IMG/VR virus record: IMGVR_UViG_3300010413_000048
Location: 1-52,435 of that record
Strand: one strand, 5' to 3'
Source of the DNA: a virus
Length of the DNA stretch: 52,435 nt
The stretch's first letter is position 1. Every line of letters begins with the position of its first letter. Both the position numbers and the translations under genes were made by a program. The notes beneath the pieces were generated by a model. The model was not told the DNA's origin, did no database searches, and was given only the letters and a program-made list of their open reading frames with translations. Of this stretch, positions 1 to 52,435 are shown piece after piece.

Positions 1-144
1 GTTGAGGTGCCTGCTGCTTGCTGGTGAAGTAAGTGTATGCGAGCGACAAGAGCATCATGTTCATGAGGTTCGAAGTCCTTACGATGAATGTTTTCGGCTT
101 CTTCGATCATAAGCATTTCGAGTTCGGTAAGGTCACGATTGTAG
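1..144. repeat. Left copy of 144-bp terminal direct repeat
   Basis: This segment is identical to the last 144 bases of the window (52292-52435). The repeat cuts through one open reading frame, and joining the two ends restores that frame exactly. It is therefore best read as the overlap of a circular or circularly permuted assembly rather than as a biological terminal repeat, although a short packaged repeat cannot be excluded. Confidence 0.95.
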
Positions 145-380
145 ATGCGGACAGGGACTTCTGGAGTTTGGTTGAAGAGAAGGACTGTGTATCGACGGCC
201 TCCAGCGAGGAGTTTGTAAGTCCCGTCACCATTATCTCGTACAGTTAAAGGAGTTGTTAGTCCAGATTTCTTAAGTGACCCTTCAAGTGATTCAAGGTCA
301 CCAAGTTCCTCACGATAGCGTTCTTCCATGATGATTGAAGAAGTTGGAATTGTTGCTACTTTACCGATGTCGATGGTCAT
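1..380 (-). CDS. ParB-like domain/DNA methyltransferase fusion, N-terminal part (continues at 52291)
   Basis: This is the beginning of a 438-aa gene that crosses the window ends; its remainder is 51355-52435. The start is ATG at 378-380, overlapping the stop of the gene upstream (ATGA). Residues 1 to about 110 read as a ParB/Srx-like N-terminal domain: a GGRRY box (residues about 62-66) is followed by an EEAENIHRKDF segment resembling the ENIQR motif. Such domains are nucleotide-binding folds fused to various DNA-acting enzymes in phages. Here the C-terminal partner is a DNA methyltransferase. The frame between the two pieces is continuous: position 116 equals 52407, and 380 minus 116 is divisible by 3. 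Confidence 0.85.
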   Translation of the reverse strand, partial: MTIDIGKVATIPTSSIIMEERYREELGDLESLEGSLKKSGLTTPLTVRDNGDGTYKLLAGGRRYTVLLFNQTPEVPVRIYNRDLTELEMLMIEEAENIHRKDFEPHEHDALVARIHLLHQQAAGTS

Positions 381-565
381 TCTTTAATCCTCCCAGGTTG
401 GTTTAAAAAGTTAAGTATTTCTTTTCTTACTCTATCCATATCGGCTCTGACATGAATAGTTACTGAGTTCTTTGTCGTACGATATGTGTGAGAGACTTTA
501 TCTTCAGAAGATAAAATCTGCTTGAGTCCGGCAATTAGTTGTTGTTCAGTTGCGAAGATTTTCAT
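377..565 (-). CDS. Small hypothetical protein, 62 aa
   Basis: Not recognised. A short, charged, soluble protein without membrane segment or metal motif. Its stop overlaps the ATG of the ParB/methyltransferase gene, and its start lies inside the end of the gene at 546-761, so it belongs to a translationally coupled chain of small leftward genes. A ribosome binding site (aggag) precedes the ATG. Confidence 0.7.
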   Translation of the reverse strand: MKIFATEQQLIAGLKQILSSEDKVSHTYRTTKNSVTIHVRADMDRVRKEILNFLNQPGRIKE

Positions 566-761
566 AGTTAGATTCTCCTATGATTAATTTAAGATGTACT
601 CTTCTTATCATCCAGATAAATTCATAAAGTTTATCTGGAGGTATTTCATACTTAAGTGAAAAATGTATTATTTCTTTCTGAGTTTCATTAAGATTTAAAA
701 AATAAGGCACAAAGTTTGCTAACCATAATAACGCTTCTTTACTCATCTTATCATCAATCAC
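546..761 (-). CDS. Small hypothetical protein, 71 aa
   Basis: Not recognised. Predicted to be mainly helical and soluble. The listed start is GTG overlapping the stop of the preceding gene (GTGA), which suggests coupling. An in-frame ATG five codons later is an alternative start. It overlaps the following gene by 20 bases. Confidence 0.65.
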   Translation of the reverse strand: MIDDKMSKEALLWLANFVPYFLNLNETQKEIIHFSLKYEIPPDKLYEFIWMIRRVHLKLIIGESNYENLRN

Positions 762-988
762 TCAGTATCTCCTATCAAAGCCAAGAGTTCTGCTGCAAGA
801 TCAGGACTCATGCCTTTGTCGATTTGATCTTTGGTTAGTTTCTTTTCTTGCTTCTTGGTGACGGTCTTTGTTTTAGTAGTCTTCACAGGCACTCGACGAG
901 ATAGACGGATTTGACGTAGTTCTTCGAGTGCCTCTTCACGACTCTTGTCGGCAATTGAGATGTAGCCGAGGGATTTAAGATCTGCCAT
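758..988 (-). CDS. Small basic hypothetical phage protein, 76 aa
   Basis: Not assigned a function. The N-terminus (MADLKSLGY) leads into an Arg/Lys/Thr-rich middle and an acidic C-terminus. The lysine-rich stretch (about residues 36-52) may contact nucleic acid, which is inference only. A good ribosome binding site (aggag) precedes the ATG, and the gene overlaps both neighbours, as usual in this chain. Confidence 0.75.
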   Translation of the reverse strand: MADLKSLGYISIADKSREEALEELRQIRLSRRVPVKTTKTKTVTKKQEKKLTKDQIDKGMSPDLAAELLALIGDTE

Positions 989-1202
989 TGGTTACTCCTG
1001 ATAATTGTTTACATAATCTAATTGCTTCAGTTTTAGAGAAAGATTTAGAACCTGAGGCATATAGAACTTGATCATGTTGCCAGTTTGGAATTGCCCTAGT
1101 TAGTCCACCTATTCCTCTAAAGTATTCTGCCAAAGCTTCAGCAGATTCTTCAAATCTTTCCCTATCCATATTTAGATATCTATATTCTATTTCTTTTATC
1201 AT
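975..1202 (-). CDS. Small hypothetical protein, 75 aa
   Basis: Not recognised. The start codon overlaps the stop of the zinc-ribbon gene upstream (ATGA), which implies coupled translation. No transmembrane segment or cysteine cluster is visible. It overlaps the start of the next gene by 14 bases. Confidence 0.7.
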   Translation of the reverse strand: MIKEIEYRYLNMDRERFEESAEALAEYFRGIGGLTRAIPNWQHDQVLYASGSKSFSKTEAIRLCKQLSGVTNGRS

Positions 1203-1390
1203 TTATATTTAAACCTCTTCGTATCACGTTTGAGAAGTGCCTTGTCATGAGGACCAAGGACTTCAGTTAAGGATTTGGGGAGGTGATAGGCTGGTAGTGG
1301 TCTGATACCAGAATCATAAGGGCACTGATCACCTTCATGATAGACACTTTTAAATGGTGTAGAGCAGTTAGGACATTTAGTTTTGAACAT
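1199..1390 (-). CDS. Zinc-ribbon-like small protein, 63 aa
   Basis: The N-terminal part carries CPNC and CPYD elements (residues about 6-9 and 23-26), a pattern resembling a partial zinc ribbon. A fourth metal ligand would have to be the aspartate or a histidine. The start has a strong GGAGG site six bases upstream. The real function is unknown. It lies inside the chain of coupled small leftward genes and overlaps the membrane protein gene before it by 14 bases. Confidence 0.75.
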   Translation of the reverse strand: MFKTKCPNCSTPFKSVYHEGDQCPYDSGIRPLPAYHLPKSLTEVLGPHDKALLKRDTKRFKYK

Positions 1391-1547
1391 CAGCTCCCTC
1401 CAAAGCTCTTTCAGACCTTCTAAGAAATATCAAAAAAATAATCTGAAGCTGACTTAAGACTACTCCAATGTTCCACCAACATAGTGAAGCAAGGAATGCC
1501 ATAATAATCATAAATACTTCAAAAGAGTCAAATCTTTTTCTTTTCAT
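1377..1547 (-). CDS. Small membrane protein, 56 aa
   Basis: This short gene begins at ATG 1545-1547 within the stop of the preceding gene (TAATG). It encodes a basic N-terminus followed by two hydrophobic stretches (residues about 9-24 and 26-42) and a polar tail, so it probably spans the membrane once or twice. No family is recognised. It may act in the host envelope, which is inference. It overlaps the following zinc-ribbon gene by 14 bases. Confidence 0.65.
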   Translation of the reverse strand: MKRKRFDSFEVFMIIMAFLASLCWWNIGVVLSQLQIIFLIFLRRSERALEGADVQN

Positions 1548-1789
1548 TACTTATCCTCCACTATCTTCTCAGCCTTTGCCAGAGAAGGAATAATTTCTCT
1601 AACTGGAGTATCTTTGTCCATGATGATTCCTATTACTATCATCCCTTTACGTTCGATCAAGTCGAGGACTTCGTCAAGCACACGTCCCATGACTGCTTTA
1701 CGGTTTCCGTAGTCGGGGAAGCACTTGAGAGTGCGAGCATATTGCTCTTCGGTTATGTCTATTTGAAACTTACGAGGATTGTCGGCCAT
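1547..1789 (-). CDS. Hypothetical protein, 80 aa
   Basis: Not recognised. A soluble protein with an N-terminal ITEEQYARTL stretch and a central helical region ending in a hydrophobic strand (IVIGIIM). It might be a small DNA-binding or regulatory protein, but nothing specific is visible. The start lies 16 bases downstream of a 25-bp inverted repeat (1806-1830). Confidence 0.7.
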   Translation of the reverse strand: MADNPRKFQIDITEEQYARTLKCFPDYGNRKAVMGRVLDEVLDLIERKGMIVIGIIMDKDTPVREIIPSLAKAEKIVEDK

Positions 1790-1805
1790 AGTAGATACTC
1801 CAATT

Positions 1806-1830
1806 AGATGTATAAATTTTTTATTTATCT
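1806..1830. repeat. 25-bp inverted repeat element, copy 1
   Basis: Half-sites AGATNNATAAA with NN=GT (left) and AA (right, read on the opposite strand), centre TTT. It overlaps the stop codon of the dCMP deaminase gene (1821-1823) and ends 16 bases before the start of the next leftward gene. Confidence 0.95.
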
Positions 1831-2360
1831 TTTAAATCAAACTTTCTTATAATTATTGTTGAGTTGTCGATAAGGAACTGAGTATGCTTATCAAATACAG
1901 TTAGTTCCTCACAGACTATTTCACAGATCCCTGCATTGATTAAGGTTCCGAAACATTTTTGGCAAGGGATTACTGAGTTAAGGTAGAGGGTACCTCCATA
2001 AACTGAGACTCCATTACGAGCTGCATTTGAGACAGCATTTTCCTCAGCATGTTGAGCAGGACAAAGTTCCATATGAGTGCCGGATTCGTAGCCAAGGACT
2101 TTGCGAGGACATTCATCTTTAAATCTTGCAGTCCTTGTCTCAGCACCTATACTAACTATAGCTTCATATTCTTTCTGAACTTGTATATCCTTCATAAACC
2201 TCTCATGTCCACAATGAGGTATTCCTCTTGGAGGTCCATTGTAGCCAGTGGAAACAACTGAGTTATCTTTAACTATCAATGCACCTATCTGACGAGAGAG
2301 ACAAGGAGATTTACTTGCTACAGTCTTGCAGAGGTTATGGAAGTACTCGTCCCAGTTCAT
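1821..2360 (-). CDS. Deoxycytidylate (dCMP) deaminase
   Basis: The 179-aa product has the zinc-dependent deaminase signature: HAEEN (His104, catalytic Glu106) and PCQKC (Cys133, Cys136 as zinc ligands). Length and the N-terminal SPCLSRQIGA/YNGPPRG region match phage and bacterial dCMP deaminases (ComEB/T4 Cd type). These convert dCMP to dUMP, the substrate of thymidylate synthase. The phage also encodes ThyX (45094-45768), so the pair can supply dTMP for an AT-rich genome. The stop codon lies inside repeat copy 1, which shapes the C-terminal KDK. Confidence 0.93.
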   Translation of the reverse strand: MNWDEYFHNLCKTVASKSPCLSRQIGALIVKDNSVVSTGYNGPPRGIPHCGHERFMKDIQVQKEYEAIVSIGAETRTARFKDECPRKVLGYESGTHMELCPAQHAEENAVSNAARNGVSVYGGTLYLNSVIPCQKCFGTLINAGICEIVCEELTVFDKHTQFLIDNSTIIIRKFDLKDK

Positions 2361-2680
2361 TACTGTCTAGCCTCACGAAGAGCAGCATAGAACTTGAGAA
2401 TATAATTGATTGAATCAACTAATTTCTCTTCCCACTGATCAAGTGGAATAGGATCAAGCATGAGTGGCTCATTGTTGACCATGTCACTGATTGAGACAAG
2501 CTGCTTTGCGACCAGGTTCATAATTGCTTCAGGTGTCTCCTTGTCACGGAATGCTGCTATTCGTTTCAGCGATCCAAGAACGTCGTCAGTGCTGAAGTAT
2601 TCTGATTCCTTAGCAGCACGGACTTTGGCTGCTTTTGATAGCAGATGATTCTTACACTTTTCAAACATTACTTTGTCCAT
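2360..2680 (-). CDS. Hypothetical protein, 106 aa
   Basis: Mostly helical protein. Its pattern (a NLVAKQLVSISDMV segment followed later by WEEKLVDSINYILKF) resembles phage proteins loosely related to MazG or DUF1599-type all-alpha proteins. This is weak resemblance and I do not assign an activity. A good ribosome binding site (aaggag) lies ten bases before the ATG, and the stop overlaps the start of the dCMP deaminase gene, suggesting co-translation. Confidence 0.7.
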   Translation of the reverse strand: MDKVMFEKCKNHLLSKAAKVRAAKESEYFSTDDVLGSLKRIAAFRDKETPEAIMNLVAKQLVSISDMVNNEPLMLDPIPLDQWEEKLVDSINYILKFYAALREARQ

Positions 2681-2709
2681 CTTCTTTCTCCTTATATTAA
2701 AAAGTTAAG

Positions 2710-2760
2710 AACCTCCGAAGGCTTCCTATATAAAGGTATTCCCTTTAGACCTCCGGAGGT
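2710..2760 (-). promoter_or_regulatory. Structured leader with repeated GGAGGT and a 12-bp palindrome
   Basis: The gap between 2681 and 2790 contains a perfect palindrome ACCTCCGGAGGT (2749-2760). On the leftward transcript it can pair with a second GGAGGT (about 2711-2719, one G-U pair), enclosing a small AAAGG-GAATA-CCTTT hairpin. The folded region holds two Shine-Dalgarno-like sequences that do not precede a start codon. It may be a decoy or a regulatory or processing structure ahead of the gene at 2360-2680. Function is inference. Confidence 0.4.
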
Positions 2761-2790
2761 ACCAGCGGTAATAGGCGTTGACCGCAAGTT

Positions 2791-3234
2791 TTATTTAGGG
2801 ATGATGTACTCCATGATCTGATTCTTATCAGCATGCTCCCCGGTTTTGTCCTTCTTAATTCCAAACCTGGCCCAACCTTCCCTATTAATTACATCAGTTT
2901 CCCAATCAAAAGGACGGGTGTAGTCCAGACCAATACATGAGGTGAAGTCCCTAAATGCCCGTAGTGCGTCTTTGTAGTTATTAGGATCTTTCCATCCATT
3001 AGATTGAATGAGATCCCAGATGAAGATGTTAAACATTGGAGCATCGTGGCCAGGAATATCGCAGGTGATATTGATGTAGTTCATTCCAAAGTTCTTTTTC
3101 TCTTCATTATCCACTACACCTTTTTCAGCTTTGATAATCCTAAACTTCGCCTCGGTCTTTGCAGGGAGAAGTTTCTTCTCCGGCACATTTTTGATTTCTT
3201 CTTCGAGTGAAGAATAGTCAGATAATTCTGTCAT
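2791..3234 (-). CDS. DUF669-like single-strand-binding/recombination accessory protein
   Basis: The 147-aa sequence has the layout of phage DUF669 or SSB-like proteins: a strand-rich N-terminal half (residues about 25-75) with FNIFIWDL, then an ALRAFRDFTSCIGLD helical element and a C-terminal GWARFGIKKDK strand. Such proteins usually sit beside a Sak4/RecA-like ATPase, as here (3493-4338), and are thought to bind single-stranded DNA during annealing. The gene has a ggaggaaac site before ATG and starts 30 bases from repeat copy 2. Confidence 0.65.
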   Translation of the reverse strand: MTELSDYSSLEEEIKNVPEKKLLPAKTEAKFRIIKAEKGVVDNEEKKNFGMNYINITCDIPGHDAPMFNIFIWDLIQSNGWKDPNNYKDALRAFRDFTSCIGLDYTRPFDWETDVINREGWARFGIKKDKTGEHADKNQIMEYIIPK

Positions 3235-3264
3235 TTGAGTTTCCTCCAGTTAAAGGGTTAATAA

Positions 3265-3289
3265 GATGTATAAATTTTTTATGTATCTA
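3265..3289. repeat. 25-bp inverted repeat element, copy 2
   Basis: Half-sites with NN=GT (left) and AC (right), centre TTT. It overlaps the stop of the membrane/coiled-coil gene at about 3287 and lies 30 bases before the start at 3234. Coordinates may be off by one base. Confidence 0.93.
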
Positions 3290-3496
3290 TTTACCTCCTT
3301 TCTTGTAGAAATAGTCGTCAGCTTTAGATCTTTCTAATTCTTCTATTTGTTGTTGGTTAGAAGAAACTTGAGTTTGGAGTTGTTGGACTTGGGTAGTTAG
3401 TTTTTCTATCTCATTCCAATGTATACATAATAGTATATGCATTAATACTATACATACTAATAGTTCCCATGTTCTTCTTATTAATTTTTTCATCAT
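3287..3496 (-). CDS. Membrane-anchored coiled-coil protein, 69 aa
   Basis: A basic N-terminus (MMKKLIRR) is followed by one hydrophobic segment (residues about 10-26) and a Gln-rich coiled coil (about 29-57). This topology, a short anchor plus a periplasmic coil, is that of small inner-membrane spanins (Rz-like) or coil-based antiholins. The position among recombination genes does not support a lysis role, so the function is open. Its start overlaps the stop of the ATPase gene upstream. Confidence 0.65.
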   Translation of the reverse strand: MMKKLIRRTWELLVCIVLMHILLCIHWNEIEKLTTQVQQLQTQVSSNQQQIEELERSKADDYFYKKGGK

Positions 3497-4338
3497 AAAT
3501 ACTCCTTATCTTTCCAATCGAGTCCTACTTTCTTAAAGAACTCTTTGAAATTAGGTTCAATGAAACCAGTTGCATTGAATGCCCCTTTAAATCTTGAACG
3601 GGCTTGATATGTCCCTTGTGAATCAACAAGCATCTCACGTCTAGGTGGAGTACCTGATCCTTTTAATACATAAAGTTCATCAAACATAATAGGTACAGTT
3701 ATTACAGCTTTACCAATAATCATGAGACGATACTCAGTTATTTCATTCCTTATTCCTTTTTTGTCTATTGATAGTAACTTTGTAATTGGTTCAAGATGTC
3801 CAGTAAGAATAAAATCACAAGGGAGTGTAAGTATCTCATTCATCTTATTTTCAATTTCTATTTTAGCAGGATTATAATCAATATTAAAGGAAGGTACTTC
3901 ACCCCTAGTTCTCTCATTCATAATTGCCTTTGATAGCATCGTTAGTCCATCAATACAATAGGTTCCAAAGCTATTAAAGTATTTAATCTGTTTACGAAGT
4001 TCAAGATTCTTCTTCCATCTAGCATATGCAGTTGGTTGATAAGGATTTTCATCTTCGTATGAAGTATCAACAAATATTTGCCCTTTTGGATTACTTTCTT
4101 CATTTAAAGAACAGATTCTTCTTGGATCATCATGACTCCATGAAGGGTCTGCTTTAAGTGATTTTGAAGATCCAGGGTCAAATGAATCTATATGACAGGG
4201 CATCTTTGCAGTCCTAAACATAAATGTCTTTCCAGATCCAAGACCTCCTGTTAAAAGGGCCGAGAAGCGCTTTTGAAGAGGGTCTTTGGCATAGTGTTTC
4301 TTGACTCGTTCGAGTTCGGCTTTAGCGTCGTAGGCCAT
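3493..4338 (-). CDS. Sak4-like (RecA/AAA-type) phage ATPase
   Basis: The 281-aa protein has a Walker A motif GGLGSGKT (residues 31-38), a likely Walker B strand TYCIDGLTML, and a later sensor-like strand CDFILTGH. Length and order match the phage nucleotide-binding (Sak4-type) family, which acts in single-strand annealing and recombination, generally with an SSB or DUF669 partner; such a partner lies at 2791-3234. A PD-(D/E)XK nuclease lies directly upstream at 4549-5544, so the three probably form a recombination/end-processing set. The start has an aggattcct-type site and overlaps the preceding stop by one base. Confidence 0.8.
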   Translation of the reverse strand: MAYDAKAELERVKKHYAKDPLQKRFSALLTGGLGSGKTFMFRTAKMPCHIDSFDPGSSKSLKADPSWSHDDPRRICSLNEESNPKGQIFVDTSYEDENPYQPTAYARWKKNLELRKQIKYFNSFGTYCIDGLTMLSKAIMNERTRGEVPSFNIDYNPAKIEIENKMNEILTLPCDFILTGHLEPITKLLSIDKKGIRNEITEYRLMIIGKAVITVPIMFDELYVLKGSGTPPRREMLVDSQGTYQARSRFKGAFNATGFIEPNFKEFFKKVGLDWKDKEYL

Positions 4339-4544
4339 TAGGATTCCTCCTTAACTATTTCAACTGTGGTAGTGGCTTTTGTAATTTCTGTAGGAGTTAT
4401 ATGCCCAGAACTAGTAAAACTTTGTTTTCCGTCTATTGCCAGTGTTCTAGGATCTAGCCAGGGTAGTCCCATTCGTTGTATAGATATCCATTCAGGATAT
4501 AAATGATCTGGAAATTCTCTTACTGTAGTTAGTATTATTTTCAT
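4338..4544 (-). CDS. Small hypothetical protein, 68 aa
   Basis: Not recognised. It lies between the nuclease and the ATPase and shares one base with the ATPase gene, so it is translated with them. The sequence is mixed polar with a Thr-rich C-terminal third and shows no membrane segment. A good ribosome binding site (ggaggtaagaaa) precedes the ATG. Confidence 0.7.
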   Translation of the reverse strand: MKIILTTVREFPDHLYPEWISIQRMGLPWLDPRTLAIDGKQSFTSSGHITPTEITKATTTVEIVKEES

Positions 4545-4548
4545 TTTC

Positions 4549-5544
4549 TTACCTCCATTCTAATTTCATCTTGTTTCTTGAGTCCTTATCTTGCGGATTC
4601 CAGTATTCAACTTTAAATCCAAAAGGAGGATCATCACAGATCCTCAAGGCATTATCTGTATGCAGACACAAGTCCCAGAACTCACAGCCTCGGTATTTAG
4701 AGCATCCACCAGGGTTCATTGGAAAGGCCATTAAGACACTGTCATTGTCAGTGCAGTGGCTTAGTCTGTCCATGTCTCTTTCAATATTATCAACTGTCAT
4801 AATCACTGTATACAACCAGATATTCATTTGCTCTGGAGTTTTGAAAGCAGGGACTCGACGAAGAGTTGAATAGTATCCTGGAGGTCGTTGTGCAGAACCT
4901 TCTGATAAGTATTCAAATCCAACTCCACAGAACTCGACACCGAGAACTTCTTCGATTGGGTAGATGCAATACATACAGTGAGTATAGGTGCCGTTTTGAA
5001 TGGAGAGATAGAATTGATCGCTCCAGAAGTTCCAGGTGATATAGTTTGCTTTTGTTGTCTTGTGATCCCAGGAAAAGATTTTTCCTGTTTCTCTGTTTCT
5101 AAGGAGACTGTCCATTCTAAAGTGGAGGACTCTGCGTTCATCAATAGGGACAGTTCCACTGATTTCAGTAAATGGCTCATTGGTTTCCTCATTACGTAAA
5201 AGTTCATTGTCAATGAGATCGTTGAAGTAAGTGAAGGCAAAGTTGTTAAGAGCTATTTCAACGGCCTCAGGGGTTTTGGGACGGAAGTTGATGTCAGTTG
5301 AAGGAGCATACTGTTTACGATAGTGACTGAGAAAGGCATTGTATGCACCTTGGACATCTTCGTAGCCGTGAATTAGTTGATATTCACGAGCAATGTGCCA
5401 GGCTTCGCCAAAGTAGAGATCATGGGAGGGAGTATCTAATCTCCATCCCAAGATGTGGGAGTAGAAATAACGACGAGGGCAGCGGAGATAGTCGTCGAGC
5501 TTTGAAGAGTCTATTATTTCCCAGGAGGGATGAGAGTTAATCAT
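4549..5544 (-). CDS. PD-(D/E)XK nuclease, Cas4/RecB-like with Fe-S cysteines
   Basis: The 331-aa sequence begins with SKLDDYLRCPRRYFY, typical of RecB/Cas4-like nucleases. The catalytic core is FRMDSLL followed by FSWDHKTT (the D and D-x-K of the PD-(D/E)XK fold). One early cysteine (in LRCPRR) and three C-terminal cysteines (GGCSKYRGCEFWDLC) form the four-cysteine pattern that binds an iron-sulfur cluster in AddB and Cas4. It probably processes DNA ends for recombination with the Sak4-like ATPase. The gene starts inside the end of the small gene at 5537-5710. Confidence 0.85.
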   Translation of the reverse strand: MINSHPSWEIIDSSKLDDYLRCPRRYFYSHILGWRLDTPSHDLYFGEAWHIAREYQLIHGYEDVQGAYNAFLSHYRKQYAPSTDINFRPKTPEAVEIALNNFAFTYFNDLIDNELLRNEETNEPFTEISGTVPIDERRVLHFRMDSLLRNRETGKIFSWDHKTTKANYITWNFWSDQFYLSIQNGTYTHCMYCIYPIEEVLGVEFCGVGFEYLSEGSAQRPPGYYSTLRRVPAFKTPEQMNIWLYTVIMTVDNIERDMDRLSHCTDNDSVLMAFPMNPGGCSKYRGCEFWDLCLHTDNALRICDDPPFGFKVEYWNPQDKDSRNKMKLEWR

Positions 5545-5710
5545 CTTCTTCCTCCGAATATTTCTCGGGATTATTTTCTCTATCCCTTGGAATTAGTTTA
5601 TTATAGAATACTTCATCAAGTGCTCCATCATCCCAGCAATCAATAAGTTGGGCTAACTCACCTGATGATAATTTAGTTAACAATATATTTCCTATTTCTC
5701 TATAACTCAT
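5537..5710 (-). CDS. Small acidic protein, 57 aa
   Basis: A short gene with a strong GGAGG site (ggaggaaaagct before ATG at 5708-5710). The product is acidic, ending in a Glu/Asp-rich tail. No family is recognised. Its stop lies inside the start of the nuclease gene (8-base overlap), which supports it being a real, coupled gene. Confidence 0.65.
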   Translation of the reverse strand: MSYREIGNILLTKLSSGELAQLIDCWDDGALDEVFYNKLIPRDRENNPEKYSEEEDD

Positions 5711-5722
5711 AGCTTTTCCTCC

Positions 5723-5908
5723 TTATTTCTTTTCAAGTAAGTATTGGTCGAGAAGTTGTTGGGTGAGAGAAAGGATTTTCTCACACATACTTTTCTTTGA
5801 GTTAAATGTAAGTGCAGCATCTATCGTTCCTTCAATAGGACCTTCTTTAATAAATTCAAGCGCTTCCTTCCTCCACTTCTTCAAAGTCCTTTCACTTATT
5901 TTAGGCAT
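5723..5908 (-). CDS. Small helical protein, 61 aa
   Basis: The start is ATG at 5906-5908, chosen because GGAGG (gaggtaagaag) stands directly in front of it. A longer reading would begin inside repeat copy 3. The product starts MPKISERTLKKWRKEA, which resembles the leading helix of small phage DNA-binding proteins, and is otherwise helical and charged. Function unknown. Confidence 0.7.
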   Translation of the reverse strand: MPKISERTLKKWRKEALEFIKEGPIEGTIDAALTFNSKKSMCEKILSLTQQLLDQYLLEKK

Positions 5909-5922
5909 CTTCTTACCTCCAA

Positions 5923-5947
5923 AGTTATATAAATTATTTATATATCT
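5923..5947. repeat. 25-bp inverted repeat element, copy 3
   Basis: Half-sites with NN=AT on both sides, centre TTA. This is the only copy with a change in an otherwise invariant position (AGTT instead of AGAT on the left). It lies one base from the stop at 5949 and ends 14 bases before the start at 5908. Confidence 0.9.
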
Positions 5948-5948
5948 G

Positions 5949-6257
5949 TTATTCAAACAAATGATTCCGTTCTATATACTCACCTGTACTCGGCTTATAA
6001 AGTAAAAGATTAAGTCTTCCATGCCTCGAAACAAAGGCACTTGCAGCCATGACGTTAGCAACAGAGAGGGAGCAGAGGAGAAGGTAGTCGTCTGGTGAGG
6101 AATCGGAGAAGAACTCATTGAAGGTTCTTACCATATTCGCTGTTGCAAACTTGTCAAGACGACCCTCGGTCATGAAGATGAGTTCACCAAACTTGTTTGC
6201 CTTAGAAAAGTCATGAGTGCTCTTGTTGACCACAAATACCTTTGCTTGAGGTTGCAT
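5949..6257 (-). CDS. Hypothetical protein, 102 aa
   Basis: Not recognised with confidence. The alternating strand/helix pattern (AKVFVVNKS, DYLLLCSLSVANVMAASAFV, RLNLLLYKPSTGEYI) suggests a small alpha/beta protein like those found in other phage early regions. The ATG follows an aggag site and overlaps the stop of the upstream gene. Confidence 0.7.
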   Translation of the reverse strand: MQPQAKVFVVNKSTHDFSKANKFGELIFMTEGRLDKFATANMVRTFNEFFSDSSPDDYLLLCSLSVANVMAASAFVSRHGRLNLLLYKPSTGEYIERNHLFE

Positions 6258-6616
6258 TAGGAGTCTCCTTCCAGATCAAAGTCGTCAGTGTTGACAGGGG
6301 TAGTCTGTTGATTCTTCATTGCTTCGAGAAGACCTTGAGGAGCAATAGAAGTCACCATAGCATCCTTGTCACGGACATCTTTGAGGTTTAGAGAAGGTTT
6401 GTGTTCCTGGATCTTGTCCTTCGGTTCATCTCGTTTTGGAGGCTGAGGAGGTTTAATGTTGTTTATTAAGTCCATGACGTTAGGGAGATCAGATAGTTCA
6501 TCATGGCCTCCATCACAGTCATGAGGGATGATGAAGTCGTAGATTTCTCCCTTAACAGCTCGACGTTCTTGTTTTAGTTCGACTCCACAAGTGGCGCAGT
6601 AGAGGTATTTAGGCAT
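6257..6616 (-). CDS. Zinc-finger-like protein with disordered tail, 119 aa
   Basis: Translation from ATG at 6614-6616 is favoured by an aggaggtc site ten bases upstream. The N-terminus has CATCG (residues about 7-11) and, after about 22 residues, HDCDGGH, together a plausible zinc site. A Pro/Lys/Glu-rich linker and a polar C-terminus follow. Function unknown. The acidic C-terminal tail resembles protein-interaction tails of single-strand-binding proteins, but that is only a suggestion. Confidence 0.65.
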   Translation of the reverse strand: MPKYLYCATCGVELKQERRAVKGEIYDFIIPHDCDGGHDELSDLPNVMDLINNIKPPQPPKRDEPKDKIQEHKPSLNLKDVRDKDAMVTSIAPQGLLEAMKNQQTTPVNTDDFDLEGDS

Positions 6617-6902
6617 GGATAGACCTCCTATAATTGAAAGCATGGAGTAACTTCTTTGCCTGATATCTGGAAATATGTATATCATTAGCAAGTTGTAAAT
6701 AGGTATCATTATGTATGGCAGATAAGTATGCTGAAGTTATATCCTTTTCTAATTCTTGTAGACTAGACCTTTCAGAACTTACTCTTCCAGTGATTACTCC
6801 TGCAAGTTTCCATCCTTGCTTTGGTTTCTCAGCAATCACTTTCCCTGCAATAGCAGCAACTGGAATTGCGAGAAGACCTTTTATGAAAGTTCTTCGGTTC
6901 AT
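6609..6902 (-). CDS. Protein with twin-arginine (Tat-like) signal, 97 aa
   Basis: The N-terminus is MNRRTFIKG followed by a short hydrophobic stretch (LLAIPVAAIAG) and AEKP. This fits the Tat export motif (RRxFxK) with a signal-peptidase-like AxA region. The remaining about 70 residues are helical and polar with no recognised domain. The ATG overlaps the stop of the upstream gene and an aggag site lies ten bases before it. A Tat-exported phage protein would be unusual; a plain membrane anchor or lipoprotein-like signal cannot be excluded. Confidence 0.7.
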   Translation of the reverse strand: MNRRTFIKGLLAIPVAAIAGKVIAEKPKQGWKLAGVITGRVSSERSSLQELEKDITSAYLSAIHNDTYLQLANDIHISRYQAKKLLHAFNYRRSIHA

Positions 6903-7132
6903 ATTATCGGTTCTCCTTTCTCATTAGCCAGTCCCCAACGTCTTAAGCACTCACGAAAATGAAGCATGTCGAACATAGGTGGTTGACCTGTGACAGCACA
7001 GAGCATGTTCTCAGACATCATGCCCATTACTTCACAGTGACAGCCCATAGCCATGTAATGTAGCTTCATCATCTCTTTGTGGGTGGTTAGGATTTTTTGG
7101 GAATCTTTGTTTAGTTTGACTTCGTTAGGCAT
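6899..7132 (-). CDS. Small protein rich in Met, Cys and His, 77 aa
   Basis: The start is ATG at 7130-7132, six bases after GGAGG and overlapping the stop of the HIRAN gene. The product has a notable MKLHYMAMGCHCEVMGMMSEN stretch, which begins near residue 22 and holds many methionines plus CHC. It may bind metal, or the methionines may be structural. No family recognised. Confidence 0.7.
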   Translation of the reverse strand: MPNEVKLNKDSQKILTTHKEMMKLHYMAMGCHCEVMGMMSENMLCAVTGQPPMFDMLHFRECLRRWGLANEKGEPII

Positions 7133-7577
7133 CTGTTTCCTCCACAATAGCAACTTTCAACTGCTCCCAGGTCTTGGCTTCTTTGTTGAGTTCTGTTACG
7201 ATGCACTTGATGTTACGGCCAAGATCAAGCAGTGCAGTTACTTTACTTGAGTAGTCACCTTTGGCCTTTGGTACGAAGCCGAGCATTACTTCAGCTTCTC
7301 CATCCGGAGCAGCCACTAAGGTCTTTATTGCAACTGCATTTGGATCAAACCTGTTTCCAGGATCTGGTCTTAGAATCAATTCTTGGCCTACATTAACTTG
7401 ACCAATGCAAGTATGCAACTGATGATGCTGGACTCCTGCGACGTAAAATTCGTAGATACAATCTTCATTCTTTTTTTCTTCTTCCATTTCTTCTCTCCTA
7501 TAATTAAAGTTTTTGTCAAGATATCCACATTCTTGAGCTAAAGCTAGATCGAATAGATCATCTGCTATATCTCCCAT
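7125..7577 (-). CDS. HIRAN-domain protein, 150 aa
   Basis: Residues about 40-130 match the HIRAN pattern: YEFYVAGVQHH, LILRPDPGNRFDPNAVAI and VMLGFVPKAKGD. HIRAN domains bind 3' ends of single-stranded DNA, as in HLTF/Rad5 helicases, and also occur alone in bacterial and phage proteins. There is an internal ATG at 7485-7487 with its own aggag site, so a shorter 120-aa form with only the HIRAN domain may be made. The first 30 residues would then be a separate leader-like part. It probably recognises damaged or stalled DNA. Confidence 0.75.
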   Translation of the reverse strand: MGDIADDLFDLALAQECGYLDKNFNYRREEMEEEKKNEDCIYEFYVAGVQHHQLHTCIGQVNVGQELILRPDPGNRFDPNAVAIKTLVAAPDGEAEVMLGFVPKAKGDYSSKVTALLDLGRNIKCIVTELNKEAKTWEQLKVAIVEETDA

Positions 7578-7581
7578 AATT

Positions 7582-7782
7582 TTATTCTCCTTCTAATTTA
7601 TTTAAAGTCTTCAAACACTTAACACAGGTAACCAGTGATTTAAGTTCCTTGGTCATACATCCTGTCTGATCTAAATGTCGCTGACAGGCTGTTTGAAGTT
7701 GAATATCTTCACGACCCTTACGAATACAAATAGGATCTGTCTCATTAAAATAATGCCATTTAGGCTTGACTTTGGCAGTCAC
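7582..7782 (-). CDS. Small Cys/His protein, 66 aa
   Basis: The start is GTG at 7780-7782, preceded by GGAGG with six bases spacing. Cysteines at ICI, TACQRH, GCM and CVKC may bind zinc; the last is a typical CxxC knuckle. Function unknown. It overlaps the zinc-ribbon gene upstream by 23 bases. Confidence 0.65.
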   Translation of the reverse strand: MTAKVKPKWHYFNETDPICIRKGREDIQLQTACQRHLDQTGCMTKELKSLVTCVKCLKTLNKLEGE

Positions 7783-8041
7783 TCGTTACCTCCTTAAATT
7801 TATAAGTATTATGTCCCTTTGCTCCAGTAGCGAATAGGTAATTTCCATCAAGAATTCTTCCAAAGCATGTTGGGCAGATATCTATTGTTACCATCTGAAG
7901 ATATGATGAACATGGCCTTCCTTCAGTCTGATCAGTGGTAAATATCACTTGAATATTAGATTTCTTTTTCTCTTTATATTCTCCTGATTGATGAAGATAA
8001 TCTTCCTTACATACATCACACATTACTATTTCTTTTCTCAT
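7760..8041 (-). CDS. Zinc-ribbon-like protein, 93 aa
   Basis: Two CxxC knuckles, CDVC (residues about 8-11) and CPTC (about 56-59), are separated by strand-rich sequence, the pattern of a zinc ribbon. Function unknown. Such small ribbons often bind nucleic acid or host RNA polymerase. The gene is followed closely by another cysteine protein gene and preceded by a 66-base gap. Confidence 0.7.
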   Translation of the reverse strand: MRKEIVMCDVCKEDYLHQSGEYKEKKKSNIQVIFTTDQTEGRPCSSYLQMVTIDICPTCFGRILDGNYLFATGAKGHNTYKFKEVTSDCQSQA

Positions 8042-8107
8042 CTTCTATTACCTCTATAAACACTGGAAACCTAGGAACCCCACGACCTGAGGTCAACAAT
8101 TCTTTCA

Positions 8108-8233
8108 AGTTGAGCTACCATATTTAATTTTTTCTATCTGAAGAAGTTTAATAATTAAAGTTGCAACAACTTCTTCAAAATATCCTTTTGGACATGGTCT
8201 AGGTTTATTTATGTCTTCAAATGGATTACTCAT
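8108..8233 (-). CDS. Small protein coupled to ligase gene, 41 aa
   Basis: ATG at 8231-8233 overlaps the TGA of the DNA ligase gene. The product is short, helical in its second half, and has no known motif. There is no clear ribosome binding site, so translation would rely on coupling. The gap between 8042 and 8107 that follows has short inverted sequences but no gene that I can support. Confidence 0.45.
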
Positions 8234-9087
8234 ATATGTACTACCAGATCAAAAGTTCCTTTTGGTATTCCCTTGTTTGTTAAGTTTTGATAATAAACAG
8301 TTGCTTTATGCCCAGCTAATTGATCACGAAGATTCCAAAGTCGTTCCTTTTCGTCGTCGTCAAGACCTGCACTGACAGAAAATTCATCGTCTTCTTGTGA
8401 AGATAGAATAATAGAACCAATACGACCCTTTGGAAATCCAGTCTGGGTGTGTTCTTCTTTCCATCCAATAACAGTATATTCATCATCCTTCTTAGGCTTA
8501 AACTTCATCATCCAACGAGATCGTTTGTTATTTTCATAAGGTGCAAAGATATTGCGGATTATTATTCCTTCATATCTCTGTTTAATCACCCAGTCATAAG
8601 TCCTCTTTACTTCATTAAGTTCAGAACAGATCCAATAAGGGGCTATAAATAGAGGTGGTTTGACTATCTCTTTATATTCATTAAGAACTTTCTGTCTTTC
8701 ATATTGGGACAATTTTTCATCCTTAATATCAAAGATATAGAATCCAAGTTCTTTGTAGCGAGGATGGATATTGACTGTGCGACTAGCTATTCCATGAATA
8801 AGTTCATGACCTCCTTCGAGATATAAGTTATGATCATACAGTTCTCCATCCCACTTGAAGTCTGTTCCAAGATTGTTAATAGCTTCTGAAATGTGAGGAA
8901 GTAGAAAGAATGGATTTTCTTCGCTTGAGAGTAGTAAAGAATTTCCATTAGGAAGTGGATCACGCCAGCAACGATCTCCATCATACTTGATATTAACTAT
9001 AAATGGAGGCTCCCAGGATAGAAGACGTTTATCTTCATAAGGATAAGCCTTCATTATGTTTTTCCAGCGTTGGAAATTGTTAGTCAT
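8230..9087 (-). CDS. ATP-dependent DNA ligase
   Basis: The 285-aa product has the nucleotidyltransferase motifs of ATP-dependent ligases in order: motif I KYDGDR (the Lys forms the AMP adduct, near residue 34), a WDGELYD motif III, GIIIRN (motif IV) and MMKFKPKKDDEYTVIGW (motif V region). The C-terminal about 90 residues form the OB-fold part (VSAGLDDDE). The length is that of small phage ligases with only the two core domains. It seals nicks in replication and recombination. The stop overlaps the ATG of the next small gene. Confidence 0.92.
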   Translation of the reverse strand: MTNNFQRWKNIMKAYPYEDKRLLSWEPPFIVNIKYDGDRCWRDPLPNGNSLLLSSEENPFFLLPHISEAINNLGTDFKWDGELYDHNLYLEGGHELIHGIASRTVNIHPRYKELGFYIFDIKDEKLSQYERQKVLNEYKEIVKPPLFIAPYWICSELNEVKRTYDWVIKQRYEGIIIRNIFAPYENNKRSRWMMKFKPKKDDEYTVIGWKEEHTQTGFPKGRIGSIILSSQEDDEFSVSAGLDDDEKERLWNLRDQLAGHKATVYYQNLTNKGIPKGTFDLVVHI

Positions 9088-9557
9088 TACTTACACTCCA
9101 TTAACATAGTATATATTGGTTGTGGTTGAGAAGGTTCAGTATATCCTTTGACTCTTTTAACTACCTTACACTGAGTAAATTCTCCTTCTTTTACACGAAA
9201 TTTAAACTTTAAGGAATAATAGTCAATTTTGGTAGGTACGAATACAAAGGTAGGATCTTTTTCATCTCCTTCTATTTTCATTCTCCATAATATATTATAT
9301 TTTATATGGAGTGGCCCAAGAATATTTTCAATAAATTCATCTATTGTTACATTAGATACATGAACTATTACTCCAGGGTCAAAATAACTATCATCTACTT
9401 CTATTTTGACTTCTGCTTTTTCATGTTCAACTAACCATTTTTTAAATCTAAATGAATCTATCATTTTTTGGGCTTCTGACTGTCTTTTACATCTTTCTAC
9501 ATTTTCTGATCTTATAGTTTCAATCCTTTCTTCGAAACTTTTAAGTTCAAGTTTCAT
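9087..9557 (-). CDS. Hypothetical protein, 156 aa
   Basis: Not recognised. The first about 45 residues are a charged helix, the rest is strand-rich with many Lys, Val and Phe. It lies directly before the ligase gene with a one-base overlap, so it may act in DNA metabolism. The ATG follows a ggagaaaaag stretch and is 21 bases from repeat copy 4. Confidence 0.7.
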   Translation of the reverse strand: MKLELKSFEERIETIRSENVERCKRQSEAQKMIDSFRFKKWLVEHEKAEVKIEVDDSYFDPGVIVHVSNVTIDEFIENILGPLHIKYNILWRMKIEGDEKDPTFVFVPTKIDYYSLKFKFRVKEGEFTQCKVVKRVKGYTEPSQPQPIYTMLMECK

Positions 9558-9578
9558 TTGCTTTTTCTCCTTATTAAA

Positions 9579-9603
9579 AGATAAATAAATTTTTTATATA
9601 TCT
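9579..9603. repeat. 25-bp inverted repeat element, copy 4
   Basis: Half-sites with NN=AA (left) and AT (right), centre TTT. It lies 21 bases before the start at 9557 and next to a region with no large gene. Confidence 0.93.
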
Positions 9604-9780
9604 AATGTCTCCCAAGTAGGAAGCCTGGAAAGTTTTGGATGATAAGATAGAAAAAACATAACTTGTTTCAGGACATTCCCAGTTTCCTAGGCTCTGGCCT
9701 TACTTCCTTACTCCATAATTTCTTTAAAGGTATAATACTTACTTCCATAAGTCTTTACTCCTTTAACCTTTAAATAATGA
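9604..9780 (-). other. Stretch without a clear gene; one possible 26-aa peptide
   Basis: No open frame over 30 codons with good support is seen here. A very short leftward frame (9668-9748) has an aggag site nine bases before its ATG and would encode 26 residues. A second short frame would stop inside repeat copy 4. Neither has recognisable sequence. The region separates the tRNA-like gene from the ligase cluster. Confidence 0.35.
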
Positions 9781-9859
9781 GAAGTAGTTGGATTTGAACC
9801 AACAACCTCCAGCTCCCAAAGCTGGTGCTCTATCAATTGAGCTATTGATATAGTTCTAT
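9781..9859 (-). tRNA. tRNA-Pro(UGG)-like gene with extra bases before the D-stem
   Basis: The leftward strand folds as a tRNA. D-stem GCTC/GAGC, anticodon stem CCAGC/GCTGG with loop TTTGGGA (anticodon TGG, proline), a five-base variable loop, and T-stem GTTGG/CCAAC with a standard TTCAAAT loop all fit. The seven bases normally forming the 5' acceptor strand do not pair with the 3' strand TACTTCT. Six bases farther upstream, AGAACTA pairs at 6 of 7 positions. The six extra bases can pair with the D-loop (TATCAAT/ATTGATA). No CCA is encoded. It may be decayed, or an unusual RNA with a tRNA-like fold. Confidence 0.6.
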
Positions 9860-9928
9860 CGCTCACTATAGCGTCCTATCTTTGCCAATTTTTATCTCTA
9901 CTTGTAGACATTATACAGTTTATATAGT

Positions 9929-10438
9929 TTACTCAATTAAATCTGTTATAGCGTTTACTATTTCCAGCTTTGAATCTATAGTAATAGGCTCTGACTGGTA
10001 CATATCAATCTTTTTATCTCTTGTTTCAGGTTCATAGAATCTAACTACTTTCATTTCCATAGGATCACCTGAAGGGGCTCTTACTATTCCTTCTTGGATA
10101 CCTCTATCATGAAGCTGTTTCCACATCTTCAATTCTAGTCCAGCAAGATCTCTTCGTCTATGAATCCATTCAGCTATAGTTTTTCTCACATTGTTTCCAT
10201 TAAGTTCTACTTCTACATAGGTTTCTAGATTAGTTCTTTGAATAGCGACACGTAGACGTAGTATTTCTTTAAGTATATCTGAATGAGACTGAATCCAGCC
10301 TGATACTTTCTTGGTCTGTTCTGGATATTTATCAGTTTCAAGTGATGACCTTGCACAGTTTTGATGTACTAGAGCACACAAGTCATCTGCCTTTCTTTGT
10401 AGGTCTTTTATTTTCTTTAATCCTTCAATTATTTTCAT
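9929..10438 (-). CDS. DIP1984/septicolysin-like helical protein, 169 aa
   Basis: A long helical protein whose order (KIKDLQRKADDLCALVHQN, an AIQRTNLETYV segment, then IAEWIHRRRDLAGLELKMWKQL) resembles the DIP1984/DUF6847 family found in bacteria and phages. The biochemical role of the family is not known to me. The gene starts below the strong terminator at 10470-10504, so its message must come from read-through or another start. Confidence 0.65.
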   Translation of the reverse strand: MKIIEGLKKIKDLQRKADDLCALVHQNCARSSLETDKYPEQTKKVSGWIQSHSDILKEILRLRVAIQRTNLETYVEVELNGNNVRKTIAEWIHRRRDLAGLELKMWKQLHDRGIQEGIVRAPSGDPMEMKVVRFYEPETRDKKIDMYQSEPITIDSKLEIVNAITDLIE

Positions 10439-10469
10439 TTTAAGTTCCTCAACACCAATTATTTTCTCT

Positions 10470-10504
10470 AAGTTAAAAAGACCTGCAGGGCCAATCCCTG
10501 CAGG
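10470..10504 (-). terminator. Rho-independent terminator, leftward
   Basis: Perfect 9-bp stem CCTGCAGGG/CCCTGCAGG (10496-10504 and 10482-10490) with a five-base loop. On the leftward strand it is followed by TCTTTTT. It closes the single-gene unit 10534-10917. Confidence 0.9.
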
Positions 10505-10533
10505 CCATAATCAAGGAGGTAAGACAATGAGAA

Positions 10534-10917
10534 TTAGGCTGCTTTTGCTGCTTCGGCCCGGAGTTCCTGAACGTAAGCCTTTTTCCCTTCCGGTGAGAGT
10601 GTTGCAAAGTATGCCAGGGCCGCATCTCTGGTTGAGACAGCGGCTTTACTGACAGCGACACCCATCTTGCTAGGGCCAAGACGTGTTTGCATTGCTTCAG
10701 CTGATTCGCCCTTTTCAAGCGCCGATCTGACATTTCCCTGAAGTTTTACCGTAAAGTTAGCCATTGCGTTGGTAAGGACTGCTTCACCACCATACATCTG
10801 AATGGCCTCTTCAATAGTTTCGGGAGCCTGAATGGTTAAGGTTCCGATCTTGTCTTCTGCTCTTCCTTTTGCTTCGTTTTTGGGTAACTTTGCTGTGATT
10901 GTTAGTGCTTTGGACAT
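10534..10917 (-). CDS. Probable abundant early protein, 127 aa
   Basis: Not recognised by family. It is flanked by its own strong promoter (10983-11012) and terminator (10470-10504), so it is probably made in large amounts. The sequence starts MSKALTITAKLPKNEAKG, has a central strand-helix part (TLTIQAPETIEEAIQMYGGE) and an Ala-rich helical C-terminus. Overall shape (TLTI strand, helix, then AVLxxxxxxxxVKLQGNVR) recalls the protein at 16561-16935. A structural or DNA-binding role is likely but unproven. Confidence 0.75.
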   Translation of the reverse strand: MSKALTITAKLPKNEAKGRAEDKIGTLTIQAPETIEEAIQMYGGEAVLTNAMANFTVKLQGNVRSALEKGESAEAMQTRLGPSKMGVAVSKAAVSTRDAALAYFATLSPEGKKAYVQELRAEAAKAA

Positions 10918-10982
10918 CTTCTTTTCCTTTCATTTTAGAGGTTATTGATTTAAGTGACTCTGAAATTATCGATTATGGATTC

Positions 10983-11012
10983 ATAATAACATATCTATAA
11001 TACGGTTGTCAA
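10983..11012 (-). promoter_or_regulatory. Sigma-70-type promoter, leftward
   Basis: On the leftward strand TTGACA (11007-11012) and TATTAT (10983-10988) are spaced by 18 bp in a gene-free AT-rich gap. It would drive 10534-10917. Confidence 0.85.
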
Positions 11013-11054
11013 CAATTTTTAATAATTATTTTGATCCTCTTGTGTCGATTTAGG

Positions 11055-11402
11055 TTATTGAGAAAATGCACAAGTTGCTGACGAAAGATTACTCCTGCCG
11101 AGTGTAAGCCTTCCACTCTTTTTTATAATATTCTTTATAGACTCAGTAGTAAGTTCTTCACTTCGAATAATACTATTTATAGCATTTTCAAATGCTTCCC
11201 TATAATATGGTTTTCCTCTTTTATTCCATAAGGGAGACGAAGGCCCATGTAAGCAGTATAAATAATCAGTTCCATCTATAGATGTTATTGTAATGCCTAT
11301 ATCGGGATCACAGTTTATTACTTTAGCCTTTATTACCTTCATATTGGAAAGTATATAATCTATTTCTTTTCCTTCTAATTCTTCATAGTCAATTTCTTCC
11401 AT
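11055..11402 (-). CDS. Hypothetical protein, 115 aa
   Basis: Not recognised. The N-terminal half is strand-rich (an Sm-like small barrel is conceivable), with ITSIDGTDYLYCLHGPSS, and a helical C-terminal half follows. It lies just upstream of the promoter at 10983-11012, so it ends the preceding leftward unit. The start is 16 bases from repeat copy 5 with an aggag site. Confidence 0.7.
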   Translation of the reverse strand: MEEIDYEELEGKEIDYILSNMKVIKAKVINCDPDIGITITSIDGTDYLYCLHGPSSPLWNKRGKPYYREAFENAINSIIRSEELTTESIKNIIKKSGRLTLGRSNLSSATCAFSQ

Positions 11403-11418
11403 AGTCTTTCTCCTTTCA

Positions 11419-11443
11419 AGATATATAAAAAATTTATGTATCT
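11419..11443. repeat. 25-bp inverted repeat element, copy 5
   Basis: Half-sites with NN=AT (left) and AC (right), centre AAA. It overlaps the stop of 11434-11736 and ends 16 bases before the start at 11402. Confidence 0.95.
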
Positions 11444-11736
11444 ATTTCTTCCTCCAATTCCTCCAACAAAGTCTCAAGTTCATCTTTTGACAAGCTCTTG
11501 GTCAAAGTAACAGTTACTCTCTTCTTCTTTTTTTCCAAAGTTATTATCTCCCTCCTTTCCATTGCAAGAGCATAGTCGGCTTCCTCGAATCGTTTCTTCC
11601 ACCGATCATGCTCTTTCCAATAGCATTTGGTTATCTTTTCAAGTGCTAATAGAACTTGCCAAGATTCATGGCAGCGAGTTTTAGCATTAGCACGGTCGAT
11701 TTCCAGGGATTGAATTTCTTCGGGTGTTAAGGGCAT
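11434..11736 (-). CDS. Coiled-coil hypothetical protein, 100 aa
   Basis: Highly charged helical protein with a likely coiled coil (residues about 5-70) and an acidic C-terminus (ELETLLEELEEEID). Function unknown. The start overlaps the end of the gene before it by ten bases, and a GGAGG site stands before the ATG. The last codons and stop are within repeat copy 5. Confidence 0.75.
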   Translation of the reverse strand: MPLTPEEIQSLEIDRANAKTRCHESWQVLLALEKITKCYWKEHDRWKKRFEEADYALAMERREIITLEKKKKRVTVTLTKSLSKDELETLLEELEEEIDT

Positions 11737-12026
11737 AGATTACCTCCTTCTTTTAATAATCTGAGGCTTTCTGTATCTGCCCCATGAATATCTTTAATAC
11801 ATTCAATAGCCTCTTCAAACGTCTTGGTAAATTGATAGTATGGTCTTTCTCCATTGTTCAGTTTGGTTACTGTATCAATTACTGATCTAGTGATTTCTTG
11901 TCTGGCTACTTCAATTCTTTCATTAATAATATCTTCTGGAGTAGCATTGATCAGTATTATATCATCAACTACACTTGACCATATACAATATAGTCCATTA
12001 GGTTGTTTTATTATCTGTTCTCCCAT
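11727..12026 (-). CDS. Hypothetical protein, 99 aa
   Basis: Start chosen at ATG 12024-12026, five bases after GGAGG. The product is a small alpha/beta protein with an N-terminal YCIWSSVVDDIILI strand and a helical C-terminal half. No family recognised. Confidence 0.7.
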   Translation of the reverse strand: MGEQIIKQPNGLYCIWSSVVDDIILINATPEDIINERIEVARQEITRSVIDTVTKLNNGERPYYQFTKTFEEAIECIKDIHGADTESLRLLKEGGNLCP

Positions 12027-12028
12027 AG

Positions 12029-12310
12029 TTACCTCCAAACATAATTCCCATTCTCAAGCAGCCAGCCAGTTGCTTCGACTTCGTCTATGTCGATGTTAAG
12101 TCTTTGACATAGGTCGAGGTGAGTGGCTGGAGTACTTAGAGAATATATATCATTGTGAAGCTTAATGCAGACCTTGGCTACCTTTCCAGAATGTTCTTTG
12201 ACAGTCTTTTTCTTCTTCTCATAATTCCGCTTAGGTGTTATTGTTACTCTTGGTCCATCTATCCTGAGCCACACTGCACCAGTTGATAAGTTACGAATAT
12301 GGACTAGCAT
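12029..12310 (-). CDS. Hypothetical basic protein, 93 aa
   Basis: The N-terminal half looks like beta strands with a Lys-rich loop (NYEKKKKTVKEHSG). The pattern (VRNLS, WLRIDGPRVTITP) recalls the small head- or tail-associated domains of phages but also generic nucleic-acid-binding folds. An aggag site is ten bases before the ATG. Confidence 0.65.
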   Translation of the reverse strand: MLVHIRNLSTGAVWLRIDGPRVTITPKRNYEKKKKTVKEHSGKVAKVCIKLHNDIYSLSTPATHLDLCQRLNIDIDEVEATGWLLENGNYVWR

Positions 12311-12316
12311 TGGTAG

Positions 12317-12574
12317 TTATCTCCTTTTACACATTTGATGGTAAGCTCGACGACGCTGTGATTTCTTAGCTGCACGAACTTCTGAGGCGTGTTTGTGAAG
12401 ACCTCTTCCTGAGTTGGGTGGCCTGTAGGTGTTTCTTATTAGTCCTGGCAATTCAGGACATACCTGCATCATTGCTCCAGATCGACTTGATGTAGGTTTG
12501 AATGCAAGAGCAATTGCTGCAAGCATTGCTGCTCTGTCCATGAATGGATTTCTTCTTAATGTTTTAGTTATCAT
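12317..12574 (-). CDS. Small basic protein, 85 aa
   Basis: Strongly basic, with a hydrophobic N-terminal helix (AAMLAAIALAF) and a C-terminal RAAKKSQRRRAYHQ tail. It may bind nucleic acid. No family recognised. A good GGAGG site precedes the ATG, and it overlaps the upstream gene by eleven bases. Confidence 0.65.
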   Translation of the reverse strand: MITKTLRRNPFMDRAAMLAAIALAFKPTSSRSGAMMQVCPELPGLIRNTYRPPNSGRGLHKHASEVRAAKKSQRRRAYHQMCKRR

Positions 12575-12773
12575 CTTTCTTTACCTCCTGAATTAAATAG
12601 TTATCTTTACTTCCATTAAAGGCAAACATAATAGTTCGTTTGCCGACCTTGGTTCGTCTTGCTATCTGGTTAATAAAGTTAAGGAATACCTTCTCTTTGC
12701 TGGTCGAATGACTGTAGAGGATAAAGTTATGACCGGCGTAGTTGAAGATTCCTTTAAAGAGTTTCTTATTCAT
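12564..12773 (-). CDS. Small basic protein, 69 aa
   Basis: A short Lys/Arg-rich protein with aromatic residues (GIFNYAGHNFILYSH). No family recognised and the ribosome binding site is weak. Overlap with the next gene supports it as part of the operon. The 43 bases between it and the gene at 12817 hold nothing I can identify. Confidence 0.6.
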   Translation of the reverse strand: MNKKLFKGIFNYAGHNFILYSHSTSKEKVFLNFINQIARRTKVGKRTIMFAFNGSKDNYLIQEVKKDDN

Positions 12774-12816
12774 ATCTAACCCACTGGCCAGATGTAAGGT
12801 AAGAATGTTTGCACAG

Positions 12817-13047
12817 TTATTCTCCTTCTACTTCATGAATATGCCAGAAGTGAGTATTTTCATATTCTTCAAACTTGCTTTTGTTATAGGCCTTACCAGA
12901 ACGATGAACTGTATATCCTTTTTTCTCTACTTCTTCGTCTTTAAGGGCCTGCAATCTTAGTTCGGCTTTCTGGCTATTTCCAATCACTGCATATTTTAAT
13001 GCATCATTACAGCATATAACATAGATAGTTTTATTTCCTTTAATCAT
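12817..13047 (-). CDS. Hypothetical protein, 76 aa
   Basis: A small alpha/beta protein starting with a strand containing two cysteines (TIYVICCND) and ending with HFWHIHEVEGE, which has several histidines and could bind metal. Function unknown. The ATG has an aggag site and follows repeat copy 6 by 19 bases. Confidence 0.7.
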   Translation of the reverse strand: MIKGNKTIYVICCNDALKYAVIGNSQKAELRLQALKDEEVEKKGYTVHRSGKAYNKSKFEEYENTHFWHIHEVEGE

Positions 13048-13066
13048 CTTCTACTCCTTTCTTTTC

Positions 13067-13091
13067 AGATATATAAAAAATTTATATATCT
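13067..13091. repeat. 25-bp inverted repeat element, copy 6
   Basis: A perfect inverted repeat, NN=AT on both sides, centre AAA. Its last base is the first base of the stop triplet of 13091-13225, and it ends 19 bases before the start at 13047. Confidence 0.95.
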
Positions 13092-13225
13092 TACGAATAC
13101 TCAATATTAATAATCATATAGTCATGATCTGCTAAAACTTCTAACATATGAAGATGCTGATGGTAAAAGCGAGTTATGTCAACTACTTCATTTCCTTTTG
13201 AGTCGAGATAAGTTATTCGGTACAT
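13091..13225 (-). CDS. Small hypothetical protein, 44 aa
   Basis: A short gene with a strong GGAGG site eight bases before ATG at 13223-13225. The product looks like a two-strand, one-helix fold with a histidine-rich middle (FYHQHLHML). It overlaps the stop of the cysteine protein gene upstream. Function unknown. Confidence 0.6.
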   Translation of the reverse strand: MYRITYLDSKGNEVVDITRFYHQHLHMLEVLADHDYMIINIEYS

Positions 13226-13473
13226 TTTTTGAGCCTCCTTTCTAATCTTTTAAATTCTTTTAATACTTCTTCTGCTACATATTCTTTAGCAGATATTTGA
13301 TTGGCAGAGCATCCATGTTCACATGTTGGCATATCATCTCTGTCAATCCATCTTCCAAGTTTACTATCAAATGATGAGCCATGTCCGCAGTTTTTATAAT
13401 ATGCGTTACCACAGTTACATATTTGCCTACCTTTAGCATATCTTTTTATAAGTTTTTGAAATGCAGTTGTCAT
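13213..13473 (-). CDS. Cys/His zinc-binding-like protein, 86 aa
   Basis: Translation from ATG at 13471-13473, preceded by aaggag. It contains CNCGNAYYKNCGHG followed by CEHGC, giving at least five cysteines and two histidines in a compact region (residues about 19-55), followed by a basic helix. This is probably a structural zinc site. The role is unknown. Confidence 0.65.
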   Translation of the reverse strand: MTTAFQKLIKRYAKGRQICNCGNAYYKNCGHGSSFDSKLGRWIDRDDMPTCEHGCSANQISAKEYVAEEVLKEFKRLERRLKKCTE

Positions 13474-13517
13474 AATTTCTCCTTCTTCTTCCTTCACTTG
13501 CAACTTCGTTGCATTGG

Positions 13518-13673
13518 TTAGTCCTCCCTAATACTCTGATTATCTATTTCTATGTCCATAATATACTGTTCTGACCATAGTAGTTCCTGTTCTTTATTTT
13601 CATCTTCAATCATAACTACTGTTCTTGGTAGTCCTGACTTTTTACTATTATATGTTATCACTAATTTTCTCAT
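13518..13673 (-). CDS. Small hypothetical protein, 51 aa
   Basis: The ATG at 13671-13673 has GGAGG eight bases upstream. The product begins with a strand (MRKLVITYNS) and is otherwise acidic. Not recognised. The DNA just in front of it is a leftover copy of the end of another gene (13663-13700). Confidence 0.6.
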   Translation of the reverse strand: MRKLVITYNSKKSGLPRTVVMIEDENKEQELLWSEQYIMDIEIDNQSIRED

Positions 13674-13700
13674 ACTTCATCCCTCCAGCCTCTTCAGCTA
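13663..13700 (-). pseudogene. Vestige of the C-terminus of the SWIM-finger gene
   Basis: Read leftward, these bases encode AEEAGGMKYEKI. This closely matches AEEAGRMKYEN, the last residues of the gene at 13883-14152, with mostly silent differences at the DNA level. In both places the segment carries the ribosome binding site and ATG of the next gene. It appears to be a duplicated gene border. Confidence 0.6.
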
Positions 13701-13701
13701 C

Positions 13702-13893
13702 TTAGTAATAATAAATAGTTTGTTTATAGTTATCTTCAGTAACAATAGGATCTGGTTTATTTACCATATCAGAGGCATCTCCTGTTTCTATGTATTTTCT
13801 TGTTGCCTCTTCCTCTTCTTTAGATAGTCCTCTAAATGTCCAGCCTTTCATTTGTCTTACTCTACATTGAAATGCAGATGGTCTAATTTTCAT
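13702..13893 (-). CDS. Small basic protein, 63 aa
   Basis: Starts inside the last codons of the SWIM-finger gene, with GGAGG eight bases before ATG. The N-terminus is basic (MKIRPSAFQCRVRQMKGW), the rest acidic and polar. Not recognised. Confidence 0.65.
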   Translation of the reverse strand: MKIRPSAFQCRVRQMKGWTFRGLSKEEEEATRKYIETGDASDMVNKPDPIVTEDNYKQTIYYY

Positions 13894-14152
13894 ACTTCAT
13901 CCTCCCTGCTTCCTCTGCCCACTGACTCCAAGGCTCTTTAATTGTTTCTTGATTGTTTAATAGTGGAACCATCTCTGGATGCCAACACTTCTTATGAAAC
14001 ACTGCACCTGGACAGTTACATTTAGGAAGTTTGGTTGATAAGTTGATTAAATAAGTGAACTTAGACTCCTTATAAATCTCTACAACGGAAGACTGTTCAA
14101 GGAGTCTGAATTCATAGGTTAGGTTTCTGTAGTTGACGGTGAGGAGTTTCAT
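13883..14152 (-). CDS. SWIM-type zinc-finger protein, 89 aa
   Basis: Contains CNCPGAVFHKKCWH (residues about 44-57), which is the CxCxnCxH pattern of SWIM zinc fingers, in a protein of strand-rich N-terminus and helical C-terminus. SWIM fingers bind DNA or proteins and occur in bacterial SNF2 and MEKK1-like proteins and in small phage proteins. No catalytic domain is present, so it is likely a DNA- or protein-binding adaptor. Confidence 0.7.
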   Translation of the reverse strand: MKLLTVNYRNLTYEFRLLEQSSVVEIYKESKFTYLINLSTKLPKCNCPGAVFHKKCWHPEMVPLLNNQETIKEPWSQWAEEAGRMKYEN

Positions 14153-14298
14153 TTCTTTACTATTGAAAATTCTTCTGATGATCTATCAATGCTTACTACT
14201 AAGTTCAGTGTCATTAGAACTTTAAGTAAGTTCCTTGCCTTTCTCTCATCACTTAGCAATCTTTCTAATAATGTAATCTTTGGAAAATTTCCTTTCAT
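14149..14298 (-). CDS. Small helical protein, 49 aa
   Basis: The start is ATG at 14296-14298, chosen because a GGAGG-rich sequence precedes it and the upstream gene ends just before. A longer frame upstream would overlap the zinc-ribbon gene and lacks its own site. The protein is helical and basic. Function unknown. Confidence 0.6.
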   Translation of the reverse strand: MKGNFPKITLLERLLSDERKARNLLKVLMTLNLVVSIDRSSEEFSIVKK

Positions 14299-14302
14299 GA
14301 TC

Positions 14303-14455
14303 TCACCTTCCTCCTTTCCAAACACAGCTGATCCACAGCCTGTTCTTGCCTTTGGTTTTACTTCCTTCGTAACATCCATCACAGCAATTGAATAATCTTT
14401 CATTGCTATCACGAACAGTCTTATTTGCCTCTGATTGGCAGAAAGAGCATTTCAT
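14303..14455 (-). CDS. Zinc-ribbon-like protein, 50 aa
   Basis: Starts at ATG 14453-14455, directly after the previous gene. It has CSFC near the N-terminus and NCCDGC about 20 residues later, a typical CxxC-CxxC zinc ribbon, followed by a basic Trp-containing tail. It resembles small phage ribbons that bind nucleic acid or RNA polymerase. The function is inferred only from the motif. Confidence 0.65.
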   Translation of the reverse strand: MKCSFCQSEANKTVRDSNERLFNCCDGCYEGSKTKGKNRLWISCVWKGGR

Positions 14456-14457
14456 AG

Positions 14458-14628
14458 TTAGTCCTCCACTGTGACTGAGAGCAGTTCTCTCACTTTTCCA
14501 CCTTCCCTTGAAATACTTTGAGGAAAGTAAATAACTATTGTTTTGTCTTTGTAGGTATCTTCATACCTATCACCGCCATGCTTTCTTGCCTCTCTTGTCA
14601 ATTTCATTGCTAATGTAGTTTTCATCAT
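14458..14628 (-). CDS. Small hypothetical protein, 56 aa
   Basis: GGAGG lies four to seven bases before two adjacent ATG codons at 14623-14628. The product is basic in its first half (MKLTREARKHGGDRYE) and ends in LLSVTVED. Not recognised. Confidence 0.6.
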   Translation of the reverse strand: MMKTTLAMKLTREARKHGGDRYEDTYKDKTIVIYFPQSISREGGKVRELLSVTVED

Positions 14629-14655
14629 CTTGCCTCCATTAAAAGGTTGTTAAAA

Positions 14656-14835
14656 TTATCCACTGATAAGTTCTCCAATTCCTATCTCTGAGACCTTATA
14701 AAATCCATCCCTTCCACGAACATCAGGTTCATAATATCCACAGTCTGATTCTATTTCATCTGCTACCACTGTGATTACTATTAAATCATCCTGATCTAAC
14801 TTTTGTAATGCCTCAATTAATTCCTTAACTTTCAT
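14656..14835 (-). CDS. Small phage protein of the MKVKELIEAL type, 59 aa
   Basis: Short proteins beginning MKVKELIEALQKLDQDD are frequent in phage genomes. Their role is unknown to me. ATG at 14833-14835 gives the usual N-terminus. GGAGG is 11 bases away; in-frame ATGs at 14844 and 14853 are alternatives. The gene has its own promoter (14886-14915). Confidence 0.7.
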   Translation of the reverse strand: MKVKELIEALQKLDQDDLIVITVVADEIESDCGYYEPDVRGRDGFYKVSEIGIGELISG

Positions 14836-14885
14836 AACTTTCATTGCCTCCATTAAAGATTGTTAAAATTATCCATCATAACATT

Positions 14886-14915
14886 ATTATAACACATCTA
14901 CCTCTCACTTGTCAA
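14886..14915 (-). promoter_or_regulatory. Consensus sigma-70 promoter, leftward
   Basis: On the leftward strand TTGACA (14910-14915) and TATAAT (14886-14891) are both perfect, spaced by 18 bp. It lies in the gap above 14835 and would drive the cluster of small genes to its left. Confidence 0.9.
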
Positions 14916-14950
14916 TAAGATTTGATGAGGTAAAATTTTATCAGATGAAT

Positions 14951-14975
14951 AGATGTATAAATTTTTTATATATCT
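14951..14975. repeat. 25-bp inverted repeat element, copy 7
   Basis: Half-sites with NN=GT (left) and AT (right), centre TTT. It overlaps the stop of the gene 14974-15687 and lies upstream of the promoter at 14886-14915, about 100 bases from the next gene start. Confidence 0.95.
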
Positions 14976-15687
14976 ATAACATCTCCTCCAGTGCTTTATC
15001 ATTAGCCTCTGCTCTCGCTTGTGAATCTTCGAGGTCGATCGCTATTCCATCACCTATATCAATTAAGTGAGAATCTTTCTGGGCATTGGCTTTCTGTTTT
15101 TCAATAGCTTTGTCCCTCTTCTCATTTAATGCTTTATTAGCTAATTCCCTAATCTCTTCCCTACTCCTTCCCATCTGTCTTTCATATTCTTCATCAGTGA
15201 CTCTAACTTTATTAATATTAGTCTCATACACTGGCTGATTCTTAATATCCCTATGATCTTTACATCTTTCAATACTACCAGCCAGTTCCCTTCTCTGCTC
15301 TGTCAGCACTGCATTATGAGTCCTGTTATTTCTACCTCTGGCTCCATAGCCTTCCCTGATCACTATTCCATACTTGATCTTCAGCATTTCCTGTGCATCT
15401 ACTGAATCATCTACCATTTCAACCTCACCACATTTGATTAGATGATCTACAAGGCTTTGAATACCAAGTTGAATAATCTCACTAAGGCGTCTGGTGCGAT
15501 TGTATATGTCTCTATCTAACCACTCACTTAATGTTGCTAGATATCTACTATCCATCCATGCTTGTACAGGTATGTCTTTCTTATATGTCACTGGCTTAAT
15601 TGCACTGCTGCCACAGGTTGAATCTTCCTGCTTAATCCCTGCCCTATACCTCTTCTGTCTCTCACTTGATGTTCTGTCTACTGTCAT
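14974..15687 (-). CDS. Putative ribbon-helix-helix-like regulator, 237 aa
   Basis: Start at ATG 15685-15687, seven bases after aggag. Residues about 40-85 (IPVQAWMDSRYLATLSEWL, RTRRLSEIIQLGIQSLVDHL) look like an extended DNA-binding helix-rich segment of the ribbon-helix-helix kind, followed by a highly charged region (residues about 100-225). It is the second gene from the main early promoter, so an early regulator or DNA-binding protein is plausible. This is inference; no close family is recognised. Confidence 0.6.
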   Translation of the reverse strand: MTVDRTSSERQKRYRAGIKQEDSTCGSSAIKPVTYKKDIPVQAWMDSRYLATLSEWLDRDIYNRTRRLSEIIQLGIQSLVDHLIKCGEVEMVDDSVDAQEMLKIKYGIVIREGYGARGRNNRTHNAVLTEQRRELAGSIERCKDHRDIKNQPVYETNINKVRVTDEEYERQMGRSREEIRELANKALNEKRDKAIEKQKANAQKDSHLIDIGDGIAIDLEDSQARAEANDKALEEML

Positions 15688-15697
15688 TATAGTTCTC

Positions 15698-15946
15698 CTA
15701 TTCAACTGTTTCAGTCTTTGAATAATAGTCTATTCTCACAGGAATCTTTGTACCTTTGACCTCATTGAGATATCCTGCTACACCTTTTATTACTCTATTC
15801 TCAGTATTATAATACTTTTTATGTTGTAGTACTTTAGTCAGCGCTTCAAGTATATCTTCTACAGATGCATGATTCTTAAATAATCTTACTGCCCACTGAC
15901 ATAATTCTCCTACATACTCACCTGTCAGACTCTTTAATTTTGGCAT
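15698..15946 (-). CDS. First gene of the main early transcript, 82 aa
   Basis: The start is ATG at 15944-15946, five bases after GGAGG. The product is a small, mostly helical, basic protein (MPKLKSLTGEYVGELCQW). Not recognised. Its message should start at the promoter 16199-16227 and carry a leader of about 245 bases. Confidence 0.7.
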   Translation of the reverse strand: MPKLKSLTGEYVGELCQWAVRLFKNHASVEDILEALTKVLQHKKYYNTENRVIKGVAGYLNEVKGTKIPVRIDYYSKTETVE

Positions 15947-16198
15947 AGTTTCCTCCAATTAATGTATTGATATATTGAGTCAATAACCCATTGACCGATT
16001 GACCCATGATGCGATTGGTCTACGTGAGACGGGTGTCGCATTTCAATTCCAGTCCTCCTACAACGTAGTTGTAGTTTGGTTTTAGGTTTTAGGTTTTAAA
16101 TTTTTTTTCTTTCTTTTCTCTCTTTCTCTCTCTCTTTCATCTATGATTGATTTAAAACCGTCCCCGCTTGTCACGTAAACCAATTGCACAATATGCCA
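15947..16198. promoter_or_regulatory. Long early leader with repeats; candidate replication origin
   Basis: A gene-free stretch. It holds a palindrome TATTGA-G-TCAATA (15973-15985), two ATTGACC repeats nine bases apart (about 15990-16005), a perfect CTACAAC-GTA-GTTGTAG inverted repeat (16058-16074), three tandem GGTTTTA (16078-16098), and a pyrimidine-only tract of 38 nt (16101-16138). GGTTTTAAA (16092-16100) and its complement (16151-16159) flank the tract and could put it in a loop. Such sites often bind initiators or repressors. An origin here is a hypothesis. Confidence 0.5.
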
Positions 16199-16227
16199 AT
16201 TATACAATGTGTCAATATCAATGTCAA
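16199..16227 (-). promoter_or_regulatory. Main leftward promoter, perfect sigma-70 consensus
   Basis: Leftward strand TTGACA (16222-16227) and TATAAT (16199-16204), both perfect with the ideal 17-bp spacing. A second TTGACA follows the first with a 12-bp period, inside the spacer. It should start the long early message around 16192. Confidence 0.93.
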
Positions 16228-16283
16228 CAATTATTTACCCTTCCTTCCAAGCCTTTCAACGTTTTAGGTTGAAAACCTGAGGG

Positions 16284-16325
16284 CAAAAAAGAAGGCCTGA
16301 TGAACTTAATCACCAGGCCCTTTCT
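16284..16325 (-). terminator. Rho-independent terminator, leftward (possibly both ways)
   Basis: Stem GGCCTG/CAGGCC (16294-16299, 16314-16319), extended by flanking A/T pairs, is followed leftward by TTCTTTTTT. It ends the short unit 16327-16935 just upstream of the main early promoter. The other strand also shows a T-rich run. Confidence 0.87.
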
Positions 16326-16326
16326 T

Positions 16327-16509
16327 CTATGCCTTAAAATAAGTTAATGGTCTCTTACTATGAACTATACCTGTTTCATAATCGTATAGTTCAAGTTCTC
16401 CTGTTGCAAAGCTTAATTGAACTCTCACTGTTGATAGATTGTCTAACTGCTCTTCTACCCATTCAGCAATATCTATAACAGTCTCTGCATGAACAGACAT
16501 TGTATCCAT
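16327..16509 (-). CDS. Small acidic protein, 60 aa
   Basis: ATG at 16507-16509 follows a ggggag site; ATG three codons later is an alternative. The product seems to have one helix and a three-strand sheet (VRVQLSFATGELELYDYETG). Not recognised. It is co-transcribed with the gene at 16561 and ends at the terminator. Confidence 0.65.
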   Translation of the reverse strand: MDTMSVHAETVIDIAEWVEEQLDNLSTVRVQLSFATGELELYDYETGIVHSKRPLTYFKA

Positions 16510-16560
16510 ACCTTTCTCCCCTTTCCTAAAACATCCTGCTGATTGGTTAAAGATTAAAGA

Positions 16561-16935
16561 TTACTGATTCATTGTCTCAATCTGTTTCTCAATAAAACTC
16601 ATCAATGCCTTCACATTCGTCACATCAACTCCAGCCGCCTTCGCTTCCGCAATCAACTGCTGCTTTGGATCAATAGTAGTTCTCCCAGGAGCTTTGAAAT
16701 CTACGCGGATAGTAGATTTGTCAATTAGCTTATCAAATCCCTTTCTGTTCGCTCCTTGCCATTGAATCACTACAGCACCCATAACTTTGTCAAAGACGGA
16801 TTGGAGAGTAGCGCCAGTGAAGTTGACGTTGAGGGTTACTGTTTTTGAACTTTCACTATCTTTATCAGGTTTAACAGTGCAAACCTTCGAAAGTGACAAG
16901 CCTTCGATTGTTGTGTTAAGGTCTATATTTCCCAT
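16561..16935 (-). CDS. Immediate-early-type protein, 124 aa
   Basis: Not recognised. It has its own strong promoter (17115-17142), a GGAGG site, and a terminator after the following gene. The sequence is strand-rich (residues about 30-65, TVTLNVNFTGATLQSVFDKV) and ends in a helix (LIAEAKAAGVDVTNVKALMSFIE). The arrangement of an abundant small protein with its own promoter parallels 10534-10917, and there is a faint resemblance in the middle segment. A DNA- or host-protein-binding role is possible. Confidence 0.75.
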   Translation of the reverse strand: MGNIDLNTTIEGLSLSKVCTVKPDKDSESSKTVTLNVNFTGATLQSVFDKVMGAVVIQWQGANRKGFDKLIDKSTIRVDFKAPGRTTIDPKQQLIAEAKAAGVDVTNVKALMSFIEKQIETMNQ

Positions 16936-16967
16936 TGTTGATACCTCCTTGAATTGTTTAAATGATT

Positions 16968-16992
16968 AGATACATAAATAATTTATACATCT
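16968..16992. repeat. 25-bp inverted repeat element, copy 8
   Basis: Half-sites with NN=AC (left) and GT (right), centre TAA. It lies in the leader of the 16561-16935 gene, 32 bases before its start, with no coding stop next to it. Confidence 0.93.
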
Positions 16993-17059
16993 ATTGGTAT
17001 CAACAGGATGTTTCATCTCAATATTCAATTGTCAAAGAACATTTATATCATGGTCTGAA

Positions 17060-17077
17060 GTGCCAACGTATTGACAC
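17060..17077. promoter_or_regulatory. 18-bp operator-like palindrome
   Basis: GTGCCAA-CGTA-TTGACAC is an inverted repeat with one mismatch per arm. Its arm TTGACAC also occurs at the main early promoter. It lies 38 bases downstream of the -10 of the promoter at 17115-17142, a position suited to a repressor. Confidence 0.55.
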
Positions 17078-17114
17078 TCCGTGTTTTAATGGTTCACTCC
17101 CTGACCATGAATAC

Positions 17115-17142
17115 ATCATACCACATCAACCAGGTATGTCAA
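17115..17142 (-). promoter_or_regulatory. Sigma-70-type promoter, leftward
   Basis: Leftward strand TTGACA (17137-17142) and TATGAT (17115-17120), 16 bp apart. It would drive 16561-16935 and 16327-16509. Between 16936 and 17415 no gene is seen; the space holds this promoter, an operator-like palindrome, two 25-bp elements and the rightward promoter. Confidence 0.75.
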
Positions 17143-17287
17143 CATTTATTTTCAAAGGGTCGATGGGGGAAGATGGGTTCATAGGCGGGCGGGTTACTTC
17201 CCCTACATTTTGTAAGGTAAAATTTCATAAATGATTAACAATAATTGGTTGGAGATAGATATGATGGACATTGGAGGGAGGAAAGAA

Positions 17288-17312
17288 AGATATATAAATT
17301 TTTTATACATCT
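17288..17312. repeat. 25-bp inverted repeat element, copy 9
   Basis: Half-sites with NN=AT (left) and GT (right), centre TTT. It stands between the divergent promoters, 47 bp upstream of the rightward -35 box. Confidence 0.95.
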
Positions 17313-17359
17313 TAGGAAATTCAATCCAGTGACTACGATTAAATAATTGTAGAAAATGA

Positions 17360-17389
17360 TTGACATTAGTATTGACAATATGGTACAAT
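17360..17389 (+). promoter_or_regulatory. Rightward promoter of the structural gene block
   Basis: TTGACA (17360-17365) and TACAAT (17384-17389) with 18-bp spacing. A second TTGACA lies 12 bp after the first, as in the main leftward promoter. It starts the message for the small terminase gene and downstream genes. Confidence 0.82.
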
Positions 17390-17415
17390 GATGGTGTAAA
17401 GTGGAGGTTTAAAGA

Positions 17416-18030
17416 ATGAGACCTGATTATGCACAGATGATTTTAGATGAAATAGACAAGATAGAGCTTCATGAGGAAGCTGAGGAAGCTAATGAAGCTA
17501 TTCCTGAATCTCTACAGGGATTTCCAGAAAGTAGAATAGATAGAAGAGTTAAAGCTAATGGAACTAAGAAGACCTATGACATTCAAAGAATCTGGTGTCA
17601 TCATAAGGAAATGCTTCAGCTTAAGTCCCTTGGTTATACTTGCCCTGAAATTGCACAGATGACTGGATTTAGTGAATGTACAGTAAGAAAGACTATCAGT
17701 TCTGATCTTGGGAGACAAGCCCTTTTAGACATTAGATCTCTTCGTGACGCTGAGTTCGATCAGATGCGTGACAAAGTAATGGAGCTCACCTGGATGGCTC
17801 TTGACATTTATGATGAGACCTTCACTGATCCTGACTCAGCTACTCCAAAAGAACGTCGTGCTGCAGCTCGTGACGTGATTCTTGAAATGTCTGGCCTCCG
17901 TGCTCCAACGCAGATTCAATCTCATTCAACAACCACTGTTCTTACATCTGAAGAGTTAGACGAGTTCAAAGACCGAGGTCGGAAGGCATCATTAGATGCA
18001 GGTAAACTAATTGATATTCCGGGAGAATAA
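17416..18030 (+). CDS. terS: Terminase small subunit
   Basis: The 204-aa product has a helix-turn-helix (IAQMTGFSECTVRKTI, about residues 80-95), a helical middle, and the ending ATPKERRAAARDVILEMSGLRAPTQIQ typical of phage small terminase proteins. The acidic N-terminus is variable in this family. It would recognise the packaging site and recruit the large subunit, which lies 7 kb downstream instead of next to it because an accessory cassette separates them. It is the first gene after the rightward promoter and has a GGAGG site. Confidence 0.8.
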   Translation: MRPDYAQMILDEIDKIELHEEAEEANEAIPESLQGFPESRIDRRVKANGTKKTYDIQRIWCHHKEMLQLKSLGYTCPEIAQMTGFSECTVRKTISSDLGRQALLDIRSLRDAEFDQMRDKVMELTWMALDIYDETFTDPDSATPKERRAAARDVILEMSGLRAPTQIQSHSTTTVLTSEELDEFKDRGRKASLDAGKLIDIPGE

Positions 18031-18033
18031 GAT

Positions 18034-18414
18034 ATGAAAAAGTTACTTTTGACATTAGCTATATTCCTAACCCTTTCATTCAATCTCTTGGCCCAACCTC
18101 AGGTTGAATCCAGAACCTACACCCTCATTTGGGAGGCCTCCACAGGACCTGGAACTGTAGATCATTATATTATCTATTACGGTACTGAGTCTCATACTTA
18201 TACTGAGAGCATACCAATAGGAAATGTTACTACCTACGATCTAACACTTCCTGAAGATGAAAATACTTACTATATAGCAGTAACTGCTGTTGGAATCAAC
18301 ATTCTTGAAAGTGGCTATTCAAACGAAGTAAATACAGCAAGGATGGATGCTCCTAAGAATTTTAAAATCATCAGAGCAATCATTAACTGGCTTAAATCAT
18401 TAGCTAGGAGATAA
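18034..18414 (+). CDS. Secreted fibronectin type III-like protein, 126 aa
   Basis: A Sec signal peptide (residues 1 to about 21, MKKLLLTLAIFLTLSFNLLA) is followed by one fibronectin type III domain: YTLIWEAS, VDHYIIYYG, YDLTLPEDENTYYIAVTAVG and GYSNEV. The C-terminal about 25 residues form a basic amphipathic helix. Fn3 domains in phages are linked to carbohydrate or cell-surface contact. Export by a phage-encoded signal peptide suggests action in the periplasm or on the cell surface. The function is unknown; it may help adsorption, exclusion or lysis. Confidence 0.8.
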   Translation: MKKLLLTLAIFLTLSFNLLAQPQVESRTYTLIWEASTGPGTVDHYIIYYGTESHTYTESIPIGNVTTYDLTLPEDENTYYIAVTAVGINILESGYSNEVNTARMDAPKNFKIIRAIINWLKSLARR

Positions 18415-18417
18415 ACT

Positions 18418-18630
18418 ATGGAAAATTCAAGTTTCTTAACCGAAGATAATGGTAATCCCTCTTGGACCCGTCTCTCAGGAACTGTCTGCCTTATTCAATC
18501 AATAGCAATTTCCTATATAGGAATCTTCAAAGAAATCCCTGATGCTTATCTCTTCAGCCTAACATTCTTAGCAGCTGCACTGTGCCCTAAACTTATTCAA
18601 AAGTTTGTAGAGCAAAAGATAAATAAATAA
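18418..18630 (+). CDS. Holin-like two-span membrane protein, 70 aa
   Basis: Starts with a polar FLTEDNGNPSWTRLSG segment, then two hydrophobic stretches (about residues 24-36 and 42-57) and a charged tail. This layout matches small phage membrane proteins with the NGNPS motif, often annotated as holins. No endolysin is recognised nearby, so the role is inferred. The last codons (KINK and stop) are part of repeat copy 10. Confidence 0.65.
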   Translation: MENSSFLTEDNGNPSWTRLSGTVCLIQSIAISYIGIFKEIPDAYLFSLTFLAAALCPKLIQKFVEQKINK

Positions 18631-18641
18631 TTTATATATCT
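18617..18641. repeat. 25-bp inverted repeat element, copy 10
   Basis: Half-sites with NN=AA (left) and AT (right), centre TAA. It encodes the last codons and stop of the holin-like gene and ends nine bases before the GTG of the sulfotransferase gene. Confidence 0.95.
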
Positions 18642-18650
18642 GGATCTTAA

Positions 18651-19238
18651 GTGGCAACTCAAATACCTGGAGCAATCTTTCTTCATATCCCCAAGTGCGG
18701 AGGTACCTGGGTGCGGAACTATTTCAAGGAATCAGGTCTCACCCTTCGTGAACTCGAACCTGAGCACATCAATGCTCATGTATTCCGTACAGAGTATGGA
18801 GATACAGAAGATCTCCTTTGCTGCTTTGTCCGTCACCCACTTACCTGGTACTGTTCCTACTGGCAGCATCGACAGCAGATGGTTAGTAAAAGAAATGGAG
18901 GACCTATTGATACAATAGTAGATCTTCCTTTCATTCAATTCATCGAGAAAGTTTTAGAAGATCTTCCCAGCTACGTAACAAACTTCTTCAACGGCTACAC
19001 CAATCGTTGTAGGGTAATAGGAAAACAGGAAAATCTTAGAGAGGATCTAAACTTAATATTAAGTATGTTAAAAATTCCTTACAATAAGGACTATCTATAC
19101 TCCAGAGAGACTGACAATGTAACTAACCCAACAGCCAAATATCCCTACTCCCTTGCCCTTGAAGTAATGAAAGCTGAACGAGACACTGTCTTACGTTACA
19201 ACTACAACTACATTCCGGAGGAAATAATCAGTGTATGA
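18651..19238 (+). CDS. Sulfotransferase-family protein, 195 aa
   Basis: The N-terminus FLHIPKCGGTWVRN is the 5'-phosphosulfate-binding loop of PAPS-dependent sulfotransferases, and CFVRHPLTWYCSYW (residues about 60-73) is the 3'-phosphate-binding motif. Length and order fit the Golgi/bacterial Sulfotransfer family. Such enzymes transfer sulfate from PAPS to sugars or other hydroxyl groups. GTG start with a weak site. It lies with a second P-loop protein and a glycosyltransferase fusion, so a sulfated glycan is a likely target, whether phage or host. The substrate is unknown. Confidence 0.85.
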   Translation: MATQIPGAIFLHIPKCGGTWVRNYFKESGLTLRELEPEHINAHVFRTEYGDTEDLLCCFVRHPLTWYCSYWQHRQQMVSKRNGGPIDTIVDLPFIQFIEKVLEDLPSYVTNFFNGYTNRCRVIGKQENLREDLNLILSMLKIPYNKDYLYSRETDNVTNPTAKYPYSLALEVMKAERDTVLRYNYNYIPEEIISV

Positions 19239-19725
19239 GTCACTTAAAGAGTTCAATAATATAGTTGTCTCAGGTCCACAACGATCTGGTACACGTATAG
19301 TTGCAAAAATAATTGCTTATGAAACTGGTAAACAATTCATAGACGAGCGAGATCTAAATTTTCATGACTACAGACTCCTCAAATTCTACCTTGAAAGAGG
19401 CAATTTCGTAATCCAGTGTCCTGGTCTCTGTCACCTACTTCACTACATAGAGTTCGAAGATACTCTAATCATAGTATCTCAAAGACCTATCCAAGAAATT
19501 ATAAGATCAGAGCGTCTCCACTGGAGCAATGAAAGTCGACTAATCGAACTCTACAAATATGGACGTTGTGAGGGAATAATCTCTCGCATTAAATACTCTT
19601 TCTGGAGTGGCTATCAGCAACCAATCCTTGGAGATCGAGGAAGAAACATAGGTTATCATTCATTAGAGAGTCATAAACTATTTATCACAGACCGTAAAAA
19701 CTTTAAATGGGATCAGACAGAATGA
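19231..19725 (+). CDS. P-loop sulfotransferase/kinase-like protein, 164 aa
   Basis: VVSGPQRSGTRIVAKIIA at residues about 12-29 is a P-loop close to those of sulfotransferases (GPQRSGT), and IIVSQRPIQEIIRSERL resembles the second sulfotransferase motif. The C-terminal HKLFITDRKNFKWDQTE is shared by various phage P-loop proteins. It starts with GTG, ten bases after GGAGG, inside the end of the gene before it, and overlaps the next gene by four bases. The trio is therefore probably translated together. Confidence 0.7.
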   Translation: MYESLKEFNNIVVSGPQRSGTRIVAKIIAYETGKQFIDERDLNFHDYRLLKFYLERGNFVIQCPGLCHLLHYIEFEDTLIIVSQRPIQEIIRSERLHWSNESRLIELYKYGRCEGIISRIKYSFWSGYQQPILGDRGRNIGYHSLESHKLFITDRKNFKWDQTE

Positions 19726-22526
19726 AAGCACTAATCATAGCCCTCTATCCTTATCAAGCCAAATCCCTTGACGCCTGGCATGATCATGGAGCAGGAATGA
19801 CCTTCACTGCTTGTCGTGAATCTGGCTGTGATGTCGAGTTCCTCGATATGAAAGTCCTCCGTGATGATGCAGAACTTGCAGCAAGAATCTCTATGTCTCA
19901 ATGTGACCTAGTTGCCTTCGGTCTTAAGAGTTCCTTCTATGACATAGGAATGAAGATAGTTAGTATTGCTAAGAAATTAAACAAAAAGATAATGATAGGA
20001 GGATATCATGCAACTGCAGCAGGACATGAACTTGTTGAAAACCCAGACATTGACTATATCTTCTATGGAGAATCAGAAGTTACGTTACCTAAATTCCTTA
20101 AAGATCAATCCAACTATAGAAGAGAAATTTATGGAGATAAACCTCAAGATCTTGACTCTCTGCATTGGTTCGATAGGACAATTTATTCAAATGTAACAGA
20201 AGACTGTTCAACTTGGTGGCATGGTGGGCAACGAAAGAACATGATCTCTGTCCTCTCTGCACGAGGCTGTCCTTATCAATGTCAATTCTGTCAACCTATC
20301 GAAGACAATCACTTCGGGAAGAAGTTACGAAGGCGATCAGTTCCGTCTCTCATTGAAGAACTTCTTCACCTCAAAAATCTTCACTCTCCAGATTCCATCA
20401 TGATACATGATGATACCTTCCTCACTCAACCAAAGTGGATCGAAGAGTTCATCGAACTGTATCCACAGGTCGATCTGCCTTTTTGGGCATCTGGCCGTGC
20501 TGATGGAATCTGTGAGAATGAAGACCTTGTGCGTAAGCTTGTTAAGATTGGCTGGGAACTTGTTTCAGTTGGTTTTGAAAGTGGTTCACAGAGAATACTT
20601 GATCTAATGAAAAAGGGAACCACTGTTGAACAAAATTTAGAAGCAGCGAGGATAATTCATGATACAGGATCTAAAATTTACGGAAACTATATGTTGGGGC
20701 TGCCATGGGAGTCAGCAAAAGATATGCAGGCTACAGCCAAGATGGTTGATCAGATCAATGCAGAAATGCCCTCTTGGGCCTTTTTCACTCCCTATCCAGG
20801 GTCAGGACTTGGAAAAGATTGCATTGAGAATCAGTGGTCTCTTCTTTCGCGGTCCGAGTACGATCGATATCCAGGTGGAAGAAAAGTTAAGTTCGTTAAC
20901 TACGACTACGTCAACAAAGTCTACAAAGGTTTCCGTGAAGAGCCAAAAGAACCCCTCTGCGACATAATCATCCCTGTTTACAACAACGAGGACTTAACTC
21001 TTGCTTGTCTCGAATCTATCAAACAATGTACTACTCCTGGAACTTATCGAATAATCCTAGTTGATAATGCCTCAAGTGAAAAGCAGCGAGTCTCCAGGGC
21101 CATTGAATGCTTTGATCACATCTTTATCGAAAATGAATCTAACGAGGGCTTCGTTGGAGCTATCAATAAAGGCCTCTCTCAATCAACTGCACCTTACGTC
21201 TGCCTTCTCAACAACGACACTCGTGTATCTCCTAATTGGCTCAGCAAGCTAATCAACCATCTCCAGCGTGATCCTAAACTTGGAATCATAGGTGCATTAA
21301 CAGAGGCTGATAAAAGTGGAAATCCAAAAGCAATGGACTCACATCATTCTTTATCTCTCCATAAGCATGGAGTCCTAGTTCCAAACAAAGGTCTCAATAT
21401 GACTCTTGAGGAGGTCAACAGATTTCTTGAAACACACTACCCAAACAGAACCACCGACTGTGCCTTTGTAGCCTTCCTCTGTGCAGTAATTCGTCGTGAA
21501 GTCATTGATAAAGTAGGTTTCCTTGATCCTAACTATGCTATGGGCATGTGGGATGATAATGACTATAATAAGGCGGTTCGCTATGCAGGATGGACAGCGG
21601 AACTAGCTATCGACACCTGCATTTATCATCGAGGTCGTTCTACTTTTAAAATAATCCAAGAGACAGAAAACTTTGATGTAAATGCCTTACTTAAGAAAAA
21701 TAAAAGATACCTCGATTGTAAATGGGGAGTTCTTGATACCTCTATCATCTCTCGTGCTATCTTTGATCAACTTGGGGAGACTGCAAATATAGGAATCCTA
21801 ACTCCTTACCGTAAAGACCTTATCCAACGTTACTTCATTAATTCCCTCAAGGCTCAGATCGATACAGGATTTAACATTCAACTTGTTGTGGGCCCCAAAG
21901 GAAATGAGGCAACTAAAGCAATCGAAAATCTTGACTGGGGAAGTCTTAATGTAGACTTCCTCTATTCAAATGGCCTAGACCTCTGGCGTGAGTCTGTCAA
22001 ACGATCTGGCAACAAGGCCATTGAAGCCGCTGATGGAACACCTGAAATGCTTGTTCGTCAATCAGGACATAAACTAACTTCTACAATGATTCGTATGGAT
22101 ACAGATGATTGGATTGCACCTGGATTTATATCCCATGTCCGATATGTAGAGCAAACCACAGCATTGAGTTCCTTTTTAATCAACTATCAAGTAATTGGTC
22201 AAGACGATGATGGAAAACTTTTCAACATCTATCATCAATTTGACCTAAATCGAATTAGTCCTTTCTTCGCCATAATTCAACATCAGGAACCTAGAAAGAG
22301 TCCTTATGCCAAATGTCATCTTTATATGCACGAACTCTTTCAACATATAGCAACTGTACCACCTGGATACTGTTACACTGTAATTCATGATGAGAATAGG
22401 ATAAATAAGATGAATGATAAAGATAAATATATAATGTTTATTAATACTTCAGTTAAATCTATTAATACTAAATCTCCTGGTCGTGATTCGTGGCAAGAAC
22501 GGATAGCAAGGGCAGTTGCTAGATAA
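19722..22526 (+). CDS. B12-binding radical SAM enzyme fused to two glycosyltransferase-like domains, 934 aa
   Basis: The ATG at 19722 overlaps the preceding stop (ATGA); a start 15 bases upstream has no ribosome binding site. Residues about 1-130 form a cobalamin-binding-like domain (MIGGYHAT, FYGESE). Next comes a radical SAM core with CPYQCQFC (Cys about 183, 187, 190), the iron-sulfur site. From about 410 a family 2 glycosyltransferase follows (DIIIPVYNNED, LVDNASS, NNDT as the metal site). From about 685 a second glycosyltransferase-like domain has MDTDDW. B12/radical SAM enzymes methylate or rearrange substrates. The combination suggests synthesis of a modified sugar on a surface structure. 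Confidence 0.85.
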   Translation: MKALIIALYPYQAKSLDAWHDHGAGMTFTACRESGCDVEFLDMKVLRDDAELAARISMSQCDLVAFGLKSSFYDIGMKIVSIAKKLNKKIMIGGYHATAAGHELVENPDIDYIFYGESEVTLPKFLKDQSNYRREIYGDKPQDLDSLHWFDRTIYSNVTEDCSTWWHGGQRKNMISVLSARGCPYQCQFCQPIEDNHFGKKLRRRSVPSLIEELLHLKNLHSPDSIMIHDDTFLTQPKWIEEFIELYPQVDLPFWASGRADGICENEDLVRKLVKIGWELVSVGFESGSQRILDLMKKGTTVEQNLEAARIIHDTGSKIYGNYMLGLPWESAKDMQATAKMVDQINAEMPSWAFFTPYPGSGLGKDCIENQWSLLSRSEYDRYPGGRKVKFVNYDYVNKVYKGFREEPKEPLCDIIIPVYNNEDLTLACLESIKQCTTPGTYRIILVDNASSEKQRVSRAIECFDHIFIENESNEGFVGAINKGLSQSTAPYVCLLNNDTRVSPNWLSKLINHLQRDPKLGIIGALTEADKSGNPKAMDSHHSLSLHKHGVLVPNKGLNMTLEEVNRFLETHYPNRTTDCAFVAFLCAVIRREVIDKVGFLDPNYAMGMWDDNDYNKAVRYAGWTAELAIDTCIYHRGRSTFKIIQETENFDVNALLKKNKRYLDCKWGVLDTSIISRAIFDQLGETANIGILTPYRKDLIQRYFINSLKAQIDTGFNIQLVVGPKGNEATKAIENLDWGSLNVDFLYSNGLDLWRESVKRSGNKAIEAADGTPEMLVRQSGHKLTSTMIRMDTDDWIAPGFISHVRYVEQTTALSSFLINYQVIGQDDDGKLFNIYHQFDLNRISPFFAIIQHQEPRKSPYAKCHLYMHELFQHIATVPPGYCYTVIHDENRINKMNDKDKYIMFINTSVKSINTKSPGRDSWQERIARAVAR

Positions 22527-22545
22527 ATAAAAAATTTATATATCT
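22521..22545. repeat. 25-bp inverted repeat element, copy 11
   Basis: Half-sites with NN=AA (left) and AT (right), centre AAA. It contains the last codon and stop of the radical SAM fusion and ends 13 bases before the tailspike-like gene. Confidence 0.95.
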
Positions 22546-22558
22546 AAATGGTGAGATT

Positions 22559-24988
22559 ATGAAACATTTTAAGAAAATCCTACTTTCAGTAATATTCACG
22601 ATATTAGTCGTCTGTGGAGTTGCATTATCTGACTACTTTCCTGATGTAATAGTAACTTCCCCCAATGGCATGTGGACTGATACTCGTGCTTATTCTTCTC
22701 TTGCAAATGCAATAACTGCTATAGGTGCTAATGTAAGGGATGTCTATATTGTACGGGATGAGGCTTTTGCTACTCAGACTATTCCAGCTAATATAAATCT
22801 TCATATTACAGCTCTTGGATCATTAAGTAACACTGGACAGCTTACAATAAATACAACTCAGATCTTTGCTCCAGCTCGTCAAGTTTTCACTGGCACTGGG
22901 AACATAGACTTTGCTGATGGAACTATTCTTAAATCATCTTGGTTTCAGAATATAGAAAGTGCTTTTGCTCTAACCAATAATGATACTGTAACTCTTCTAA
23001 TGACCAAAGCTTATACAGTCACAGCTTCTTATTCTCCTGGTAATAATGTCCTTCTTAAATGGGAATCTCCTGGAAATGTCCTTACTGTTAATGCAGGTAG
23101 AGTAGTTGGTAATCTACATCTTATCGAAGCTGGTAACTATCAAATCTTCGGTGGTTCAGGTGACTTTGACTTCCTTGATGGAACAAGATTAAAACTTGAC
23201 TGGTTTCTTAATCTTCGTGCTTGTCTTACCTGGGTTGAAGTTGAGAGAGTAACGATAATAGTTACTGGAACTAACACTGTAGATTTTTCAGACACTGCTA
23301 CAAGAAATGAATACTTTGACTTCAAATCAGAACAAGGTAGATTTAATATATCAGTTGGAATAACTTTAGCAATTTATTCTCCTTTAAATGTCTCTGCTCT
23401 TCATAATCAACAAATCAAAGATGGTCTTGGAACTCTTGCATGGACTACTGGAGGTGGAGAAATCTGGCCTGATTGGTGGGAGGAGAATACTACACCTGGA
23501 ACTACTGATATGGGAGATGCTTGGCAGGACTGTATAGATTCTGCTATAGCAGTAACAACTGGACCTAAGCCAATTATAAGAGCTTCTGGAGAATATGCCT
23601 ATACTGGAGACATTGAAACTAGAACAACAACTGACAATACTCTTGAAGGTTTAGTAATTAGAGGAGATAGTGGAGCGCATCGAGGTGATGCAGCTGTAAT
23701 AGAAGGAATGACTACCTTAAAAAATATAGGAACTGGCTCATTCTACTTTGGGCGTATTGATACAGTTGGATTTAGGCCTTGGATGGTAGGCAGTATTCTT
23801 GAAAATATTCAATTTGAGGGTAATACAAATGTAACTACTCAGGGACTATATGTAGCAGGTAATAACTGCGTAATAAGAAATGTTCATATAACAGGATATA
23901 CAAATGCATCTGCTGTTGGATTAAGGAGGACTGGAGAGCTTAATAGCTACTATGATGTGTCTAGCACAAACAACTACGATGGTGGAGCATCTGAGGTAGG
24001 AGCTAATGCTTCAGCAGCTAATAATGCAAATAAGTACTACAATTGTGTATGGAACTCTAATACACGGTATGGTGATAATCCAGTAGCTGAAGTAGGAGCA
24101 AATTATATTAGCTGTCTATGGCAGACAAATGGGGCCGATGGATATAGACATACATCTGCTAGTTATGGAAATGCTTTCTTTGGTGGCTGGTTTGAAGGTA
24201 ATAATGATACCACTGCTGGATATCAGTTTTACTATACTGGAATTTCTTCTGCCACTAGGTCAGACAGGCTTGCTGTCTCTGACACTGTGTTTGGTGGTGG
24301 AGGTGCTTCTGTATCTGGACATATCTATTTAGCCAATACTACATATGCTAAGATCTTTCCTGCATGGTATAATGCTACTAATCAATTTACTAATGGTGGA
24401 GCGAATATAGCTCTGAGAATCAATCAGCCTAATACAGTCATTGGTTCTGAGGGTGCTCCATATCTAGAACAAACTACCCGTACAGTAGCAGGTGCTTCAT
24501 ATGCCAGGTTCAATGTAAATGATGCTGAGCTTGGATTTAATTCTGGTGAAGGTTTTGGTGGTGAGATATCACACTATCCAGGTACTCATGAAACTGGGGC
24601 GGCTTATGTAAGAAATGTTTCGGATAAAGTAGTCGATGCCTCAGGCAATACGAATATGTTTTTAATAACCTTTGATGATAACTATGGTCAAGGATATTTT
24701 ACCCTTACCTATACAGGGGCTGGATCTACTACAACATATGTAGGAATTAAGGTCGTAAGGCATATACAATTAGTTAATAATGTAGCTACGATTACAACGA
24801 TAGGTGCAGATGATTTAAGAGGAAATGCTGCTCCTGCAACTGTATGGACAGATAATCTTGATGGGACTATTCAAGTCACAATTACTAACAACAATGCTGC
24901 CACTACTAGAGGTCATGCAGTACTTGAAGGTTGGGGCGGTGGAGCAGACGGAGCTGAAGAAAGGGGTTTTACTTTCACAGTACAGTAA
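22559..24988 (+). CDS. Tailspike-like beta-helix protein with Sec signal, 809 aa
   Basis: The first 24 residues are a Sec signal peptide (KKILLSVIFTILVVCGVALS). The N-terminal third has a repeated module: FTGTGNIDFADGTILKSSWF, then IFGGSGDFDFLDGTRLKLDWF, and a diverged third copy ending GGGEIWPDWWEEN. Phage tailspikes use this GxGxVxFxxG..YPEWW element before the beta-helix. From about residue 330 the protein is strand- and Asn/Gly-rich like a pectate-lyase helix. It probably binds or cuts a surface polysaccharide. A signal peptide on a tailspike is unusual. Confidence 0.75.
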   Translation: MKHFKKILLSVIFTILVVCGVALSDYFPDVIVTSPNGMWTDTRAYSSLANAITAIGANVRDVYIVRDEAFATQTIPANINLHITALGSLSNTGQLTINTTQIFAPARQVFTGTGNIDFADGTILKSSWFQNIESAFALTNNDTVTLLMTKAYTVTASYSPGNNVLLKWESPGNVLTVNAGRVVGNLHLIEAGNYQIFGGSGDFDFLDGTRLKLDWFLNLRACLTWVEVERVTIIVTGTNTVDFSDTATRNEYFDFKSEQGRFNISVGITLAIYSPLNVSALHNQQIKDGLGTLAWTTGGGEIWPDWWEENTTPGTTDMGDAWQDCIDSAIAVTTGPKPIIRASGEYAYTGDIETRTTTDNTLEGLVIRGDSGAHRGDAAVIEGMTTLKNIGTGSFYFGRIDTVGFRPWMVGSILENIQFEGNTNVTTQGLYVAGNNCVIRNVHITGYTNASAVGLRRTGELNSYYDVSSTNNYDGGASEVGANASAANNANKYYNCVWNSNTRYGDNPVAEVGANYISCLWQTNGADGYRHTSASYGNAFFGGWFEGNNDTTAGYQFYYTGISSATRSDRLAVSDTVFGGGGASVSGHIYLANTTYAKIFPAWYNATNQFTNGGANIALRINQPNTVIGSEGAPYLEQTTRTVAGASYARFNVNDAELGFNSGEGFGGEISHYPGTHETGAAYVRNVSDKVVDASGNTNMFLITFDDNYGQGYFTLTYTGAGSTTTYVGIKVVRHIQLVNNVATITTIGADDLRGNAAPATVWTDNLDGTIQVTITNNNAATTRGHAVLEGWGGGADGAEERGFTFTVQ

Positions 24989-26547
24989 TGGATAATGAAA
25001 CTAGAGAAATACTTTATAACTGCTCACAGAGCACAGAAGTTCTTGCAAAGACCTTCTTTCCTGAGCGCTTTGAGCTAGAGTTTGTTGAAGCAGTCCATAG
25101 ACCTATCTTTGATCTTATTGATGGGCCTGATAATAAAGTAGCAATAGCAGCCCCACGTGGATGGGGAAAGACTTCAATAGTAGGTCTTGCACTACAAGCA
25201 AGACATATCTTGTTTGAACTTTCTGACTTCGTATGTTACATTAATAAGAGTCATGATGCAGCATGTCTGCAGACCGAAAACTTACGTCGAGAGCTTGTTA
25301 CAAATAAAGCAATAAAGCATTTCTTTGGTTCAGTAAAGAGTCGAGGAGCTAACAAAGATGAATTTGACGAAACGTTTAGTAAAAAAGCCTGGGTGGCTTT
25401 TAATACTCTTGTCTGGCCTCGTGGTGCTGGTCAGCAAGTTCGTGGTGTCTTATTCAAAAACTCACGTCCTGGCCTCTTCGTCATTGATGATCTTGAAGAC
25501 CCTGAGCATATCGAGAGTGAGGACTATAGAAGAAAAACCTACGCATGGCTCTATGCAGATGTTATCAAAGCTGTACCACGTATAGGAGCAAAAGCATTGA
25601 CTTATAAGGTAGTCTATATAGACACTCTCAAACATCAAGACTCAGCACTTCAAAAGCTTCTTGATTCCTCCGAATGGAAGTCAGTGCGTCTCGAAGCCTG
25701 CGACGATGAGTTTCATTCTGTAGCACCGAGCTTCATGAGTGATGAGGCAATTCAGAAGGAATGGGAAGAGCATGTTGCATCAGGTCAAACAGATGTCTTC
25801 TTTCGTGAGTTACGTAATCTTCCTATATCAACAAAGGATGCTTCATTTCAAGATGATTACTACAAATACTATAATGTTCCACTTGAGAAGACTTTTAGGG
25901 AAGGAAAGGACATAAAAGTAACAGATGTAGAGGTTCAACTTAATAAACATAATGAATCAATAGTTATTCTTGATCCTGCTAAAACAGCAAATTTAAAGTC
26001 AGCTGATTCAGCTATTGTAGGTCTTGGTCTCGATATGGAGAATGCTAGAGTCTATATACGAGACATTGTCTCAGAAAAATTCTATCCCGATGAGATGTAT
26101 GATGCCTTCTTTGAAATGGCTATAAGACTTGGAGCAAGGGTAGTTGGAGTCGAAACAACTGGAATTGAAGAATTCATCAAACAGCCTATAAAGAACGAAA
26201 TGTTTAAGCGTGGAAAATTCTTTGAAATCATCTGGCTAAAAGCCCGTGGTGGAGAGAATCAGGAGAAGGGAAAGGTTTTACGAATAAGATCAATGGTTCC
26301 CTACTATCGTCTTGGCTACATGTATCATAATGCGAGCTGTCCTAAAATAAAAGATCTTGAGAACCAGCTTCGTATGTTTCCTAGATCAAAACTCTGGGAC
26401 ATCATGGATGCTACTGCCTACTTCATCGAAATGCTTGAACTTGGTGAACGCTACTTTGGAGTTGAAGGAACCGATCCAGATGATCTCGAAGCTGAATATG
26501 CAGATCTTGATTATGAAGAACCTATTCAGAACTGGAGGTATGTATAA
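24988..26547 (+). CDS. terL: Terminase large subunit
   Basis: The 519-aa product has Walker A APRGWGKT (residues 55-62) and Walker B GLFVIDDLED (residues about 166-175) for the packaging ATPase. The RNase H-like nuclease has acidic residues in IVILDPAKT, VVGVETTGIEEF and WDIMDATAYF. Length and order are those of T7-like or P22-like large terminases. Its gene overlaps the previous stop by one base. It should pump DNA into the prohead through the portal (30038-32002). Confidence 0.93.
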   Translation: MDNETREILYNCSQSTEVLAKTFFPERFELEFVEAVHRPIFDLIDGPDNKVAIAAPRGWGKTSIVGLALQARHILFELSDFVCYINKSHDAACLQTENLRRELVTNKAIKHFFGSVKSRGANKDEFDETFSKKAWVAFNTLVWPRGAGQQVRGVLFKNSRPGLFVIDDLEDPEHIESEDYRRKTYAWLYADVIKAVPRIGAKALTYKVVYIDTLKHQDSALQKLLDSSEWKSVRLEACDDEFHSVAPSFMSDEAIQKEWEEHVASGQTDVFFRELRNLPISTKDASFQDDYYKYYNVPLEKTFREGKDIKVTDVEVQLNKHNESIVILDPAKTANLKSADSAIVGLGLDMENARVYIRDIVSEKFYPDEMYDAFFEMAIRLGARVVGVETTGIEEFIKQPIKNEMFKRGKFFEIIWLKARGGENQEKGKVLRIRSMVPYYRLGYMYHNASCPKIKDLENQLRMFPRSKLWDIMDATAYFIEMLELGERYFGVEGTDPDDLEAEYADLDYEEPIQNWRYV

Positions 26548-26768
26548 TGTCAGATCCAGCAATAACTATACTTAGTGGTCTTGTGATTGCCTTTACTTCA
26601 GGTGGTATAGGTGCATTTATAGGAAGCTATAAGAAAGTAAATTCATCTAATTGTGATGAAAGAAGAAAATCATGTCAGCAGTTGCTAATAGACAAAATAA
26701 ACAATGTTGACAAAAAGCTTGATTCAATAATAGATGCACTCAAAAGTCACAATATATTTGTGATTTAG
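26547..26768 (+). CDS. Single-span membrane protein with coiled coil, 73 aa
   Basis: The N-terminus (ITILSGLVIAFTSGGIGAFIGSY) is one membrane segment rich in glycine, followed by a short Cys-containing linker (CDERRKSC) and a coiled coil. Its shape fits a holin or antiholin-like protein made with the virion genes. It has a GGAGG site and overlaps the terminase stop. Confidence 0.65.
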   Translation: MSDPAITILSGLVIAFTSGGIGAFIGSYKKVNSSNCDERRKSCQQLLIDKINNVDKKLDSIIDALKSHNIFVI

Positions 26769-26791
26769 ATATATAAAAAATTTATACATCT
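26767..26791. repeat. 25-bp inverted repeat element, copy 12
   Basis: Half-sites with NN=AT (left) and GT (right), centre AAA. It overlaps the stop of the membrane protein gene (26766-26768) and ends 15 bases before the next ATG. Confidence 0.95.
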
Positions 26792-26806
26792 TGGGAGGTA
26801 CTTAAG

Positions 26807-27109
26807 ATGCAATTTGTACAAGCTTTAGATATGACACCTAACGGTGATTTTGAGACAATAAATATAACTAATGCTGCAGCATCCCAGCTCGGTGCAACTT
26901 ATCGAGCAAGAGCAAAGGCTGTTCTAATAACCATTGAGACCAACAACATTCGTTATCGAATAGATGGTGATGATCCTACTAATCTTCTTGGTCATGTAGT
27001 CTTTGCTAATGGAGGACTGACATTTAAAGATCCTTATTCCCTCCAGCAGCTTCGAATGATTTCCTTAGCTGCTGGTGGATCAGTTGCTCAAGTAACTTAT
27101 TACAAATGA
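26807..27109 (+). CDS. Small virion-associated protein, 100 aa
   Basis: A strand-rich protein with ITIETNNIRYRIDGDDPT, a pattern common in small phage structural proteins of unknown exact role (decoration or fibre base). A GGAGG site precedes the ATG. No signal peptide. Confidence 0.6.
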   Translation: MQFVQALDMTPNGDFETINITNAAASQLGATYRARAKAVLITIETNNIRYRIDGDDPTNLLGHVVFANGGLTFKDPYSLQQLRMISLAAGGSVAQVTYYK

Positions 27110-27117
27110 GGTATGCT

Positions 27118-28284
27118 ATGAGAAGATATATAAATTTTTTATTTATCTTAATTATTTTAATTCTTCCTTTATCTACTAATGCTCAGAATCCTATTAGTGG
27201 TGGAGGGCCTATAATACAACCTCCAGGAGGAGTAAGTACTTCAGCTGATATCATAGCCACTTTTGATGGTGGAGCATGTGTTGGATATCTGAAATCAGAT
27301 GGGACTTGTGATACTCCTGCAGGTGCTGGTGATATGGCTAAGGCTACTTATGACTCTGATAATGATGGATTTATAGACCTTAACAATGGTGGCTTTGACC
27401 AGGATGCATCTGCACTTGTTGCAACTATTCCTGAGATAAATCTTCTCAGTGGCAAAACATCTGTTCAGCAGCAGCCAGCTGAGGGCGCCTTTGCTAATGG
27501 AGATAAGACTAAACTTGATGGAGTAGAAGCACTTGCAGATGTAACAGATGCTGGAAATGTAGGTCCATTGATTACTGCACAGATGGGAACAGCTTATGAT
27601 TCAGCAGCTGAAATGGCTGCACTATTTGCAGGTAAGCAGGATGCAGATGCTGATCTTACAACTTATGCAGGAATAACTCCCTCAGCAAATGTTCAGACAC
27701 TTCTTGCTAATGCTAACTATGCTGATTTTCTTACAGATCTCTTCAGCGGAGGTTATACGGCAGGAGCAGTTGCTTTAAATTTTTCATCAGCTACTGTCAC
27801 ACTTCCTACATTATCTGATATTTCAATGACTCAAGGAAGTTCATTAATATTAACAGATAATAATACAATAGTCTTTGATGCTACTCCAGATGGCATGGAT
27901 GATGGAGAATACAATGGTGAAGTTATCGAGGGCATCAATCATGGTGAGACAGTAGGTGCTATCAAGTGTGTCTTTCTTGCTGCTGATGGAAAAGTTGATA
28001 TTGCTGATGCTGATGCAGCAGGCGAATTCCCTGCATTTGGACTAACTGTCAATGGTGGTGATGATACAGATGCAGCGATTATTCTTGTCAAAGGAGTTGT
28101 TCGTGATGAAGATTGGACTGGTCTAACAGTTGGAGGAAATATATTTCTAGGTGATGATGGAACTGGACAAATTACTCAGACTGCTCCTTCAACATCTGGA
28201 GATTGTGTACAAAAGATTGGAGTTGCAATATCTGATTCAGAAATATTTTTTAATTTCACTGGTGAGTATCTTGAGGTAGAATAA
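27118..28284 (+). CDS. Fibre-like protein with Sec signal, 388 aa
   Basis: The start at ATG 27118 has gaggt five bases upstream; the next upstream ATG (27106) does not. The signal peptide (MRRYINFLFILIILILPLSTNAQ) is partly encoded by repeat copy 13. The rest is low-complexity Gly/Asp/Ala-rich and strand-forming, as in phage tail fibres, with several short repeats rich in ATI and DAD. A virion location is inferred from the neighbours. Its export signal is odd for a virion protein. Confidence 0.7.
   Translation: MRRYINFLFILIILILPLSTNAQNPISGGGPIIQPPGGVSTSADIIATFDGGACVGYLKSDGTCDTPAGAGDMAKATYDSDNDGFIDLNNGGFDQDASALVATIPEINLLSGKTSVQQQPAEGAFANGDKTKLDGVEALADVTDAGNVGPLITAQMGTAYDSAAEMAALFAGKQDADADLTTYAGITPSANVQTLLANANYADFLTDLFSGGYTAGAVALNFSSATVTLPTLSDISMTQGSSLILTDNNTIVFDATPDGMDDGEYNGEVIEGINHGETVGAIKCVFLAADGKVDIADADAAGEFPAFGLTVNGGDDTDAAIILVKGVVRDEDWTGLTVGGNIFLGDDGTGQITQTAPSTSGDCVQKIGVAISDSEIFFNFTGEYLEVE
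27124..27148. repeat. 25-bp inverted repeat element, copy 13 (inside a coding region)
   Basis: Half-sites with NN=AT (left) and AA (right), centre TTT. It lies in codons 3-11 of the fibre-like gene and encodes part of the hydrophobic signal sequence. Confidence 0.95.
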
Positions 28285-29135
28285 TGAAGAGATTAATATT
28301 CTTAATACTATTAATACCATTACTATGTTTTGGTGCTGTAGATACTAAGAATGGAACTGCTATAACTACTGGCACTACATTCGATGGTGAAACAGGGTTT
28401 GATACAATAATTGGACAGACTATAACCAGTACCGCCTGTGCAGATTCATCATGTACTGGATTTCTAATATGTCAAAACTTTGAGGGTACTGGTCTTGATA
28501 ATAGTGAAACCTATGGTGATTATGGAGATGCTGGTACTGTTGATTGGGTTATAGATTCGAATGCTCCTGGATGTGTTGGATGTGTAGCGGACTTAGACTA
28601 TGCCACAGGTCCTGGTAGAGGATCTCAGAGTTTTAGAATAAATAATGGAACAGAGGGATCATTTAATCTTGTAGATATGAATTTTGGAGGAAGATCAGCG
28701 CCTTCTGAAATCTACATACATTTTATGATTAAGTTAGTTACAGCTCCTGATATTGAATATGCTGATTGTATGAGTCTATGGGAAGATACGATCACTGATA
28801 ATATGACTATTCTTATTAATAGTAGTGGTCAATTATACATAGGGTGTAATGTTGGGGCAGAAAGTTCTAGTGCAACTGGAGCATTGACTCCAGGAACATG
28901 GTATCATGTCTGGGCTTATTTTAAGTCAGGGGCTGGAAATGATGCAATAGGATGGCTTAAGTTATCTACAGATACTACTGAACCAGGATCTGCAACTATC
29001 TCGAAATCTGACTTTAATTACACAGATGTCTTTGATCTGATTGGTTTTACAACTTCTTCTGCCTCAAGCGAATATGAATATATAATTGATCAAGTATTAT
29101 ATTCTTCGTCTTCTATAGGCAATGTATGCGATTAA
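28284..29135 (+). CDS. Secreted lectin-like (LamG/concanavalin fold) protein, 283 aa
   Basis: Begins with a Sec signal peptide (MKRLIFLILLIPLLCFGA). The body contains a LamG/ConA-like jellyroll pattern: SLWEDTITDNMTILINSSG, PGTWYHVWAYFKSGAG and a C-terminal YIIDQVLY. Such lectin-like domains bind glycans. Four cysteines early in the sequence may form disulfide bonds after export. It starts by one-base overlap with the fibre-like gene, so the two are co-translated. Likely located at the phage tail or cell surface. Confidence 0.72.
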   Translation: MKRLIFLILLIPLLCFGAVDTKNGTAITTGTTFDGETGFDTIIGQTITSTACADSSCTGFLICQNFEGTGLDNSETYGDYGDAGTVDWVIDSNAPGCVGCVADLDYATGPGRGSQSFRINNGTEGSFNLVDMNFGGRSAPSEIYIHFMIKLVTAPDIEYADCMSLWEDTITDNMTILINSSGQLYIGCNVGAESSSATGALTPGTWYHVWAYFKSGAGNDAIGWLKLSTDTTEPGSATISKSDFNYTDVFDLIGFTTSSASSEYEYIIDQVLYSSSSIGNVCD

Positions 29136-29148
29136 TTTATAGGAAATT

Positions 29149-30027
29149 ATGGCACTTAAGAAAGTAAGAGTTGGTGCAAATGTAGATGCCTTTCAGTTCG
29201 ATGATGGAGATTATTCAGAGGCCATTGATACTGATAGTATACCTATAAACACTGGTACAGCTACACAGCCTGCTCATGCTATTAGACTTGATCAACTACC
29301 TACTCTAGGCAATGTAACCTCTGCAGATGCAGTAATTGCTGATAATGCAATAGTCCGTGGAGATGGTGGAGCTAGAAAGATTCAGGGCTCTTCTTTATTC
29401 TTAGATGACTCAGGAAACCTTTCAAAAGCTGTAGCCGATTTAGATCTTGACTGCGGTGCTAATAAAACATTAAGGATGGTTCAATCCCTTTGGGATGATC
29501 TTAGAATAGTTCCAGGATCATTTGATAGAGTTGGAGCATCTGATCCTGCAATCCAGGCAATAACTCCTGGAGCTGGAACTACTACATACTTATGGGAATT
29601 TGCTAAGAATGACATAGTCTCGTTCACTGCTCAGCTTCCCCATACTTATAAACAAGGGGAAGATATATCTGTTCATCTTCATTGGACTCCAGGGCCTTGG
29701 GGAGTGGCTGAAAATGGAAATACTGTAGGTTGGAAAGTTCAATATACCTGGGCAAATATAGATGGAACATTTGGAGCTATGGTAACAGCTGATCTTTCAG
29801 ATGCCTGTGATGGTACTGATTACAAACATCAAAAAACTCCAGCTGTAACAATAACTGGTACTGGAAAGACTATTTCATCTATGTTAATATGTAACTTAAC
29901 TCGTACTGATACTGGAGCTGATGATACTTGGTCTTCTGCAGTTCCAGGTGAGCAGCCTATGATATTGGAAGTTGATTTTCATTTTCCTATTGATACAGTG
30001 GGAAGTAGACAAATAGGAACTAAATAG
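29149..30027 (+). CDS. Virion or fibre-associated protein, 292 aa
   Basis: The N-terminal half carries the Gly/Asp/Ala-rich strand pattern of phage fibres (VIADNAIVRGDGGARKIQGS). The C-terminal half (DISVHLHWTPG, WKVQYTWANIDGTF) is a beta-sandwich-like domain often found in phage structural proteins. No signal peptide. It sits between fibre-like genes and the portal gene. Confidence 0.6.
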   Translation: MALKKVRVGANVDAFQFDDGDYSEAIDTDSIPINTGTATQPAHAIRLDQLPTLGNVTSADAVIADNAIVRGDGGARKIQGSSLFLDDSGNLSKAVADLDLDCGANKTLRMVQSLWDDLRIVPGSFDRVGASDPAIQAITPGAGTTTYLWEFAKNDIVSFTAQLPHTYKQGEDISVHLHWTPGPWGVAENGNTVGWKVQYTWANIDGTFGAMVTADLSDACDGTDYKHQKTPAVTITGTGKTISSMLICNLTRTDTGADDTWSSAVPGEQPMILEVDFHFPIDTVGSRQIGTK

Positions 30028-30037
30028 AGGTAATTAA

Positions 30038-32002
30038 ATGCCCTACATTGTACAAGGTGATTCAGGGGACTCAGCAGGATTTGATTATAGGGATAAGCAT
30101 CATGATTATGATTATCCTTATGAGCTTAATCTAGATCCAAACTCAGACCTTCATCGAGAAGTTCGTAATAAGATCTGGCAACGGGCTAATGAGGCGAATA
30201 AGGAAATTTCTAAGCGCTTCAGTTCCTGGAATGAAGTAGATCAGATACTTACTACTTATATTAGTCTGAGTGACAAGGAAGAGGCTATCAAAGATAAAGA
30301 TCCTAACAAACCAGTGTCTATTATCTTTCCTTATTCCTACAGTAATCTTGAATCCCTTCTTACTTATATGTCAGCTGCATTCTTTCAAGATCCTATGTTT
30401 CAATATGAGGGAGTTGAAGATGATGATACAATAGGTGCAATGCTGATGGAGCTAGTTATTCGACTCCACTGCATTAAGACCAAAGTTCCTCTTGCAGTCC
30501 ACACTGTCTTACGAGATAACTTTGTCTACGGTCTTGGAGCTGGAGTACCTACTTGGGAAAAAAGATATGGAAAGAAGCCTATTAAATCTTCTATTATTAC
30601 AGAAGATGAAGCAGGAAGTTCATCGACTGAAGAGCAAGTGAATTGGGTTGACAGTCTTCTCTTCGAAGGTAATGCACTGGAGAATATAGATCCTTATTTA
30701 ATTCTTCTTGATCCTTCTTACTCAATCCATCAGACTCAAAAAGGGGAGTTCTGTGGTTGGATTGAAAGAGATAATTATATGAATCTATTATCCCAAGAAG
30801 GAAATAATCAAGGTCTGTTCAATGTAAAGTATCTTGAAGGAAATCGTGACAAAAGATCAGCCCTTGCAGTTGATCAATCACAGAGGGAGCAAAAGGCAGG
30901 AGGTTCAAGTAAATCAGGTCGTCAGGGAATTCTCTCCAGTTCAATCAATCCTGTTGATGTAATTAATCTTTATGTAACTCTAATTCCAAAAGAATGGAAA
31001 TTAGGCCCTGGTGAATACCCTGAGAAATGGTTCTTTAAATTGGCTGCAGATGATCTAATTATTAAAGCTGAAAAGGCTAACCATCATCATGGAATGTATC
31101 CTATGGCAGTTGCATCTAGTGAATTTGATGGTTATTCGATGACTCCTATTTCAAGGTTGGAGATTCTCAAGGGACTTCAAGGAGTTCTTGATTGGCTCTT
31201 TAATTCACACATAGCTAATGTTCGAAAAGCTATCAATGATATGTTTATAGTTGACCCTTATCTTGTTAATATTAATGATGTGAAAGATCCAGGAGCTGGT
31301 AAACTTATCAGACTTCGTCGTCCTGCCTGGGGACATGGAGTCGATAAGGTTATTCAACAGCTACAGGTAAGTGATATAACAAGGGCTAATATTTCTGATA
31401 CAGCATATATAACTCAGTGGATGGATAGGATATCTAAAACTGATTCATCACTATCAGGAACCCTTCGCACTGGTGGTCCTGAGCGACTAACAAAGGGTGA
31501 ATTTCAAGGAACCCGTGCGAGTGCTGTTTCAGGCCTTCAACGAATAGCAATGCTAGTTGGAATGCAGTTCATGCAAGACATAGGAACTATGCTCGCTGTG
31601 CATACTCAGCAATATATGACCCAGGATACTTTTGTTAAGATCACTGGAAGGAATGAAGAGAAACTACGTCGACAATTCGGTTGGGACTCAGACCGTAGGC
31701 GAGTCAGTCCTCTTGACATGGCTATTTCATATGACATGCTAGTAAGGGATGGATCGATTCCTGGTGGAAACTTTAGCGAATTATGGGTTCAACTATTTCA
31801 AATTATAGCTGGTAACGAAGGACTATACAAAGACTTTGACATCACCCGAATCTTCATGTATATAGCAACTCAACTTGGTGCAAAGAATGTTGAGGACTTT
31901 AAGCGAAATGCTAATAGACTTCAACCACAAGGAATGGATGATGAGCAAGTGCTTCGTCAGGCTGAGGCAGGAAACATAGTTCCAACATCGGAGGCTTTTT
32001 AA
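30038..32002 (+). CDS. Portal protein (podovirus-type head-tail connector)
   Basis: The 654-aa product has the length and composition of podovirus portals: an N-terminal helical part, a central region around EGNALENIDPYLILLDPSY, and the helical WMDRISKTDSSLSGTLRTGG segment that appears in many portals. It would form the twelve-fold ring through which the terminase loads DNA. It lies directly before scaffold and capsid genes. An aggtaatta site precedes the ATG. Confidence 0.8.
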   Translation: MPYIVQGDSGDSAGFDYRDKHHDYDYPYELNLDPNSDLHREVRNKIWQRANEANKEISKRFSSWNEVDQILTTYISLSDKEEAIKDKDPNKPVSIIFPYSYSNLESLLTYMSAAFFQDPMFQYEGVEDDDTIGAMLMELVIRLHCIKTKVPLAVHTVLRDNFVYGLGAGVPTWEKRYGKKPIKSSIITEDEAGSSSTEEQVNWVDSLLFEGNALENIDPYLILLDPSYSIHQTQKGEFCGWIERDNYMNLLSQEGNNQGLFNVKYLEGNRDKRSALAVDQSQREQKAGGSSKSGRQGILSSSINPVDVINLYVTLIPKEWKLGPGEYPEKWFFKLAADDLIIKAEKANHHHGMYPMAVASSEFDGYSMTPISRLEILKGLQGVLDWLFNSHIANVRKAINDMFIVDPYLVNINDVKDPGAGKLIRLRRPAWGHGVDKVIQQLQVSDITRANISDTAYITQWMDRISKTDSSLSGTLRTGGPERLTKGEFQGTRASAVSGLQRIAMLVGMQFMQDIGTMLAVHTQQYMTQDTFVKITGRNEEKLRRQFGWDSDRRRVSPLDMAISYDMLVRDGSIPGGNFSELWVQLFQIIAGNEGLYKDFDITRIFMYIATQLGAKNVEDFKRNANRLQPQGMDDEQVLRQAEAGNIVPTSEAF

Positions 32003-32283
32003 TGATAAGGTCTACAAAGACAAGCATTGAGGAGTTTAAGGAATCTTTACTTTGGCAAGACATCCTTGATGAAATAGACACTTGGATATCTTCATTAAAA
32101 AATCCTCATGAAATAACTGGTGACATAATAGATGGAAACATGAACTCAGGTGCTGGTCTCGCTCTTCATGGATATGTGAAGGGATGCAAGGAAGCATCTG
32201 AGAGATTCAAGATAATTCTTGACATTCTTTTAAATCTTAAGGAGGAAAAAGAAGATGACTCTGGACGCAACGAAACCGAGTGA
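32002..32283 (+). CDS. Small hypothetical protein, 93 aa
   Basis: One-base overlap with the portal gene. Soluble, helical, polar; no family recognised. Its end overlaps the next gene by 29 bases in another frame. Confidence 0.7.
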   Translation: MIRSTKTSIEEFKESLLWQDILDEIDTWISSLKNPHEITGDIIDGNMNSGAGLALHGYVKGCKEASERFKIILDILLNLKEEKEDDSGRNETE

Positions 32284-32719
32284 TAGTGCATTAAATAGTG
32301 AAATTCCTGGATACCTCAGGGAAACACGTGCAGCTATTAATGCCCTTTCAGGTGATGGAAGTGTAGGATTTACTGATCTAACAATAACAGTTGGTGATAC
32401 TTCACTTTCAATAGGCTCCGAACTTGATGATTATTCACTTGAGATAGTGAAAACTACAGGTGGTGGAGCTGCTACCATTGCAACTATTCTTGGTGGCACT
32501 GAAGGTCAGGTGAAGATATTTATCTTTATGGATAGCAATATAGACTTCACAGACTCCGCAACAAAAGCCAATGGAACTTTCTATCTCAACCACTTACCAG
32601 CAGGCTCAGCTTATTCACCTTCAGCAGGTGATGTCATTGCACTGATGAACATAGATGGAGATGGTGGAACTACTCATGGATATTGGAAAGAACTTTTCCG
32701 CACTACAGCGGTGAAATAG
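32255..32719 (+). CDS. Putative virion protein, 154 aa
   Basis: A strand-rich protein beginning with SEIPGYLRETRAAIN and ending with GTTHGYWKELFRT, of a kind common in phage head or fibre gene clusters. Start at ATG after aaggagg (12 bases), inside the preceding gene. Function unknown. The stop is next to repeat copy 14. Confidence 0.65.
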   Translation: MTLDATKPSDSALNSEIPGYLRETRAAINALSGDGSVGFTDLTITVGDTSLSIGSELDDYSLEIVKTTGGGAATIATILGGTEGQVKIFIFMDSNIDFTDSATKANGTFYLNHLPAGSAYSPSAGDVIALMNIDGDGGTTHGYWKELFRTTAVK

Positions 32720-32742
32720 ATATATAAATTTTTTATCCATCT
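32718..32742. repeat. 25-bp inverted repeat element, copy 14
   Basis: Half-sites with NN=AT (left) and GG (right), centre TTT. It overlaps the stop at 32717-32719 and ends 20 bases before the scaffold gene. Confidence 0.95.
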
Positions 32743-32762
32743 AAATTGAAAGGAGAATTAAA

Positions 32763-33569
32763 ATGTCTGATGAACTATTAAACGAATTAGATGCAATGAC
32801 AGCAGCCTTAGAGGAACCAGTAGGACAACCTGAGGAACCACCAGCCGATCCTCCACCTCCGGAAGATCCGCCACAGGATCCTCCTCAAGATCCACCGCCT
32901 CCAGAGGAACCTCCTGCAGATCCTCCTCCAGTGGAAGATCCAAAGGATGTTGAGATTAGGATGTTGAGGGAGCAGATTGAAAAATTAGGTAAGTCTGCTG
33001 AACCAGCTCCAGTACCAGCTCCAGAGCCTGAACCTGAACCTCCTGCGGATAAGCCTCTTGCTGACCAGGATTTTATAGCTGATCTTGATTTGGAGACTCT
33101 GAGAGACGATCCTAAGGTTTTCAATAGTCTTTTAAATAAGATCTATAAACAAGGAATGCTTGACTCTCGGACTGCCTACCGAGCTGAAATCAAAAGTGCA
33201 ATGGAGAGTGTGGTTAAGTCTATGCCTGACATCGTGAAGAATAATGTAGCAGTGAATGCTCAGGTAGCAGCTGCAAGAAATAAATTCTACAAAGACAATC
33301 CTGATCTTGAAAACTGGAAAACTTCTGTTGCGACTGTCTATGGAGAACTAGCTGCAGCTAATCCTGACAAGAAAATGGATGAGGTGATGGGTTTAACAGC
33401 AGTGGAAGTCCGTAGACGACTTGGATTGAAGAAAGAAGTAAAGAAAGAAGACGACCCTCCTCCACCTAATCTTCCTGGAGTGAAGAAGGGTGCAAGAGGA
33501 CAACAACCGCCCGACCTAACCCAGATGCAGAAAGAAATGGATGCTATGGATGCGGCTCTTGGGCTATAA
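32763..33569 (+). CDS. Scaffolding protein
   Basis: The 268-aa protein lies between portal and capsid genes. An N-terminal Pro/Glu/Asp-rich block (residues about 18-60, repeated PEEPPADPPP-like units) and a second EPAPVPAPEPEPE stretch precede a helical, coiled C-terminal half (residues about 110-200). The basic tail ending in MQKEMDAMDAALGL would contact the capsid protein. This order is typical for phage scaffolds. The proline-rich block is unusually regular. Confidence 0.8.
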   Translation: MSDELLNELDAMTAALEEPVGQPEEPPADPPPPEDPPQDPPQDPPPPEEPPADPPPVEDPKDVEIRMLREQIEKLGKSAEPAPVPAPEPEPEPPADKPLADQDFIADLDLETLRDDPKVFNSLLNKIYKQGMLDSRTAYRAEIKSAMESVVKSMPDIVKNNVAVNAQVAAARNKFYKDNPDLENWKTSVATVYGELAAANPDKKMDEVMGLTAVEVRRRLGLKKEVKKEDDPPPPNLPGVKKGARGQQPPDLTQMQKEMDAMDAALGL

Positions 33570-33598
33570 CAATTTAACTTAACTGGAGGAATTAAATT

Positions 33599-33958
33599 AT
33601 GGCTTTAGAAGATCGTGGTGCTGAGCATGATAAGGAAGTAGTAGACAAATATCATGATCCAGGGGCTGATTACTATATGACACCCCTTGACTATGTTATG
33701 CGTCCTGCTGCCACTGGAGCTACTGGTGCCTTTACAGTATATCTTCCACCTGTGGCTGAAGCCAAAGGTAGATGGTATTCAATAGTAGCACGAACGGCAG
33801 ATGGTGTTAACACTATAACCATTGCTGATCTTGATGATTCAGAATGTTGGCCTGGTGATATAGTAATGAATGCAAAGTGTGACAGTGCATTGCTTTACTC
33901 TGACGGTCTCCGCTGGATGTCTGGACATGACATCGAGGGATGGCCTGCTTACTATTAA
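33599..33958 (+). CDS. Small capsid-associated protein, 119 aa
   Basis: Located just upstream of the major capsid gene. Its strand-rich sequence (FTVYLPPVAEAKGRWYSIVA, TITIADLDDSECWPG) resembles head decoration or fibre-type proteins. GGAGG site nine bases before ATG. Confidence 0.6.
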   Translation: MALEDRGAEHDKEVVDKYHDPGADYYMTPLDYVMRPAATGATGAFTVYLPPVAEAKGRWYSIVARTADGVNTITIADLDDSECWPGDIVMNAKCDSALLYSDGLRWMSGHDIEGWPAYY

Positions 33959-33967
33959 ACCTTTAAC

Positions 33968-33992
33968 AGATATATAAATTTTTTATATATCT
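33968..33992. repeat. 25-bp inverted repeat element, copy 15
   Basis: A perfect inverted repeat: NN=AT on both sides, centre TTT. It stands nine bases after a stop codon and 21 bases before the major capsid gene. Confidence 0.97.
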
Positions 33993-34013
33993 TTTGTATA
34001 GGAGGAACTAATT

Positions 34014-35306
34014 ATGTTTCTTGGAATGCGTGGAAATGGGGACTGGGTTGCCAACCAGAGGCCCCTTAACTGGAGACAGAAGATTCTCAAACTGTATCCA
34101 AATGGCTCTGCACCACTGACAGCAATGCTGTCTATGATGGGATCTACATCAGTAGACGATCCAGAATTCAACTGGTGGACGCAGGCAATGGGTTCTGTTG
34201 ATGGAGCTGTAGCAGGAATCTGGACTGTGGCTGATATGACTGTGCCATATGTAGCTGGTGGTGTAGCTGGAGATATTCTATTTGTTCGAACTAACACTAC
34301 TGCAATCTTTAAACGAGTTCGTAAAGGTCATCAGATCCTTCTTCGTGATGCTTCTGACTATCGTGTAGATGTCAATGCGAAGGTGACTGAGGTTTATCGT
34401 GGGACAGGTTATGAACTCTATGCCTGTAAACTTCTCGAAGCTGATGATAATTCACCTACTCATGATCTCTCTGATTGTGATACCTTTAAGATCGTAGGTA
34501 ATATCAATTCTGAGGGTGCTGAGATGCCTGATTCAATAGCTCTGAATCCTACCAAGGTAAGGAACTATACTCAGATATTCAGGACTCCTCTTTCCATCAC
34601 TCGTACTGCTCGAAAGACACGGCTTCGCACTGGGGATCAGTATCAGAAGGCCAAGGCTGAGGCTCTTGAGATGCACTCCTGGGAAATGGAACTGGCTTAC
34701 TTCTGGGGAATTGCAACTGAGAACACAGGTGAGAATGGAAAGCCTGAGCGTACCACAATGGGAGCGATTAACTTTATTCGAACTTATGCTGCAGCGAACT
34801 GTGACGATTATACACTGAATGCTACCTACACTGGCCAGACCTGGGTGACAGGTGGTGAGACCTGGTTTAAGACAATCCTTGAACAGATCTTCCGTTACGG
34901 TGCGAGTGAGAAACTGGCCTTCGTCGGTTCTGGTGTTCTTCTTGGTATTGATCGTCTAGCAATGGCAGGTGGACAGATTAACCTTGCTCCAGCACAGAAA
35001 ACCTATGGCATGGAAATCATGCAGTGGAGGACTCCTTTTGGTGTTCTCAATATGAAAACTCATCCACTATTCTCTTATGATGCTACAACCAGGAATATGA
35101 TGGTTGTTCTGGAACCAAAGGAACTTGAATATCGCTACATTGATGATACTGCTTTCTATGGCGAATCAAGCTCCAAGCAGCATCCTGAGGGCTATGGCCA
35201 GCGTCGGGTTGATGGCACAAATGAGGAGTGGTTGACTGAGTGCGGTCTTGAGTTTGGACTGTCAGAGAAATGTGCTGTGTTGAATGGATTCAACCAGAAT
35301 GCTTAA
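34014..35306 (+). CDS. Major capsid protein
   Basis: The 430-aa protein follows scaffold and decoration genes and is followed by a transcription terminator, as expected for the most abundant virion protein. Its order is consistent with an HK97-fold capsid protein: an extended N-terminal loop, a long helix around residues 195-235 (YQKAKAEALEMHSWEMELAYF), and the peripheral domain with GVLLGIDRLAMAGG and FGVLNMKTHPLF. Strong GGAGG site. I base the call on order, length and these features rather than a specific motif. Confidence 0.85.
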   Translation: MFLGMRGNGDWVANQRPLNWRQKILKLYPNGSAPLTAMLSMMGSTSVDDPEFNWWTQAMGSVDGAVAGIWTVADMTVPYVAGGVAGDILFVRTNTTAIFKRVRKGHQILLRDASDYRVDVNAKVTEVYRGTGYELYACKLLEADDNSPTHDLSDCDTFKIVGNINSEGAEMPDSIALNPTKVRNYTQIFRTPLSITRTARKTRLRTGDQYQKAKAEALEMHSWEMELAYFWGIATENTGENGKPERTTMGAINFIRTYAAANCDDYTLNATYTGQTWVTGGETWFKTILEQIFRYGASEKLAFVGSGVLLGIDRLAMAGGQINLAPAQKTYGMEIMQWRTPFGVLNMKTHPLFSYDATTRNMMVVLEPKELEYRYIDDTAFYGESSSKQHPEGYGQRRVDGTNEEWLTECGLEFGLSEKCAVLNGFNQNA

Positions 35307-35314
35307 TCTTAACT

Positions 35315-35350
35315 CTGGGAGGCTGGAAGGTCTCCCAGATATATAAATTT
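35315..35350 (+). terminator. Hairpin terminator after the major capsid gene
   Basis: Stem CTGGGAG/CTCCCAG (35315-35321, 35332-35338) with a 10-base loop, followed by the A/T-rich repeat copy 16 with six T's. It probably attenuates transcription past the capsid gene. Confidence 0.75.
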
Positions 35351-35361
35351 TTTATTTATCT
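35337..35361. repeat. 25-bp inverted repeat element, copy 16
   Basis: Half-sites with NN=AT (left) and AA (right), centre TTT. It overlaps the right arm of the terminator hairpin and ends 12 bases before the next start codon. Confidence 0.95.
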
Positions 35362-35373
35362 TTGAGGTAGCAG

Positions 35374-36108
35374 ATGAACTTACTTCAATTAAGAACAAAG
35401 TTAATAGATCTTTCTGGAAGGTTTGATCTGGTAACAGATGCTCCAGGAGATGACTATACTGATAATGGAGCAGACTTCTTTATTTATGAAGGCCAGAAAC
35501 ATCTTGACCGTCTGAATGAAACAAAGAAATCCTGGGCCTCATGTTTCAGGTTTGTTGAGATAGGTGGATTCTCTGCTACCTTTCCTTATTGTAGAGCAAT
35601 TAAGGAGGTCTGGGCCGCCTCAACTACTGCACGTTGGCAGCTTGAGAAGAAAGACTTACAGGACCTAATTGCAGCTTACTTAACATCTCTTCCCAGTGAA
35701 AGAGACTCTGGAACTATTGCTTATTATTCACCTACCATAACTCGCTACGTTCCAGGTGATGCTACTCCTGCAGATTTGGAAACCTTTGTGGGTTGGCTAG
35801 ATGTTCCCACAGGGCCTAATCCAGAATATAACTCAGTGATTTTTGATGGACCTACTGATGAAAAGATCTCAATTGAGATCAAGGGACTTTTTTATACTCC
35901 TGAGTTAGTTAATGAGACTGATGAAAACTACTGGTCAGTTAGTAATCCAGGGCTTCTTATCATGGCAGCTCAGCGAATGATGGAAGTGTTTAATAGGAAT
36001 ACTCAGGGAGTCAATGACTGGGATAATGCTATTGAGAAGTATGACACTCAACTAGGGATGGATCTGGTTGAAGAACTTATTGCGGAAGTAAATGAGATGG
36101 GAGGGTGA
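35374..36108 (+). CDS. Head-tail adaptor protein
   Basis: A 244-aa helical and strand-mixed protein whose N-terminus (MNLLQLRTKLIDLSGRFDL, an FFIYEGQKHLDRL helix) and C-terminal AAQRMMEVFNRNTQGVNDW resemble adaptor (tubular A or gp4-type) proteins that join portal and tail in podoviruses. Its location behind the capsid gene and before the nozzle-like protein fits that role. Confidence 0.7.
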   Translation: MNLLQLRTKLIDLSGRFDLVTDAPGDDYTDNGADFFIYEGQKHLDRLNETKKSWASCFRFVEIGGFSATFPYCRAIKEVWAASTTARWQLEKKDLQDLIAAYLTSLPSERDSGTIAYYSPTITRYVPGDATPADLETFVGWLDVPTGPNPEYNSVIFDGPTDEKISIEIKGLFYTPELVNETDENYWSVSNPGLLIMAAQRMMEVFNRNTQGVNDWDNAIEKYDTQLGMDLVEELIAEVNEMGG

Positions 36109-36109
36109 G

Positions 36110-36553
36110 ATGGATAGTCAAGAAAGAGTTAAGAGACGAATTGCTAGAAGACAAAGGACTGTTGCCAAGGCTATTGTTACTCCTGTTCCAGTCTCCTGTT
36201 GTGTTACTGGAGGAGCTAATGGAGATATACTGAAGTATATGTTTATAGGCTCTGGAGTTATTAATAAGGTTAAAGTCTATCTATCTTCGAAGCCTAAGAA
36301 TAATGCAGTGATTATTATAAAAGTTGAAAATGATATTGATGGAGAGTCTAAACAGTATTCAATGGCTAGAAGAGATCTTATCATTGAACCTGAATTAAAG
36401 ATTCAGTCAGGAGATAGATTAACTATCCATCTTGCAGTCCATCCTGAAGATCAAATAGATGAATGTTGGATAGCAATGCAGTGGATTCCTGATATAAAAG
36501 ATACTTCAGTAAAGAAACTTTTCCTTGAGGAGGTAAATGAAAATGCCTTATAA
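36110..36553 (+). CDS. Hypothetical tail-region protein, 147 aa
   Basis: Start at ATG 36110, five bases after GGAGG; a longer frame overlaps the adaptor gene. A basic helical N-terminus (KRRIARRQR) precedes a small strand-rich domain with two adjacent cysteines. Might be a minor tail or connector component. Not recognised. Confidence 0.6.
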   Translation: MDSQERVKRRIARRQRTVAKAIVTPVPVSCCVTGGANGDILKYMFIGSGVINKVKVYLSSKPKNNAVIIIKVENDIDGESKQYSMARRDLIIEPELKIQSGDRLTIHLAVHPEDQIDECWIAMQWIPDIKDTSVKKLFLEEVNENAL

Positions 36554-36731
36554 AATCAAAGGAAATACTGTGATTAAAAAAGATACAGGTGAAGTAGTTG
36601 GTCATAGCAAGCACCCAAAAGAATATTTAAAGGCCCTCTATGCTAATGCTGACAAAGGTCATCATTCAGCTGCTAATGGATCTTTTATTGATTTAAGAGC
36701 TTCTAAATTCGGAGTAAACCTCAATGCGTGA
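36543..36731 (+). CDS. Small phage protein of the MPYKIKG type, 62 aa
   Basis: The N-terminus (MPYKIKGNTVIKKDTG, VVGHSKHPKEYLKALYAN) is shared by many short phage proteins near tail genes. ATG at 36543 fits the GGAGG spacing better than the one six bases earlier. Function unknown. Confidence 0.65.
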   Translation: MPYKIKGNTVIKKDTGEVVGHSKHPKEYLKALYANADKGHHSAANGSFIDLRASKFGVNLNA

Positions 36732-38109
36732 GTTTGAACTGACAATAGACGAAGCCCTTCGAAATGGACTTAGTCCATTCAAAGCAACTCCATTTAATTC
36801 TCCTTATTTAAACGAATTTCTTGGCTGGAGACTTGGAAAGGCAGGACCTGAGAAATATGAGACTAAGGATAATCCTATAGTCTTAGGAACCCTTGTCTAC
36901 AGTTGGCCCTTTCCACAGTATGTTACTGGTGAAAGGTATAACTTCTTAATCATCAGAGATAATATAACAGATCATGCTGACAAGGTTTATGAAGTCAGTG
37001 ATAATCATGCTACCATCAATCATGTATTTGATATAGATGTTCTTACCTTTGGTTCCTATGGAACTCTGATGGAAGTAGCAGACTTTGGTGAGTATGCTAT
37101 CATGATGAATGGAGTGGCAATGATCTATTGGAATGTCCTTGGAGCCTGGAATGCTTCAGTTGAGACAGCTACAGTTCCACTGATGAGGACTATCTGTAAT
37201 TTCAAAGGTCAGGTAGTTGGAGGAGGAGTTACAACTACTTGGCATGACTGTGATGAAACATTCTATTGCTGGTCAAAGATTGGAGAAGTTGATTTTACTC
37301 CTAATAATGAAAACACTGCTGGTTATAGACGTGATCCTTATGGAGGAAATGTTAAGCATGTGAGAAGACTAAGAGATAGAGTAGTTGGATATTCTGATAA
37401 GGGAATAGTCTTCTTAGTCCCAACAGTTGATCCTGTTCCTACATTTGGATTTGTGGAGCTTAGTGATGTAGGGATTAAGAATCAAGGAGCTATGGATGGA
37501 GATCTTAATCAACAAGTCTATGTAGGTGAAGATAATATTCTTAGACGAGTTACTGAAAAAGGAATCGAAGAACTTGGTTATGAAAGATGGATGGAGGAAC
37601 TGGATGGAGAAGATATTATTGTTTCTTATGATAAAAAATATAAGGACTTCTACATTGGAAATAGTACCAAGACCTTTCTTCTTTCACCTAATGGTTTATC
37701 AGAAGTTCCTCAGCATCCAAGTGCAGTCTGGAGAAATGATAATGAGACTTTTATGCTTCCAGGTACAGTAGATAGTTATTATCAGACTATAACCTCATGG
37801 CCTTATGATGTAGGATATGCAGGACAGAAGACAGTAGTTGGAGTCGAGACTGATTTGTTCTTAGGCTATCTTCCAGAAGCTGCAATAAGTTACTATACCA
37901 ATATTCATACTTATGGAACAACTAATTATAAACCCCTTAACAATCAAAACATCTGTGCAATTACAGCAGTTGGAAATGCCTTTGCAGTGCATCTGAGATG
38001 CAATCCACTATATGATAATTCAACTATTGGATATATAAAGGTGAGATATAAGATGAATGATTTAAGAGGAATTCGAGGAGTCTATGCTCCTCCTCCACGA
38101 GGACAGTAA
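36724..38109 (+). CDS. Tail nozzle or DNA-stabilisation-type protein, 461 aa
   Basis: A strand-rich protein whose repeated blades (VGYSDKGIVFLVP, VYVGEDNILRRVTE, IVSYDKKYKDFYIGN, FLLSPNGLSEVP) suggest a beta-propeller. Such proteins form the tail nozzle in P22-like (gp10) and T7-like phages. Length and location agree. It overlaps the preceding gene by eight bases. Confidence 0.7.
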   Translation: MREFELTIDEALRNGLSPFKATPFNSPYLNEFLGWRLGKAGPEKYETKDNPIVLGTLVYSWPFPQYVTGERYNFLIIRDNITDHADKVYEVSDNHATINHVFDIDVLTFGSYGTLMEVADFGEYAIMMNGVAMIYWNVLGAWNASVETATVPLMRTICNFKGQVVGGGVTTTWHDCDETFYCWSKIGEVDFTPNNENTAGYRRDPYGGNVKHVRRLRDRVVGYSDKGIVFLVPTVDPVPTFGFVELSDVGIKNQGAMDGDLNQQVYVGEDNILRRVTEKGIEELGYERWMEELDGEDIIVSYDKKYKDFYIGNSTKTFLLSPNGLSEVPQHPSAVWRNDNETFMLPGTVDSYYQTITSWPYDVGYAGQKTVVGVETDLFLGYLPEAAISYYTNIHTYGTTNYKPLNNQNICAITAVGNAFAVHLRCNPLYDNSTIGYIKVRYKMNDLRGIRGVYAPPPRGQ

Positions 38110-38549
38110 TGTTAACTAAACTTTTGCCAGACCAAATAGCTAAATTCTGGGATATAATAAAGTATGCAGTTGAAGAATCTCTACCACCTATTGTAGGAGA
38201 GAGTCCAGATAAGATGCAGAATATTTTAACTGGGTGTTTAGATGGATCATTAGAGGTTTGGATCTCACATAAGAGAACAGAGGATGTGACAAGGATAGAA
38301 GCTGTAGTATTAACAGAATTTCTTTATGATAGACCTTCTAAAACAAAGAGTCTCTTGATTTACTGCCTCTACGGCTACGAAGACATCGCAAAAGAATCTT
38401 GGACTGAAGGTCTTGAGGTATTAAAAAAGTATGCAAAAGGAAGAGGATGTAAACAAGTAGTTGCTTATAGTGAAGTCCCTATGATCATTGAACTATCAAA
38501 GAAACTTGGTGGTGAAGCAAGGTTTATGTATCTTACTTTTAATATTTAG
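38109..38549 (+). CDS. GNAT-like internal or tail-region protein, 146 aa
   Basis: The fold pattern (LEVWISHKRTEDVTRIEAVVLTE, SLLIYCLYGYE, GLEVLKKYAKGRGCKQVVAYS) resembles GNAT acetyltransferases, which occur in podovirus virion gene clusters. Whether it is active is unclear. One-base overlap with the nozzle gene. Confidence 0.6.
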   Translation: MLTKLLPDQIAKFWDIIKYAVEESLPPIVGESPDKMQNILTGCLDGSLEVWISHKRTEDVTRIEAVVLTEFLYDRPSKTKSLLIYCLYGYEDIAKESWTEGLEVLKKYAKGRGCKQVVAYSEVPMIIELSKKLGGEARFMYLTFNI

Positions 38550-38558
38550 GAGATTCTC

Positions 38559-39458
38559 ATGCTATCAATAATAGCTGATGGAAATATAAAGATAGGACTT
38601 ATGTCCTTTAAGGGTGGTGGAACATCTGGTGCTGTTAGCTACCCAGCCTATATGGAAACTATTCATAATGATTGGTTAGATAACACAGGTGTAGACACAA
38701 TGACTTCGTCCATAACAGATCTCATGGATGCAGCTGTTGGTAATAGTCCTTGGACTGCACAGGCAGCCTATGATCCAGATGCTGACATTGCATTGATGGT
38801 AGCTTCTCATGCAACACTTCAAGCATTGGTAACATTACTTAGTACAGGAACTACACTTGATACTCTTGTGTCGAATATTCTTAGTGATACCTATGTTGAT
38901 GATGTTGTAGATGAATATGAAGCTGATGCGAATGCTAGACTAACAACTACTATTCTTCCTCGCTTTCAACGTGGAATGCAGAATATCAATGCAGTTGTTT
39001 CAAGTACATTTGTTCTCGGACAGTCTAACATTGAAGCTGAGGTTGCAAGGAATGTGAATAGATTTTCAGCGGAACTTCATCTTAAAGCAGCTTCAGATGA
39101 CGCACTTAAGATTGTTCAACTTAAACTTGAATATCAGAAGATAGCAACTCAATTCATCATTGAGATGTATAGGATTAAGATAGTCGCAAAGAAAGAAGAA
39201 AACGACGTGACTATGGATATAGATGATAGGGATGCTAGGTGGGATATGGAAGTGTTTCAGTACGGCTGTAATGTGTTGGCAGCCATAGCTGGTGCATCCG
39301 CTGGAACCAAAGGACCTTCCACAGCACAGAGTGTTATTGGTGGAGCTATGAGTGGAGTAGCTGCAGGGGCGATGGCAGGTAGTGCATTTCCTATAGTAGG
39401 TACTTTAGCTGGCGCAGTATATGGTGGACTGCTCGGAGCTGGTAGTGCATTTCTATGA
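38559..39458 (+). CDS. Ejection or internal virion protein, 299 aa
   Basis: Helical middle with long amphipathic stretches (residues about 150-235) and a hydrophobic Gly/Ala-rich end (IGGAMSGVAAGAMAGSAFP, ending in a long glycine-rich stretch) that could insert into a membrane. Podovirus ejection proteins have this design. It is followed by two more virion genes. aggag site nine bases before ATG. Confidence 0.65.
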   Translation: MLSIIADGNIKIGLMSFKGGGTSGAVSYPAYMETIHNDWLDNTGVDTMTSSITDLMDAAVGNSPWTAQAAYDPDADIALMVASHATLQALVTLLSTGTTLDTLVSNILSDTYVDDVVDEYEADANARLTTTILPRFQRGMQNINAVVSSTFVLGQSNIEAEVARNVNRFSAELHLKAASDDALKIVQLKLEYQKIATQFIIEMYRIKIVAKKEENDVTMDIDDRDARWDMEVFQYGCNVLAAIAGASAGTKGPSTAQSVIGGAMSGVAAGAMAGSAFPIVGTLAGAVYGGLLGAGSAFL

Positions 39459-39460
39459 TC

Positions 39461-39485
39461 AGATATATAAATTTTTTATACATCT
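39461..39485. repeat. 25-bp inverted repeat element, copy 17
   Basis: Half-sites with NN=AT (left) and GT (right), centre TTT. It starts two bases after a stop codon and ends 15 bases before the next ATG. Confidence 0.95.
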
Positions 39486-39500
39486 ATTTGGAGGTTAAAG

Positions 39501-40544
39501 ATGGCAGTTATTAATCCTTTTCAGGATACCTTGTATCCTAATCCTACGAGCAATATTGTACCTGCTGCAGGGAATGTTCCTAATACAAATACAGGAGTTA
39601 ATCCACTACTGATTCAGTATCTAGCAGCTGCTGGAAGTGACTTACTCTCAGGTAATCCAATAGGAGCTAATGTCAATGCTGTTACAAATCAAGCTGTTCA
39701 AAACAAGAGTTTTGTAAAACTCCTTCAACAAATGCTTGGTCAGGCACAATCTCCTAATAATACTTCCAAGATGACTATGGATGGTAGTAAGTTTAAATTT
39801 GAAGGTGATATGATAGATGATGAAGGAAATCCTTTCTTAAACCCTTCGACCAGTCCACTAGATATTAGCAGTGTCGATCTAGCTGGACTGACTCCAGAGC
39901 TGATTTCACAGGCACTGAATTTCAAGATGACTCAAGATCAACTTGCACAGAAGAAAATTTCTGATTATGTAGATATGATATATAAAGGTGCATTGACTGA
40001 TCAGGCGTTAGCAGCAGCAGAGAAATCAAGGAATGTTGATACTAGGACTGGAAACATTAAAGAGTATGAATATGCTAGAGATAATCAAGGATTCGATGGA
40101 ACTCTTAGAGAATGGATATCTACAGATCCTATTTCTTGGAAGGAATATCAGAAGGATAGGGGACAAGGATATGAAGATACTTACCATAATTGGCTAAGAG
40201 AACAATCATCACTTAAAGGTGGACTTAGTCTTCCTGAATTTGAGAAAAGGAAGGAAGTCACTGAGGACATCCAGGCAAGGAAATACTTCACTGATCCCAA
40301 AGGTCTTGCACAAGACGTGGATAAACATATAGCTTCAGAGGAAGTCCAAAATAGTTTATTCACCTATGCTGACAATCCCAGGGAACTTCAACGACAGACC
40401 TTACTTGCAAAAGCAAAGTATGTTGAAAGTAAGATAACTTCCTCTGGTGGAAAGGTCGAAGATGTCTCTATGGATGGTCGAACTCGTGTGTGGAAAGTTA
40501 AGTGGCCTGATGGAAAGGTGAGTGAGGTAAGATATGGTTTCTAA
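39501..40544 (+). CDS. Putative internal virion protein, 347 aa
   Basis: A polar, mostly helical protein with Gln/Asn/Pro-rich N-terminus and a C-terminal KYVESKITSSGGKVEDVSMDG. No family recognised. By position between two ejection-type genes it is probably an internal core protein. Confidence 0.6.
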   Translation: MAVINPFQDTLYPNPTSNIVPAAGNVPNTNTGVNPLLIQYLAAAGSDLLSGNPIGANVNAVTNQAVQNKSFVKLLQQMLGQAQSPNNTSKMTMDGSKFKFEGDMIDDEGNPFLNPSTSPLDISSVDLAGLTPELISQALNFKMTQDQLAQKKISDYVDMIYKGALTDQALAAAEKSRNVDTRTGNIKEYEYARDNQGFDGTLREWISTDPISWKEYQKDRGQGYEDTYHNWLREQSSLKGGLSLPEFEKRKEVTEDIQARKYFTDPKGLAQDVDKHIASEEVQNSLFTYADNPRELQRQTLLAKAKYVESKITSSGGKVEDVSMDGRTRVWKVKWPDGKVSEVRYGF

Positions 40545-43500
40545 TCCTGATTGGACTGAAGGACTTTTAGGTGAAGACGTTCCAAGTGAGTCGATAGATC
40601 TAGCTGATGATAGTTGGGCTGGTGATCTGTTACCAAAAGAAGAACCTAAGCCAGTTGAAGTACCTAAACCAAAGCCATTGACTGTACCAAGAAGCTATCC
40701 CAATACTCCACTGTTTCAAGATACTCTTTATGGCCAGGCACTTAATAAAGTAATAAGACCTAATCAAGGACCTGAACAGAAGCTTATTAATGTAGAAAAA
40801 CTCAAGCCTGAGATTGATAGTGTTGTAAGTGGTCTAGCTGACTTCCTTGAAGATACTCCTACCCATAGTCGATTTGCTGCACTGCTTCCTGCACCGTTGA
40901 GAAAAACAGCAAGAGGCATAGGTGACTTCTTCAGTGCCATTCCAGGATTTGTTCTTGGAGTCTTAGCAGTCCCTGATCGAGCTAAGGTTCTTTTAAATAA
41001 GAAAGATTCTTCAGTGGAAGATCTCTATAATGCAATGGAAGGGGATATAGCAGGGATTAATAAGTCTGTTAGAGAGCATGTAGTAGATCAAACTCTAGGA
41101 ACTCTTGTTGGTGAAGCTACTCCAGGATCAGAAATGATTGGAAGAGCTATCATGGTTCCACTGGAAGTTCTAACAAGAACAGCCAATAGCATTTCTGAAT
41201 GGAAGAGGTTTGAAGATAGTCCTAATATAAGAGGAGTTATCAAGTTTGCAGGCTTTGGTGCTGGTGTACTAGCGATGGGGAAGATCTATCAGAAAGGTAG
41301 AAGATCAGAGGCTATCAATGATATTTCAGATGTAGTAGCAGGTGCTAAGGATCTTGAAACAAAGTATAAGATAGCTGAAGAGATTCCTGATCAGGCTATC
41401 AGGGCAGCGCAGGAGAAGATCTTAGATGCACAGAAAGTTCGGTTAGAGCTTCAAGCAAAAGCAATGATGGATAAGCTTGATTATGGAATTTTGATTAAGG
41501 AAGATCTGAGTAATACAGGAGGAAGGATTAAGCAGATTAAACAGGCTAATAAGTATATTGCTGATGAGGTGATTAATAAGACGTTTGAGAAGCTGCCTAA
41601 AGGAGAAAAGATAAAAGTTCAAAGGTCTTCAGAGGAAGCAGGTGATATGACTCAGTATGAGATCATTGAAGGTCCTGATAAAGGTAGTTCTGTTTCAAGG
41701 GGATCACTTAAAGCTGAGCCGAGTAAGTATGATATTAATGAAGAGTTGATGCAAGTAGTTAAGGAAAAGGGAGAAGTAGATGAATATGATCTATTGTTAA
41801 AGGACATTGAAAGACTGAAGAAGCAACCTGAACCAGATACAGACCTCGACATGGAAATCCAAGAACGAGAACCCTTTCAACTTGACACTGAGCATTCTCC
41901 ATTTAGAGAAAGTGCTGAGGTAACAGAAGGAAGAATAGATCTTTATAACCGAGTCAAGTGGCAGGAAGATCCTGAGCTGGCTACAGGCAAGATGATTAAC
42001 GATGTTAATAGATGGCTTGATACAGGGGAAGGGGATATAAAAGTAGCAAGGGATTCACTGAGTGAGTTTGCAGGAAGAGCTGAGGAGCTTAGGGATTATT
42101 TCAGGGAGTCAAGTGATTATCCTAGTAACTTTGACAACTGGAGGGAGATGGTAAGTGAAGCAGCGAGTTGGGCTAGGAAGGCGAAGAGGCCTAGTGAGGG
42201 AACCAAACTCTACGACATCGGTGGTGCAGTTGGTGAAGGAGCAAAGGAAATAGTCCGTGGAGCTAAGCGTGCTCGTGAATATATTATCAAAGCGAGAGGA
42301 ATGAAATCCTTCAAACCAATGCAGGCAGCGAAGATGCTAAAGGAAGAGCTTGTAAGATCCTTCGTTGACCGCTCTGGTAATATAAGAAAAAAACTTCTTG
42401 ATGGACTAGGTGATATTGGATATAGTATTATTCAGAAGATGTATCTATCGAAGGGTGCAAGTTCACGCTCCGCAGCGATGCTCAAGCAGATGCAGAAGGA
42501 AGTTTATCGTGGGCTTAATAAGAATGAAAAGAGAATCCTTGATACCTTAATCTTCCACAATCGTATGGCTGATATAGGAAAGTATAAGACTCCTAAACAA
42601 TTTAAGTATTTTAAAGATCATCCATTGGAAGATAGTATTGCTTACATCGAGCTGCTTGGGGATCTAGAGAAACTCAGTCCAGAGCAAGTAGCTGATATGC
42701 ATAATAGGGCAGCAGCTTACTTTGAATGGATGAAGAAGCCGTTGAAGGATATGCTGGATTCAGGAATTATTTCTGAGCAGGAGTTCGCTGATTTATCAAG
42801 TCATAATTATCGAAAGTTGAAACTGGTAGATATTTTTGATAAAAGATATGAAGGAAAGCTTGGGAAGAAAAGATTGACAGTCTATGACTCTGGAATTCAA
42901 GCACTTGCAAGAGGTAAAGCTACAGATGTATTTGAGCCTTCAAGTGAAGTAATGGCACTGGAGGTTTTTAATAGATCTTATGGAAGAATATTTAAGAATG
43001 AAGCAAATAAGAATTTGCTTAATCTTGCAAGAAGAGATAAAGAGAATCCTTTTGTAAGAGTTAAGAGAACTGAAGAATCAAAAGAAGGATATTATAAAGT
43101 TAGATATAAAGATAAAAGTGGAAAATCAAGAGAAATATTTATAGATAATAAAATAGAAGAATTTAAAGAATTTGAAAATAGTAATATGAATAGTGCACAG
43201 TCAGAAAGACTTAATGATTTTATATCTAAAGATACTTCACATAAATATACTAAATTACCTAGATCAGAGAATGATATTCCTAGTGGATGGGATAGGATCT
43301 TTGTTTATGATAAGGGTGAGAGAAAGGCTATTTATTTAAGTCCTGAGCTGAGTAAAGAATGGATTATTAATAATCCTGAAATGAGTTACAAGATGAGCCA
43401 GTTGATTAGGTATGCTTTTGGTTCACAGGTATTGAGAACCTTTGCCACTGGAATCAACTGGGGATTTGCAGTAGCTAATTTACCAAGAGATGTTATGCAC

Positions 43501-45072
43501 ACTTGGTTCACTGCAAGGAGTTGGGAGAATGGACAGTGGAAGCCAGTTTATAGTCCACATGCACCAGTGTTTCCACTACAGATAACAAGAGACCTTGGAT
43601 CAGTATTCACAGATGCACTGTTAAGAAAGGGACGATATGAAGACTATATTAATCAAGGTGGTGGCATGGAGTTCATGGTGCATCAAGGAAGAATACTCCA
43701 AAGAGGTAGACATCTTGAAGGACCACTTGATAGGGTTGAAAACTTTCTAGGATACTTTGGTGAGACAAGTGAGATATTAACAAGGCTTGCAATTAGAGAA
43801 AGGGCATTGAGACAAGGTAAAAGTGCAGAGGAAGCAACTTTCATTGCTCGTGACTATATGGACTTTGGACAGGGGGGAAGTATTGCAAAGGCCCTTGACA
43901 ATGCAATGCCTTATCTCAATGCAAGTATTCAGGGAACTAGAGGATTGCTTAGATCATTCAGAGATAATCCTGTTGAGTCAAGTTATAAGCTATCACAGTT
44001 TGCTGCACTTGTTACTGGTATTTACTTAGCAATGGATTCAAGAGCCCCTGAGACTAAGAAGAATCTTCAAGGTAGTATTGATATGACTAATAATATAGTG
44101 ATACCCCTTGGAGATGAATTTGGCTTTGTGGATTCAGAAGGACAGCAAAGGTATCCTTATATTAAGATTCCTTTAGATCCAAGTCAGAGATTTTTTAAGA
44201 AGTTTTTTGAGGCTAGTACAGATAAGTGGCTTGGAAATGAAGTTGATATTGAAAATACTGTTAAGGCACTGGGTGAGTTAAGTCCTGCTAATGTAGGATC
44301 ACTACCACCAACTCTTAGTGGTGCTCTTGGTTATATGACTAATAGGGATTTCTGGAGAAATGAAGATATATGGAGAGGATCTGATCCATTTAGTTATCCT
44401 TATTCAAGGGAAGAATATACAAGGAAGACTCCCCAAGCCTTTGTTGATGTAGGACAGGTGACAGGACTTAGTCCTGAAAGATTAAGGTATGCAGTTGGTG
44501 AACTTGTTACTCAAGGAACAGTATGGTCTTATTTACTTGGAGCAGGGTATGATGAACTGTTAGGTGATATGCCTAAGAGGAATAAGGAAGAACATCTGGC
44601 GATGGTGCTTAGTCAGACTCCAGTATTTAAAAGGTTTATAGGTGTCACTAATCCATATAGTAAATATGGAGAGAAGATAGATAAGGCACAGGAAGAGAAA
44701 GTACTTGAAGAGTTTGTACAGAATAGAAATTTTGATATTAAGGTAGATGCCTTTCTTTATGGAGAGGGGATTGAGAGAGGGGATTTAGATAAAGAGGCAA
44801 GAAGTTACAAGGATAAAGATACCTATGATCGTCTCATAGATCGACTGAGGTTTGAGGAGGCGATTAAAACTCTCCCTGAAAAATCTTTCTGGAGAAGAAT
44901 GAAAGGGCTAAGACTTGAGGCAAAAGCAAAAGTGTTTGCTGATAGATTAAGATCAGCAGATGAAAAAGAAAGGAGCCAACTCTGGAGAGAGTATGGGATT
45001 GTGGCTAAGGCCAAGGGGGTAATCTCTCCAGAGTTTCGAGCTGAGGTTAGGAAGCAGTTGGAGAAGGAATAG
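40534..45072 (+). CDS. Large internal virion (ejection) protein, 1512 aa
   Basis: By far the largest gene. It begins with a Pro/Glu-rich stretch, then a hydrophobic segment (FFSAIPGFVLGVLAV, about residue 135). The central 300-700 region is charged and helical. Residues near 970-1000 (FATGINWGFAVANLPRDVMHT) match the pattern I know from large phage polyvalent proteins (LPD38-like). It is a likely internal core protein ejected into the host, like T7 gp16-sized proteins, although no lytic transglycosylase motif is seen. The stop overlaps repeat copy 18. Bases 42,950-43,260 are clearly more A/T-rich than the rest. Confidence 0.75.
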   Translation: MVSNPDWTEGLLGEDVPSESIDLADDSWAGDLLPKEEPKPVEVPKPKPLTVPRSYPNTPLFQDTLYGQALNKVIRPNQGPEQKLINVEKLKPEIDSVVSGLADFLEDTPTHSRFAALLPAPLRKTARGIGDFFSAIPGFVLGVLAVPDRAKVLLNKKDSSVEDLYNAMEGDIAGINKSVREHVVDQTLGTLVGEATPGSEMIGRAIMVPLEVLTRTANSISEWKRFEDSPNIRGVIKFAGFGAGVLAMGKIYQKGRRSEAINDISDVVAGAKDLETKYKIAEEIPDQAIRAAQEKILDAQKVRLELQAKAMMDKLDYGILIKEDLSNTGGRIKQIKQANKYIADEVINKTFEKLPKGEKIKVQRSSEEAGDMTQYEIIEGPDKGSSVSRGSLKAEPSKYDINEELMQVVKEKGEVDEYDLLLKDIERLKKQPEPDTDLDMEIQEREPFQLDTEHSPFRESAEVTEGRIDLYNRVKWQEDPELATGKMINDVNRWLDTGEGDIKVARDSLSEFAGRAEELRDYFRESSDYPSNFDNWREMVSEAASWARKAKRPSEGTKLYDIGGAVGEGAKEIVRGAKRAREYIIKARGMKSFKPMQAAKMLKEELVRSFVDRSGNIRKKLLDGLGDIGYSIIQKMYLSKGASSRSAAMLKQMQKEVYRGLNKNEKRILDTLIFHNRMADIGKYKTPKQFKYFKDHPLEDSIAYIELLGDLEKLSPEQVADMHNRAAAYFEWMKKPLKDMLDSGIISEQEFADLSSHNYRKLKLVDIFDKRYEGKLGKKRLTVYDSGIQALARGKATDVFEPSSEVMALEVFNRSYGRIFKNEANKNLLNLARRDKENPFVRVKRTEESKEGYYKVRYKDKSGKSREIFIDNKIEEFKEFENSNMNSAQSERLNDFISKDTSHKYTKLPRSENDIPSGWDRIFVYDKGERKAIYLSPELSKEWIINNPEMSYKMSQLIRYAFGSQVLRTFATGINWGFAVANLPRDVMHTWFTARSWENGQWKPVYSPHAPVFPLQITRDLGSVFTDALLRKGRYEDYINQGGGMEFMVHQGRILQRGRHLEGPLDRVENFLGYFGETSEILTRLAIRERALRQGKSAEEATFIARDYMDFGQGGSIAKALDNAMPYLNASIQGTRGLLRSFRDNPVESSYKLSQFAALVTGIYLAMDSRAPETKKNLQGSIDMTNNIVIPLGDEFGFVDSEGQQRYPYIKIPLDPSQRFFKKFFEASTDKWLGNEVDIENTVKALGELSPANVGSLPPTLSGALGYMTNRDFWRNEDIWRGSDPFSYPYSREEYTRKTPQAFVDVGQVTGLSPERLRYAVGELVTQGTVWSYLLGAGYDELLGDMPKRNKEEHLAMVLSQTPVFKRFIGVTNPYSKYGEKIDKAQEEKVLEEFVQNRNFDIKVDAFLYGEGIERGDLDKEARSYKDKDTYDRLIDRLRFEEAIKTLPEKSFWRRMKGLRLEAKAKVFADRLRSADEKERSQLWREYGIVAKAKGVISPEFRAEVRKQLEKE

Positions 45073-45095
45073 ATGTATAAATTTTTTATGTATCT
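45071..45095. repeat. 25-bp inverted repeat element, copy 18, at the convergent gene ends
   Basis: Half-sites with NN=GT (left) and AC (right), centre TTT. It spans the whole space between the stop of the 1512-aa gene (45070-45072) and the stop of thyX (45094-45096), overlapping both. No start codon lies beyond it in either direction. Confidence 0.97.
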
Positions 45096-45768
45096 AATAA
45101 CTTATATCATCAAAGATAACGGGAATAAGTATCTTACATTCATCAAGTAAAGGTCTCATAATTTCCTGCATTTGTGGATGAGCTGCTTTGTCACAACGTA
45201 GTTTAAGTATATGTCTCCATTCACGAAGATTAGCACTCCATACTATTTCTGTTTTAGTTGAGTTAGGAAGGACTGAACGAGCTTGTTGAGGAGTCCAATC
45301 TTCCTTAATCAGATTTTGATATCTTTCTTCAGAGTCAAGCATAGCTAATATCCAATCCATCTTTCCAGTTTCATATACTTGCCAATGTTCAAATGAATCT
45401 ATATTTTTATATTCTCCTTCGTCTAAAACTATCCAAGGCGGAATAACAAAAGTACATCCACCTTTATAATTTACATACCTTGTTGATTCCTGACTAAATG
45501 CACAAAGTCTATGTCTTACAATCTCATGAGTAACTCCACGATCAACTATCATTCTTACTGACATATAAGAATGTTCAATAACAGATTCATGACCACGTTT
45601 GAGAATACTTTCAACAAAATTCTTTGCCGAATCTTTTGTTATAAGAGATTCAGATTTATAACAAGTTCTTCCAGCCTGTTCTATTAATTCTAAAATTTTA
45701 CTTCCTATTTCTCCTTCAGCTATTCCATGTAAAGCTAAAATTTGATAACTTGGTTTTACTAAGATCAT
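45094..45768 (-). CDS. thyX: FAD-dependent thymidylate synthase
   Basis: The 224-aa protein has the ThyX signature RHRLCAFSQESTRYVNY (residues about 81-97; RHRx7S-type), followed by ANLREWRHILKLRCDKAAHPQMQEI, the substrate-binding region near the C-terminus. It makes dTMP from dUMP using methylenetetrahydrofolate and FAD. With the dCMP deaminase (1821-2360) and the MazG-like gene it forms a pyrimidine nucleotide set. Leftward, after repeat copy 19. Confidence 0.95.
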   Translation of the reverse strand: MILVKPSYQILALHGIAEGEIGSKILELIEQAGRTCYKSESLITKDSAKNFVESILKRGHESVIEHSYMSVRMIVDRGVTHEIVRHRLCAFSQESTRYVNYKGGCTFVIPPWIVLDEGEYKNIDSFEHWQVYETGKMDWILAMLDSEERYQNLIKEDWTPQQARSVLPNSTKTEIVWSANLREWRHILKLRCDKAAHPQMQEIMRPLLDECKILIPVIFDDISY

Positions 45769-45796
45769 TTTATTTCTCCTTTGTTTTAAGTTAATA

Positions 45797-45821
45797 AGAT
45801 ATATAAATTATTTATTTATCT
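45797..45821. repeat. 25-bp inverted repeat element, copy 19
   Basis: Half-sites with NN=AT (left) and AA (right), centre TTA. It encodes the last codons and stop of 45808-46164 and lies 28 bases before the thyX start. Confidence 0.95.
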
Positions 45822-46164
45822 TAATCAAAGCATCTGCTTGAGACTTTTCAAATAATTCTTTTATACGATAATAGTCATGTAATATTTCCTGAATGCCCAC
45901 AACTAGTGCATGATGATCTATTAATATAGGAATGTCAGTACCTAAAAGCTTACCATATTCTATAGCATCTTCAAGTCCATAACATAGATTATCTTTTTCT
46001 TTACGTCCACAAGATTTTGCTATCATCATAGATTCAGCCTGTGTATGAGCTAGTATAATAGAAGATACATTTTTAGCTCCTTCTATCATAGCTGTAGTAT
46101 TTCCTATACCTCGTCTACTTAAGTGTATACATAACATATTCATAATCTTTATTGGATCTCTCAT
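45808..46164 (-). CDS. P-loop-like small protein, 118 aa
   Basis: RRGIGNTTAMIEGAKN (residues about 17-32) resembles a Walker A loop, and IPILIDHHAL resembles a Walker B strand, giving a minimal NTPase-like fold. Function unknown. The last ten residues (QADALIKINK) almost equal the end of the next gene upstream (46173-47372), although the DNA differs at many silent positions. Confidence 0.65.
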   Translation of the reverse strand: MRDPIKIMNMLCIHLSRRGIGNTTAMIEGAKNVSSIILAHTQAESMMIAKSCGRKEKDNLCYGLEDAIEYGKLLGTDIPILIDHHALVVGIQEILHDYYRIKELFEKSQADALIKINK

Positions 46165-46172
46165 GATTTACC

Positions 46173-47372
46173 TCACTTATTAATTTTTATTAAAGTATCA
46201 GCCTGAGGTCTTTGAATTAACTTAATCAATCCAGTTGCTTCAAGCGTCGCAGTGATTCTATCCATCATAAGTTTATCAGCGTCTGCCTCGAAGAATTTAG
46301 CAAACTGCTTGTATTCCATCTCATTTGTCTGGGCTGTGATGAAGAAGGTATTGGCCCTGAAAATAAGATCACTGATGTCACTCTTACCGACTCCGCGAAA
46401 TGTCATAGCCATTTGAACTTCTACTTCTTCAAGATATTTGATCGCTTGTTCAAGGTCGTCCTTGGTTAGGATCAAATCACCCTGTTCCTTTGGCTCTCTT
46501 GAAACAGACATAATCATTGCTAGTTTCATTAGATGAACCTTCCTCCGTCCACAGTAACCATCAAACTTAGGATCATGAAATGGAGGATTGTCGAAGTCAG
46601 TCCGACGCCAGTCTGCCCATAAGTCCATAAATCCCTGAGTCCATTGAAAAGAGCCACTGAGAAGTGAGATTGATTCTAAGTCATGAACAAGGGCTTCGAA
46701 CAATGACTTTTGTTCAATTGTCTCAGTTGGAAATATAGAAATATCATCTGCCTTTTCAGCATAGACAAAGATAATTCGTGAAGTTAAACCACCTCCAATG
46801 GAATCAGGTGGGAGGGAAGTACGAATAAGATCAGGTGTAGTACCTCCCATTATAGATAACCACACTCCACGGACTTGTTCCCTGTCACGTTTGATAGTTG
46901 TGTAAGACCAATTGTCTTCACAGTCGTACCAATTACAGAGGGTTGAAATAAGGTCATTGTTCTTATAGCCCAAGAAGACGGTGAACTCTTCTGAGAAAAC
47001 CGTTAGGGAAGAATGCCAGTATTGGTTTCCCTCAGTGTCGATATCAGCATGATTATTATTCTGCATTTGACTAATTAGAGATTGAAGAGAAGTAGCCTGT
47101 GGTGCAGTGCGGATGTTTGAGATGCAACTAAGGATGTCAAAGCCAGGTCGCATCGCAGTGCCTTTACCTGCAGCACTTTTACCAACGAGGATGATGTAGA
47201 AGTTAGGGTAGAAGGTAAGGGATACTCCCCATTCTACTTTTACCTTTCTTTGGAGTGCACTTGAGAGGCAAAGGATACCTACCCATTTGCGGTAGATAGA
47301 GGCTGTTTCAACATTGTCAGTATATTTCATAAAGGCGTCGAGCCAGTTTGGGAGATGCCGAGTGAGTTGCAT
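46173..47372 (-). CDS. DUF3987-like helicase/primase-associated ATPase, 399 aa
   Basis: Contains a Walker A motif in IILVGKSAAGKGTA (residues about 60-73), a Walker B-like SSLTVFSEEFTVFLG, and the GGTTPDLIRTSLPPDSIGGG segment characteristic of DUF3987-type phage and plasmid proteins. These are linked to replication, probably as helicases or primase partners. Located near the DNA polymerase gene. The C-terminal QADTLIKINK is shared with the gene at 45808. Confidence 0.78.
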   Translation of the reverse strand: MQLTRHLPNWLDAFMKYTDNVETASIYRKWVGILCLSSALQRKVKVEWGVSLTFYPNFYIILVGKSAAGKGTAMRPGFDILSCISNIRTAPQATSLQSLISQMQNNNHADIDTEGNQYWHSSLTVFSEEFTVFLGYKNNDLISTLCNWYDCEDNWSYTTIKRDREQVRGVWLSIMGGTTPDLIRTSLPPDSIGGGLTSRIIFVYAEKADDISIFPTETIEQKSLFEALVHDLESISLLSGSFQWTQGFMDLWADWRRTDFDNPPFHDPKFDGYCGRRKVHLMKLAMIMSVSREPKEQGDLILTKDDLEQAIKYLEEVEVQMAMTFRGVGKSDISDLIFRANTFFITAQTNEMEYKQFAKFFEADADKLMMDRITATLEATGLIKLIQRPQADTLIKINK

Positions 47373-47375
47373 AAA

Positions 47376-47534
47376 TTATTCCTGTAGTGATTTTCTTTTA
47401 TATAAAATAAGAGTTCCAAATGGAGTATGTATTTCTTCTTTATCAAATATATCAGAAATGGCTTTATGAAGTTCTTCATCAGACATATTATCTATATATT
47501 CTATCATTTTAAGTAGTAGTTCATTAAATTGCAT
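47376..47534 (-). CDS. Small helical protein, 52 aa
   Basis: ATG at 47532-47534, 14 bases downstream of repeat copy 20. The acidic helical product begins MQFNELLLKMIEYIDN and ends with a short strand and a basic tail. It ends four bases before the next gene start. No family recognised. Confidence 0.6.
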   Translation of the reverse strand: MQFNELLLKMIEYIDNMSDEELHKAISDIFDKEEIHTPFGTLILYKRKSLQE

Positions 47535-47548
47535 AAGTAGTCTTTCCT

Positions 47549-47573
47549 AGATGTATAAATTATTTATTCATCT
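47549..47573. repeat. 25-bp inverted repeat element, copy 20
   Basis: Half-sites with NN=GT (left) and GA (right), centre TTA. It contains the stop of the MazG-like gene (47560-47562). Confidence 0.95.
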
Positions 47574-47937
47574 GATAATCAATAATACCTTTTATATTTG
47601 GAGGAGTGTATGTACTTGGTTTAATCCACTTACCATCATTTCTTTTATATCCTCCTACTTTAGTCATATTGGATCTATGTATCTCATCAAATACAATACC
47701 TATATCTATTCCAAAAGTAATAGCTGCTCCATAAACTACATATAATAAATCTCCTAAAGCATCTGCTACTTTTACGATATCTTTTTTAATTATAGCTTCC
47801 TTTAATTCATCTAATTCTTCTTGAATTAATCTTACTCTTAAATCTTGTTGAAATTTATCTTCAAGTGTAGGCTTGATATTTATAGGATAATTAAATGTCT
47901 TATGAAATTCTTTAACTTGTTCTAATACTTTATTCAT
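47560..47937 (-). CDS. MazG-like NTP pyrophosphohydrolase, 125 aa
   Basis: The protein is all-alpha with the MazG metal-binding pattern: IQEELDELKEAI followed by VADALGDLLYVVYG (the EExxE and D...GD residues), then an FDEIHRSNMTK helix. Such phage enzymes hydrolyse (d)NTPs to monophosphates and may help dUTP or dCTP clearance. It joins ThyX and dCMP deaminase in nucleotide metabolism. Confidence 0.85.
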   Translation of the reverse strand: MNKVLEQVKEFHKTFNYPINIKPTLEDKFQQDLRVRLIQEELDELKEAIIKKDIVKVADALGDLLYVVYGAAITFGIDIGIVFDEIHRSNMTKVGGYKRNDGKWIKPSTYTPPNIKGIIDYQMNK

Positions 47938-47942
47938 TGTAG

Positions 47943-48095
47943 TTATCCTTTCATCTTATAATATTTTTCAAGTTCTACGCAAATAGATCTTTTTGTATTG
48001 TATAGAATACGATTGTATTCTTGCCAATGAAGATCATTGGTTAGACCATTTCGTCTGGCTAAGAAGAGAATTAGTTTAATTATGTATTGGATCAT
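47943..48095 (-). CDS. Small basic protein, 50 aa
   Basis: Starts inside the end of the 48076-48342 gene (20-base overlap, different frame) with a weak ggaaa site. The product has a hydrophobic start (MIQYIIKLILFLARR) and a basic tail. It could be a membrane-associated peptide. Not recognised. Confidence 0.5.
   Translation of the reverse strand: MIQYIIKLILFLARRNGLTNDLHWQEYNRILYNTKRSICVELEKYYKMKG

Positions 48096-52435: not shown

Follow-up and report, generated by a model that had tools for sequence, protein, structure and literature searches.

A four-domain protein of uncultured phages joins B12-binding, radical SAM and glycosyltransferase-like domains and probably builds a decorated glycan

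Why would a phage carry a B12-binding domain, a radical SAM (rSAM) domain and two glycosyltransferase-like domains on one polypeptide, and what would such a protein make? The question is raised by a gene in the viral sequence IMGVR_UViG_3300010413_000048 (positions 1 to 52,435, the whole 52,435-nt stretch analysed here, hereafter the window). The first-pass annotation described the product as a single four-domain chain, and this description holds: a frame open from 19707 to 22526 on the plus strand (939 aa) encodes B12-binding, rSAM, GT2 and C-terminal GT-A/Rhamno_transf-like domains. The start at 19722, which gives a gene at 19722-22526 and a protein of 934 aa, is preferred over 19707 because it forms an ATGA overlap with the stop codon of the upstream gene and coincides with the start site in most relatives; residues are numbered below as in the 939-aa frame. 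No transmembrane segment was predicted in the protein. The four-domain form is also present in five further distinct viral contigs (L018, L019, L020, L021 and L022; the contig of L021 also appears as L002, and L029 looks like an identical copy of L022). This recurrence in independent contigs rules out an artefact of assembly or frameshift, the caveat attached to the earlier description. We conclude that the fusion protein is real and conserved, and that it is probably functional.

The N-terminal half combines a B12-binding domain (PF02310, positions 19764-20096, on the plus strand as are all features of the gene; residues 20-130; E 2.9e-12; 46.9 bits against a curated cut-off of 32.1) with a radical SAM core (PF04055, 20259-20744; residues 185-346; E 2.2e-16; 60.9 bits against 29.5). 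The previously noted CxxxCxxC site is the CX3CX2C cluster motif C188/C192/C195 (20268-20291), invariant both in a 10-sequence alignment and in further aligned sets. Together, motif and core place the protein in the radical SAM superfamily, and the B12-binding domain ahead of the core is the layout of class B, the cobalamin-binding radical SAM enzymes. Structure comparison of this half returned, among others, OxsB, MgmA, CysS and TsrM. It fits no named equivalog: HpnJ and BchE, B12-rSAM proteins among the top NCBIfam matches, score 101.6 and 96.3 bits, far under their equivalog cut-offs of 577.6 and 481.35, and NF033070, the AprD4 family, gives 39.4 bits where 500 are required.

The top fold match of residues 3-417 is AprD4, a radical SAM 1,2-diol dehydratase (PDB 6fd2; Z 27.0, rmsd 3.6, 384 residues aligned). 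AprD4 resembles the fusion in having a sugar-type substrate but is only 16% identical, has a CX3CX3C motif in place of CX3CX2C, and is a stand-alone enzyme. MgmA, the methyl-coenzyme M reductase glutamine methylase (PDB 9ccb), shares the B12-rSAM fold (Z 26.6, rmsd 3.1, 341 aligned) and is the closest PDB sequence match (E 6e-18 by profile); however, its substrate is a protein glutamine, and it lacks a glycosyltransferase. Because the rSAM half is about equally close to AprD4 and MgmA by fold, methylation and dehydration are both possible, with the match to the B12-binding profile favouring methylation. Methylation is not assured, since a B12-binding domain can lose its cobalamin. We propose that this half performs a radical-based change of a sugar, most likely C-methylation and possibly dehydration to a deoxysugar.

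The GT2 domain extends over residues 415-675 by fold (20949-21731), and its match to Glycos_transf_2 (PF00535) covers residues 420-603 (E 1.9e-27; 96.7 bits against a curated cut-off of 23.3). The NND motif pointed out earlier, a metal/nucleotide-sugar motif equivalent to DXD, lies at residues 502-504 (21210-21218) and is invariant in the 10-sequence alignment, so that both family features, PF00535 and a DXD-type motif, are present. A DDND motif at residues 616-619 (21552-21563), in which D616, D617 and D619 are invariant, is the candidate catalytic base, a role that we take from general knowledge of the GT2 family; the domain includes WDD. By fold, this part is a good match to GT-A glycosyltransferases (Z about 19-21). 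It would transfer a sugar in the same pathway.

The further GT-A-like domain reported near the C-terminus occupies residues 684-905 (21756-22421), the stretch of about 220 residues just before the tail. Its DTDDW motif, D798-W802 (22098-22112), is invariant in all seven sequences that have the domain. Against Rhamno_transf (PF11316, cut-off 23), the window copy scores 12.2 bits, whereas the relatives L021 and L049 pass with 34.1 and 32.3 bits in matches that span most of the profile; identity in the alignment of this domain is 45-50%. Structure modelling of the domain gave a low-confidence result (pLDDT 55.8), with modest fold matches that are mostly GT-A glycosyltransferases (best Z 8.5, rmsd 3.6, 137 aligned); sequence search gave no convincing match to a solved structure. 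This domain may transfer a further sugar. It is followed by a variable linker and a short conserved tail, SWQERI (22488-22505). An SWxxRI-type tail is kept in most GT2-fused members. We make no claim from its resemblance to NWRxxI at the N-terminus of the major capsid protein, a short match that could be due to chance.

In L049, the same last domain and tail are placed after two other glycosyltransferases, and the trees fit either two gains of this domain or another mix of gains and losses. From these two observations, the last domain is probably a mobile module that moves at the fusion site. At the same site, L049 (1243-5813) encodes an acyltransferase, a DegT aminotransferase, a methyltransferase/kinase-like protein and the triple glycosyltransferase.

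Do the rSAM and GT2 parts belong together? A three-domain form, 56-63% identical, is present in nine contigs, eight of them viral and one in a bacterial MAG. In L015/L034, the fusion is reversed, with GT2 preceding B12-rSAM in one chain, and in L011, L012, L013 and L030, B12-rSAM and GT2 are separate genes near each other in one locus. Wherever a locus is long enough to judge, the two are paired. The viral scan for relatives was run solely with rSAM peptides and did not select for a GT2 partner, so the presence of GT2 at these loci is independent support for the pairing. In every pair compared, the share of differing sites is about half or more at third codon positions and 0.10-0.34 at second positions; judged from this codon comparison, purifying selection acts on the rSAM and GT2 domains and, in the members that have it, on the last domain. 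Gene fusions are frequent in phages, and the fourth domain changes partners, as in L049, so that unrelated activities might have been joined by chance without a common pathway; but the persistence of the rSAM-GT2 pair in three arrangements across diverged phages makes this very improbable. We consider it very likely, on these genomic grounds, that B12-rSAM and GT2 act together. The reversed fusion and the nearby separate genes thereby back the earlier idea that radical SAM and glycosyltransferase serve one pathway or substrate; the order it gave, a sugar added and then modified, is plausible.

The MAG contig (L016) was the sole close relative found by the bacterial genome scan, for which two short conserved peptides served as queries. 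It carries terminase and portal genes and is probably a phage contig in the bin, so we do not take it as a bacterial source of the fusion. Among named phage records, none covers 80% of the fusion protein, and to that extent the first-pass view that this is not a common phage protein stands; within one uncultured phage group, however, the three-domain form is recurrent.

Two further observations concern capsid genes. In the relative IMGVR_UViG_3300020171_000007 (L041:2722-2817, L043), whose contig ends have about 120 bases in common, the major capsid gene looks split by an insert of about 1 kb that has LAGLIDADG-like motifs and a partial group I intron match of 24.3 bits, under the gathering score. 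In L031 (10190-11956), a phage minor-capsid-like protein has a weak intein splicing match.

The gene sits between those of the terminase subunits, all on the plus strand. TerS (17416-18030) matches its counterpart in Desulfofustis phage MD01 (E 8e-13), and TerL (24988-26547) matches PHROG 38 (E 4e-62). TerS is followed by a small fn3-like protein whose N-terminus is hydrophobic and signal-like (18034-18414), a 70-aa protein with a hydrophobic segment that is putatively holin-like (18418-18630), and two sulfotransferase-like proteins. Sulfotransferase membership was judged by PF03567 or PF13469 above cut-off. The first protein (18651-19238), with a HIPKCGGT motif, matches Sulfotransfer_2 weakly, with E 0.019 and 15.5 bits, and its L022 copy with 7e-5 and 23.5 bits against a cut-off of 22. 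The second (19231-19725), with a GPQRSGTR P-loop, is the gene in ATGA overlap with the fusion; it has weak Sulfotransfer_3 matches in relatives and no Pfam match in the copy beside this fusion. Across the group, the neighbours include sulfotransferase-like, GT2, GT92, SAM methyltransferase, hexapeptide acyltransferase and DegT aminotransferase genes, and in several relatives the products of genes adjoining TerS resemble lysis enzymes on inspection. A link to defence systems was limited to a generic weak PADLOC match.

These neighbours bear on what the sugar would be attached to. DNA is a known substrate of phage glycosyltransferases, and weak TAGT matches among the neighbouring glycosyltransferases of relatives would suit phage bases hypermodified with sugars. 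Yet the only base-modifying enzyme among the proteins scanned in the window is an N6/N4 DNA methylase (51355-52407), and sulfotransferase, acyltransferase and aminotransferase neighbours suit glycans better; DNA is an improbable target.

The other two candidate acceptors, the host surface and the virion, differ in target only, and both overlap with a glycan-decorating role. The cassette might remodel the host's O-antigen or capsule during infection, blocking competing phages or keeping progeny from sticking to debris, as has been proposed for glycosyltransferases in hypervariable regions of pelagimyophages (PMC7029224). The signal-like N-termini of neighbouring proteins and the O-antigen-type acyltransferase and aminotransferase genes in relatives agree with this. 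Against it, the gene lies among packaging and lysis genes, suggesting late expression; no integrase was found; the fusion has no membrane-spanning part; and no GtrA/GtrB-like membrane protein was identified. One small multi-segment ORF lies several kb off, at 13552-13827. A host-surface target is a serious contender, if short of probable. Alternatively, a tail spike or capsid protein could be glycosylated, as the clustering with terminase, portal and capsid genes in a late position would suggest. Directly downstream in most of the group lies a gene (22559-24988, plus strand), conserved beside the fusion, for a protein that by inspection is beta-helix/tail-spike-like; its L022 homologue has a weak endosialidase N-terminal match. 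But this protein has a signal-peptide-like N-terminus in 10/10 homologues compared, which is unusual for a tail spike and suggests export rather than virion assembly, and no acceptor sequence was identified. We regard a virion target as tentative.

The reading we favour, and consider rather likely, is that the fusion is a cytoplasmic, multi-step glycan-decorating enzyme. Together with the two sulfotransferase-like neighbours, it would yield a sulfated, radically modified oligosaccharide on an acceptor chosen by the phage, which would be either a polysaccharide of the host surface or a protein of the virion. In this uncultured phage group, the product of the fusion is thus probably a sugar chain with unusual decorations, carried by the host surface or by the phage itself. 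A more specific version, in which one chain couples radical C-modification of a sugar to two successive glycosyl transfers, yields an undescribed glycan, and ends in a transferase that phages exchange as a mobile module, seems rather doubtful. If the favoured reading is true, a phage unites radical chemistry and sugar transfer in one chain, the rearranged relatives offer a direct way to tell which activities go together, and the locus becomes a defined test case for whether phage glycan cassettes alter the surface of the host or cover the virion.

All parts are known kinds of enzyme; the arrangement is one for which we found no description, with nothing relevant in the open-licence literature and none of the 50 BFVD matches listed named as joining rSAM and GT2. 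In BFVD, B12-rSAM and GT2 proteins encoded by uncultured Caudovirales occur singly. The nearest named phage is MD01 (OP947158; MCP 49%, TerL 45.5%), for which a Desulfofustis host was predicted by CRISPR spacers (PMC10370329); it differs in that TerS lies directly beside TerL, without the sugar cassette. GT2 enzymes such as WrtF, TarP and RmlT share the GT-A fold (Z 19-20), a DXD-type motif and an acidic base motif with the GT2 domain but are stand-alone or otherwise fused. A parallel in proposed chemistry class and in sugar substrates, by class rather than by sequence, is provided by the cobalamin-dependent radical SAM sugar methylases GenD1 and GenK: GenD1 is a precedent for sugar methylation by such an enzyme (PMC4340712), although both are stand-alone enzymes of antibiotic synthesis.
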